Assembly: GCA_037893245.1 (NCBI GenBank)
Contig: JBAIAA010000704.1
Location: 1,830,066-1,894,065, forward strand
DNA from: Crossaster papposus
Taxonomy: Eukaryota > Echinodermata > Asteroidea > Velatida > Solasteridae
Length of the DNA: 64,000 nt
Direction: 5' to 3'
Part shown: positions 1-64,000 of the stretch, piece by piece
Layout of the letters: every line of letters starts with the position of its first letter
How positions within the stretch are numbered: position 1 is the stretch's first letter
Notes under the pieces: model-generated
The model's input: only the letters and a program-made list of their open reading frames with translations
Told to the model about the DNA's origin: nothing
Database searches by the model: none
Position numbers and translations under genes: made by a program

Positions 1-2260
1 TTAGACATGTCTTGTGTCTTCAAGAAACATAAGAGTAAATGCACTCACCCCGGAAATACGTGCTATAGGCCTACACTATCCGGAATTGAAAGGAAGGGAA
101 GAGGTATACTTACAAGGTTCTAATTTTCTGAAGGCGGTACGCAGTGTTCTTTGCATTCTCTTATATCCAAGGGGGTTAGGCATGCAAAGTCCTTAGGGAG
201 GGGATGTGCACACGTGTGGGCCAAATGCTTTTGTGTCAAAAAAAAATGAAGATGCATTTAAAAGTTTCGAACCATTGACAGTTGAGTTTTTACTCATTTA
301 AAAAAACCAAAAAAAACCGGACAAATTGGTTTAATGAATATAAAATGCTACCAAGATAGGGTCTGGAACTCAAACTACTAGACCGAATCGGGATTTCTTG
401 GTATCATTTTTTTTCTAGAAGGATTATCCATCCATTAGTATACGTAGTTTTGGCCTCGGTAATGGAGTTTTTGTCCGTTGTTTTTTAGACCACCCATAAT
501 TATGCGCGATTACATTGCGTACAACCAACCGTTTTATTCTCTGCCATTGAAAAAGTCAACTTCATGGACAACAGCCTTGATGTCGGGGTAATTAATGACG
601 ATACACCTCCATCTTAATTACAAAAACCCTGCTCTCTTTTTTCTCCCCTTCTCTTCTTTCCTACCAGCGACGTATTGATTCCTAAGAAAGTCAATACAGT
701 GTCCCCCATCTGAGCCTTTTTTCCTTGTTTTGTTTCCTTGACGCGAGGATAAACAGTGTTGGGTATCGATCGTTACGATATTATTTGGCGCTCTATTTGT
801 CGTGTCGTAGCAACAGCCAAAAAAGGCTAACGTTAATTTTGTTTGGATTAAATAAAAATGTCTATTTTCCATTTCTATTTTGTTTGAAACATCGGTCTTG
901 GGGAAGTTTGTCAAACAAAATAACAATCAGCGGTTGGCTAAAAAAATATATCTACAGCTTTGGCGCCAAATAGACGAAACCACGGGAAAAATGTATAGGC
1001 CTATTAATGAAGAAAAAATCCCCGCTCTCTTTAGCTTGCCGGATCGAATGACGAGCTAAACGAGTGGACCATTGGAGTGACGTCATATCGCCCGTGGTTA
1101 CTGTTTATCATCACCATGGAGAGTGTGTAACAAGCCGAATCGTGTTGCCATGCGAACGGGGGAGCCTTCGGGCGTGCGTGCAATACATACAGCGAGGCAT
1201 TATTATTATAGAGGATGCCCGACGACTGTTGAAAAAACGCAAACAGGGTAATGATTCACGGCACATTGCCTCTCTGCATGAGGAGGATGCTGCAATATTT
1301 ACAGAATTGATCGAGATTATCCGAGGAGAATTTCAAATGAAACTGCACAGCCTTACCCCCCCCCCCCCCCCCCCCCCCCCACCCCCCACCCCCCCCCCCC
1401 CCCCCCCCCCCCCCCCCACCCCCCGCTCCCCTCCCCCGGCCCGGCTTCACCTTGCCTCTGTTCCGTGAGGCTATCACCGATCTGAGTTCATCTACCGGGG
1501 ATGTGAGCCATTAACACCAGAGTAACAGACAAACACCTAATTTCACAAACGCGTGTTAATCGTTGACCTGCTCGTGCTAGTTTGTATTTACAATACATTC
1601 ACAGTTCACGGTAGTGTTCTATTAGCTTGTATACCAGCTGACGTTTTCTCACACGTTAATATTACCTTCTCGTTCTTTTTCTCAATTTTTTTATATTACA
1701 AGTTTCGTTCTGCAAATTGCCCAGTCGAGAACCGGAAACGGGCGCCACTGGGCGTCACCAGATACACTTCACTCGATCGATCGTAACGTCTGAACCGTTT
1801 TTAATTAAACACCATCTAGTGTTACGCTACTGAGGACTACGTCTAGCCTAGGCCGAGTACGAGTATAGCCTGTGCCTTCATGTTCTAAATAAAAGAATAA
1901 GTGAACCGCTCACGATAAAGACCAGCTGATCAATATCATTCAATTCAATCTAACATAATTAATGCACGGGGTCAGGTGTAGCATGAATTTAAGTCTCTAT
2001 GAAATACGGACTCATTGGTAGTATTGCGTATACTTAATATACTTAAATAATCGTGATAATATAATTAGGAGAGTGACCGGTCATGTAAGAGGGTTTAACC
2101 AATAATAGGGAAAATTGGTCTGATTTTCACAGGAGGCGGATTTTCATAATCACACCGCAGGCCAGGTACTTTGTACAGGTACGTATCGGCGAAGTTGAAC
2201 AGGTTATAGCGCCCTCGCGCGGTGAGGTTTTTGCAACATTAACGAGACAAGTCGAGCAAG
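1..2260. other. 5' flank upstream of NDUFB6, no supported gene
   Basis: No exon with convincing homology is visible. It holds a C homopolymer tract at about 1356-1424 broken by single A bases, and one open frame at 1064-1468 (+) whose second half is only a poly-proline reading of that C tract. The first part of that frame (to about 1247) ends at a GTAATG that could be a splice donor, but no partner exon was found. Just before 2261 the sequence becomes more G+C-rich, as expected for the NDUFB6 promoter and 5' UTR; no TATA box was identified. Confidence 0.5.
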
Positions 2261-4694
2261 ATGGCGGCTTGTCCACCTCTCGCGAAGTCAAGAAACGACC
2301 TTCGTCCGCCCGCCGGTGCCAAGCCAGAAGTCCCAAACTGGGCCCAAAATGATCACGTCTTGAAGAACTGGATCAAGGAGGAGAGGCTGCGACGGAGGAC
2401 CTTCTTGGCTGACCAGGTTTTGGAGTCTTATGAGCCGATACCGCAGCCGCACAAAACGAACAGGTTATGGAAGGCGATACGGCAACCGTTTTGGAACTTG
2501 CTCTGGCCACTAAATGAAGCCACGGTAAAGAAAATAAATAAAGTTAATAATATATGGGGTCTAAACTTAAAGTTAGGCCATGTAGTCCACCCACTTTATT
2601 TTATTTAAGCAACAATTTTATTTAAGAATCTGACTAACTTGTCTAAGGCAATTAACCAGTTCGCGCCGGATGACGTATTATAAACGCAAAGTTTTCCCCA
2701 AATTCAAAATGTATGACGCATAAACACGCCAAGTTCAAGTTCGGAAATGTCTGTCAGCAGCGAAATGCCGGAAATGCGTGGGTTTGCTTCCCGGTACTAT
2801 CGGCCTGAACACGCTTCGGATCTAGTTTTGTTAAAAATAATCCCGCCCCTCGGCTCGGTGATGTTAAAATTACCCTGGCGCGAACTGGTTAAGGAACAAA
2901 ATATATTGATAAATATTTAAATTTCTCATTCTTGTTCATTATTCTCAGCCAAATTGGTTAAAGCATTTTTTTTTTAATACAATGTTCATTTGAATACTTG
3001 ATTAAAATTTGTTTTTTCTTTTCTGACTTTACTTTACAGGGTTACAGGCTGTTTCAAGGGATCTTTTCGATGAAGCGTGTTTTCACCGTCATAATCCTAC
3101 CCATGTGGGTTGTGCATTATGTTGTCAAGTACCACGTGGTGGTAAGTACTAAAGTAGACAAAAGTCCAGCAGCAGGATGTGAACCCATGACCCTCCAATC
3201 ATGCGTTACAAACTAAGACTGAGTAACGACCTGGCCATTTTCCCCCACAGTGTTTTTTATTTGTGATTGCTGATAGTGAGACATCTGTTTTGTCATCCAC
3301 ACCAAATGTCTCTGCAAGATAGCTCATCAGTTTAACCCTAACTCCCTCACCCCTTTTACTAGAAAGTATCCTGAATCCGCCACAGTCCACCAATTTTGGT
3401 TTGCAAAAACTGCTGGTGTCCTGAGTCCATTAGAGTGACTCCACCAGTATGCATTCTGGAGAGATCCTGAGTCCATCATTCTCCACCAGCAAAAGTTTGA
3501 TGGACTGTGGCGGATTCAGGATACCATGGTGGCATACAAAAAATTGCAGTGCGTTTCTCCATAGAGTCCATCACAGTCCATCACCTGAATGTCTGTATCC
3601 TGAATCCATCAAACTCCTGCAGTAACGCTAGGCTTAAAATCCTCAATCCATCACACTCCTCCAGTTGGTTCAATATATAGGTATCCTGAATTCGCTAAAA
3701 TCCTCCAAAACAGGAAATGGATTTTGATGGACTCAGGGTGGTTAGGCTTAATACAAACATATGTAAATAATCAAATTTTCATACTTTACCATCAAGCAAA
3801 GTTTCAATAGTGTAAAGTAAAATCTCGAAACAAAATAAAAGATGCTTTTTTATAGCCAAGTGACAACATAAAACCATGGTCTAACAAATGAAAATCATTA
3901 CCAACAAAAACATACAAATGTACAGATAATTTACAATACTATTAACTAAAAAGCAGAATATGGCATCTTCATCCCCTTTTTCTTAATAATTGTTTGTTTC
4001 CTCGCAGCCTGTCCCGGGAAGTGTGGTGCATTCTAGAAGACCAGTTTATCCGGTGAGAATTTGATCTTTAGCCCTTGTTCTTGTTTATCCTTTAACCAGG
4101 CACGGTTCTAAAGCCAATTTTTAAGGGGGCTACTGAAACACTTCGCACGTGACGTCAATTTCTAACTTTTGCTACTGCTGTTTCATTTTGAAGGTTCGAA
4201 AATGTACTTTTTATTTCATTTCCCTTTTTTGTTGGGAAGGGGGGTGGGGAGGTGCCTACCTAAGGGGGATAAAGGCCCCCTGTAGAACTGCGTGTGCCTC
4301 CAATGCACATTTTAATATGCACCCCCCCCCCCTAAAAAAAAATATATACAATTCTTCAGTGCACACAGCTGTGGTGATTTGGCATGTGCCACTGCCATGC
4401 AGTGATCTATCCTCATAGAGGAAGGGTTTAGTCTTGTTTGATTAAACTGCATTCAGCATACCGATTTGAAAATTTAAGGCTGAAATTATAATAATTAAAG
4501 TATCTGATTCATAGCTGACTCCTCGAGTGCAAATTGTTTTATGGAGGACAGGACAGGGGAGGGGAGGGGGTTGTAGACCAGCGTTTTGGGCTTGTGTGCG
4601 GGTGCACAAACTAAAGTTTCTGCCTTGAAGTTTTGTGAATTTAAATTTTTGCTTTGTTTTGTTTCAGGGTGAAGAAGAAAAGGCAGAAAGCTAG
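2261..4694 (+). CDS. NDUFB6: NADH dehydrogenase [ubiquinone] 1 beta subcomplex subunit 6 (complex I B17), 4 exons
   Basis: Accessory single-pass subunit of the membrane arm of mitochondrial complex I (inner membrane). Exons are 2261-2524, 3040-3141, 4008-4052 and 4668-4694, all with GT-AG introns in phase 0, giving 145 aa; human NDUFB6 has 128. The start is the ATG in GCAAGATGG, a good Kozak context. The N-terminal exon is hydrophilic and rich in Arg/Lys/Trp. Exon 2 encodes the single hydrophobic helix, about residues 99-112, followed by HYVVKYH; this matches the human run ending in the HYYMKYH signature, which made the identification. The C-terminus is short and acidic (GEEEKAES). The longer N-terminus relative to human is the main difference. 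A TTAA-bounded transposon sits in intron 1 and another, with a tRNA-like SINE, in intron 2. Identity is confident from exon 2; exons 3-4 rest mainly on splice signals. Confidence 0.88.
2652..2892. mobile_element. TTAA-bounded short inverted-repeat transposon (family R1)
   Basis: Lies in NDUFB6 intron 1. Ends are mirror images: TTAACCAGTTCGCGCC at the left and GGCGCGAACTGGTTAA at the right, bounded by TTAA as in piggyBac-type insertions. It has no coding capacity. Related copies are at 42193-42435, 36187-36407 (opposite orientation, eroded left end), about 28589-28837 (diverged), and 54751-55929 (interrupted). Assignment to piggyBac is inferred from the TTAA boundaries only. Confidence 0.85.
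3160..3235 (-). repeat. tRNA-like SINE fragment
   Basis: Begins about 20 bases after the NDUFB6 exon 2 donor. On the minus strand it has a pol III B-box-like GGTTCACATCC; no good A box was seen, so it is a fragment at best. Confidence 0.45.
3329..3756. mobile_element. TTAACCCTAAC-ended non-autonomous transposon with internal repeats
   Basis: In NDUFB6 intron 2. The left end reads TTAACCCTAAC and the right end GGTTAGGCTTAA, the same termini as the inverted pair in EIF2B2. The interior repeats variants of 'tcctgaatccatcaaactcc' in both orientations, so the transcript could fold on itself. No open frame is present. Confidence 0.7.
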
Positions 4695-6310
4695 AATGTT
4701 TTTCACTTCCGTCTTCAGTTGCACGTTTGCCGTTTGGAGACAGTGGAATTAATTTGTACAGAGAAGAGTAAACTTCAAATTGATGAATAGTTTAGATTAA
4801 AATATGTTTCGTCTTAAAGCCTTTAAAATGCTTTAAAAACAACTAGAATGTGAAGGATTTTGGAAAGTTCAACCCAGGCACCATTACTCATGCTAATGCC
4901 CATATCTTTCTCTAAAAAACACGGAATGAGCCCATTGCAACCCTGCGACAGAGCAATAGATTTTGTGGGATTCAGGAAAGTTTTTACCTAAATTAAGAGA
5001 TAGCAGGCCTTAGTTTCAAAAATTGTAAAATGGAAAAATAATTTCAGTGGGTATTTTTTTTAAGTCGAGCGTTTCTTTTCCCAGTAAATACTAGAATATT
5101 ATTGATATAGGATTTCAGTCTTGTTAAAGTTTACACAGCCGTTCAAATTTTACATTGTTGCAAAATTCAAATCCACAAGAGCACAACATGTAGATGGATT
5201 GATTACATAAACGACCACCATTAATAAACCACAATGCGTTATAGTTGGTTTGATGTGAATAAAAGTTATTACTTTAAATTTGTGTCGTGATTTTTGTTTG
5301 TTAGTTTAAACAAAATTCATCTGTAGTGGATAGTGTCATTTTTACTTGTTATTGTGGATCATATTAACCTAAAAAAAATGTAAAGGTTGCAGTATTATAA
5401 TTTGAGAAATACACAACATATTGATGCCAACTGATCACAATTACAAATGCATGTACACATTAAACACTACTAAAATCCTGCATGGCATATTTATTCATGT
5501 ATTCCATAATATACATAGCTAAAAACTCCAATAGTATGAGCTATCCCAAAACTAGGCTAAAGTTTTTTTACAACTTTAGCCCCACTTTGGATAGTATAAA
5601 AGTCATCTATGCATGTTTTCAAATTTATACAAGGACCATTTTATTTGTAGACATTTTTACACAAAATTCTTGAATTTGACAAACGATAACCATTTAAAAA
5701 TGGACGGAATTCTGGATTTGTCAAGTATCGTAAATCATTCACAAGTACTAAACGACGGTTCTTTGATATTTTTTCGAACTCAGTGGAAGAATCATGAATT
5801 CATTTTTTAACGGCATTCTGTTGCAATTGCCCTATCACGCATCCTGAAAAAAAATCTTTGGTATACAAGTTTGGCATGAAAGCTTGCGGTCTGCTGTTAA
5901 AAATACAATGGATGAACAAATACTTTTGAAATATAAAAACGGGTGTGAATGATTGGCCTTTTTTGGCTGACAAATTCTATGCAAAGTGTGGCGTTTCCCA
6001 TCCTTTTTATGTTAACTTGCTATTTCGTATAGTGAGCAATTAACATTTTAAATATTTAATATAATATAAAATTTTACTACAGCAAACCGATTTATAGAAT
6101 CTAATTGGATGCCGATTGTCATTTCAATGCAGTTAATACCCTGCTCCTTAGAAACATAAAGGCAACGTCTATCATACATCGGCACATTTTACTTCACACG
6201 AGTCTGGTGCATTAAATGCACAAATTGCTTGGCTGTGGTCAAACACAAGGAACAAGACCAAGATGGCTGCCGTACGATGGGATTCTCCGGTATATCTTTG
6301 TATGAAAGTC
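4695..6310. other. Convergent 3' region between NDUFB6 and DNAI4
   Basis: AT-rich and without exons. Likely NDUFB6 3' UTR occupies the first part, with AATAAA hexamers on the plus strand at 5223-5228 and 5258-5263. From there to 6310, where the DNAI4 stop codon lies on the other strand, I see only AT-rich non-coding sequence. Confidence 0.6.
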
Positions 6311-9300
6311 TCACCTCTTAGAGGTGAGTTCGCTGTCCAAGGTTTGTCTGATCAGATCCTCCAGTTTCTCCTTCTGTTGAGGAGGGCAAAGTAAGCAGTC
6401 AACTGGATTGTTAAGGACTTCACCTTCAGGTACTAGTAAATTATGCTAATGAAATGTATCACGATTGTCAATGTATCCATAATAACAATTTACATGTAGA
6501 TGGTTAAACAAGATAATATGTGTATATGAAAATAATTTATGGGCTATATATATTTAAAAAAAATAATAATTTGAAATGTACACACATTTTAGATTTTTGC
6601 AGAAGTGCAATGCAATGGGCAGTGTGTGATAATGTCATTGTATGTCAATATATTTTTATTTTACAGCGCTGAAACTTCATCAAAGAGGATGTGAGAATGA
6701 TATGATCCTACCCACTCTGACCTCATCTTGTAATCCTTTGCCTAATCCTCCTTTTGTTGGCTCTTCCCAGATGTAGAAGAAATTACAGTTTTAGAGGTGG
6801 GAGTAAAACCCTAGAATGATATTCCATGAAAAAAAATATACACATTGGCCCAGATGAGGTTCTAACCCGGGTCATAGCGACGAAAGGCGAGGACAGAAAC
6901 ACTACGCCAACCAGACTCCTATTACCAACCAAAGATGGTTTTATTCCATTCCTGTTATCTGATGATCCCCTACCTGGTTATTCTCCACCGGTGGCATGTT
7001 TCTTAGCTGGTACACCGACACCTGCCCATCGCTGTCGCCAACTAGGATGCACTGTGGAAACAAGAAGAATAGGGTATCGCTGATTTTTTAATGCTTCTAA
7101 CAGGAACGCCTAATCGAAAGAAAGAAGTACTCTGGCAGTGCTTTCAGTTTTAAAATGTCAAAACTATCTTCAAGATTGAACACTTGCATTTGAGTTGAGA
7201 GCAAACTTGAGACAGGAGAGTTTGACCCCTGGCGCAGGTACGTTGACTATGATTGGATCTAACCTGGAACGATGACAAACAAAACAGAAAATAGGACATT
7301 TTTCAAGGTTGACGGTACAATATTAAGTAACACCAAGAGATTATTGATTACATCCAAACCCGTGGCTGCTAACCATATCGCGCGCGCGCACTCACATGTT
7401 TGTGCTGAGATCCCATATCTCAACAGCGCCCTCATTGACACATCCGAACACAGTGGCCGACGTAGGGGACCAGGATACGTCCATGACAGCTTTCTGCAAT
7501 TACACAGATAATAATGATGTTTAAAAAAAATAATGCGTACATAAGTACATAAGCGTACATAAATATACAGCACGATGCAGCCAATATGGCACATACTAAA
7601 GCAGCTTAGATCAGTTGGACTAACCATCCCTGGCCTCACAGGCACCCATTTATTCCTGAGCTAAGGTTAAGTGTGACAAAGTGTCTTGCCCAAGGGCACA
7701 CACACCACAACCAGAGATGAGATTGTTAAATTGGAAATGTTTTAATTGGATTTGGAGGATTGATGAGGACGGCCTTGCCCATACATAACCATGCAATCAA
7801 ATTCTGAAATAAAGAAAAAATGTATAACTTACAGTTGAGGAGAAGAAATTCAGCACTGGTTTCTGCCGGTCTTGTACCCAGAGTCTTATGCTCCAGTCGG
7901 AACTGGCACTGATGAACACATCAGGCACAAATGGAGACCACTCAATTCTGTAGACTGGACCCTGCGACAGAAAGTTTAAATTAAACAGTTTGTGGAAACT
8001 AAAGGCTACAATTCAATCTCTTAAAATTCAGAATTTTTAGCATTTTGTTTGGCAAATATTGATACACAAATGAGGTTAACCTTTTGGAATACTGTTTTCA
8101 TCGAGGTCGATAAAGACTTTTTAACAACTTATAGTCAAATCTATTAGGATGACAAATAAAAGGCAAGATTGAATTTTGAATAAACTCACCGTGTGTCCGA
8201 AATAGCTGTCAAGGTACTGCTCATTGTAAGAACAAGAACATTTGTGAATATGGCCTTCCTCCGTACCTGCTAAATATCTGTAAGATACAAGAAATGGAGC
8301 GAATTTGTCCTTACGGTAAATTGTAGGAGCCTAAAAAGAAAAGCCTTCGAAAGATGCTGCCAGAAACCTGACAAGATATTTTGATGACAGCCATACCCCA
8401 CAAATCTACTTTCTCTCAGGATACTGTAACAAATACGTCTGTTCACCACCTGCGCTACATGCTTTACTCACATGTTGGGTGGTAAGTAAGTAAAGTGCTC
8501 ATCTCTCATCAATGTGGCCCGGGTTCGATTCCCGGCTTGGACCACAATGTGAGTAGAGTTGTTAGTTGATTCTCTCCTGTGCCACCAGGATTTTTTCCCA
8601 GGTTTTTCTCTGGATTCTCTGTTTTTTCTTCCTCCGCAAAAATTCATATTTACGATCTATAGCTGTGCTCTGTGGTCGGATATGGGTCGTATGGCCGGCT
8701 GCCAGAGGTGCCTTTCCGTGCCATCGACTCGACTACAGCATCCCAGCTGAAAGATTATTAGCCTCCTAAATCAAAATAACCTCATCCTCAAGATGCTTAA
8801 CTGGCCCATGTCTTTGCAGTACTTTGCTTTTTGTGGATGACCGATGAAGAGGAGGAAGCCAACGGGATATTTTGACAGCCATATGACACAGGATCCTACT
8901 TTTTTTCTGATCGGATACTACTCACATGTTGAGATTTTGTGGGTTGAAGTCGAAGCACATTCCTGAGGCCTGTCTTGAGATGAATCCCTCGCTCTTAGTC
9001 TCCTTGCCTTCTCTCTGCTTCTTTGTTGCCTTGGCTACCCTCTTGAGCTTCATCAAGTCAGTGCACTCGAAACCCTGCGAAAGGAAGGGAAAGAATGTTG
9101 TATCCTTTTGTGTACAAAGTCTATGGAGAGTCGAGAAAATTGTCAAAGAATTTCCTAATAAAACTGGAGATGTTTCTCAGTTCCCGATTCAAGCCAGAAT
9201 TCGTACTCAGTTTTGCAATGTGGGTACTGACCTTTCTGATTTGCCATTGCGTGACTCTGCCGTCCGTGGAGATTGAGATGAGTAACTCCCCCCTCTCCTC

Positions 9301-12300
9301 ACCTGACGACGACCCCTTCTCCTTGTCAATCCACTTGAGTTGCCAGACGGGGGCGGAGTGCTTACCGTGACTCTCGCTACAGGAGGAGGAAAAATATGAG
9401 GAAAAATAAAATAACTTTTAGAGACCTGCTATACTTTACACAAATTTTGATTTAAAATCTTGAAACTTGTACAACTTTTTGTAATTCGTGCTGCCAACAA
9501 GTTGCTTTGACGAAACAAATTACGTTTGCATTCTTGTCGAGTAGAAATTGGCTGTCATGTCACTTTAAAAAAGGGATACGTTATCAACGAGTTCATCCAC
9601 AATAAGGCATATTGTATTAGGTACTGCAGAATCGTCTGCAATTATATTATCAGTATGATTATGATCCAGGCTTTCTGACTTTTGTGTAGGTTTTCAGTAG
9701 TAGTTTTCGTTGATACCTATTTTCACAGCAGCATATTAAGCCTCATGGCATGTTCTGTACTAACAACACTTGTGCTCCATCTTCAACCAAGCTCTTGGAA
9801 ATACAGTTGCAGTACTCCTGCACCCAAGCCCTTCATCGTTTGAATTAGATGACAGTGTGTAATAACTACGTATGCCAAATATTCATTGCCATTTCATTTT
9901 TCGGAGTTGTTGAACAAAAATGCGAAATAATATAAATTTCAAAACAGAAAGTAAGGGAACTTAGAAAAGTAAAAACAGAAATAGGGAAAAGTAGAAATAG
10001 TTGAAATCTTGCATTATTTAGTTTTAACTTACTAGCTATCAAGTACCGGTGTGTTGTTACTGCCTCTTACATTATAGATGGCTACCATACCATTGTACAT
10101 ACCAATCTAAAGAACAGGGGACAAAACGTGTATAAGTACCCATCGCAAAACATTCTTCCTACTGACCATCTCATGTAGATACTTAGTTCTTGAAACTTGA
10201 AGGCAATACTTGGTCTCAACAAAGTCTTTCTGTATGGCCATAACAGAAAGAAAAGTGTTAAAACACTGTTTCAGTGACTTTCAATTTTGGGGCCTTTACA
10301 GGCAAATGAAAAGTATATCGCAATTCGCAATGGCACCAAAAAACAAAAACCAAACACTTCATACCGCCAGGAGGTTTGGATTTGTTGCTGAGAAGTCCAT
10401 GGCAGTCACTCCCGACTCACAGTGAAAAACTCTTTCTGGAAACTGAAAGAAAAAATGTAAAAATGACATTGGCTTCAAAGTTGTGGACGGCAAGTGTTAC
10501 TATACCTCATACGAATTCATGAGCCAAATTTGCAGACGAGTAATCACACACAGGGTAAATACGCAGGTGCCAGACGGCGATCACGAAAAAACAAGAACAA
10601 GAACCACTGCCCGACAACTAATGTCGTTTTTCTTGCTTTTCTGTTCTGGCATCCATGATTGTAAAACTTCGGACAGGTCAGTTAAACGATATTTACTATA
10701 CAATACAACCTCCCAAATCCACCTATTCCTGATAATTCAGGCAATTTACAAGTTGATCTTTGTGACTTTATAACGGAACCACACGGTGGTCTCTTAGACA
10801 TTTTGTGAAACAACTTGACCAACCTCTGGGTTTTTGAGTGACCAGCAGCAGGCGAGGCCTCCTTTCTGCTCGGTGAACCCAAACTGACCGTACCCAATAG
10901 CCAACAGATCCTACAGGAAAACAAGTACAGAAGTTTACAATGTGTTCAGTTAATACAAGTAGTTATTGCATCCGAAAAATTGACAAAAGTTGAATTCAAG
11001 TTGAACAATGATATTGACTGAACCAGGGTTTGAACCTATAACCTCCAGAATACCGTTCCGGTGCTCTACCAACTAAGCTATCAACCCCTACGTTAGTGAT
11101 TCCCCATGAAGTTGATTCAGTTGAAAAACGTATAGCTGTTCACAAATCCAACATTAATGGCATCTTTCAAAGTTATTGAGATATCAGTCTCGACGAGGCA
11201 GATTGCCCTATTTGTTTGTATAAAGCATGTGGGCATATAACGTTATAATATTACGTTGTCTTTTTCATCATAGGTCAACATCACATTTGTGGGTCGCAAG
11301 ACTCTAATTCGTCATCTACTATCATGCCAAATTTTGAAGCTGTGTTAAGACTATCATAAATCATACTATTAAGGTCAAAAGGTTGACGGGCAAATTGCTT
11401 AAAAAAGCGTTTTAATGAGGGATGAAAGCTGACTTTGTTGAGTTTGTTCCATGACATGGAGCTGACGTTGCGGCCTTTGGTCAGACTGCAGGTGTAGGCC
11501 CACAGTCTGTCTAGGTTAGGTCCTAGCTGGGCGATGTTGACGGCGCCAGAGGTAGAGCTGCCTTCCGCGGGCTCCTCCTCAACAATCCGGTCAATATCTA
11601 CGAAGAAAGGTGGAGAAAATAGTTGAATGTTAAAACACACAAAACAAATGTGTGTCACAAATGTCACTTTTTCTTTCGTATGATGAGCAGCTTAACTACA
11701 AATGTCACTGAAATATGTTTTTTTCAATCAGTAGTTTCAACATGCTGTTATTCGTATTGCATGTTTCTACCCAAAAGGTCTTGTTAGAAATACCAAGGAC
11801 TGACTACAATAGCAATAATCTACAATGTAAAGTACTGAAGTTTCTAGACAATTTTTTTTGTATTAAGCTAAAAACTATTCACCCCGTTCTATAAAAGGCT
11901 TGCCGAAATCTTTTTTTTTCAAATCACAAAGTTTGAGTTTTGGTCACTTTCATTGGAAGGTATTCAAAATGATTTTACTGGGAAAATATATTGATTGGGA
12001 GCGGAAAGCGAATGTGTGTATTTAAGACGTTTTGAACTAACCTTGCAAAATTGGCAGGGCTCTGTATGATGCCTGCTTGGGTTGGAAGTTGTTGAGGGTC
12101 ACCACTCTCTCCATTACAAACAGGTGGGTCTTCAAGGCGTCCGACTAAAAAGTGGTGCAAAAAATACATCATTAAGCATCAAAGCGTCACTGTAATGACA
12201 TGAGAAAAATTTAATTGGCACAAAAATTTGCTTAGCACCAAAAAGTCTTTCTCAATAAAAAATAAGTTATCAAACTCCATGGGCTTTTCATGCTAAGCAC

Positions 12301-15300
12301 AAAACAGATGATCACTTCAAAATTTGGCCTGAACCCTTTTTTTGTCAAGGAAGAATTTTCATGCTAAGATAAATTTTGTGCTTAGAAATTGGCCCCAGTT
12401 CCTATTTCACACGTAAATAATCCCTCATTGCCAATAATAAAATTGGGAAATGCAGATGTGAAATTAAGCTGTCTTGGCATATATGTACCTGTAAGATGGC
12501 TGTGTCAGCGACTACCACTCCTCCCTCTGCGGACACGATGCCATCTCTCTTGACCTCGGGGTCAGTCTCGGAATCACCGACAGAGCTGGCCATTAGGCTG
12601 CCTGTACTGTCAACTATATACAAAAGAGAGATTTTGTTGTTGAAGCTTGGAGTCAAAATAAATAAAATAAATGAAACAAGAACATCTGAGCTCCCTAGGA
12701 AGTATAACGCTTGATGCTGCCATTTCGGAACAAAGCAGCTTAAATCGACCAAAATAACCAACTCTACTCTCACAGGTACCCATTTACCCCTGGGTGGAGA
12801 GAAGCAATAAGTGCCTTGCCCAAAGAACTTTAACCCACAACCTGCAGACAACAAATTCACCTTGAGGCCACGGCACTCAATATTAGTTGTGAATGTCCTT
12901 TAATTTTAAATTTACCATCTCTTGAACCGGTGGGTGCCCGCTTCGTCTGTTCTGCCACGGAGGCGGCGCTCGCTGCCGTGCTCAGAGGACAATCTTCTGA
13001 TGCCTCCTCAAGAATGATGTCATCCTCTTCTGTTGAAAAAAAAAAAATTAAAAAATTAAATAAAAGATAGTTAAAAAACAAAAATTACCAAAAAACAAAT
13101 GTGAGTTGTGTGTAGGGTTTAAAACTAGTTCACCACAAAATAATAAAATGTCTATACGTAATAATTTCAAGGCAGTACTATTACCACAGCCAAGCACACA
13201 TAAGAAACCACAACTCTCAACTTTGCAAAAGGTTCAACTTTTGTTGCACAAACGCTAAACACAAACCTTTTTTTAATTCGGCCTGTATCTCTTCATACGT
13301 GTCGTACATGTCCCAAGTTGTAGCTGTGATTCCCGAATCCTGGACGGAGTAAGAACATTTTGGACAGCAGGGTTATTTGTTCCTAATACTGGTCCAATAT
13401 AATGGTCTGATAACTGTGCTACGTGGAACGTGACACAGAAGACGGAGAAGACACACCCGTACTTACATTGTAGTTAATCTTCATCGTCTGTACGTCCTTA
13501 TTCTTGGGATGCTCGTTAAATGTCTGCATACCTCGCTCAGTGTATCGATCATTGCCGTCTCGACTCTTACACAACTATGGTTAGAAAAAAATCAGACGGA
13601 AAAATCTATTTCAAAGTGTCCCCTGAACCAATCTACAGCACGTATGAAGCAAGATATAAGGTGGAGGGAACTGCCCCCCCACACTATGATTTTTTGTATT
13701 GATCGTTGTGTCTCAGTAGTTCTTTTTAAATAACGAGTGGGGGAGGGGGGGGGGGGGGGGAGATGTGTTAGGTAACAATAGTCTTGAGTGTGTATAGGAA
13801 CAAAAGGGGGAGGGGTCCGCTCTGCCAGAAATCAGGCCAGAAATGCTTCAGCTACACTAAACAAAAAATTAACCTGGTTGGGATAGTCCCTAATGTCTGC
13901 AAAACTGACTATACTGATTTTGCAAATCTCGACCTTGCCCCCCAAAAAAGTTTTTTTTTAAATGGTTTTCTTGCTTTACCTCTATATATTTCTCGTTACG
14001 TTCCTTGACCTTGGTGGCCTCATCACTCTCAGCCGACAGACAGATAGCTGGTAGGTCCAGCATCCAGATAGTATCCGTCTCTGTTAGCTGGATGCTCACT
14101 ACCTTGTCGAGGTCCTCCTCTATCAACACCTCCTTCTCAATCTGCCTCTCCGTTTGCACATCTGTGGATAAAGACGTGTACATTCCAAATATGTACAGAG
14201 AATGTGAATTGGGGCTTCGCACAGTGAAGAATGAGTACATCTTGGGATAAGGAGTTGTATGATGATGATGATGATCATGCATTTGTAAAGCGCCATCTAT
14301 CTAGTTGCCTATTCCGAGGCGCTGCCAGGAACACCGGGGCAAACCCCTTCTCTTAGCGAAGAGTGTTACTGGGTTCTTTTACGTGCATTACACAACGCAC
14401 GGGACCTACAGCTTTACGTCCCATCCGAAGGACGAAGCAATAGTGGTTTAATTGCCTTGCTTAAGGACACACGTGTCGACACCGGGACTCGAACCCACGC
14501 TCTGCGGAACAGAAAACCGAGTTCTTAACCGCCCGACCACGACACTCCATGAGAAATGTTCTGATAAAAAAAAAACTTTTTTAAAATAAAAAAAATCTCA
14601 TATGGTTTGACTGCACAAATATGAACAAACGTCCAGCCTTTGCATGCGTTTCTAAAGAGAACACAATTCTGCCCAAAGCTTCAATGTACAAACTCTATAA
14701 CATAAAAAGACACAGTCTGTGCACATTTGTGCTGCTGAACCCAAAAAATGACTTCCACATAGGAGGGTTAAGGCCGGTTCATACTTCATGCGAATGAAAA
14801 TTTGCTAATTATTGTGTCTTTACCTCCCAGGCCAGTCACAATGTCAGTGGCGGCAGCAGATTCGGCGAAATCGTCGGTGAAGGATTCAGCCGACCGACTG
14901 GATTGGGTCATACTGGTCCCAAATACTGACCTATGCCGAGAGAAAACAACACAAACGACAGAAAATAAGTCTTAAAGGTAGGACACACTATTGGTAATTG
15001 CTTGAACTACCAGGAATGGGTGGATCTGGGGATTGTGTTTTATAGTAAATATTGTTTAACTGACCTGTCCAAAATTTCAGGTCACTCCAGTCAGTAGAGT
15101 TTTGCAACAATGTTATTAATTTTTCATTTTTTGTCTTTATCTTTTGAGTTATAAACCTTACAATCAGATTTTACACAAAAAATGAACTGAAAAATATTAA
15201 CATATTAAATGAGTTTCATATTTTGAATTTAAAGGAATGCTCCCCAACTCCAAAGTTTTGAAAATGGTTGTGGCTTTGACACCCACCGAGTAGTTTGTGA

Positions 15301-18300
15301 ATTTTATTCTCACAAAGACCTGGGACAACTGAGTATGATGTGTTTATAAAATATGTTATTAAAAAACAGTATTAAGTTGACATCAACCCGATGCGAATTT
15401 CATCTTGTGAATAGTTAGATCTATATTATGTACGTTTTTATATAATATTTGTCTGTACTAATCCTCAGTTGACATACAAGTAAATAATTCTACTCATGAA
15501 ATACTCAACAAACAAATCCTTTCATATACCTTCAATAAACTGAAATGTCAATCAAACAAAACCAAACAAGTAATGTTTGTTGTGCACCACGGAGGTCAGA
15601 CAATGACATGACCCACATTAAATGTTACTTCGTGCTAACTCTTGAGCTGGTCATGTTTTGTTGTTGTCTGGAGGGAGTAGGTTTAAAAACTAACAACTTG
15701 GGTGAAGAACAATTTTTCAAACACAGTTCCAAGTTTAAGGCTTTTTTTTTCTTAATTTTTTTTTGAGAATTTTACTTTCTTGCAAAAGAAGTTTAGTGAC
15801 TTGGCAATTTAAAACACTCATTGGCAAATTAAAAACACTCTCTGCCACCCTTCTTTGTAATACCTGCAGTGTAACCAGGAAACACAAATGCGATGTGATC
15901 ACTATAAGTGAATGAACATTTTCCAAGTTAATTCTTGTTTAAAAGGGCATACCTTGTGAATGGCCCTGCAAAACTTGCATTGCCTGTTTGGTAGATGGAT
16001 GCTTGAGACATCAGGTCAGTAGGCTGCAAACAAAGCAGAAAAATGACTGCAGTCAGTAAAACGCATGTGTAATCAATAGCAACTATTGCCTAAAACGACT
16101 CATTCTCTAAGGCGTATATCAGTTGGATCAAAAAAGGTGCGATGCCAACTTGTGTGTACCAACATTTCATATGTACTGTGGGCCTCTAAATAAAAGACGT
16201 CCACGGGATGCGGGAAGAGGTTTACGAATTGAGGACTTGCACCAGTCAACACTCCGTTTACCCCTATCAGAAAAAAAAAGCTTTAGAGGGAAAATAGGGT
16301 TCTATCTGTAGAAAAATGTAGGGGAACATCTTAGAGGCCCAGAATAAAAAATTGGGATTTAATTTTAGGTTTTTTTTGCCAATATTTTCTTATAACCACA
16401 TGAATACAAAGGAACCTAAGACTGAGCGAACGAACAGCAGGGGGCTTTCAATCTCAAAGGCTGGAAAAGCCAATAGCTCCATGCAATGCTAATGAGCTTA
16501 CCGTGCCACCGCTAGAGTCTCCGCCACTGCCAAAGATCTTACTCTGGTTGTGTTTGACGGCATTATTAGGATCAATAATGAGGAGTGGCTGAGGGGTGAC
16601 GTCAGAACCCGACTCGTCTAAAACCTGATGCAAAACAAGGGATAACATTTTGCTTTGTTGGCAAATCTGCTGATTCTTTTCCGATATGAATAAACAGTTG
16701 ATTGGAATAGTCGGACATCTTCGTCGGAGATCAACTCAGTGTAACTATGATCAGGGGAAAACGCAAAATAAACGAATGGCAACTCAGTGTTTACCTCAGA
16801 TTATACAAGGATTACCAGTTTTTTTTGGATACCTCGAGGTAAACTCTGTAAAAGTAGGAGGTAAAATCCCTAATGAGATATTCAAAAACTGTTATTGTCT
16901 GTGTTGCCAAGTTGGTTACGGGTACCCGGTTAAATAATCTGGAACCAGTTCCTGGTGTCAGCAGTTGGGTACTTGAGTAAACAGTTCCTTTGCACAACCC
17001 TAGCTCTAAGAGTTTAGCTTTTTCTAGACCTGGCTTCTTTTCTTCTGTCATAGTCACCTGGATCATAGCGTTGATTTTTCCACCAAGTCGCTGCTCCATC
17101 TTGCTGTCCAGGGCGAGTTGACTCTTGCGGCTGGAGGAGTTCAGGGTGGTGCGGGAGGCCAAGCCCACTGTCACGCTACGGTCCGCCTTACTGATGTTGA
17201 TCAGTCGACTCTGGCTGGCCTGGGTGACGAGCTTGCTTCGGTTGGCCGCCGTGGTAGGGAGGGCACCCGGTACCTTCAGGGCACTTTGAGCAAAAAAAAA
17301 TAACATATCTGGGACAATTTAAAATGGCACAAGCTAACAACATAATTTGGCAATATTTGCCAACACAAAAATACAAAAAAATTAAGCAACTTTAAATTAA
17401 TAGACAACAGAATCATGAGCTTTGTGCACAGTCCAATCATATGCAACCCCGCTACATGTGGGATACTAAAAACCTGACGAAAAAGATCAAAGTAAAACAA
17501 GAAAATCAACAGTGCTATACACAAGTAGGCCCTACTTACCAATAAATGTTTTGGAAAACTTAACAACAGAGCATAATGAGGTTATACTTCCAAACCTCTC
17601 AGCATTTCTTACACGGAATGATGTAAATAGTGAAAACTTCAAGTTTGTCGTGCTGTGCATGTGTTTCTATGGTTTCTTTTATTGTACACACAAAAAATGC
17701 ACAAAGGGATGGTCCATACAGCGGTCCAATTTCCCGACTTATTTTTGGCACTGATAATAAAGCGATTAACCCAGATTGTTGTGCGTGGGCATAATACGCT
17801 GTATATTATTACCCTCAGAGGTCAAACTCACATTGGGCTTACAGACTGCCCCAAATATTTGCACATAACTGTGGTCCCTCAGAAGGGGGACCTTGGACAC
17901 ACATGACTACATCAAACACAGTGGGGGGGATCACATTACAAACTGGAATATCAGGGATGTTTGTTTACTATTCAAGATTTCAAGAAAATGCCAGCGTGAT
18001 ACAAGACAAAGGTTGGTACATATTTCTTTATCACAGATTTGTAAATAAAAATCTCAGACCTTTTGAATATTTGGGCCATGAAGATATTGACAAATAGTGT
18101 AATTTTCATATGATTTTAATAGGGAAATGCATTAAAATATTTGCCAAACAATTGGATAAAGTCATTTTCATCAGATGGCAGGTGTGCAAATTTGTCAGGT
18201 GTTGGGTCAAATTTGCCTTTTTAAAAATCTGTTGTAGGTATTTTTGTGTAAATGGTTTTAAATGGTCCTTCTTTATAATCTAACTAGTAAATGATAAACA

Positions 18301-19224
18301 AAACCGATTTTAACAAAACGTTGATGACCAGTGCACTTAAATTAAACAGGTATTATTATTATTATTATTATTTATTCGGCCAAATAGCAACATACAACAA
18401 GCAATTCACAAAATAAACAGATTTAACTAAACAAAAACAATCCAATAAAGTTCCTGCATATGACGTCACACGCACGACGCACTTCACGGCAGCGCCCCCA
18501 ATGAGGTCTTTGCGTAATCGCGGCAATGTACTGTCTTTACTTCGTTTGACCTCAATAATTAGCGCGTACGCGTAGCGCGCGTGACGTCAATGCAACCCCT
18601 TTATTCAAGCTGGCCAGGATTGACAAAAGTATAATTAAACACTTTGACTCAAAAGCCTGTCAATCCTTACTCGAATGGTAACATTACATACAAACAAATA
18701 AAATCTAGATAAATATTACAACTTTACAGAAATTACAACTTTAAATTAAAACAAGAAAAACCAATAAACGGATGATTAAATGATGAGTGAATAACATCGA
18801 CAAAAGTTTTTCAAAATTATAATTTTTACAATTTATAAAAAAGGCAAAGGTACCTAGCTATTTAACATTTTCTTTCTTTTTCCTCTTTTTTTTTTGGTGG
18901 AGTGGCAGTATTGTGTATCATACTCATACGAGGTTGACTTCAGAATACATTAGGCATTAGTTTAAACAAAGGTAGTGACTAGTGAGTTGGACATTTAAAT
19001 TAAATGTCCAACTCACTAGTCACTACCTTTGTTTAAACTAATGCCTAATGTTATGGCGCTCATGTATTTTAATTTGCCTGCGTCATGTCACTGCAAAGTG
19101 CAACTCAGCCATTTATTTGCACAGCATGCACTCTGCGCAAGGCCAAGCTGCGCCAAGGCGAAACGCCCGAAAAACACGCAACAAACGGGTGACCTTACCC
19201 CGGCTTTGCTTTTCCAGTCGACAT
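6311..19224 (-). CDS. DNAI4: Dynein axonemal intermediate chain 4 (WDR78 type), 23 exons, 811 aa
   Basis: WD-repeat intermediate chain of an axonemal dynein; the family includes Chlamydomonas IC138 of the inner-arm f/I1 dynein. Exons: 19199-19224, 17058-17283, 16502-16624, 15953-16023, 14824-14930, 13980-14161, 13467-13523, 13267-13339, 12916-13029, 12489-12613, 12042-12144, 11434-11597, 10824-10910, 10365-10442, 10033-10106, 9232-9376, 8926-9074, 8190-8277, 7833-7961, 7396-7493, 7188-7263, 6974-7051, 6311-6373. All junctions keep frame. The low-complexity N-terminus is followed by LTETDTIWMLDLP (about residue 200) and then WD repeats from about residue 458 (DLLAIGYGQFGF, YLAGTEEGHIHKC, LVGDSDGQVSVY), which match remembered vertebrate DNAI4 very closely. 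Human DNAI4 has about 848 aa. The tiny exon 1 (MSTGKAKPG) is supported by phase and donor only. Intron 21 has a GC donor. No ciliary X-box was convincingly found upstream. Confidence 0.93.
6840..6935 (-). repeat. tRNA-derived SINE, family with GGCCCAGA end
   Basis: In the last DNAI4 intron, about 40 bases from exon 22. It shares a long stretch (GGCCCAGA, GGTTC-like B box, 'aaggcgagga', 'gccaacc') with a copy at 46942-47020 next to the last ZFYVE9 exon. Two copies of one sequence in unrelated genes support a dispersed repeat. Confidence 0.7.
7545..7740 (-). repeat. SINE of the 'cttgcccaagggcac' family
   Basis: DNAI4 intron 19. Contains GTCTTGCCCAAGGGCAC and the 'ctcacaggcacccattt' block also seen at 12665-12875, 39541-39870 and, more weakly, 41200-41350 and 43345-43520. 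Confidence 0.65.
8375..8940 (-). repeat. Partial direct duplication spanning the DNAI4 exon 17 donor
   Basis: A block at about 8375-8475 (gatattttga, cagccat, ctcacatgttg) is repeated, diverged, at about 8863-8936. The second copy contains the true exon 17 donor (AACAT then GTGAG on the minus strand); the first therefore carries a decoy donor of the same sequence at 8462-8472 without a preceding exon. Between them lies a tRNA-like sequence with a good B box (GGTTCGATTCC, about 8521-8533). Confidence 0.6.
11016..11090 (-). repeat. tRNA-like SINE head
   Basis: DNAI4 intron 12. On the minus strand it has an A box TAGCTTAGTTGG and B box GGTTCAAACCC at tRNA spacing. It looks like the head of a tRNA-derived SINE; stems are imperfect, so a functional tRNA gene is unlikely. 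Confidence 0.65.
12212..12396. mobile_element. Foldback element, GGCCAATTTCATAGAG family (R2), diverged
   Basis: DNAI4 intron 10. Termini resemble the better copies at 31071-31293, 27187-27413 and 50169-50380: a 'ccaatttcat...gcttagca' end and its complement. The interior repeats TTGCTTAGCA/TGCTAAGCA. No coding capacity. Confidence 0.6.
12665..12875 (-). repeat. SINE of the 'cttgcccaaagg' family
   Basis: DNAI4 intron 9. Shares 'agctccctaggaagtataac', 'gatgctgccattt' and 'gggtggagagaagcaat' with 39541-39870, so both belong to one dispersed family. Confidence 0.75.
14270..14548 (-). repeat. tRNA-derived SINE with ATC microsatellite tail
   Basis: DNAI4 intron 5. On the minus strand a B box GGTTCGAGTCC lies near the head, and the far end is a (ATC)n microsatellite, the usual tail of such SINEs. 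The body includes 'gccttgcttaaggacac'. It lies outside exons. Confidence 0.75.
18350..18378. repeat. (ATT)n microsatellite
   Basis: Simple triplet repeat in DNAI4 intron 1, followed by 'tattcggccaaatag', which may be the tail of an unrecognised retroelement. Confidence 0.7.
18947..19051. repeat. 105-bp perfect palindrome
   Basis: Two 52-base arms mirror each other exactly around a single central base at 18999. Pairing stops abruptly outside (18946 and 19052 do not pair). It lies in DNAI4 intron 1, about 150 bases from the start-codon exon. No target-site duplication is evident. Confidence 0.95.
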
Positions 19225-19734
19225 GATTTGGCCCTACAGTTTTTTTGGCACCGGCAGCGAACAAAATACAAATAAATTGTTAGGTGTTTGCAGAAAACTA
19301 CAAAATCGTCGAATATATTCAAGCTGCGCGATACAAAAATCGCTACAGCTTACAGGTTGCTATGACATTTTCATATGCTTCAGCCGGCCGCCAACTCTTG
19401 TAGGCGAAGGAATCTGATTGGTTGATGATATAATAAAATTAATTGATCATGCGTGAACAAAATTTCTACTCGTAGAGCTGTATAATAAAATGTAGCGTCT
19501 AATATAATTAGTATCACATAATTCTAAATATGTGATTTATTGAATCGAAATACGACTTTCAAAACGTATTGTCCGTTGTATAATGCATAGAGCAAGGAAC
19601 ATGCATTACTTTACATCAACCAATTAAATACTGCGTTCTATTCATTCCATTAGTCTGTACAACCTAAATATTGAGGGCGCTCTATAGGGGGTTCAGGGTT
19701 TCACTAATCTGATTGGGGCGGATCGGGTGAGGGT

Positions 19735-19775
<41 letters not shown>

Positions 19776-20349
19776 GAGGGTGGGGGGGGGGGGGACGGTT
19801 AGGTTTGAGAGGGCCCAACAAATACTATCAACCATTTATAAACAACCCTCTCAGACCTGTCTCAGTTGATAAATGCACTAATTTTTATTAAATTATCAAA
19901 ACCACAACTCCATTATGCTATACAGTTTGCAATGTTTTTGGACGGTTTAGTATTTTTTTTCAAATAAAGGGTGGCCAAATTTCATAGCTATTTACTAAGA
20001 CGACACTGGCAGAACAATTGTACAAACATTTGATACTGTGATTTTAAAAAGCAGTTAAAAATTGTGTCAGCTGGAATAGTTTACAATTAAAAGCAAACAT
20101 TAAAATGCATTTAAAAAAAATATAAACAAATTGCCAGTGATACCTAAAACGTAGTTGGCGTGGATACTATTCATAATGTAGTTGTGGCATGACCTATGTG
20201 TAGTACTGTTTGCCCCTCCCCCCACCCTTAAAAAAACACCTTAAAATTTAAATTAAAAAAAAAACCTTAGAAAACACTATATTGAAAGACTGGTCAATAT
20301 AACCATGATAACTGATTGAATATCTGGCGAGTTGTCATTTTTTTGGAAG
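19225..20349. other. DNAI4 upstream and ERCC6L2 3' region
   Basis: Contains the DNAI4 promoter/5' UTR side and the probable ERCC6L2 3' UTR. An AATAAA on the minus strand at 19884-19889 would give ERCC6L2 a 3' UTR of about 460 bases. A G homopolymer tract at about 19733-19796, broken by a few T and A bases, lies between the two. No exon was seen. Confidence 0.55.
19733..19796 (+). repeat. G-rich homopolymer tract
   Basis: Nearly pure G for over 60 bases, able in principle to form stacked G-quadruplexes. It lies between ERCC6L2 and DNAI4. True length is uncertain because such tracts are error-prone in sequencing. Confidence 0.9.
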
Positions 20350-23300
20350 TTAAAAAGAAGTAGTTTCAGCAACAACCGACATACTCGGTCGCAGTTCTGA
20401 ACTGAAATTACTATCCTCTGGCATAACAGTTTCCTCAACGTTAATTTTACGTTCTTTATCCAATCCCCTCTTCAGGTAGTGTTCGTTTGGTACGAAGGAC
20501 TCGGCGTACTTTTCAAAGACTGACTGGCTCTCCAGCTGAGCTCCTACGGAGGCCTGTTCCAATGCTGACTGCCGGGATGCAAAATTGGCGTTGCGCTTCC
20601 AAAGAGTCTCTCCCCCGACTTCAATAACATGACGAGCATCGTTATCGAGAGAGTCGACACTAGTCAACTTTATATCGCTGAGATCTTCCATTTCTACGTC
20701 TGAGAGAACTTCCTTTACAAAACAAACAGTCGTTCTCTTTGATGGCACTCGGGGGGATTTTTTCTTTGGCGGTGGTTTGGGATGTTTCTTGGACTGCTCC
20801 AGGAGGAAGATTTCATCCAAGAAAGACATGTTGTCTTTCTTAGGCACAATGGCTGGCGAGGAACTGGACTCACTAAGTCCCTTAGGGCATTCTACGAAAC
20901 TGTCATTACTCGCATTTGTAAAGTTGTTCCTATTCTGTGTTTTGGACTGACGTCGGAATGACAGGTCTGTCTTGTTTTGGTTTAGGCCTTCTTCCAACCA
21001 GTCCTCATCTTCAGAATCGTTTATAACTTGATTTCTCATCTTCTGACGAGGTCTCTCAGCAACAACTGATTTCTCCACAGGTGATTTGGTTGCTTTCATT
21101 ATTCGTTGCTCGGTTGGCTTTGTTCTTGCTCGATTTGCCTGTTTACTAGGGGCATATCTAGAAGTTCGGCTTGCTCCATTCCTTGCTGAAGGTGTTTCTC
21201 TGTTCACATCTAAACCTCCCCCGTCCGCTTCCCGACTTTTTGCATTCTCCAAGTCTCCATCTTTTCTATTTCCTCTACCATCGAACTCCTCGTCCTCACT
21301 CAGACTTTCAAAATGATGGTCTTTATCGCCCCGACTTATCAGGCCTCTAGTTCTGGTGCCGTGTTTCCTGCCAGATACCCTTGCAGGCACTGGTTTAGTC
21401 CTTCGTGTGGACTGATCCCGAGCCGGTACATCACTGAGTTCTTCTGCCGCTGACTTCGGAAGCTGATACAGCTTTGCAATGTCTAGCTGTGGGTGCTTGC
21501 CTGTGTAGTATTCCTGGAGAAGACTGGCGTATTGCTCTGGCGGCAAGGACAGGACGTGCTTTGCAAAATCTCTGACGGAAGGATGCTTTAGTGTCTTAGT
21601 CATGGCTTCAAACTGATTCCTGCATAAAGAGATTAAACAAAAAATCAGTCAGAAAATGAACAAAGATGAGCCCCAGTATTCAATCGCCGAGTTTTGGCAA
21701 ATTCGGATTTTGAAACTAAACCCAGGCTTCTCTTAGATTCCCTTATAATTACACACCTAGGTTTGGCAGAAAGTCATCGAAATTCAGGGTTCAGCCATTT
21801 TATTATTATTTTTTAAGAACAAATTATTATTTTTATTTTTATTTTCTTTAATTATCTCAATTTTGTATTATTAATTTAAAAAAAAAAAGAACTGCTTGTT
21901 CAAATGGGCATTTGAATATTGAATAGAATGGAACAGAGAAAGTGTACCTTTTTATGCCTCTAGGTGTTTGACCAAACAGGACGGTTGTCTCATTTATTCT
22001 ATGAGACGCCCGTTGTGATTGGGCAAGCAGGGAAGCAGGTAACGGCTCCTGTGATTGGACAGAATCCTTCTCTTGGCTTGATAAGCTGTTGGACATTGAC
22101 TGCAAACAACAAAATACATTAACAAAATTGTAAAGGTAAACTTAAATTAAAAACTCTCATGTTCTTATTTCGCTTAGATAGAATATTTTAAAAGCAGATA
22201 AATCTCTACCTAAACACTGCATTTTAGAAGTCATGTCTTTGCAAATGTTGGTATTTAGGGGATTAAGCAATGTATATCTACCTCTTGTAGTGTTGGTACG
22301 TTGTAATTTGCCGGCTGCTGGGAGTTCAGTCCCAAGTCATACACGTCTCTCATAGCGACGTTGGTGACGTGATCCTCAACACGGCTGCCCCCGACTATCT
22401 TCATGTTAGAATGGATGAAATCAACCCCACACTCCTCTAAATAAATAACAAAACCAATAAATAAATAAATAAATGATTAATAAAACCAGTACCACTCACT
22501 TTCCACTAGTGATAATTTGGACAAATTATTTAACTTTGTAATAATAGAATTGTTTTCAAAACTGCGCAATACCAGATCTTCCACATTTGCCATAATAACA
22601 TTCTGTTATTTTTGATAGGCAAAAGGAATCATTAGGTTTAGGTTCTTACTGATTACAAAATGGTGGTTTGATTGATAGTTGACAAAGCATGTAAGACCAG
22701 TTAAGGCCGTGTCCGAAACGGGCTTCTAGAGCTACGGCTACGTCTATTGTCAGCCTGCTCACGTGTATTTGTAATGGGCGAACACCTAGACAATAGCCAT
22801 AGACAAGAGATTCGGACGCGGCCTAAATCTCACACAGCACATTGAGTATTATACATGTTGTGGGTTAATAAACCTGAATTATAAGACGAGTACTCACTGA
22901 AAACATCGTCAACTGCGCTGGTAGACATCTTGCTCCGTTCCTTTACACGGTTGCGGCTCCCCGCAACCCTGCAGCCAACTTGCTTTGTTGACGTGTCGTC
23001 TGACCCCTTGCCTTGCCTGGCCTGACCTTTGACCTTGGTAGCACTGTTATTTGGTTGATTTTCTGCGACTCCTTTGACACGGTGCTCAATCCGCCCGTCC
23101 CTGTGAAGGATCGCTTTTCCTCGGAAGGCTCTCTGGTCTACTGTTGCGTCATCTTCCGAATCAGAATCGGACGCGATCTGCACGCGGTTTTCTCTTCCTT
23201 GAGAAGTGAACACAACTGAAGTTTTTGCAGTGTTCCTCTTGTTGCAAGACTGAGCTGTTGTTTTCCCAGGTGGGTCGATGCTATTTGCAGGATCTTTTTG

Positions 23301-26300
23301 CCTTTTGGTGTCGTTTTCTTCGAAAGCTGGCTTCCGCGGAAAAGCGTTCGTCTCGTCATCGCTGAAATCGCTGTCGCTAGCTAACTGCGACGCCACGCCG
23401 TGATCATCCTTTGTGTCAGTGTCATCATGGTTGCCATGGGAACCATCACTATCCTTGTCACTGTCTGATAAGGCCTCCTCTTTTGAGGACTGTGGCAGAT
23501 AAAGCAATTAAGGTACAGAGAGAACAATGACAACTACATGTACCAATAAAAAGAACCATCTATGATTACATATCACATACTTTGACTTTGCATACAGCGA
23601 GCAAATTTTGCCCACATTGTTTTATATTTGTATTTAATTAATAACAATTTCCAACAGTAAATTACCTGCTCATTATCTGACACAGTGGGTGGAGGGGAAA
23701 TGTACTTGGCCAGAGTAATGCCTTGTTCAGTCTTAATGTGGCGCTGAAATGAAAAGCAACAAATCAATAAATTAAGATTTTTAAAAATACAATAGTCATT
23801 CGGGTTCGTGCCTTCTAAATTGAAAAATTTAAGGTGCATGTGATATGCTTAGTACTATTTGCAACCCAGTATACACCTTTAACCACCCTTCAAAATTCAA
23901 CTTCATGTTTTAGTAAACCGAATATGCTTTACATGGGGTCAGGCATACTACCTTAATCAGAGTCAGTTTGGGTGTTGAGTTTGCGTGGTGTTGGAATTGG
24001 TGAAAGTGAGGAAGGTTCCTAGTAAATCACTCGAGGGGGTTAGGGTTCACATCCAAAAAGTCTGATTTCAGACTATTGCCTGAACAAAACTATCCTGTCT
24101 GATCTTACCTGTATGAGGTCTTTGGTGAGGCACGACGTGTCCGCTCTTAGCGCAAACATGTTGTGAAGACCAAACAGCTCTCCCTGTTGCTTCTTGTCAC
24201 CCGCGACGGCCGTAAAATACCTCATAGGGTTCTCAGACGTCACTGCAGCACTCGCTAGTTGCTGTCCGACCAATAAAGAAAACAAAACAAAACACAAGAC
24301 TTCAGGCGCAAAAGCCGGTAAACGCCAGCAACAAAATAATTGATTATCATCAAATCCTGGGCACTAAGAGCTTTCAGTTGATATAGTTATCTGCTTTTTT
24401 ATGGAAGTAGCCTTTAGCAGCTTTTGCAACTGAAATCATCAAATTCAGAGAGTCATTCTCATTCATTTACAGATTTAATTTCAGGGTTTCAGGTTAAACT
24501 ACAGGTTTGTCGCAAGCTAAATAAAACAAATCTTGCCCTGCTTCATGCAAGTCTAAACTTACAGGTATTTTAATTTGGTTTGGACATTAGAGGCTGCTTA
24601 ATTATTCCGGAGTTCGAGACAAAGCTACAGCCTTCGGACATTTAAACCCTGGATTGTATGTACCCACCTGCTTGTACACCTGCCTTAGGTACATATTCTC
24701 CTCGATGGAACCCGTGGAGATCAGTCGATAGACTCGGACATCCCGATGCTGACCGATACGATAGGCTCGATCCTGGGCCTGGAGGTCATAGGTCGGGTTC
24801 CAGTTGGGGTCAAATATGACGACTACGTTGGCACCTGTCAGATTAAGCCCCAAACCGCCAGCTCTGTTAACAAAAAATACTTACAATACTTATAATGCAA
24901 GTTATACAGAATTGTTTAAAAACCTAAGCCTCATGCACACTCCAAATTCTAGGCTTTTCACAGATCCTTAGAATTCTAAATATTTTGGGCTTCCTAGGGT
25001 TTTCATGGGCACTTGGATTTTCTTGGGATCTTGATTTTACTAATCTAATTCTAATCAGATCTTCAATTGTCTTGCATTTTCTTAAGTTTTCTAATGATCT
25101 TGCGAATTCTATGGGTGTTCTAACACATTTTAAGGATGTAGGACTTTCTTGTGATTTCTAGAGATCTTGAATTTTCTGAGGCATTCTAGGTTTTCTAGGG
25201 TTTCTTTGGGCTCTACTGTTGGTTTTCATGGGAATTCTAAGAATGAGGTTTTCTTGGTCCCAAGATCCTTAGAACTCCCTGAAAAACAAAGATCCTTAGA
25301 ATTTTCTAAGAAAACTGCCGAGCCTACAATTCTTAGAATATTGCACAAAACTGCATTAGATCTGCAACTTACTTTGTGGATATAAGAAAGAGGAAGATGT
25401 CTGGGTCCCTGTTGAACTCATGGACGAACCTCTGCCTGTCCTGAGCCGGTGTTTTCCCATCCAGTCGACAATAGACATACTCGGTTGTCTTGAGGTACAT
25501 CTCGATGATGTTCAGCAGCTGGGTGTAGTAAGAGAAGAGGAGGACTTTGCTGCCTTCTTGCTTGAAGACTACCAAGAGTTTCTCTAGAATCTAATAAATG
25601 AGGTAGAAGCACGGCGTCAACAATGTGTTACACCATGTCATTAGAATGTGTAATTGCATCAGGTGATATTTCCTAACAAAATGTTGTGTTGTAAAGTCAG
25701 GCTCTCTCTTTGCAGCGGTTACAACTTTTACTATATTTCTTGGAGGGACATTGACAGGCTGCTAGGAATCTTGCGGTTTTCTTGGTAATTTTAAGGATCT
25801 TGGAAATTCCAAGGACAGTGGCTTGCAGAGGCATGGGTTTTTCTTGGTAATACTAAGGAGCTTGACAATTGTAGGGAGAGTGGCTCTAAGGGGCACTGGT
25901 AGTCTGCTAGGAATTCGGAGTTTCCTGAAATTTGAAGGATCTTGGGGATTCTAAGAGAGTGGCTTACAGGGGCACTTATAGTCTCGTTTAATCTTGTTTT
26001 TTTTTCTTTGAAGGAGCTTGGGAATTCCAAGAGAGTGTCTCGCAAAGGCATTGGCAGTCTGCCAGGAAACCTGAGTTTTCTTGGGGAATTCCAACGTTTT
26101 ACCAGCTTCATAAACCATTCACAAGTCCATCCAAAATCAAGTCGCTCAACGTCAGTGACGTATAGCGGATAACAACTTTTGCGCTTTCCTTGTCAAATAA
26201 GACATGCGTTTCCTACCTGCATTTTTCCACAATAAGACGGGTCGGACAGCGTGCAGAACCGCGCCTCACGGCTCAGCGTTACGAACTGCGGGTGACGGGC

Positions 26301-29300
26301 AAACGCGATGTCACAGTACTTCTTGGCCCTCTTGCGCTGCACGCCGGACATGCTGACGTCTGGCGTGAGCAAGGCGACGTGATTGGCTACCTTAATCAGC
26401 AGGCTCATGAAGGTCAGCGTCAACGATTTCACTTTTTCACCTTCGGGATTGTACTGTGCAGCAAAAACAAATTATTGGCGGTGGGGGGGGGGGGGGGGGG
26501 GGGGGGGGTTTGGGGAAAAGAGGTTAAGTTTGTTTTTATCAAGTTGATTTTTTCTTTTAAATACTGTCTGTCTTTTCCTCATTGTTTTACAAATACCCAC
26601 AACCTTCCAAAAATATTGCTGTGATGACATAAAAACGAGTTTTCAAATAAACCAGATAGTTGGTTGAGCACTGGAACGTCAATCCTGGTCGCAGGTTCCA
26701 AGCCAACTTATTCAATTTCTTTGTTCAACTTCAAGAATGACATAACAATTTCAAGTCTTTTATAAACCATCATATGTGGAATAAATTACCAGAAATAAGT
26801 GTCAAGGTTTATTCCCAAAACAGACAAAAGGCAAATTTATTTTGGTCTTTAAAAGGAAGGGCGTTTCAAAATGGCATGAAATCAAACAGAAGGAATAAAG
26901 TTTATTTAATTGTTCAATTTTTTGCAACTGTGATACATATGCCTCATTTTGACAGAGCGAACTGAATATTTGCATACAGCCCTTAATGCACTTGCCTTAT
27001 AGCAGCACTGCACACGTATGATCCCACTCCCACAGTCGCATTTGTCCTTCTGTTTGAGGATTAACTGCATATCATCGGACTCCAGTAGCGCCTTGTATAT
27101 ACTCAGTTGAAGCTTAGACAGTTTGCAAAACACCACCTTTTCGTCTGAAAAAAAAAAGGTCACTTGGGGTCAATTTCAAAGTTATAGGGCCAATTTCATA
27201 AAACATTAAGCACACAAATGTGCTTAGCATGACAATTCTTTCTTGGCAAAACTAAACGTTTAGGTGATGTATATTGTTTGTGACTGGTATTCAGCTGATT
27301 TTTACTTAACATAAAAAGCACGTTGAGTTTTGGCTGGTAACCTGTTTTTATTGAGCAAGACATTTTTTTGCTAAGCATTTTGTTGTGCTTAGCAGCTCCA
27401 TGAAATTGACTCCTGCTTGTCTAAGTGCAGACAGGGATGTTTTTTGGAAGATTCAAGGAAATGTTTTACTCTGAAACTTGTCACTTGTGATAATTACCTT
27501 TGGTGGGCAGTTGGTGACTGATGAGAGCCTTGGTTCGTCTGATCATCCACTGATCTCGCAGCTCAGCAAACTGGGTGGACACTACAAATAAAAAAAAATA
27601 AAAAATATAGGTTGATTTAAAAGAAACTTGAATGGCAATAGTGGCGCTGTTTGGTGCAACAACATGTAAATTCATACATGCGGCCTGCTCTGAAAATGCA
27701 AGTCTTCTGTGACAAGAGTAACTTTTTAAGTTTAACTACAAGCATGAAAATAAATTAAATATCTTATTAGTGTGTCGTAGAAATCTTTTTGAAATGCTAT
27801 CGTTGTTTCTCCCTGCCCATTTTCTCGAAAAATACTTTTTGGAAACAAGCAGGATTTTCACAAATAGCTTATCCTCTAAATAAAAAAGAACTTTTTAATT
27901 TTGTTTCTGCAAAGTTTTTTCAGCTTCTTTATATGACAAATAACCTCAAACCATAAAAAAACAAAAACCCAAAATTTGTCTTAACTTTTCATCCATTTTA
28001 ATTTCTAAAAAGCAGCAGCTGAATTTGAAATATGCAACAGCATTATTTTGCAAAGCGGGTAACCCATGATGCGATTATTAAATTTACTCCTCATTTTATC
28101 CCTTTTCTTTCTCACATTTTTAATATTAAATTCCATAAAGTACCCTTTCTGCTCTCTGCAAGTTCCCTCTTGCTGGCGTGGAACTTTTGTCCCTTGGAGA
28201 TTGACTCTTCATAGTCGAGCTTGAACTTGGCCAGACAGCCTAGGCAGTCGGGATTGGCCCTGTAAAAGAATCAACCCAAAAACAGAATCATTCATTGGTT
28301 GGTTAGTTTTCGAAATTTCATGGTTGAGAATTCAACCTACGTTCTGAACAAAGTTGTTTTTAAGTCATCGCAAGTCAAGCACAATGCTACATCACATTTT
28401 AACAAAATGTGTGTAACTGACAGATTTATTGAAAAAGTACTAATCCTACGCATCAAATTCTCAAAAGAGTAAACAAGTATTCAATGGCTTGTATGATTTT
28501 AGCTATTCCCCAAAAAAGAGAAAAAAATTGCATTACAAATTTGTAATATTTGCCAAACATGAAAACAAAATGGTGTGGTGTATGTCTTTAATCCCACCGG
28601 GATATTTCTTTAATTTACGAGGCCTAGGCGCGTAGCTGTTTTTCACGAACCTCGATCCGAGACGGATTTAGGCTGGCATCTGTGGGTAGCACACCCTGAT
28701 ATTTCCGGGCTTACTCGCTGCGAGCCGGTCGTTGACTAATTTTTCCAGCCTTGCTCGTGACGTGTTTACCCGTCATCCGTTTTGAATACCGAAAAAACGT
28801 TGTGTGTATACATGTCCTCCAACGCAAACTAGTTAAAATATCTAAAAGTTTTTTAATGATTTAAACAATTTGCTTCACAGAAAGACCCATTTTCTGTATC
28901 CATGGTTTGCAACTACATGTACTTACCAGTCTAAGACACACCATAGTTCCGAGAGTTTGTTTTGCAGCGCCGTGCCTGTTAGACCATAGCGACGCATTGT
29001 ATTTACTTCCTTCAAGGCTTGCGTGATCTGGGACCCTGGCTCCTGTATCACCACATAATACGTGTGCGCACGATGCAAAGAAGAAAAATAAACAGTAAAA
29101 TGACAGTAAGGAATCACTTGCGAAAGTTTTACCATTAAAAAACCCAAAAAAACTATATCAAATGCATTACGAGGTATCCACTTTGAATCGATTTCCAAAT
29201 GAACAAAAAAAAAAGAACTACTGCAAGATTTAGCCTGTTGCCTCTCCACTTTCCCCGAAGTTTATTTGAGTCTTCCTGATTGTTCATGAAGCAGGTCATC

Positions 29301-32300
29301 GATTCACCTACCTTGATCTTATGAACTTCATCCACAATGACACCAGCCCATTTTACTTTCAGCAGTGAATCCTGCACGATGAAATCAATTAAAAGCATAT
29401 CTCAAAGTTGTCAAACAGTGTGTGTAGTAGGACAATTACAGAGTTCTTTTAGTAAAACATTTACATCATAAATCTGACGCAGATTCAATGTGTAATCGTT
29501 TTTAATCATACCGAAATAATGTTTGTTGTTGTTGAGATACCAGACTTTACAGCCAAGGCTTTGGGGAAACCGTCTGAATTTTTAAGACTTTCTCTAAACA
29601 GAGAGAACAAATGATGACCATGTTTACCATATAGATTCGGTAGGTCTCGTAGCTTGTGATGACAGCATCCAGTTTACCCTTCATGGCTTTCCATAGAGTT
29701 TCTTGCCTTTCACGACCGTGGTACTTTCTAAAAGAAGGAAAAATGAAGAATTGGCTAGCAGATCATTGAAGATCAATTCCATCAGAGATTCTAAGAAGAT
29801 ATTGCTCAGCTTTAGCAAGTTAGTGTGCCATGCCAAAAAAGAGTCAAGTCAAGTCCTTGCAAGTCCTTGAAAGTTCTTGCAAGTCCAGTTCCTGCAAATC
29901 CCTGCAAATCCCCTGAAGTCCGTCACAAGTCCGTCACAAGTCCGTCACAAGTCCGTCACAAGTCCGTCACAAGTCCGCCACAAGTCCGCCACAAGTCCGC
30001 CACAAGTCCGCCACAAGTCCGTCACAAGTCCGTCACAAGTCCGTCACAAGTCCGTCACAAGTCCGTCACAAGTCCGTCACAAGTCCGTCACAAGTCCGTC
30101 ACAAGTCCGTCACAAGTCCGTCACAAGTCCGTCACAAGTCCGTCACAAGTCCGTCACAAGTCCGTCCCAAGTCCGTCACAAGTACGTCACAAGTCCGTCA
30201 CAAGTCCGTCACAAGTCCGTCACAAGTCCGTCACAAGTCCGTCACAAGTCCGTCATATGTCCTTTAAGTTAAGTCAAGTCACTAGCTATTCAAAAAAACT
30301 GTTACAAATTCATTCCTTTGGCATTGTTCTTCCCATTACGTGGACTAGATTTAAGAAAATGACTTGTGAAAAGACCTAGGATGGACTCGACTATAACACA
30401 GTTAGATGTAGACTCTCTCAAACGCTTTCTCTGAAAATACAGCGCTACCAACCCAACTGTACAGTAGGTCCACGTCTCAAACTCGTCCAGCCAGTTGTAG
30501 ATGACCGAGTTGGGACAAATGATGAGAAACACCTCCGACGACTGGCCACGCGTGGTCTTCAGTTTCTGTAGGTCGTCAAATGGAAAGCAAGAATGTGAAG
30601 CGTTCCGTCAAAATAAGACGGAACTGGGCACAGGGCAAAGTGAAGAAAGTTAATAATGGGCGATTTTTTTCAATTTTCAGATTTATTGATATTTGTAATC
30701 TTTGGTATGCCTACTAACTATATTTTGTTAGGAAATAGTAGAAAGTAGTGAAATAAAAGTGTTTTTAAGGAAAACCAATTGGCATATTTAAATATTAGAT
30801 GTACAAAACTCGAAACTTCAAAGGCCTTTTTCTCAACATTTTACTTTTGCGACATGTTAATATAAATACAAACTTAAACAACCATAACCTGTTAATGGAA
30901 TGTCTGATTGAAGCACAACAAACAGCATTGTCAGGCGAATTGTATCCTCTTTTCAGATGCCTGATAATCCTCATTCAAAACTCTGCCCAGTTCCGTCTCA
31001 TTTTGCCAGAACCCCCTCACAAATGGCGTGACACCTCAGCAATAGAGACCCCCATACGGACCCCACACCAGGGGCCAATTTCATAGAGCTGCTAAGCAAA
31101 CAAATTTGCTTAGCACAAAAAGTCTTGCTCATTAAAAACAGGTTACCAGCCAAAATTATACAAAAAACAGCTGATTATCAATCCAGAACAATAAAGATCA
31201 GCTGAAAATTTGGTCTGTAACCTTGTTTTTGCCAAGGACAAATTGTCATGCTAAGCAAATTTGTGTGCTTAGCAGCTCTATGAAATTGGCCCCTGATAAC
31301 CAGTTGCCCCAAATGATGTATGTCTTTACCTTCTGCAAGAACTCGGGCAGTCGTCTTTGACAATCTTCCCTGGTCCCGGTTTTGCCGAGCACAGCGCACA
31401 AAAAGGCCAGGACCTGTGCGAGCCAAGAGCGACAAATTGTGAAACTTCAAGTGCTAACAACAGCCTGACTGACATAAAGTGTCACGTGATTCATTGTCAA
31501 ATGACTTCATCTTTAAAAAAAAAAGTACAGTGAAGCAAATAAAGTTACAGTATGTGTGTTTTGCAACATAACATAGAAATGCAAGTAAAGTCACCTTCTC
31601 TAAAGCCACATCTAAATTGCATGGCTATGGCTTTGAAGCACACATATGCTCCTATGCGAAGCAGTGAAGCCACTAACCATAGCCATACAATTTGGACAAA
31701 GCCTTACATAGACCAATGGAAATTCATTATGTCTGTATAACATACCTGAATCGTTTTGCCTAGTCCCATGTCATCACCCAATATACCGCCCTCATTCTTC
31801 TGATACTGCTGATACAGGAACTTCACTCCCTCCCTCTGGTAATCCCTCAGATAACGATTTATAGTTGCGGGAACCTAAAAAATACATACAACTTTTTTAA
31901 TTTTCGGCAATAAAGTTGACTTGTAATTGAGTGAGGAAGATACATTCTTGAAACAAACTGTTGTGTTGCAGACTCTTAATTCAGTCAGAAATCTAACATG
32001 AACTCAAATGACCCCAAGATAACGTTTGACCTCCTATTTCGAAAGAGTTGTAATAAACCTTCAACCCAAGGATCACTCTATCCAAGTTACATTAAAATCC
32101 ATCAAATTCTGTGGATAAAAAAACATTTGAAGCATATTTAAACAATGAGTGAGTGATTGAGTGAGTTTTGACCTCAGTAATTCGAGTTTCATCGAAATCC
32201 ATGAAAGCATGTAGAAGTTATAATTTTTTTTCTTTCAGGAACTTAATCTGAAACTTTAACATACATACAGCTTACGGAAATACAGGGCTACAGTGATACA

Positions 32301-34971
32301 GAAAGTAGGACGTGTCTCCCAAAAAATTGTTTAGGCGACACCAAAAAAGGAGGAGGATTTAGGCGAACAAACACAATAAAAATTACCTGAACGACAGAGC
32401 CGGAGTCGTCTTTGGATAAAACCAGAGGTACCTTGGCGCTGGCGCTAGACACTCCAGGAAAATAGGGCTTCTCCATCTCCTCACAACTGAATCCTGCGAG
32501 ATGAATAATGCGACTTGAGCAGATGTATCAAAAGAAAGAAAAATGACGACATTTGCTAGCAACATTGGCAATAAGAGATCCTATATATTGTACCTTCATT
32601 GAGAAAGCTGAACGAATCCTTCTCACTTTGTTGTCTGACAGGCATGCTTGGTGGCGCATGAGAAGATACGGAAGATCTAGATATAACAAAGAAAGGAAAG
32701 ATCACAAGATGTTATGATCACAAGTCTCAAATCACTAAGATGATCACATTTTATTTGAACAGCTTGTGTCTTGTCACTTGGGAAAGACTCGAGATGACTT
32801 GTGACAACCTTTGTAGACTGATGATAACTTGTGATGACCTGTTAAGTCTTGTGATGATTAGGATGACTTGCGATGGCTTGCGATGGCTTATGATGGCTTG
32901 TGGTGGATTATGATGGCTTGTAATTACTTATGATGGCTTGTAATCTCTTATGATGGCTTGTGATGACTTTCGATATCTTGTAGTTACCTGTGATGACTTG
33001 AGATTGACTCAAGAATGACTTGAGACCGACTTGAGACCGACTTGAGACCGATTTAAGATCGACTTAAGATTGACTTAAGATTGACTTAAGACTGACTTGT
33101 GATGACAAGAGACTGACTTGTAATGACTTGTGATTGACAACTTTGCTTTCCACACACCTTTTGGGGGGTGTTACATCCTCCGACGATTTTCTCACTTCCC
33201 CACCCACAGCTACAGGAGTCTTTCTTTTGTGGTTACTCCTTGAGGCAATCCTTGTAGAGGAAGATGATGACGATGATGACGTAATGGGAGAAGAAGACAA
33301 GTCACATGACTTGTTGTTCTTGGCACCAGTCCAACCACTGCCGTTGCTGTCATCAAACAGGTCTGCATACTTAGCCCTGAGCAATAAACATATGCAAAGA
33401 GAAAAAAAACTCATGACTCCTCAAAGTTTTATCAGTTTCTGAGTTATGGAGTGGATTGTTTTGGTCAAGATGATGTACATTCTTTCGAATATTTGGTTGT
33501 TAAATGTTTCCTTTCACTTTTTTTTGTGCAAGATAAAAAACATCCCCTTAAACTGATTGTCCTTTACATTGGGTCAGGGAATACCTCCAGAATCTGAGTT
33601 CAACGGTTTGAGTTTAGAGTTTACCATATGGTGATGGAATTTGCAAGGACGGGTATGGTTTCTAGTAAATCACACAAGGGGGTTAGGGTTAATCAAAATA
33701 AGTTTGCCCAAAATCTAATTTAGATCAATCCGAGTTACTCCTGATTCCATTGGGTTTGACACGACTCTGCAACACACCGGTCTATAATGGTTACTAAAAA
33801 GAGTCAATCAAATGCAGAGCCGTACTTGAATTGTTATGCTAGTGGAAAAATTTAAAAAAAAAGTCTTGTAATTATATGTACCTCAATCTGTTCTCTTCTG
33901 TAATGTACTTCAATGGGCTTGTCATCGATGGTGGAGCTACTGAGCTTGAACTACCTATACAGCATTTAAGCAGACCCCAAAAATACAAATACATAAACAT
34001 GATGATCTTACTGATAACATATTCAAAACTTCAGTAAGAGTAAGAAGTAAAAAAAAAAAAAGAAGACTATTGCACAAATGTTTTAGCCTTAACCCTCAAA
34101 GGTATTTTGGCTAGAAACTCTGTGATGAGACACAGCAACTTGCACTGTTTGTCAAAATGACAAGCCTGCAAGATTCATCAGGTCAAAAATCTCAAAAGGC
34201 AAATTGCCTCAGAATCTGTGGTCACCCAACACAGCAGGATCCATCTCTGGCATTGTTCAATGGAACTAGCTATCAATAATCTTGGGACTAGGCAATTTAT
34301 GCACTGGTGTCGACAGCAGAATGCAAGTGATGCAGACTTTTCCACCCTATGAATTGTGCTGCGTCTGGCAGGGTTTGGGTAAATTTCAGAACTTTCATTT
34401 TTGATGTTTTCTACAACTGTTTGGACTTTGGATACAAGTTGACTTTTACCAGAATCAGTGACGGAACCATCCCTGTCTCCATGTGTCCTGACCGGCCGTT
34501 TCATGAGATGACGGACATCGATGGTTTCATCCTCCTCCTCAGTAAAGCCACTGAACCGGACGGACACCATCTGACGACCCTGGTGTCTCCTAGTAAGGGA
34601 CTGAACGCAGGCGCGATAGTACGCACCGTCTCCGGAATATGGAGCCATGCACTTGTCACCAACACACCATTGCTCTGGCAAACAAGACAAGCCATGGGTG
34701 GTATTATAGAGCCATAATCTTGAAGACATTGTTTGGCACAACTGGCAGCATTTTTTTTGCGTGGCAAATTGTCTCACTTTTAATTGTGCTACTAAAACTG
34801 GAGGAAAGAAGAATCAAACAAAAGTGTAGCAGCAATTCTCTAGGAACATAAATTAATATTTCTGTTTCAGTTCAATGATATAATTCCCTCTGACCATTAA
34901 TTGAATTATTTTTTTTTAAAAGGAAAGCATAAACATTGTATCTTAAAATATGCACCACTGTTTTCCTCCAT
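20350..34971 (-). CDS. ERCC6L2: ERCC6L2-type SNF2 DNA translocase, 24 exons, 1574 aa
   Basis: Nuclear ATP-dependent translocase of the Rad54/ERCC6 branch, linked in vertebrates to DNA repair and end joining. Exons: 34956-34971, 34450-34674, 33882-33954, 33158-33376, 32594-32676, 32387-32493, 31746-31874, 31330-31413, 30453-30565, 29628-29727, 29312-29371, 28927-29042, 28144-28259, 27498-27581, 26996-27144, 26217-26453, 25373-25590, 24668-24863, 24109-24261, 23666-23743, 22898-23489, 22282-22436, 21948-22099, 20350-21619. Tudor-like region residues 6-60; Walker [10 protein letters not shown] about 273-281; motif II is DEVH (397-400) where human has [13 protein letters not shown] at 740-748; a C-terminal helical block matching the HEBO region near 1162-1196. 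Length is close to the human long form. The 16-base first exon rests on an ACCATGG start and phase; it is the weakest part. Intron 15 has a GC donor. Confidence 0.93.
22705..22823. mobile_element. Short TIR element, GGCCGTGTCCGAA family (R3)
   Basis: ERCC6L2 intron 21. Ends GGCCGTGTCCGAA and its near complement, flanked by TAA on both sides, as expected for a PIF/Harbinger target duplication. Relatives at 49789-49911 and about 37889-38097 share 'ctatggctattgtc' or similar arms. Confidence 0.7.
23935..24055. mobile_element. Short repeat ending in GGGGGTTAGGGTT (R5)
   Basis: ERCC6L2 intron 19. Shares 'ggggtcaggcatac', 'gttggaattgg' and 'ttcctagtaaatcac...gggggttaggg' with 33575-33692 and 38445-38569. 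Probably non-autonomous TTAA-type elements related to the EIF2B2 inverted pair by their termini. Confidence 0.6.
25745..26100. repeat. Imperfect tandem repeat, units about 75-85 bp, four to five copies
   Basis: ERCC6L2 intron 16. Each unit begins near 'aaggatcttgg/aaggagcttgg' and contains 'agagtggct...aggggcactggtagtctgctaggaa'. A looser relative of the same vocabulary (ctaggattttcttgg) fills about 24950-25340 in the next intron, suggesting spread or shared origin. Confidence 0.7.
26478..26509 (+). repeat. G-rich homopolymer tract
   Basis: ERCC6L2 intron 15, about 25 bases upstream of the exon 16 acceptor in the transcript sense (C-rich on the coding strand). It probably supplies the polypyrimidine tract. 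Confidence 0.85.
26652..26705 (+). repeat. tRNA-like SINE fragment
   Basis: ERCC6L2 intron 15, opposite strand to the gene. Contains 'gatagttggttgagcactggaac' and 'ggtcgcaggttccaa', resembling the tRNA-like copy at 36830-36901. Confidence 0.5.
27187..27413. mobile_element. Foldback element, GGGCCAATTTCAT family (R2)
   Basis: ERCC6L2 intron 14. Terminal inverted repeats include GGGCCAATTTCATA and its complement, plus inner GTGCTTAGCA arms. No coding capacity. Confidence 0.8.
28589..28837. mobile_element. Diverged R1 TTAA-bounded element
   Basis: ERCC6L2 intron 12. Recognisable by 'cgaacctcgatccgag', 'gccttgctcgtgac' and 'gtcatccgttttgaat' shared with the copy at 36187-36407. Ends are eroded. 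Confidence 0.65.
29835..30395. repeat. 11-bp minisatellite inside an R6-type element
   Basis: ERCC6L2 intron 9. About 29921-30258 is a head-to-tail array of some 30 copies of an 11-bp unit (gtccgtcacaa) with a few variant units (gtccgccacaa, gtacgtcacaa). The flanks 'gtcaagtcaagtccttgcaagtcc' on the left and 'ggactcgacta' on the right match the ends of the elements at 43580-43745 and 46333-46547. This suggests that the array grew inside one of them. The open frames read through it are antisense to the gene and are repeat artefacts. Confidence 0.9.
31071..31293. mobile_element. Foldback element, GGGGCCAATTTCATAGAG family (R2), best copy
   Basis: ERCC6L2 intron 8. Ends GGGGCCAATTTCATAGAGCT and the exact complement at the right, with CTGCTAAGC arms continuing inward. 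Classic small inverted-repeat element without a gene. Confidence 0.88.
32745..33135. repeat. Degenerate 'acttgtgatg' tandem array
   Basis: ERCC6L2 intron 4. Many imperfect copies of a 10-12 base 'gatgacttgtgatggctt' theme. This is the complement of the acaagtc vocabulary of the R6 elements, so it may be another, older expansion of that family. Confidence 0.7.
33575..33692. mobile_element. R5 element ending in GGGGGTTAGGGTTAA
   Basis: ERCC6L2 intron 3. See the copy at 23935-24055; shares 'ttgcaaggacgggtatggtttctagtaaatcac'-like core in the same order with 38445-38569. Confidence 0.65.
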
Positions 34972-35394
34972 GGTTCGTCCTCATTCAGTGGGTGGCATGA
35001 TGAAGTAGGTTTCGTTTGTGTCGTCTGTTGGGATGGGTAATCTGAAATTAAAAGGTTTTGCAGGTTTAAATACATTTTGTGATTTTGATCCGGCCGTTGG
35101 TTCACAATCAAATACCACCTAGGCCTAAACGTTAATATAACAGTTAATTGATTCTCGCGGTAGGACATCCGGGATTCTCGTTTATCTTTCCATTGTTTGT
35201 GCACTTTCTTTAGCGCAAAGGGAAAAATTTGAGGTTTACGCGTTGCTATCATCAACGGCTTGCCCCTTCGCGTCGTCATGCCGACCATGAGAATAGAGCG
35301 GCTGGATCTACTATCCACAAAAAGGACACGGGACGGTGCCAACTGCCATGCTTACAACAACGTACCCCCCACCAGCCCCTCCCCATCAGCCCCT

Positions 35395-35545
35395 CCCCCC
35401 CCCCCCCCCCCCCCCCCCGCCACCAGCCCAGCCCAGCTCCCCCCCAGCCCCTCAGCCCCAGCCCCACCCCCCCCACCTCTCCCCCCTCCCCCCCCTCCCC
35501 CCATTCCCCCCCCCCCCCCCCCCCTTCTCCCCCTCCCCCTCCCTC
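35395..35545 (+). repeat. C-rich low-complexity tract
   Basis: Long runs of C with sparse A, T and G. It makes proline-rich frames on one strand and glycine-rich frames on the other, neither of which is a real protein. Possible i-motif/G-quadruplex former upstream of ERCC6L2. Confidence 0.9.
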
Positions 35546-36186
35546 CCCCGGCCTTATAGTACGCACTGTCACTGCACTGGAAATACTTATAATATTTAAT
35601 ATTACATGGGGATGATGTACTTGAATTAGCTAGGCCTAACGTTAGTTGATGTTTTTACCAAAACTTATCCACGTTTACCTTCTTTTTTTACGAATCGTTG
35701 TACTTTTTGTATCGAACCATGCATGCTGCGCACAGAGCGCCCTCAATCATTATTATTGCATTTTATTACAAATGCTCAACTAGCTGCCAGTCCTTCCATC
35801 GCCGATTCAAATGCTGACGATCACTTCGAACGAAATGTGGCGGGAACCAGTCTACCATAATGCCTAATGTATATTTAGCCTGGTTCTCACTCAATTACCA
35901 GATTACTTTCGAAGTCAACTTCAGAATCTCTTCTGATGAAGGGACTGGATACCACTCCAGATAATATATATTGAGGGCGCTGTAACGTAATTGCAGAAAG
36001 ATATGATGAGTTGATTGTTGAGCTTCGAAACAGCGCTAAAAATCTTGGATTTTGTTTCAGAACTTGGTAAATTATACATATGTTTAGGCTGCACATGATT
36101 TTTTTTTTTTGGGGGGGGGGGGGGAAGAAAGAAATCGAAGGAGTAATTTGCACTGTCACTTGGTTGTCATGAAGATTATTTTACAT

Positions 36187-36407
36187 CACCGAACCGCGGC
36201 GCAGGATTATTTTTAACGAAACTCGATCCGAGGCGCGGGTTCAGGCCGATGGTACCGGGAAGCACACCCACGCATTTCCGGCCTTGGCTTGCTCGCTGCT
36301 GACAGACATTAGTCATTACCGGCCTTGCTCGTGATGTTTTTATGTGTCATCTGTTTTGAATCTTGGAAAACTTTGCTTATATACGTCCTCCGGCGCGAAC
36401 TGGTTAA
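36187..36407. mobile_element. R1 TTAA-bounded element, reverse copy
   Basis: Right end GGCGCGAACTGGTTAA is intact; the left end is eroded. Core shares 'ctcgatccgaggcg', 'cacacccacgcatttccggcc' with the other copies. It lies about 110 bases before the EIF2B2 start codon, so it may be within its promoter or 5' UTR intron. Confidence 0.8.
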
Positions 36408-36517
36408 ATCATGGAGGAATAAGAACATTTTGTAAACATTTTCAGATTTCCTTAGTAACTTAGACCTTAGTTTATTTCAGGTCGTGACCGTCATTTTAGG
36501 CAGAGCCAAGCCAAATT

Positions 36518-39500
36518 ATGACAGATCTGACTGAGAGGATTAATACATTTATATCTGATCTTCAAAAGGGGTAAGTGATTTTATTTGTCATCAAATTAAT
36601 GCTGTCGCACTTGTGAATATAATATGTAGGCAGGTTTAGTGCCTTAATGTTGTGGCAATGCCGTAACTAAGTTGTGAATATTTGCAAAAATTCAGTGTCC
36701 CTTCCCATATCCCTCTTTTTCTACCACCCCCCCCCCCCCCCCCCCTTCGGATGTGTATGCAACGATATGTCAAATGAACCACATGTGGCTTCTGAAGATA
36801 TTGACTAATTGGGGAAACCGCCAACACAGGACTGGATAGCTCAGTTGGTAGAGCACTGGAATGGCAAACCGAAGGTCGCTGGTTCAAGTCCTACTCCAGT
36901 CAATTTATTTGGTTTTGGTTTTAGGAGGGTGAAGGGTTCATACGATGTGGCCCACCAGACCCTATCGTTACTGCGGAGGGTGATTGCCCAGACGCGGTGG
37001 GGCAGCGCGGCCGAGCTGATGGCCCGCATCAGACTGGAGGGACTGAGGATGATGGGTGCTCAGCCTGCCGAGTCGGCCGTAGGGAACATGGTCAGGAGGG
37101 TCATCAAGATCATCCGAGAGGAATTTGCTGCGTAAGGAACTAGGGAGATTGAATTTCTCCTTGTTGATTGGTTTACATTGGTAGGCTAAATAATACATAT
37201 TTGTTGTTTGCTCACCATTTATAACACGTCATTTGTGACAAGGAATAAACAATGACACGGGTCATTCTAACAACTTATGACTTAACTTGGCACTAATTGA
37301 CTTATCATTGATTTTTTAATGACCTACTGTGACTAGGAAGAACTTCAAGACAAAAAGTGTAGTTTAAGACCATAGGTTAAAAAGTTGCAGGTTTTTTTCC
37401 CCAAAGTACTGATCAAAATTATAAACAATCTAGAGTTAAAATGAAAAAGACTGGTCGATGATGCAAAAGTCATTTTAAAATTGACAGGTGTCCTAAACAC
37501 TTTTACCAACTCGAATGTAACTCTATGACAGTGCCATCCTGGGGTGGGAGATGACAACATTCACGTGGTCCACCCTGTTTTCACTAATGTCATCAAACGA
37601 TATGCAGTAACACGTTAAGCTGTTCATCATCATACGAAAGAAGAAGAACAAGTGCCATCCTGCATTGAATCCATGTAAAATAGATTACACTCATGTTCAA
37701 GGGGGCTATTAAGTCCTTGGGTTTGCCACAGATGGACTTTCTTCTTGGGTTCACCTGGAAATTAACTGTATCTGTTTTCTCTAGTGCAGAATAATCAAGG
37801 GACAGAGCGTGGATTCAACAGATCAGCAGGAGTCATTACACGTGAGTATTTCACTCCCCCTGGTTTCCTCTCGATAAGGCTGTGTCCTAATTATTTGGCT
37901 ATGGCTTCAAATTACACACAAGTCTATGTCAAGTGGCTGCAGCCGCTACCATAGTCGTGTGTAATTTCAAGCATAGCCAAATAAGGCTGTGTTCAAAATA
38001 AGCTACTAGAGCTACGGCTATTGTCATTCTGCTCACACGTAATTGTAGACAATAGCCATAGACAAGAGATTCGGACAAAGTCTATTTCTAAGACAGCCCA
38101 ACATTAAATTGGGCTTGAAGTCAGGCGTACAGTCCCAATTTAGTGTCACTGATAAGAATGCCATTTGTTTACTGTGGTTGTGAGAGGCAGTTTAGTAAAA
38201 AAACAAATATTTTATGTTACTTTTCTTATTTCCTGTCAATAGAAAATGCTGGTGGCTGAGGGTCAAGTTGATGATTTCAACGTTCCTAGTCCAAACCTCA
38301 AGGTACCATTTTGTACAATCATTTCAATTGATTTCTGATGAAGGGATTGATACAAATTTATGGGTTTTTTTTCCCCTCCTACAATATATAACAATAAATC
38401 TTTCTGGTAATGAAACCAAGGATTCCTAAAACGCGTTCCGGGTTTGATGGGATCTGTTAGGATGGGTACTGGACCCCTACACAGATTCCAACAGTTTGTG
38501 TGTACAGTTTGCCATATGGTGTTGGAATTTGCAAGGATGGGTATGGTTCCTAGTAAATTACACCTGTAGTGCTCGGTTCAGACAGGCGTTCCACAGTCGC
38601 GCCAAACCAAATTGAAATCAAGTCGCTCCTGAGTCGCTCTAACAACTCCAGCAGTCGATCGTTCGCCGTCTGGCACGCCTTGTCGCCCTTATTCGTATCA
38701 GACGTCGAACTCAATTCACTCATTTGGTTCGGTGCGACTGTGGAACGCCTGTCTGAACCGAGCGTAAGTTAGCGTTAAGGCTTAACCCTAACTACCCCAA
38801 ACCCATCAAACTCCAACTGCAGCTTTTGCTAGGTTTTGGCAGGTTTGGTACCAAACCGTAACAACTTGTTGTTAGACTTTGTTTGACTCAGTACCAAAGG
38901 CCCAGGGAGACCCTGTTGAATTCTGTGAGGTTCAGGACAGAAAGGCATGAGACTTGTCAAAATGTTAGAAATTTTGAGAATGCACAGGCAGTTATACGTG
39001 AGTGACCCACATTGTCATGGCACAGTTCCTGGTCAACTGCAAGTGATGTACACTTTACACCTTGTATGTGTGTCCCCACTAAAACACATAATACCACTGG
39101 CCAGTTATCACTATACCAAGTCAATAAAACTTCAACTGTTGGAGTTTGGCAGGTTTAGTACTGTTAGGTTCAGTACAGTGTACCAAAAAATACTGAACCT
39201 GTGTGAGCTGTTGAAGTTTGTTAGGTTTGGTATACTTCCTAGTGCGAGAGCCTAGGGGGTTAGGGTTAACTGTCTTTACGTTTATGTTTCTCGCAGGTTC
39301 GAGTCATCGAGAGCATTAATGAGTTACTAACGGAGCTCGAGAGCAGCGCCGATAACATTGCCATGCAAGCATTGGAACACATTCACTCTAATGAGGTCAT
39401 CATGACCATGGGCAAATCACGCACGGTGCAGGCCTTCTTGCTGGTAGGTTTTTAATTTGGACATGCAGTTGATGATTTTTTTATCAACATATATATCATG

Positions 39501-42500
39501 TTGAACTTGCAAGATTTCTGGAAGCCAGAGTCTAATCGTTTGAAATTGATTTGCAAAAAATTAATAATAATAATAATAAAAGGCAGTTCTTATATAGCGC
39601 ACGTATCTACCAAGACTGGTACTCAAGGCGCTCTCACATTATTACCCCGGTCATTGGGCCCATGAAACATTCCAAATACCATCTCAGCTCCCTTGGGAGT
39701 ATACAGCTTGATGCTGCCATTTTGGAGCAAAGCAGCTAAATCAACCACAATAACCATCTCTGCCCTCACAGTTGCCCATTTACTCCTGGGTGGAGAGAAG
39801 CAATGAGTGACAAAGTGCCTTGCCAAAGGGCACACGCACCGTAGTCCCAGGCCGGATTCAAACCCACAACTTACTTTAAAATACGTCAGCAGCCCATAAT
39901 ATCCATCGCCACATTTTAACCTGCGAGGAAGGCAATTACAGCAGCTTGATTGTGTAAAACTTGATTGACAAGTACAGTTTCAAATTATCAAATACTAAAT
40001 TATTGGAAAATGGACAGCTGTTTTTCCTTTATATTACAGAATGCAGCTCGGAAGCGCAAATTCCATGTGATTGTCGCCGAAGGAGCACCATCCTATCAGG
40101 TGGGTCCTTAAAACAAAACAAAAAGTTTCTTTTTATTTAGTTGTAGTACCCTTTAACCCTAACCCCCTAGGCTCTCGCACTAGGAAGCATACCAAACCTA
40201 ACAAACTTCAACAGCTCACACATATGTTCAGTAATTTTTGGTACACTGTACTGAACCTAACAGTACTAAACCTGCCAAACTCCAACAGTTGAAGTTTTAT
40301 TGACTTGGAACAGTGATAACTGGCCAGTGGTATTATGCGTTTTAGTGGGGACACACATACAAGGTGTAAGTGTACATACACTTACAGTTGACCAGGAACT
40401 GTGCCGTGACAATGTGGGTCACTCACGTATAAATGCCTGTGCATTCTCAAAAATTCTAACATTTTGACAAGTCTCATGCCTTTCTGTCCTGAACCTCACA
40501 GAATTCAACAGGGTCTCCCTGGGCCTTTGGTACTGAGTCAAACAAAGTCTAACAACAAGTTGTTACGGTTTGGTACCAAACCTGCCAAAACCTAGCGAAA
40601 GCTGCAGTTGGAGTTTGATGGGTTTGGGGTAGTTAGGGTTAACAAACGTCGACTCCCCCAAAACAGATTTCATTTAGGTTTCAAAACAAGTGGTTTGTAT
40701 TTTTTTATGGATTTCTTTCACTGCTTAAAATTTAGTGTCTACATAAAAAGTTGAGTACTAGATTAAAACTCGGTATTATTCTCATCCGTAGCTACCTCAA
40801 TTTGCCTGAAGAATAAAAAAAATGACTAAAGTCTTGTTGAAAATTTAGGGACACAAGCTGGCGATGAGGTTAGCCGAAGAGAAGATCCAGACGACAGTCA
40901 TCACGGACTCCGCTGTCTTTGCGGTCATGTCAAGGGTCAACAAGGTCATCATAGGAACACACACGGTCATGGCCAACGGTGGGTAAGGACAGTTTGTAAA
41001 CATTCCCAAAGGCGTGCATCGTTGCAGTGAAGTCTAGTTACAAGCCGAACCACAAGCCCAACCACAAGTCCAGCCACAATCCTAGCCACAAGCCCAGCCA
41101 CAAGCCCAGACACAAGCCCGGCCACAAGCCCGGCCACAAGCCCAGCCACAATCCTAGCCACAAGCCCAACCACAAGTCCAGTCGTAACAGCGGATAAACA
41201 GTAACAAAGGAATGCTGTGTTACACGGGTTCAGTGTCCGACAAGGAACATGGTGCTTGTGTTTTTGGGCAAGACACTTTACTACAATTCTCTCTCTCCAC
41301 TCAAGGGTATAACTGGGTACCTCTGATGGCAAAGACCAGATTGCACCCATCTCAAGCTACATTATTATTATTATTATTAAAAACAGATTAATTCATGGCC
41401 ATGATGACAAGGATATAACTGTAAAGGGCTTTGGTATAAACAAACTATATATAAACATATGCCATTTGTTACTTGAACATGGATGACTTGAGTGGATGAC
41501 TTGCCATTATAAGGGTCATGTCAAAGTTCAAGAGTCAATCGATGAGTAAAATGCTTCAAGAGCCCCCAAATCTTCTCCTTTGCCCTTACAGGTTGAAAGC
41601 TGTAAGTGGGAGCTACGCCTTGGCATTGGCTGCTAAGCACCATTCAGTTCCTGTAAGTAACCAAACACAATATGATTTTACAGTTAATAATAGTTAATTA
41701 CTGCTACGTGGGACGTGGTGTTTTTAAAACCCAAAGGGGCGCATAGTACCTCGAGCAAATTGTGCCAATAAGCCAACAAATTGAAAGACTTGTAACATAC
41801 TAGAAAGAAATTATATAAAGTGAAACTTTTTAATTACTGCAAGCTTCCCTTCCCTTCCAGTTTTTAGGCTGAGCGGTTGCAACACGGTGTATTATGGGGT
41901 AAACAGTTATTTTTATAAACAGAACATGTGGCCGGTCTAAACAACTGAAATTATGGTACAATAGTTTTTAGATGTAGTCATTATAGCCGTTAAGATTTTT
42001 TGACGGTGTCTCTTAAACATTTCTTGTTTTCAAAGTTTTTATTTCAATGCGGTTTTATTTCAGCTAATTGTGTGTGCACCGATGTTCAAACTGTCGCCTC
42101 AGCATCTATGCACTTACGATCAAGTAAGAAACTAAGTGTGATTATAATATGTATAGTTTTGAGAGTAGAACCTGTGAAAAGACAATGTTGCTTTAACCAG
42201 TACGCGCCGGAAGACGTATATACACGCACAGTTTTTCCCAGATTCAAAACGGATGATGCATAAACACCTTACAAGCAAGGCCGGAAATGTCCGTCAGCAG
42301 CGAGCAAGGCTAGAAATGTGTGGGTGTGCTTCCTGATACCATCGGTCTAAACCCGCATCAGATCGAGTTTCGTAAAAAAGAAAATCCCGTGCCTCGGCTC
42401 GGTGATGTTTAAATAATCCCGTGCGAACTGGTTAAGAGGGGCCAGTCATTGTGAAAGTTGCAAACTGAGCAATGTTTGGGCAATCAGCATATCCCAATTC

Positions 42501-43072
42501 AATCTAGGCGAATGGCATCACGCCTTTTTAAGGTCAAAACAGCAGCTACTAATCTTCCCGTTTCCTGTTTTATTGTAGGACGGCTTCAATAAATTTGAGT
42601 CGCCCCAAGACGTGATGAAGTTTGCGGAGGGCGACGTCCTGTCCAAGGTGCAGATACATAATCCCGTCTTTGACTACGTGCCACCAGAGCTAGTCACTCT
42701 ATACTTGTCTAATATGTAAGTATTTGTGAAAGTAGACTGGAGCGGGATTTGGACCTACGACCTCTGGATTGCCGCTCCAGTGCGCTACCAAACTGGGCTA
42801 ACTTGTTCTAGGGGTTCTACACAGAAACCATAAACCTGTATATACCATGTAGCTAGGGATTATGTCCAAAAGGATTCTGCACAAAATTTAACTGTGTCCA
42901 TGTAACTCATTTATATATATTTTTTTGAGCTCTGTTAATTTAACAAATTTTGAGTTAATGAAATTTCTATTTTTGTTTGCATTTTTTTAGAGGTGGCAAT
43001 GCACCGTCGTATGTATACCGGTTACTCAGCGAGTTATATCACCCAGACGACCATAACCTCAGTCAACCATGA
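36518..43072 (+). CDS. EIF2B2: Translation initiation factor eIF2B subunit beta, 11 exons, 350 aa
   Basis: Regulatory beta subunit of the cytosolic decameric eIF2B complex, the guanine nucleotide exchange factor for eIF2 and target of the integrated stress response. Exons: 36518-36570, 36925-37131, 37790-37841, 38243-38302, 39297-39443, 40040-40099, 40849-40982, 41592-41652, 42064-42123, 42579-42715, 42991-43072. All introns are GT-AG and in frame; human EIF2B2 has 351 aa. The N-terminal helical domain carries [14 protein letters not shown]. The Rossmann-like C-terminal half carries [75 protein letters not shown] and [21 protein letters not shown], all close to human. The exon 3 acceptor must be the second AG (37788-37789), since the first gives a stop. 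A tRNA-like SINE abuts exon 2, and inverted transposons flank exons 5-6. Confidence 0.97.
36726..36747 (+). repeat. C homopolymer
   Basis: EIF2B2 intron 1. Run of over 15 C bases; no further function visible. Confidence 0.85.
36830..36901 (+). repeat. tRNA-like SINE head with intact pol III boxes
   Basis: 72 bases with a perfect 7-bp acceptor stem (GACTGGA with TCCAGTC), A box TAGCTCAGTTGG and B box GGTTCAAGTCC. The anticodon loop would read GGC (alanine). However, the anticodon stem pairs poorly and the G3:U70 pair of tRNA-Ala is absent, so it is better read as a SINE head than a working tRNA gene. It ends 23 bases before EIF2B2 exon 2. Confidence 0.75.
37889..38097. mobile_element. Composite of two R3-type TIR elements
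   Basis: EIF2B2 intron 3. A first hairpin runs from GGCTGTGTCCTAATT through 'ggctatggcttcaaatt' to 'aatttcaagcatagccaaa'. Directly after it, a second begins GGCTGTGTTC and ends near 'gagattcggacaaag'. The two seem to be adjacent or overlapping insertions of the family at 22705-22823. Confidence 0.6.
38445..38569. mobile_element. R5 element truncated by another insertion
   Basis: EIF2B2 intron 4. Core matches 33575-33692, but the expected GGGGGTTAGGG end is missing where the element at 38571-38763 begins. Confidence 0.55.
38571..38763. mobile_element. TIR element with 30-bp exact inverted repeats
   Basis: EIF2B2 intron 4. The left end begins GCTCGGTTCAGACAGGCGTT and the same 30 bases recur as the exact complement at the right end. 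The 130-base interior has no open frame. High end identity suggests a fairly recent insertion. Only one copy is in this window. Confidence 0.88.
38782..39269 (+). mobile_element. TTAA-bounded non-autonomous transposon, copy 1 of inverted pair
   Basis: EIF2B2 intron 4. Starts TTAACCCTAACTACCCC and ends CCTAGGGGGTTAGGGTTAA, 488 bases. It ends 27 bases before exon 5. Nearly the whole length is the complement of 40153-40642. Termini (TTAA then CCCTAA) suit a piggyBac-type mover; no transposase frame is present. Confidence 0.92.
39541..39870 (-). repeat. tRNA-derived SINE with (TTA)n tail
   Basis: EIF2B2 intron 5. B box GGTTTGAATCC on the minus strand and a triplet tail at 39560-39580. Body shared with 12665-12875 (gggtggagagaagcaatgag, gtgccttgcc). 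Confidence 0.75.
40153..40642 (-). mobile_element. TTAA-bounded non-autonomous transposon, copy 2 of inverted pair
   Basis: EIF2B2 intron 6, beginning 54 bases after exon 6. 490 bases, TTAA at both ends, reverse complement of copy 1 with only scattered differences (for example a short insertion around 'gtgtacatacac'). Same family as the elements at 3329-3756 and 53174-53536 by termini. Confidence 0.92.
41024..41215. repeat. 12-bp minisatellite inside an R6-type element
   Basis: EIF2B2 intron 7. About 41040-41180 repeats a 12-base unit (cacaagcccagc and variants) some eleven to twelve times. The right flank 'ataaacagtaacaaaggaatgct' matches 'atgaacaatgacaaaggaatgc' in 43580-43745 and 46333-46547, tying it to the same mobile family as the 11-bp array at 29921-30258. 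Confidence 0.8.
42193..42435 (+). mobile_element. R1 TTAA-bounded element
   Basis: EIF2B2 intron 9. TTAACCAGTACGCGCC left end and GTGCGAACTGGTTAA right end; body collinear with 2652-2892. Confidence 0.85.
42735..42808 (-). repeat. tRNA-like SINE head
   Basis: Starts 20 bases after the EIF2B2 exon 10 donor. On the minus strand it has an A box near TAGCCCAGTTTGG, a CTGGA/TCCAG anticodon stem with GGC in the loop, and a B box AGGTCCAAATCCC. Same tRNA ancestor as 36830-36901. Confidence 0.65.
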
Positions 43073-43579
43073 AATTCTCTCAACTGAGCTGCCCACAGCT
43101 ACTCACAGCTCAACGGAAGGACAATTTATCCCACAAGTACGAGTGAAGCAACAAGTTTATCCTCAAGCTAATTTGACAGATTTAGATTAAACTGCATTTC
43201 ACATTTATATGATGTCATGTTTTAGCTGTTTTCTTATAACTTGTTTGGATAGCAGGAATAGAATACTGTGATGTGCAATTGAACCCCAGAGAATGTTCAA
43301 AATTCAGTTTTGGGGAAATTCTAATAACTATTGGTGCTCAAGGCACTACTGTACATCATTACGTTGCTCAATGGGCCAGTGACGCATTACAAAGCACGTC
43401 TTGGCTCCCTGGGGAGTATGTATAATCATAGTTGCCATTTTGGCCACATTTTATCGTGGCTGGGGGGAATCGCACTATAAGCCCAGTCTGAATTCAAACC
43501 CACAACCTCACCACAACAGTAGACTGAACTCTACCTTGCAGTAAATTGTTATCAGGGCATTTCCAAATCGGCAATAATC

Positions 43580-43745
43580 TGCAGGGTTGTAGTCGAGTCC
43601 CTGCAAGTCCGTTCACAAGTCCTTTCATAAGGGCAATCACAAGTAACTGGATGAACAATGACAAAGGAATGCTTTTGTCAAAGCTGACTTGTGATGGACT
43701 TGCAGGGACTTACAGGGACTTCTGATGGACTCGACTACATCCCTG
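43580..43745. mobile_element. R6 inverted-repeat element (tagtcgagtcc ends)
   Basis: Left end CAGGGTTGTAGTCGAGTCCC and right end complement GGACTCGACTACATCCCTG. The interior has 'gcaagtccgttcacaagtcc' and 'gacttgtgatggacttgcag' in opposite orientations, so the element folds into a hairpin. Confidence 0.85.
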
Positions 43746-46332
43746 ATAATCTGTGACGGGAAACCGTAAAACCTTCCAGCACTTGAATTGAAATCCAATT
43801 TGGGGATTGATTTATATGTCGTATGAAAGTTAAATAAATGCAAAACACAAGAACAAATTTACGTTTTGATTTACATAGATGGTTTATAGTAAGGCACTTT
43901 CAAGTTCCAATACATAATTGATACACAAATTACCACCTTACAGAAAACAAATGGTTTATTATCAGTGATCAATGACGCGATATAAAAAATTGAACCGAAA
44001 CAGCCGAATTGATCTAAATCTCCCAAAATCCATTTCAACAATTAAGCAAACCAATAGGCACTTGCAGCCATGTTTGAGGAGCATATTTTTTGTGCTATTT
44101 GGACACCTCTTATGCGTTCATTGTTGGTGAATAGAAACAAGGTAAATGGCCTCAAATATGGCTGCCGATTGAAAACGTGGGCAAAAGGTCTATAGAACAA
44201 TCTGGTCACACCAAGGGCCCCCTTCAAAGGCTAAAGCATTGTTCAGATAATACATTATGGGGCAGTTGCTTTGTACAATAACATGCACAATGGTTTTCGT
44301 CCATCAAAGGAGGCCATTGATTGCATGCCCAGATTCATCAATACATGACTACACGTGGAATAAGTCTATGTACTGATGGTGTCACAATTTTTAATGGCGT
44401 CACAAAACTGCCGTACCCACAAGAAAGCACCACGTCATTAGTACGAAAGATTACTATTTTTATTAATTTTCTACAAACGACCATCAGTTTTACAAATGCA
44501 TTAAGAAATTTTTCTCACTATTCTGCAAAGATGCCTTTATCTAGTTAGTTTCAATTGATCTCTATTCCCATTATATAATTACATGGCAGTTTTTTTGCTG
44601 TTGCAAGCATTCAGTTGAACAAAACTTGAAACCCACGTTTTGCTGCAAGCTTCAAAGCACTTTAATATTTGGAAGTTTTGCTGCGAATTAAAGGATTAAA
44701 AATAAGAGGAGTATTAAAAATAAGAGGAGTGTTAAGTTTGACTACGGGTCAAATTATTGTTTGATTTATGCATTTTATGTTTAATAAATTATTACCTCAT
44801 GTTATTTTCTTGGACTGCATGTAAACATTACATATTCTCCAATGTGTATAAAGGCAAAATAAACACGAGACATAACAAACAAAATCACACTAGTAATTTT
44901 ACAAAGCTATAAACTACGTCAAGTGCGATTTCAGTACGTGGCCCCATATGACTAAAAATTTGGTTACTTCTATGACTGCTCTTTAATTGCACAATATGAA
45001 AACCTTCAAGATCACTTTAATCAAAATACTTACAATTTATGTGCGCTTGTTAAATCTGGAATGTGATTGTACATTGTTTTCGCAATCTTGGAGAATTTTT
45101 TAGGAGTATTTCTAAATGTTAATTTAAACTATTAAAACCTGGACTTTTCTTTTTGAAAACAATACTAATTACATGTACACTGTCTTGCTTGGTGTGCATA
45201 TTATAAAGGCCTAATTTTGTTTAGGTCGACAAGTAATTTCTGAAAGTGCTTAATATTATTGATACAGGGAAAAACTGGGTATTTTAAAATACGGTGCTAG
45301 ACGTTATATTCAGTTAAATGTGGCTTACAAATTAAACAAGCTAAAAAGCTAAACAAATTATTATTTTGCCTCTTCCCATAACAAAACACGTGAAACTTTT
45401 GTACCTATCGCAAATTCGACATTCTACTTTGTACAAAGATCATGTGGCTCCAATCACAACAAAACAAAACCTTAAATTATTAGGTTTGCAGCATTTCAAA
45501 ATATTATTAAAGCTTCAAAATGCTGTTCAGAATTTAATCTACCCATGATTAAAATTACAAAATTACTTAAGAAGATACATATTTATTTATTTGCATGAAA
45601 TCCCAGAAAGATGTACAATGTAATATAATGTAATAATAACTTTATGAGTTAATAACCAATAACATATTGAAGTTATTATCAGTGAAAATATATTACACAT
45701 TGCTACAGTACACAATAGCGTACGCCAAAAGCAAACAAAATATGAATTTTTAATTATGAAACTTGTAAAGACAGAAAATTAAATCAGCACAATGGTTTTT
45801 TAAATACGTTTTACCATGGCTGATCTCAAATGTGACAGTGCATCAAGTATAAGGACTAAATGCTAGCAAACATAAAATAATGCCCACAAAAAAACCAAAT
45901 ATTTTGGAAACACTTTTTGCATATAAAGTGATAAATGTAAGTACGATCGCCCAGTATGTCATAACATTTTTGAAATGAAAAGCTAGCAAATTGTTAAAAC
46001 TTCCTTCCTAAATCAGAAATGGCCAACTTAATACATGTAGATATTACTCTATCTATTGTATTGTGTTTCAACTGTACATGATTTTTTAGAATCCTATAAA
46101 AGTGAATTGCTGCAAATATACTTTTTCTATTAATTGCTAATTACTTCTTCTTTTTGGCTACAATTAACTGAAATGAAGTATCTTTAGCCTTTTTTGAAAG
46201 AAAAAATATACAGCAGCCAATGGTGTTCTTCCGAGTGACGAAGCCCCCCATCTTGTCATCTTAATCATCACCGGATACAACTCCCACATTTTCTTCACTC
46301 TGGTCAAAGCTCTGTAAAATGTGGTAAAATGC

Positions 46333-46547
46333 AGGGTTGTAGTCGAGTCCCTGCAAGTCCGTTCACAAGTCCTTTTGTGAAGCTAGTCACAAGTCCCTTC
46401 ATAAAGCCAGTCATAAGTAACTGGATGAACAATGACAAAGGAATGCCTTTGTCACAGCTGATTTGAATAGCTTGTGATTTGAATTGGAACTGGAGGACTT
46501 GTGATGGACTTGCAGGGACTTGTGATGGACTCGACTACATCCCTCAA
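46333..46547. mobile_element. R6 inverted-repeat element, second simple copy
   Basis: Same ends and body as 43580-43745, with extra acaagtcc-type units inside. It lies in the probable ZFYVE9 3' UTR, so it would be transcribed as a hairpin. Confidence 0.85.
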
Positions 46548-46696
46548 GCACCCTTGTTTGCAGATTCAGACCATTGTCGCAGCCCATAAAAAACTGAAAA
46601 ACCGCTGTATTGTTCATAGAATCGTATTGTATTATTCATAGAATTATCATATGGTGCAGCTGCATTAAGAGTACATACCGAGCCCAAGTTTGGCGG

Positions 46697-49600
46697 TCAG
46701 TCGATGATGTAAAACACCAACTCCATGATCACTGGTCCCCCTTCATGCTGCGACACGGCGTTGTGCAAGACCGGTATCAGCTCGTTGTCCAGTTCATTCA
46801 TGTAAATTGATGGCAGCGCATCGCCCTTTGACCCTGCTTCATAACCGACCTGACAAAACACAGAGAGAGAATATCAATGTCCGAATTTGACCTGTTGCCT
46901 ATCCTGTCTTGTATTGTCAATCTCATAATCAAATCCCAATCCCCATATTGGCCCAGACGGGATTCGAACCGAGTCATAACGGTGGAAGGCGAGGAAAGAA
47001 CCGCCGCGCCAACCTGACTTTCAGTGCAATGAAATTCCTACAAGGAATTACACATTTTGTACCGATTCCATGTCAACAATTACACATTTTGTACCGATTC
47101 AACGTCAACAAGCCCACTTTACATTGTAATCAATCACTACATCTAGCAACTCTATGCGTCTTACGAACCGCTAGAGCCAGGTAATCGCCTAGTAGTTATA
47201 TTATTTTCGCCTTAATAAAACCTTACATTATCGGAGTCCACGGTTACCCGTAGCGCCAGTTTGACCATGCCCGCCTCCTTGAGCTCGTCTAGCTGGCCTG
47301 TCATGGCCATGCAGAACGCAGAGGACAGCATCTCGGCCAGCCGGCTTAGGTCCACGGGCGACTCGTCGTTCTCAAGGAAGAAGACCTCGGTCCAACGCAG
47401 GGAGTGGCAGCGACCTTGAAAGTCTGTGCCGTTGTGGATGCGGATGCTGTCCACACCTTCTAAAGAGCGACGGTCGATGGGGCTCAAGATGCTGAAGGAA
47501 TCGGAAGGAGAACAAAAACAAAGGCCAGTTTGTTAATTTATAAATTGCTTATATCTTTAGCTTTATAGCTTAACCAAAAAAGGTAGCATCCCCCTTCTCT
47601 TTCAATTTTTTTTTTTTACTTTAACACTACTCCCTAAAAACCCATTTTTTGCAGATTCGTGTCCTTGTAAAGAAAAATCTCCCATCTCCCATTTGTTTTT
47701 GTCCTGAATTCTGCCACATCCGACTAACGTTAATTTCCTCATTCCCCAACCCCCTTGAAAAAAAGTTTGGAGAGCAACAAAAAAAGATTCCTAACAAAAT
47801 TATATTGTTTCTTTTTTGTTAGAAATCTACAAATGTTTCCTCCATAATTTCTGAAAATCAGGTCCTGGAAAAATAATAACCTTCTTTTTGAGTGCCTCCC
47901 AAAATAATTAGAGACTAGGACCTCTCCAGGACTTGGCTAAAAGAGCACATTATATTTCTACTAGTATTCAAGTTTTCATGTCTTCTAAATCTGATCCCAT
48001 GATGCTGGAAGGCTACGCAACTGTGTTCTATTTATTTTAGATCTTCTTCTCGCCGAGAGATTTATAGTTGCACAGCCCAACTGTGTGTAAAGTACATGAT
48101 ACAGAAGAGATAGTCTAGTCTAAGAGATTAGTCTAGTGGGGGAAAAATTTGATCAACCACTCACCCGATGTTGACCGTCTTGTCATCATCCACCCACTTG
48201 ACAGTGACCGTTTCGTCGGGCTGCTCAGCCTGCAATGCCCCACAGGGTATGGGCAGGTCCAGCATGTCGCGTAGAGCCTGACGCAGCGCTGCCATGGTCT
48301 CTGGTAGGATCTGGATCATCAGGCCGTCCTCCACAATGCTGGACTTAGCCGTTAGGCCCGAGGTGGTCTTCAGTGCGCCGTTGAAGACCACAAAGCTGGC
48401 CCCGGTAACTGTGAAACATTAACAAATTGGGAAATTGACAAAATCTGGTCGGCCGCACGAGTCGCTTCTCAAACCATTTTGAGGTTTGGGGCGCGGCTTC
48501 GGAGATTAGTTTTAGGTCTGGTACCCACCCTTCCTGGGTTTGTTCTGTATGCTGATTGCCTGGGTGTGGTAGGTGCCTTCGTCATTCTGGATGCACACAA
48601 GGTGGGAGTCGGCCTCCAAGCTGAAGTTGGCGGCAATGGCCATCACATGCTCGTTGGAGTTATTCACCACCTTCATGACCTGTGTTAGAATAAGAATCAC
48701 TTGTCAGCGCCGAACGACCCTTAACCCTCCAATGGTATGACAGCACAATAATGCACAAATATCAACAACAACAATTCTTTTGCATATGTTTCCTCTATGG
48801 AACACAGTTCTGCACAGCTTCAGTAGTGTACATCCAGTTTGTAGCACAAAATAACTCACAGGCTGTGCTGTTTTGGGTTGTCTATGCCCTACCCTGTGGA
48901 CTACACTAAACAGTGATTCCTCCCCAGGGAGATACTGTACACGCTGTGCACACAACAGCTCATATACACGCAGCCCTATGGGGAAGGTAACACAATAGGA
49001 CAATAGGATAAATTTACCCCAGAGCGAAAATCCTTAGAAATCTATTTACCCCAGAGTGGAAACGCCATAGCGTTAATATTACAATAGGACAAAGGAAAAC
49101 AAAAGAGGGTAACAAAGGTCTTCCCCAAAAGTCTTCATATGCGCAGTTGTGTGCTCATATATCACTAGAGTACAAAGGCTTACATATGTGAATGGAGATT
49201 ACACAAACATAAAAACATGGCTCAACAAGCTAAAAGTTTAACACTGTACCTCGTTGTATCTGTTTCTAGGTATCTGAATCAGTGTTTCTCTGTCCTGCAT
49301 GTGGATAACTATACCAGGAATAACAGGCAACTTGTACTGGTAATTCTTGAAATCCTGCCATTGGGAAAGAAAATAAATAAAACAAGACTAGTTTAGTTGT
49401 TACATCTTCTCTTGAATTTTATCAGAGCATACGGATTCAGCAGCGAGTACAGTACATTGCAAACGAAAGTTAACACTGCGAATGGGAACGCCGAGAACAT
49501 TTGTGGAAAAAATTTATTTCCCATTCACATTTCCTTTTCTCATTTTCCAAGCAAATGTTCCAACCCATGTTAAAAAGTGTGACAAAATATTCCCCACTTT

Positions 49601-52600
49601 TGTGAAAAAGTGGGAAAATGATTTCCTACCTTGGGGAAATGTTTTCACATTTTGTGAAATGAAAATGAATTCACCGGAAAGAAAAACTAGTGTGAACAAT
49701 TTTTCGCATTTAAGGTTAACTTTTAATTGCAACGTAATAAATATATAATGTAATAATATGTAGTGCAACTGTAGTTGAGACGATGTTAGGCCGTGTCGGA
49801 AATTACTTGGCTGCGGCTTAAAATTTCACACAAGTCTAAGTAAAGTGGCTGCAGCCACTAGCATAGACTTGTGTATAATTTGAAGCCGCAGCCAGTCATT
49901 CGGACATGGCCTACATTGCAGACTTACCGCTAGGAGGTTCATAATGGTGTGTCCAATCTCCCCAAAGACTGGCTTGCGAAACCGCACACTCATCAACGGG
50001 CAAGGATAGTCTGGTAAAATATCAAAAGAATTGCACGTTATTATCTTGCACGAGTCCGGGTGCTGTACACCCAAGAACCACCACAAACACGCCCGGAGCA
50101 TTGTTAACGCTACAGTTCAGATTTTATCGACTTCAACACTGATCAATTTATTGACTTTTAATTATCATGGGCAATTTCATAGAGCTGCTAAGTACAAAAA
50201 TAAGCTTAGCCCAACATTTTGCTTAGTAACAAGTTTTGCTCAGTAAAAAAAACATTTCCAGCCAAAACTCCATGTGCTTAATACAAGCACAAACAACATA
50301 CATCACCAACAAATTCAGTTTAACAACTTTTCTTGCCAAGATTTGGTGTGTGCTCAGTAGTTCCATGAAATTGTCCCCCATTATTACACCAAGCCCATGC
50401 TTACATCTGAACTCTGCTCCCAGTCTCAGCAAGAGCCGCAGGGGGAAGACTTTCGCCCAGGGCGTCTCCCACTTCTGCAGCAGGATGGCAAACAGGTAAG
50501 GTGGCTCCGGGAGTAAGAGCTTGCCCAGACATTGGAAGGAGGGTCGTAGGTACAGGAAGCCTCCGTGCTCGCGACCTCCAAGAAAACTCTGACTGAAGAG
50601 ACTGTGGCCCATGTGAGATACCGTCACACCTGGTGACAAACAACATTAACAAATTCAAGAATTTAAAACATTTTTTGAATCCTTAAGCCGAAATTGGGAC
50701 TCCAGTCTTGCATGTATGGTGCCCTTTTTGCAATCCTACTTCTTAGCAGCTTTTAAGGAAGAGTGCCAGGGCTCAACCTGGATGCGAAATAGCCGTTTCA
50801 CAGAATCTGGTAAAGTCTGTTCTGAGCCAACATGGCTCAATAATCTAGTATTTATATCGGATATATTTATATTTCTCAAACCCCTGGGTGTGACGCCAGT
50901 CTATCGAAGGTTACCCCCCCTCATAGCACGGATACTCATTTATAATCCTAGATACGAGAGGCAAGAGGGGGTTAAGTGGCTTGCCCAGGAACATAATAGC
51001 CAGCAGCAGGATTTGAACCCAAAACCCAACTTTTAAGCCACACTTGAGTGTCCCGGCATCACTGCAAACAACCTTTCCGAATCTTTGAAAATCAAGCACT
51101 GTGCATATCACTTTTTAAGAGGCAGAAATCTCCACAGAATTCAAGAGCTACTGGTTCTACAGTGTACTACCATTCTCAATCCTTAAAAAAAATATTTGAC
51201 CCAAATCTCCTGGATTATTTTTGAAAGATTGTGTAGTTTCAGGATGTATTAAACATTGTGGATCACGGGCCTCGCCCACCTCTAACGGTTCTTGTGAATG
51301 AATATGACCCAGCAACTACGGTCACCTGACCAAACGCCGTGATCTTATTGGTCATTAGGCATGTTTGACTGACGGGACATGAGGGTTCTATTACCTCTGG
51401 ATGCTTGCTCATACAGAGACTGAAGATGTAGGAAGATATCCTTAGGGATGGTCCTCTCGTCTGGAAGACACTCCAAGACGATGACAATCTCGTCTTGCCC
51501 CACTGTAGACATCCCCTTGGTAGAGAAACACCAGCAGGTCCTGTTCACGCAGCAGTTTACTGTCGGACAAAAAAACACCAGAAACCACTAGTCCTCCTAG
51601 TCTCCTGGGCCAATTTTCATACAAACCTGCTAACTTAGCAGCCAACTAGGCCTTAGCAGCCTGCTAAATCCGTAGTTTGCCAACTAATTTTGTATCCATA
51701 AAACCTTGCTAAGAATGTTACCAGCTGGTTGACAGCTAGATATTTTAAGCACGTAGCTGGGACATCAGGCAAGTTGCCAGCTAGTGGTGACTTAGAGACA
51801 ACTCTAATGTTAGCAGTCAACTTAGCAACCAACTAAGCTTAGCAATTTTTTTTATGAATATCACTTAGCTTCCAACTAGGCTTAGCTGTCAACTAGAGGA
51901 CATTTTAGCAGCTAATTAGGCTTAGCAGGCTTTTATGAATATCGGCCCTGAACTTTCCAACCTTTGGCAGCTTTTGCAAAGCTAATTTTGGCCGATAGAT
52001 TTAGTACCAACAATCCAAATTCCTTTGAGGTAATCTCCTGCAGAGTATGGACAATAAATCCCTGCATAATAAAGCTAGTAAGCTACTCGTAAAATAAACT
52101 GGCTGATAAATGCACACAAGGCTATGGAGAATCTGCATTCTGTGCAATTTTTTGTGTAATCGCAGTCCAAAACGTTTTTTCTTTAAATCTTAAAACACAA
52201 CGATCGTTGTAAATTTGCTTGTAACGGGTCTGCTTTTGCATACTTACGATCCAAGATCTTGGTTAGGACAAGCAGGTTTTTATTCAAAGCGAATGTAACT
52301 GGTAGAGCGCTCGCATCTGAAAAGAAATATCACAAACCCATGTGATCGTTACACATAATTTTTATCAATCTCAAAATATATATATTTGATTCCTCAGTCA
52401 ATATTTTCAATATTATTGAAGACAAAAGACTGCTTGATGAAATCCCCAGGGTTTTCTCTTTATTGTAACACTTGAAATCATCGTATGCTATGTTCAAAAC
52501 TGTACTTACTTTTAATTTCTTGTATGAGCTCATCAGCATTAGGGTTCGGCCTTATACTGTAATCTGAAAGGGAGGTCAAAATACTAGTTCCATTAACCCA

Positions 52601-55600
52601 TGCATTAGAAGCAGAGTGGAGGCTGCTTCATACTTCATGCGAAAGCATATGTGACCCGCTCCATTGTAATCAGGAATAAGTCGCTGAGGCCGTTTTACGC
52701 AATCGGCCGTTGAAGTGAACGCATGGGTGAAAAGGATGTATTTTTAGGAAGTGTAGTTATCACAGATTATTGTCATTAATGTCTTGTATGTAAAAACGAT
52801 CAATAAAGATGAAAATAAAGATGATTTGTGTGCGCTGTCCGTATGATTTTGGTCAATTTTGTTTATTTTAAAGCTGTTTTTCTCGGAATGTGGATTCAGC
52901 AAATAAATAAACAACTGTCATCTTCATCAGACCATAACTCGTTAATCTAATTTTGAGACTTATTCCTGATTTCGATGGAGCTGGTCACATATGCGATACC
53001 AATTTGTCGTAACGCAGCATTCACTGTGAACAAAAGTTGAAATGTGTTCTTTTGCGAAATGGAAACACGAAAACTCCCCCTGACGTCACAGACACGCGTT
53101 CGCAGTTATAGGCTGTAGCGAGTTGGGGATAATGGCGATTGGGACCTTAAATACTACAAAATGGCTGTTGACTTAACCCTAACCCTGCTGAATCCAACAG
53201 GATCCAACCAAAGGACATTTTCGTTGGAACTTTTTGGATTGAGCAAGCAAGTCATTTGATATATTTTTGAACACATTTAGAATCGCATTCTGTTGGGTTA
53301 CCATGGTAACTGGTATAATAACGTCATGTTGGACTCTGTCTGATCCAACAGCAAACAAACCAAATAAGACACAGTTGGATCTTGTTGGATTTAGCAGGCA
53401 AGCGATCATATTGGTACCCAACAACTTGGTGAGTTAGACTGTGTTGGATTGAGCAGTAAAGTCATACGAGTTCCGTTGGACTCTGTTGGATTTTGCAGGC
53501 AAGGCCTGAGGAACCACTAGGGGGTTTGGCTTAATGTGCACACTTGGGTATGCTAGATATACTTTTCAACGACAGTGCACCCAGGGGTTTTATGACCAAT
53601 GGGTTCTATGCATCAAAGATTTCACAAACTGCACTTTGATAGTTAAAAAAGAACAGTGTGTTTCATATATTTTTAAAATATTTTTATTGTAATTTTTAAT
53701 TTTTTTGGGGGGGGATACTCTACCTCCTCTGGTGTCTGTCGCGACAATGACCGGGGGCAATTCGTCCTCATTCTTAGGGATAAGGCTAAACGCTGAGACA
53801 TCCCCAAGACCTCTATGTCTGCCTTCTATTGAATACGGAGGCACACTGCCAACCTCCATCCCGACGGGGGGTGGACCGCCCATGACAACTGCGTCTTGGG
53901 TTGGTTGCTCAATGCCAGGGTTGAGGCCGTCTGAGAAACGAACTTTGCGCTTTTCTCTTGGTTGGGAGCCTACAAATTAAAACAAAATACAGAGGTTTGT
54001 TTGCCATCGATCAGAAATGATATTGTATTGTGACGTCAAGTGACGTCATTTCCTACAGAATTGCCACGTGCAGCAGCTGCGCCATATTTGGAACACATTT
54101 CAAGCAACAAGCACGTGTGTTTGGAACATTTTTTACACTGCACAACCCCCCCCCCTCCCCAACAACTTACCAACTCCCTCTCATCCCCTCTCTATCTTAA
54201 AGTTGACGAACGGCAACAAATTCATTTCTATTGAACCTCCCCCCTCTCCTAACAAGTGCACCTCGGAGAGTTCGTCTCCAGTTATACCACCTGCTCGTTA
54301 CCATTTTGCTCACCTTCCGTGCTCGGTCTGCGTAGTGAGGATCTATTCCCCATGTTCCCGGATGCCAGGCTTTCGCTGGTATTGCTGATATTGCTAAGGT
54401 CGTCTTGGTCCTGTGATGAGGGAGGCGGCGTGGGCTCAGCAACTGGATGATTCTCTGTCTGAGTCCGTTGTAGAGCTTGTGCTTGAAGACAAAAGAATCC
54501 ATTTTTTTCAGTGAAATTACAAGTTGTCATGATGTCGAAGTAATCATTTTGGCTTCTGTTTTTATTTTGGTATTCATACCAAACAAAGTAGATCCAGAAG
54601 TTACACTCGAGGGGAAGGATAGAAAATAACCCTAACCCTGACAAATGCAGCAAAGTGCATCAGGTAAAAAAGTCTGGTGCACTTTGATGCATTCAGCTGT
54701 CAACACCAGTGCATATATATACGACCACAGTACAAGACTATGAGAGATTACCAGTTCGCGCCGGATGACGTATATAAACGCAAAAATTTTCCAAAATTTA
54801 AAACGGATGACGCATAAACACACCAAGTTCAAGTTCGGAAATGTATGTCAGCAGCGAGCAAGGCCGGAAATGCGTGGGTGTGCTTCCCGGCACTATCAGC
54901 CTGGGGCCGTATTCACAAAACGACTTAAGTCCCAAAAAAATAAGCACCCCACTTAAATACCCGACTTAGACAAATCTAAATGACTTAGCGGTATTCACAA
55001 AACATTTTTGCTAAGTACCCCACTTTTTTTTGAGTCTTAAATCTAAGTGTGGTCTGACTAGTCTTAACTCGTTTAAGCGGGGCGCTTAGGTGTCATGGCG
55101 GCTTTTTTCTGTCCTTCGGTTTGTGCATTTTGGGCACCAAATTTGATATTCTATAGGGCTATGGGAAATCTTGACATTATCGAATTATTGTAAAAGGAAG
55201 CCAATTTGAAGTTAATGTGCGACAGCTCTAGAATTGTAGTTCGTTGACATTCTAACTATTTTTTCCGATCGATTTGTTAAATTTTAGGCGGGCGGAATGA
55301 TTGCGATTGGTGACATGTTACGTTAACGTTAACCAATGACATGCAATACACGTGACTGCCGACTATAAAATGCAAAGAACTATCTTACCTTCCAGCATGT
55401 TTGAAAGAATGCGGATAAATCACCATCACAATTTGTTTCACACTCGAGAGTAAATAAAATGAACATTTCACTACGATTCTGTGTTAAAACATCTAAAACG
55501 TGCATGACGAACTCGTTTGACGCGCGCGTGACGCAGACTATTTTGGTGCACTAACTTCGGCTTGAAAACTGCGTCGCTAGCTGTGTGCGTGTGCACGCGC

Positions 55601-58600
55601 GCCTGATAAACCGCGCAGGTAGATTAAATATTCGTTGCGTAGGAACGTTTATGACGAAAATGTTTTGCGCATGAGCAACAGTGACTGCTTTAAACACTTA
55701 AGTTAAGTGGAGCACTAAGATAAGTGGGGGGCTTAGCTCTTTTGTGAATACCAAAGTAAGCTCCCCACTTAAGTTAGCAGGGTGCTTAGATTTATGTCTG
55801 ACTTAAGTATTCTCTTAAGTTTGAGTTTTGTGAATACGGCCCCTGGCCCGCTTCGGATCGAGTTTCGTTTAAAATAATCCCGCCCGTGGGCTCGGCGATG
55901 TTAAAATAATCCCGGCGCGAACTGGTTAATACCCATTGAACAATGCCAGAGATGGATTCTGCTGCATTGGGTGACCGCAGACTCTGAAGCAGTTTGACCT
56001 TGGGATTTCTGACCTGATGGATCTTGCTGCAATGGGCAGGGTTGAGAAATGGTTGAGATTGCTGCATCTGCCAGGGTTTCTAGCCAAAATACCCTAGAGG
56101 CTTGGGATTAATCCAGAAGCAAGACATTTTTTGGGTCAAGGACCGCCAGAATTTAAAAAGGGGTGGACTAGAAGGGAGAAATTGGGGCACCAGAGGGGAT
56201 AATGGGAAAACTGTAAATTCCCTGAAACAATGGGCAGAGGTTTTGAGGGTCACAGAAAAAACCTAGGGCAATATAGGGTCAATGGTATGTTTGCAGTCAT
56301 TTTACGTGGAAAAAAGACCTACCATCTACAACGGGCAATGATTGCCGATTATAGGGGAATTAGATGGTTTAATACGTGGTACTTTAATGTTATATACAAT
56401 TAGAACCTATTGCACTAAAATTAACTTCCCAGAAGAAGGGTAAAAAGAGCAAAAGTTGAGGGAACTAAACAAGAGGAGAAAAACTTTACTAAAGCAGGGG
56501 AGAGGGGTGGGTAAAAACTGCCACCTCCTCCAACCTGCGTCTTACCTCTCAGGATGACATTGAGACAGCTGATGCAGACTCTAGCCTCCTTGCTCTCCAT
56601 GTACTTCAATTTCAGGCGCATGGAACAGCACTTCGTACAGAAAACCTTTCAAAATGATTAAACATACTATTTTGGATGCAAAAACTTTAGCAGTTAAGCC
56701 TACCCTTTTAAAATTTTAAGATTTTAAGATTACCCTTTTATGTGTCGAGTGTGAATTCAAGCTTTGGCAGTTTTTTCGGTAAAATTTGGTTTTGTTCAAC
56801 TCACTTTGCCACAAGCTCTACAATGATGTCTCCTCTTTCGAAAAGTGAACTTCTGTTGGCAATTCATACAGTTCTGGGCTTCTGCATCTGGTACCCAGAC
56901 TGGTGCCACTGCTCCTAGCTGTATAACCCCCTCAGAATAGTCCATCACCCGTCTACTAAACTCCCCTTCTTCAGAGTCAGTTTCATTGGATGGAGTGATG
57001 GAGTCATTGTCTGGGAACATGTTGTTCTGGGTGACAACGTTGGGAGCCGCGACAAAAGCTGGCGGGTTGACATCGGCTGGAGGTTGCTGGGGTTGAGTTT
57101 GGAATGACTGCTGCTGGGTAATGTCTACGAGATTCAGGTGCAGGTTTTCAGATGTAGAGTTCTGCTCAGCCATGCTGAATGCGTCATTTCTTCCCTGGAC
57201 ATCTTCGACGATGGGGCTTGGGGGCAACGCCTGGGCCACCTTACGCAAGCCCGCTTGGTCAAAATTCAGGCTCAGTCCCTGCCTAAGGCCATCTGATCTC
57301 CTTTCGGTCTCACTACCCATTGCATTCCTGACGTCTTGATAGCTTGGAGGGTCAGCCGGCAAGAGAGAAGGAGCTTGGGCAGTTTCTTGTGGCTGCCGTT
57401 GATCTGTAGAACTTCTAGTGCCAGGTGCAGGGGCAGAAAACCCTGCCGGAAAAGCCAGGTTTTCTTGCTGGTTTGTGCTCTTGGGGATGGGATCCAAAAA
57501 ACTGATGTCTTGTTGAGGTCTAGGTTGGACTCCCTGGGTTCCTGATAATGAAGACATGGCAGGAGGCCCTCCAAGGAGGTCAGCCGGAGAGGTAGTAGGC
57601 ACCTGTCCTCCACTGACTGGTACTTTGGATGCCTGGATCTGAGAGTTACTATTGTTAATCTGAGTTGATGGGTCTTCTCCTTGTCCACCTCCGTAAGACT
57701 GTCTACCAGGATATATCTGGTTGTTCCGCAGGAGATTTTTGGCATTTTTGCTGAGCACATCATTGGGAAGAGCACTGTCTTTGGTGCTGCTTTGTGTTGG
57801 GGGGTCTGCAGGTATTGCTGTTTGAGAAAGGTTTGAAGGAGGGACTCCTGATTTGGACACTGGAGTGGTGTCATGTAGATGTGTGCCCGGGACGGCAGAA
57901 ACCAGAGTATCCTGCCTGGATGTTGAGCCGTTTTGACTAAAGAAGGGGTCCAAGCCGGCCAGCTCATTGCGCTGTTGCAAGGCGGGCTCTTGGTACCGTG
58001 ACTTGGTGAAATGCTCATTGAGGAGCTTGGACACAGAGCTAACCTTATCTGCCGGCGTGCTCAAGTCATCAATGTTCAGATGGCTCGGCTTTACTTGTGG
58101 CTGGTGTATGGGCTCAGCAGGTGGTTTTCCTTTGTCCTGCATTGGCATGATGCCAACTTCCCTTTCCAGTGCTTCCAGATCGGCATCAGTCACTTTGACA
58201 CTGGCAACGTTGCCAAAACCCACTATTTGCTTTGGCTGGCTGACACCCTTGTTTGATTTTACAGGGGTTGTTGCCGTTTCGTTGACAGCCTTTACCGGAC
58301 TATCTGGGGTTTTGAGGTTGGTAATGATCTTGGGTCTTGCTCCTTGTTTGACGTACTCGTGCATGAGCTCCGGTCTCAGCGGGGCTGGAGTCATAGCTTT
58401 GCTGAGGGGCTTAACTTCCGATTCCCTGGGTTCTGTCAGACCAGGTTTAGGATCCTGCAATTCTGTTTTGTTATCAAATTCTTTTTGACTATCCCCTTCC
58501 ATCCTGGGTGACTGATCCACTATCTGTGAGTTGCCTAACGCAGGAGGTGTTACCCGTCCTGTTTCATTTTGGAACGGTTGGCTCACAGCACTGGGTTGGG

Positions 58601-59636
58601 CTTCTTCTGCGTCAGTGTTTCCGACACTCACAGTTGCACTTGGAAAACTGAGTGATGGCACGTTGCAAGGAACCTGATCAGAATTTTCAAAGATGTGCGG
58701 ATCAGCAACTGGAGGCACGAGTGACCCCGTGTCTGCACTTGAAGGGGTAACACTCGCCACCCATACAGAACTGACTGGCTGAGTAGAAGTAGTTGTCTTG
58801 TTCGTGCGTAAGAAAGGCTCCCCAGAGTAGTCAGTTCTACCTGTGTTATCGGCCACGACTTGATTAGCTCCATCCAAACTGGTTGACTGGTTTGGAGCAC
58901 TCACAACACTCTCCACAGCGTTTGTCGACGCTGGCTGGAAAGATTCCGACTTGATCCCCACAGAATTTAGAGACAGAGTCTGCGGGGCCGCCGGCGCAAA
59001 GTCGGCCTCAGACAGATCCAGAAAAAATCCGATTGAATTGGGTTCACTTTGTACCACGGGTTCACTTTCATTATCCGCAGAACTGTATCCACCCGTCTCT
59101 TGGCTTGTACTGTACTCGTTGCCACCATTCACTACCTGGGTTGCGTCGGGAGCCCGGTAGGTTTGCAGTGTCGGTTTGCTGATGGCCATGGGTTCTGGTT
59201 GTAACACACATGTCGAGTCTATATCCAGAAAAAGTAGAACAAACTACAAATTTCATAATTTGGATGAATAAGCATCTATGTGTTCTAACCAACTTCAATG
59301 TATATGAAATTGGTTAACATGTACTGGCTAAAAAGTATAATCATTTGCAAGCATCAAAAAGCAAAAATACTAAATTATTTTAAACAAAACCTTACTTAAT
59401 ACTTCACTGAAACCTGAATTCTATTTTCCAGGTAACTACATTTCACTGTGCATGCTTGCCAGAAATGTACCTCATTCTGCTGTAACAAATGGCAAAAATC
59501 ACACAGTTATTTTGTTATGGTGTGAGAAAATTAAAGTTTTTGCGTTGTTGCAGTAAACTGCAGACATACCTTCGTTCTGCTCAAACTGATCCAGAATAGA
59601 GTCGAGATCAGACGCTGCAGCCATGAAGGAATCCAT
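46697..59636 (-). CDS. ZFYVE9: FYVE-domain endosomal adaptor, SARA/endofin orthologue, 15 exons, 1502 aa
   Basis: Early-endosome protein that binds PtdIns(3)P through its FYVE finger; vertebrate SARA (ZFYVE9) presents Smad2/3 to TGF-beta receptors and endofin (ZFYVE16) is its paralogue. Exons: 59570-59636, 56805-59218, 56546-56645, 54314-54481, 53724-53969, 52510-52563, 52248-52316, 51395-51559, 50405-50629, 49928-50010, 49250-49354, 48529-48679, 48165-48408, 47227-47491, 46697-46849. The N-terminus ([12 protein letters not shown]) matches SARA. Exon 2 (805 codons) is low-complexity and disordered. FYVE lies at about 797-862 with [12 protein letters not shown] and ARVC all intact and is split by intron 2. 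The conserved C-terminal region includes [57 protein letters not shown] and [11 protein letters not shown]. Length is between human ZFYVE9 (1425) and ZFYVE16 (1539). Likely the single pre-duplication orthologue. Smad binding is not shown. Confidence 0.94.
46942..47020 (-). repeat. tRNA-derived SINE, GGCCCAGA family
   Basis: In ZFYVE9 intron 14, about 90 bases upstream of the last exon in the transcript sense. B box GGTTCGAATCC on the minus strand. Partner of 6840-6935. Confidence 0.7.
49789..49911. mobile_element. R3 TIR element
   Basis: ZFYVE9 intron 10. GGCCGTGTCGGAAATT end and 'cattcggacatggcc' end, with long inner arms 'ggctgcggcttaaaatt' and 'aatttgaagccgcagcc'. Folds as a hairpin over most of its length. 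Confidence 0.8.
50169..50380. mobile_element. R2 foldback element
   Basis: ZFYVE9 intron 9. 'gggcaatttcatagagctgctaag' left end and complement at right; inner 'cattttgcttag' and 'ctcagtagttccatg'. Confidence 0.75.
50885..51035 (-). repeat. SINE fragment ('cttgcccagg' and tRNA-like end)
   Basis: ZFYVE9 intron 8. Has 'gtggcttgcccagg' and, on the minus strand, GGTTCAAATCC as a B box. The rest is diverged. Confidence 0.55.
51607..51950. mobile_element. Foldback element rich in 'cttagcagccaactag'
   Basis: ZFYVE9 intron 7. Ends GGGCCAATTTTCATA and the near complement TATGAATATCGGCCC. The interior repeats CTTAGCAGCCAACTAGG in several partial copies. Related in design to R2. Confidence 0.7.
53174..53536. 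mobile_element. TTAACCCTAACCC-ended element
   Basis: ZFYVE9 intron 5. TTAACCCTAACCCTG at the left and CTAGGGGGTTTGGCTTAA at the right; the interior repeats variants of 'ggatccaac' and its complement 'gttggat'. Same terminal group as the EIF2B2 pair. Confidence 0.75.
54751..55929. mobile_element. R1 element split by a nested insertion
   Basis: ZFYVE9 intron 3. The R1 left part (54751-54904, from CCAGTTCGCGCC to 'ctatcagcctgg') and right part (55842-55929, from 'cctggcccgcttcgg' to GGCGCGAACTGGTTAA) rejoin in the order seen in 2652-2892. The gap is the element at 54905-55841. Confidence 0.85.
54905..55841. mobile_element. 937-bp TIR element nested in R1
   Basis: Begins GGCCGTATTCACAAAAC and ends with its exact complement, flanked by CCTGG on both sides (probable 5-bp target duplication). 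The ends carry several CTTAAGT sub-repeats and a second, inner 'gtattcacaaaa' / 'ttttgtgaatac' pair. The G+C-richer middle (about 55080-55680) shows no open frame of note. Confidence 0.85.
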
Positions 59637-62265
59637 CGCTTCCGAGGGTCTTTACGCTGCTCAACGCTTTATCTCACTGTAGATCGACAGAGAAAAAAAG
59701 GCAAACAGAAGTTTACGAGTGTGACATTGAATGAATACTGTTTGTGCTGCATATGGGTACGTGTAACAGGATAAATGCTGACAAGTTTGGGTTCATACAG
59801 CATGTTAGCCCTAGTCTATGGCTCCGCACTACAGTAGACTCGTGGTACTGCGCCGCGCCAGGCGACAAGAGCGATTTGCAAAACCCGACGTCACAGTCCC
59901 AGGTCAAATATAATCAATACGTCATACAAAATGGCAGTTACCATTGAAAGCTGTACGGTGCAGTTCAACTGACGAAAAGATGCCAAGATTTCTGGAAAAT
60001 TGTAGGGTAAGATTATAGGATTAATCCAGATAGCAAAAAGCTGAGAGATTATAGAACACATTTAGTACAATTGCAAACTGCTACAGTTTCTTGGACAGCA
60101 GAACACGGACAAACAAGTTCAGCCTAGGACTATTCAACCAATCAGCCGGTGTAGCGTAAGTAAATCGCAACAATACGGGGGTCACACTGGTTTACCATCA
60201 TACTGCACTAGTAGGGCTATATGTGTGTAGGAAGGTGTACCGTCACTGTGTAGGCAAGCAACAAAAAGCCACTAAACACCAGCAAAAAGTTGTTGATTAT
60301 AGGCACTGATATCGTTTTCTATTAAAAAAGTTTGCAGATTGAAAATTTGCCAGTCATCATTGTAATCATTCATTCATTGTCAACTGGTTAACATGGTCAA
60401 TTCTCGCGGTCAGCATGACGTCACCGGGCCTTGTTTCTTGTCTCTGATTGGTCAGTGGTGGCTGTTACTTATCGCACCCTCTGGACTCAAAGGGGAATGA
60501 ATAGTGTTGTGGTCTGTGTGCACAAAATCGAAATAATTAATTATTGTCCAACACTACACTACACCGAAATATTTCCAAATTTCATTGTTTTAAAAGTAAC
60601 AAAATCTCCTACGGGCTACGTTACACCGGGAAAAAGAGTATTCATTTATTAATATTGCTGTAAACAAATATAGAAAACACGTAATTCCCTGTACAAATTG
60701 AATGGAGGGCTTCCCCTTTGCCCGGCGGCGTGTGCAATAGGTGGAACAGCCTCCGACCATGAGAATGTTATTGAGTGCGGGATTTGATATGCAGGCAGTA
60801 CCCGGCCGTGTGGTGTGGCACACAGGCAGGCACAGCCTACTGACTGTAGCGCAGAAAACGAAATCGCAATAATTTACGATTACGTTATACCTTGTCATGC
60901 GATACATTAAATTCCCTACAGACCTTACATGAATGTATACTAACTATTTCGTTTCTACCTGCCGACATTTCTCATTTATTCAAAGAATTCATTTGTCCAT
61001 TGGAATGGAAGTCTCGTCCGATCATTCTTATTCCTCCACTGTCATGTCCGATCCAACACAGTCGATATGCCATGACATCATTATTTTTCCGTGCCAGGTG
61101 GTACACGTAGACAGTGCTCATCACTTGCATGACTTGTGCACGGATGTACACTGGGTACACGACTTTGGGCGACAGTCTTTTGCGATTCTTTTTTTTTCGA
61201 TTCTCGTACGTTGAAAGACAACTTAAAGGGGTAATCCCACACATCACACAGACAAAATATAAACGCATAGACCGCAAAACTACATAATGACTTCGTGATA
61301 CATGTACATGTAGTTATAAAAGCATTTATCGATCTAAAAGAAAAATGTATATGTTATAACATATGCCACGTACATTAAACATTTCCAGTGTCATCCTTGA
61401 TACTTTTAAATGATTAACGCGCGTGCAAAGCGCATTGCGCAATAAGCGCGTAAAACTTGTGCAGTACAGATTACGCGCAACTGCAACCATTCACCGACGC
61501 GGATCACCCTTTTGTGCTCACAATAAACGTGATAATGTTGGGCGGTGCGGTAGCGCGTACCGTACCGTTATCCGGATCCCGTGCATGCGTGGCGCGCGTG
61601 GCCGATGGCGCGGCGCACCGCACGCGGCGTACCGTGCGAAATTCCCTAGCTTTTGTGAATTGCCTAATTAGATATTCATAAATACCTGGGACAGTTTAGG
61701 CATTCCTATTGGTCGAGAGCCCGTCACGTGGCCGGTTTTAAACGGACGATAAAGACATGGCTAGAAGTGTTTAAAACCAGTTGGCAACAAAAGTAGCCCC
61801 TGCACATGGACAACTCAATGGACATCCTTCTCCGGGCACTTCACTGCTGCGCAGACCATTGTTCTTATCTATTTTGAACCATTCGGGTGCAAAATCCTGT
61901 TTTCCTCCAAATATGACGAATTTAAGAAAAAAAGTCTTCCACTTTTAAAAAAAATTCCATAAGTCGTGCACAAACGCGGTCGCGTCACGTTCGTTCTTTT
62001 CCCTTTGAAAAAAACACGCGCGCGTACGCCATTTAGACGCGGAGGCCTATCCAGTCTATATAATGGAGATCAATGGTAAATACGCTTTATTGCATGTATT
62101 GTGACGTAGAGCGACAGAGGCGGAAACATGTCATTTGACAGTGGCCCGTAAACATGGATAGGGGAAAACACACAGAATGGCGAAACACCGAAATTTACTT
62201 GCGACAATTTGCCGTGATTTTCGGGGCTTTTTTGGCTGAATTTTACAAAAAAGGTATTTATGAAT

Positions 62266-62430
62266 GGGAATAAATGTGTGTTCGGTCGGTATTAATCACT
62301 CTGTTTAATACCGCTTGGAGTCTGGGTGCTAATAATTACCCTCGCCTTCGGCTCGGGTAATTATCAGCACCCAGACTCCAAGCGGTATTAAACAGAGTGG
62401 TTAAAACCTCCCGAACACACATTTATTCCC
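62266..62430. repeat. 165-bp near-perfect hairpin
   Basis: Arms of about 76 bases starting GGGAATAAATGTGTGTTCGG pair with only a handful of mismatches around a 13-base CG-rich centre (CGCCTTCGGC). No clear target duplication. Could be a foldback transposon or, if transcribed, a long double-stranded RNA. Confidence 0.92.
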
Positions 62431-62889
62431 TTAATAATCGTCGCGTGCCAAGGAAAAGGACGTTACAGCCCAGGCACTAGACTTGAAGACAAGTCGTTAG
62501 ATAGTCGTGTTTATTCCGTAAATTTCAGTCGAAATTCATCGGCACGGCTGGTTTAAGACTAGTAACGTGCCGAGTTGCGACGGTAATTTAACTTCGAACT
62601 CTGCACATTGGGAACGAGGCAACCGCAACCTCCCCCGTGTACATACCGAGTGGACCGCTATTACCGACTTGGCACCAAGTCTACCCAGGCACGCAACAAA
62701 TCACTTTTTGAGATAATCGAGTTTAAAGGTTTTGTGCTGCCATTTCTAAATTAAACCCTACATCAGGCTGAAATTTCGACTTGTAAATCTTGTGAATAGT
62801 TTGAATAGAACCGTGTATTTTTTATATAAAACTGGTAGTTAATTTTATTTCAAAATATCACTTAATTATGAGGTTATTTACATATTTAT

Positions 62890-63310
62890 GCTAACGACCT
62901 TATACCGGGAACTATTATCGCTACAAGTGTGTTACTTCAAGTGTAGCAAATTTTGTTCCATTGGTATTACACGCTAACGTCCTTATGCCGGGTAACAATC
63001 CTTACGACCTTTTACCGGGAACAAACCTTGCTGCAAGCGTGTTAACGTCCACTGATATGTGGAGAGGTGAACGCACTTGTAGCAAGTTTTGTTCCATTGA
63101 TATTATACGCTAACGTCCTTATGCCGATTACACAAAATTGCAAAACGCCTTCCGTCCTTTTTATTTAATTAATTACGTCATAATGACGTAATCCCTGGAG
63201 ACGAAATGTATTCCAAACGAAAGATGTTTTGATTCTCTATCGGTTACCCGAAAAATACGAATTTGACCTTTTGACCCATTTTTAGCCCTAACGACCTTTT
63301 TCCGGGCACA
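62890..63310. repeat. Tandem repeat with 'taacg(a/t)ccttat(g/a)ccggg' core
   Basis: The core occurs near 62891, 62973, 63002, 63111 and 63287. Two larger units of about 110-125 bases (cores plus 'cttgctgcaagcgtgtta' and 'gtagcaaattttgttccattg...tattacacgctaacg') are laid head to tail. No function is recognised. Confidence 0.75.
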
Positions 63311-64000
63311 CGATTATGCAAACGCAGGCTGGCGCAACCGCTGAATGGGTAGTTGACCGCGTGAAAACGCTATAATATTCGAATGATCTAATTTGCTTGA
63401 AAAGGTCACGCCCATTTAAGCGAGTTTGCAAAGACAACTGTGCGAGTTCTAATACAGTGGTCACACCAGTACAATGCATGGAGAAATAAAAGAAACTTCA
63501 TGAACTTGTGTGACTGCCAGAAATGGTAAATAGCGCCCCCATGCGCCCACAGGTTTCGATCTTTCTTAGCTTGCGCTTATGGGACCTAGACCTTACCGTG
63601 GAGCAAACATGTATAAAATATGCATCAACTCGATACTTGGGGTACCAGTCTCAACGTACGTCACAAGCATCGAAACGGTGAACAACGTGCCAACCATGTA
63701 CCACACTGGTGACAACCCATACCTATTCCGCGAAATACCACAGAGGACGTCAGTACTTTATTAGCAGCACAAACATTATCTTCAACTTCACTATGTGAAA
63801 ACGCTACAGTTGTTCGCCCTTTAGGCCTACGTTCGTTCACGGTTGAGTGATTATTAAGAATATTATGGTCCTGTGCTACTGTACTACTTTTCAAGTGGCA
63901 TAACTTAGTGACTGATAAGTGATATTGTCTTATTGATATAGACATTGATAACAAAGTAGACTGTGTTTCAATTCCTGTATGCCCGTTCATTAATTATTCA

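Follow-up and report, generated by a model that had tools for sequence, protein, structure and literature searches.

Two near-identical TTAA-flanked elements in opposite orientation around exons 5 and 6 of EIF2B2 in Crossaster papposus, with a plausible effect on splicing

Exons 5 and 6 of EIF2B2 in Crossaster papposus are closely bracketed by two near-identical repeats in opposite orientation, which raises the question of whether the flanking introns pair in the pre-mRNA and divert splicing toward a circular RNA, and of whether the arrangement arose by chance or was selected. The locus was analysed within a stretch of 64,000 nucleotides, hereafter the window (G000:C704:1830066-1894065), from an assembly of 1.02 Gb in 1,841 contigs. 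Judged by its translated sequence, the gene bearing the pair is EIF2B2, a housekeeping gene on the + strand. The reading preferred here, with a probability of roughly 60%, is that the pair is a tolerated chance combination of two independent MITE insertions, which would give rise to low levels of circular and skipped by-products. The features of the locus are as follows.

36925-37131, + strand, EIF2B2 exon 2 (AG/GT borders; tblastn match to human eIF2B-beta)
37790-37841, + strand, EIF2B2 exon 3 (AG/GT borders; partial tblastn match to human eIF2B-beta)
38243-38302, + strand, EIF2B2 exon 4 (60 nt, phase 0 at both borders; positioned by eye on the basis of its reading frame and splice sites)
38303-39296, + strand, EIF2B2 intron 4 (contains copy 1)
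38782..39269, + strand, MITE copy 1 (488 bp, counting the TTAA at either end; lies in intron 4)
39297-39443, + strand, EIF2B2 exon 5 (147 nt, phase 0 at both borders; AG/GT borders; tblastn match)
39444-40039, + strand, EIF2B2 intron 5 (596 nt, between exons 5 and 6)
40040-40099, + strand, EIF2B2 exon 6 (60 nt, phase 0 at both borders; AG/GT borders; tblastn match)
40100-40848, + strand, EIF2B2 intron 6 (contains copy 2)
40153..40642, - strand, MITE copy 2 (490 bp, opposite orientation; in intron 6)
40849-40982, + strand, EIF2B2 exon 7 (AG/GT borders; tblastn match)
41592-41652, + strand, EIF2B2 exon 8 (AG/GT borders; tblastn match)

Exon 1 was not found, and the exon numbers, like those of the initial annotation, presume one exon upstream. 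When joined, exons 2-7 form a single open frame, and of the 69 residues that exons 5-6 encode, numbers 3-67 align with residues 133-197 of human 6k71_C (351 aa; E = 8.2e-26). Among the 40 of 4,225 genomic candidates that were scored, only one EIF2B2 locus was found; a second allele or paralogue was considered and rejected, as the 39 other matches listed cover only a dispersed repeat of intron 5. This repeat, at about 39551-39872, is unrelated to the flanking pair. Separately, the COX1 frame on contig C1841 contains 13 in-frame TGA codons, and its comparison with cattle COX1 places AAA at Asn in 6/7 cases, AGA at Ser in 4, Ala in 2 and Gly in 1, and ATA at Ile in 13/21, a codon usage that, as far as this alignment goes, fits the echinoderm code (table 9).

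The initial annotation described two near-identical copies of 488 and 490 bp in opposite orientation, and both a repeat search and BLAST bear this out. The repeat search returned the inverted blocks 38782-39045/40379-40642 (98% complementary), 39055-39205/40219-40369 (96%) and 39200-39269/40153-40222 (99%), and BLAST of copy 1 against copy 2 gave a single 491-column match with 96.9% identity, 11 mismatches and 3 gap openings. Each copy starts and finishes with TTAA, and the two face each other across 883 bases. The 27 nt between copy 1 and exon 5 (39270-39296) agree with the distance first proposed, whereas the 54 bases given for the other side are an offset, with 53 nt (40100-40152) intervening between exon 6 and copy 2. 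A BLAST search of the 64-kb window (E <= 1e-3) found no third copy. Weaker inverted pairs are also present in the window, for example 36174-36411/42189-42418 (79%), which likewise lies around EIF2B2 exons 2-8, which means that inverted repeats flanking exons are no rarity here; what stands out in the present pair is its identity and closeness.

The origin of the two copies was approached through an alignment of 23 copies, comprising the two window copies, 20 high-scoring places in the genome and one further locus (L005); the 20 places are best-scoring matches, and the set therefore leans to young copies. Copy 1 differs from the majority at 11 positions and copy 2 at 4, with 0 in common, and 15 columns differ between them. 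The nearest of the 21 other rows is 9 differences from copy 1 and 6 from copy 2, and in genome searches neither copy was among the 40 places listed for the other. Because no derived changes are common and each copy has closer relatives elsewhere, the two are established, on this comparison, as independent insertions in opposite orientation into introns 4 and 6, with copy 1 looking older than copy 2 by its sequence. The alternative, in which copy 2 is a local inverted duplication of copy 1 or the palindrome stems from a fold-back error of the assembly, draws on the near identity of copies facing each other across 883 bases and on how seldom such pairs are expected: under uniform scatter, 0.14 facing pairs (gap <=883 bases) would occur genome-wide for 806 copies, 0.34 for 1,256 copies (twice the forward right-end count) and 0.96 for 2,113. 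It is nevertheless rejected with next to no probability left to it, given the zero derived differences in common, the nearer relatives of each copy elsewhere and the differing flanks, in which the likeness ends at TTAA at all four ends, at separate TTAA sites.

A facing pair is uncommon for this one MITE family, but it was chosen post hoc among many repeat families; the low expectation obtained with 806 copies gives some room for a non-chance cause. Other haplotypes may lack one or the other copy. The idea that the MITE generally targets 3' splice sites was considered and rejected: a crude acceptor rule held at 18 of 113 MITE flanks (including copy 1's own acceptor) vs 92 of 943 window TTAA sites, and with the common flank of L038, L061-L063 and L066 counted once the proportions were 14/109 (12.8%) vs 9.8%, further common flanks still being counted separately. 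This comparison of MITE flanks with window TTAA sites gave no clear enrichment.

The proposal that the copies are transposons is supported by their TTAA ends and by the large dispersed family to which they belong. Genome-wide, a 35-base left-end pattern (<=2 mismatches) matched 398 forward and 408 reverse places (806), and a right-end pattern of the same length and tolerance matched 628 forward and 1,485 reverse places (2,113), with 0 matches to the reversed patterns that served as control. The surplus of right over left ends may be explained by satellite arrays; two of the loci inspected (L058 and L073) are tandem arrays with a unit of about 80 bp from the element's last 82 bases. In both window copies, TTAA is followed inward by CCCTAAC at both ends, and the terminal motif CC[C/T]T is found at both element ends. 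Across 62 rows (the two window copies, 20 full-length matches and 40 chosen by a right-end pattern of which TTAA is part), the right-end TTAA is present in 62/62, as the selection pattern demands; a left-end TTAA by the strict pattern is present in 24 of the 40 rows chosen by the right end alone, and the other 22 rows have TTAA at both ends but were chosen as full-length matches. The 16 rows without a strict left TTAA include truncated and satellite copies. At five loci (L049, L051, L052, L067 and L090), the flanks joined by one TTAA align in register with element-free paralogous repeats, the empty-site paralogue retaining the TTAA only for L090 and having diverged there for the other four. 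Head-to-tail element junctions with a common TTAA number 7 genome-wide (<=3 mismatches).

Hallmarks described for piggyBac-type MITEs are TTAA and CC[C/T]T (PMC2872659; PMC10813416), and their terminal inverted repeats are generally of 12-19 bp (PMC2872659). The two ends of the present element agree exactly over 7 bp (CCCTAAC) and partly thereafter, and the piggyBacs of some species, Lytechinus variegatus among them, are described as carrying repeats of just 4-6 bp (PMC10813416). Like the coral CMITEs described in PMC2872659, the element is short, non-coding and present in many copies, with TTAA flanks and the CC[C/T]T terminal motif; unlike them, it is arrayed in tandem by its right end alone rather than at full size, and its exact end match is just those 7 bp. 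Transposase genes of the piggyBac type are numerous in the genome (116 scored matches). Four of these loci, whose ends were inspected, carry TTAACCCTT at both ends and share TTAACCCT before diverging, and BLAST of the MITE against 12 piggyBac transposase loci gave no match. The TTAA sites and the CC[C/T]T ends suggest that the element is likely a non-coding, TTAA-flanked piggyBac-type MITE, an assignment to superfamily that is likely rather than proven because Kolobok elements likewise use TTAA.

The predicted RNA pairing of the two copies is strong. Arm 1 with arm 2 reaches -915.3 kcal/mol, compared with -191.2 +/- 9.7 (lowest -217.6) for 20 dinucleotide shuffles of arm 2 against arm 1 and about -151 kcal/mol for the self-fold of each single arm, all of these being equilibrium predictions that leave out proteins and transcription kinetics. 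When 38303-40848 is folded at minimum energy, arm 1 pairs with arm 2 through 477 of its 488 bases, and the two TTAAs that adjoin exon 5 and exon 6 pair with each other. Among the 21 pairs of EIF2B2 introns (introns 2-8), intron 4 with intron 6 ranks first at -983.8, the second pair reaching -288.7. The two back-splice sites are thereby predicted to lie near the end of a single stem. A complementary stretch of 13 bp shared by the exon 5 acceptor and intron 5 (39287-39299/39918-39930) was set aside, as 9 of 20 shuffles of the region contained one or more helices of this kind; two separate ones are present in the real sequence.

In mammals, inverted Alu pairs promote exon circularisation through complementary intronic repeats. 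Complementary sequence in both flanking introns, one criterion for an intron-pairing circRNA locus, is likewise present around exons 5-6. The copies in the pre-mRNA are predicted to form a stem of about 490 bp, with exon 5, intron 5 and exon 6 in the loop; because this stem would end so near the exon 5 acceptor (27 nt) and the exon 6 donor (53 nt), a 207-nt circle of exons 5-6 and an mRNA that joins exon 4 to exon 7, skipping exons 5 and 6, would both be favoured, each as a minor product beside the normal mRNA. The protein from the skipped mRNA would lack 69 residues and would probably be non-working because 65 of those 69 align with human residues 133-197. In C. elegans, deleting intronic complementary matches is reported to have cut both the circRNA and the exon-skipped product, the full-length mRNA being only slightly affected for zip-2, and even matches of 7 and 13 nt can have an effect (PMC8330042); by analogy, some of each product should be seen at the EIF2B2 locus. 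Both the Alu pairs and the worm matches place complementary sequence in both flanking introns, where it is expected to bring donor and acceptor together, as here; the present pair differs in that the repeat is a DNA-transposon MITE, matches almost perfectly along 490 bp and lies a short way from either exon, and in that its circle is hypothetical.

The pair could instead be inert, with linear splicing of introns 4 and 6 outrunning the pairing, or the stem being unwound, so that only normal mRNA is made. Arm 2 is transcribed about 0.9-1.4 kb after arm 1, which may allow intron 4 to be spliced out before the arms pair. Such an outcome, which we consider doubtful though deserving of real weight, would suit the AG/GT borders of exons 2-8 and the one open frame of exons 2-7, and also a survey of the sea cucumber Apostichopus japonicus, in which complementary flanks were reported for 167 of 1,709 exonic circRNAs (9.8%) and which is described by its authors as giving no bias of circRNAs to such flanks (PMC6614181). 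Set against it are a predicted pairing far above that of the 20 other intron pairs considered and the effect that 7- and 13-nt matches can have in the worm (PMC8330042). Weighing against circle formation in the preferred reading, MITEs in both flanks were reported for only 6 circRNAs in cucumber (PMC6486992), and the available part of PMC7843763 does not address flanking MITEs.

The stem might also act mainly as double-stranded RNA, as a target of ADAR editing and perhaps also as the origin of small RNAs directed at the MITE family. The near-perfect intronic stem of about 490 bp predicted here and the abundance of the family speak for this, whereas normal splicing would leave the arms on different lariats, and as the principal effect it appears unlikely. 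Within the preferred reading, that of chance insertions with minor splicing by-products, the paired arms would also be expected to serve as an ADAR substrate; ADARs have been reported to regulate circRNAs (PMC8938519).

A further consideration is a candidate branch point at the inner end of copy 1.

39266..39269, + strand, TTAA at the end of copy 1 that faces exon 5 (together with the C that follows, TTAAC, branch-point-like, A at -28)

TTAAC and TTTAC are motifs that we take to be branch-point-like, and their occurrences are candidate sites only. On this basis, the stem might mainly disturb the splicing of exon 5 by holding the candidate A at -28 in its last base pairs: A39269 pairs with 40153 in the fold, and intron 2 of EIF2B2 also carries TTAAC, at -25. 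A second motif-matching A in intron 4, within TTTAC at -19 of exon 5, is unpaired in the fold, however, and A-U pairs at helix ends fray, which together make this disturbance improbable as the main effect. Since an insertion into a TTAA within a branch motif would see that motif restored by target duplication, a transposon-built splicing switch can also be imagined, in which the insertion of copy 1 rebuilt TTAAC at -28 and the inverted copy 2 captures the motif in the end of the 490-bp stem. We regard this as a long shot; were it true, editing or unwinding of the stem would shift the balance between full-length mRNA and the 207-nt circle with the mRNA lacking 69 residues of eIF2B-beta, and double-stranded-RNA sensing would be coupled to a translation-initiation factor. 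In the open-licence literature, no paper was found by title on piggyBac/TTAA insertion at an intron branch point or on sea urchin circRNAs, and nothing on back-splicing of an EIF2B2 circRNA, absences that say little.

The initial annotation further noted that a two-exon circle would have an endless reading frame. Exons 5 and 6 are indeed both phase 0 and sum to 207 nt (147+60), and frame 0 has no stop, the other two frames both containing stops. The special meaning attached to this frame does not hold, because consecutive phase-0 coding exons whose total length is a multiple of three automatically give a continuous frame; exon 4 (60 nt, phase 0) is stop-free in the same way, and with exons 4, 5 and 6 all phase 0 and multiples of three, any circle of neighbours would be stop-free. 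The endless frame is therefore no sign of function or translation, and translation of the circle would need its own initiation signal. One report describes circles that carry a native start codon but give no evidence of being translated (PMC6487579), and another describes rolling-circle translation of a circular RNA that was prepared with an infinite frame (PMC4639774); that circle likewise has one frame without a stop but was made for the test, whereas at EIF2B2 both the circle and the initiation signal are hypothetical. Nothing points to selection of the arrangement or to translation of the circle.

Overall, the pair belongs to a known kind of arrangement, and the modelled pairing makes an effect on the RNA plausible, if unproven. 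The locus offers a natural test case for whether intron pairing leads to circles in echinoderms, in which one published survey is reported to have seen little sign of it (PMC6614181), and the test case is a clean one because nearly identical copies sit very near their exons. If no circle forms even at the EIF2B2 pair, this would set a limit on the pairing model.

Besides its first copy of the MITE (the TTAA-flanked, CCCTAAC-ended piggyBac-type element; copy 1, at 38782-39269 in intron 4), EIF2B2 carries three further sequences of note in the window:

36830-36902, tRNA-Ala (GGC) called by ARAGORN
38571-38763, fold-back element of 193 bp in intron 4
41018-41209, tandem repeat within intron 7, with a 12-bp unit resembling AAGCCCAGCCAC

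The tRNA-Ala call ends 22 bases upstream of exon 2, and a genome search with its sequence gave 1,102 candidates, of which the best 40 were scored; because 39 of these, besides the query itself, matched at 88-92%, this stretch looks like a tRNA-derived repeat positioned on the acceptor site of exon 2. The fold-back element, with inverted ends of 42 bp (95%), is located 18 bases before MITE copy 1.

Elsewhere in the assembly, two loci, L058 (G000:C14) and L073 (G000:C31), consist of tandem arrays with a unit of ~80 bp that corresponds to the final 82 bases of the MITE, including the TTAA; judged by this unit, the arrays are a satellite derived from the transposon end. Genome-wide matches to the 35-base MITE end patterns (≤2 mismatches) were balanced for the left end (398 forward, 408 reverse) and strand-skewed for the right end (628 forward vs. 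1,485 reverse), and arrays of this sort may be the cause of the skew, as candidates for the reverse surplus. At another locus, L064, one MITE copy directly adjoins a second, diverged copy of the same family in the same orientation (element positions 18-223, 79%).

Contig G000:C8 carries two additional COX1-family places (L029 and L031), one as two overlapping pieces; both lack stops, in contrast to the mitochondrial contig C1841, and C8 is perhaps a bacterial associate within the assembly. Finally, piggyBac transposase matches on G000:C80, C336, C430, C592, C669 and C863 are spaced regularly, ~11-12 kb apart, as if they were members of long tandem units.
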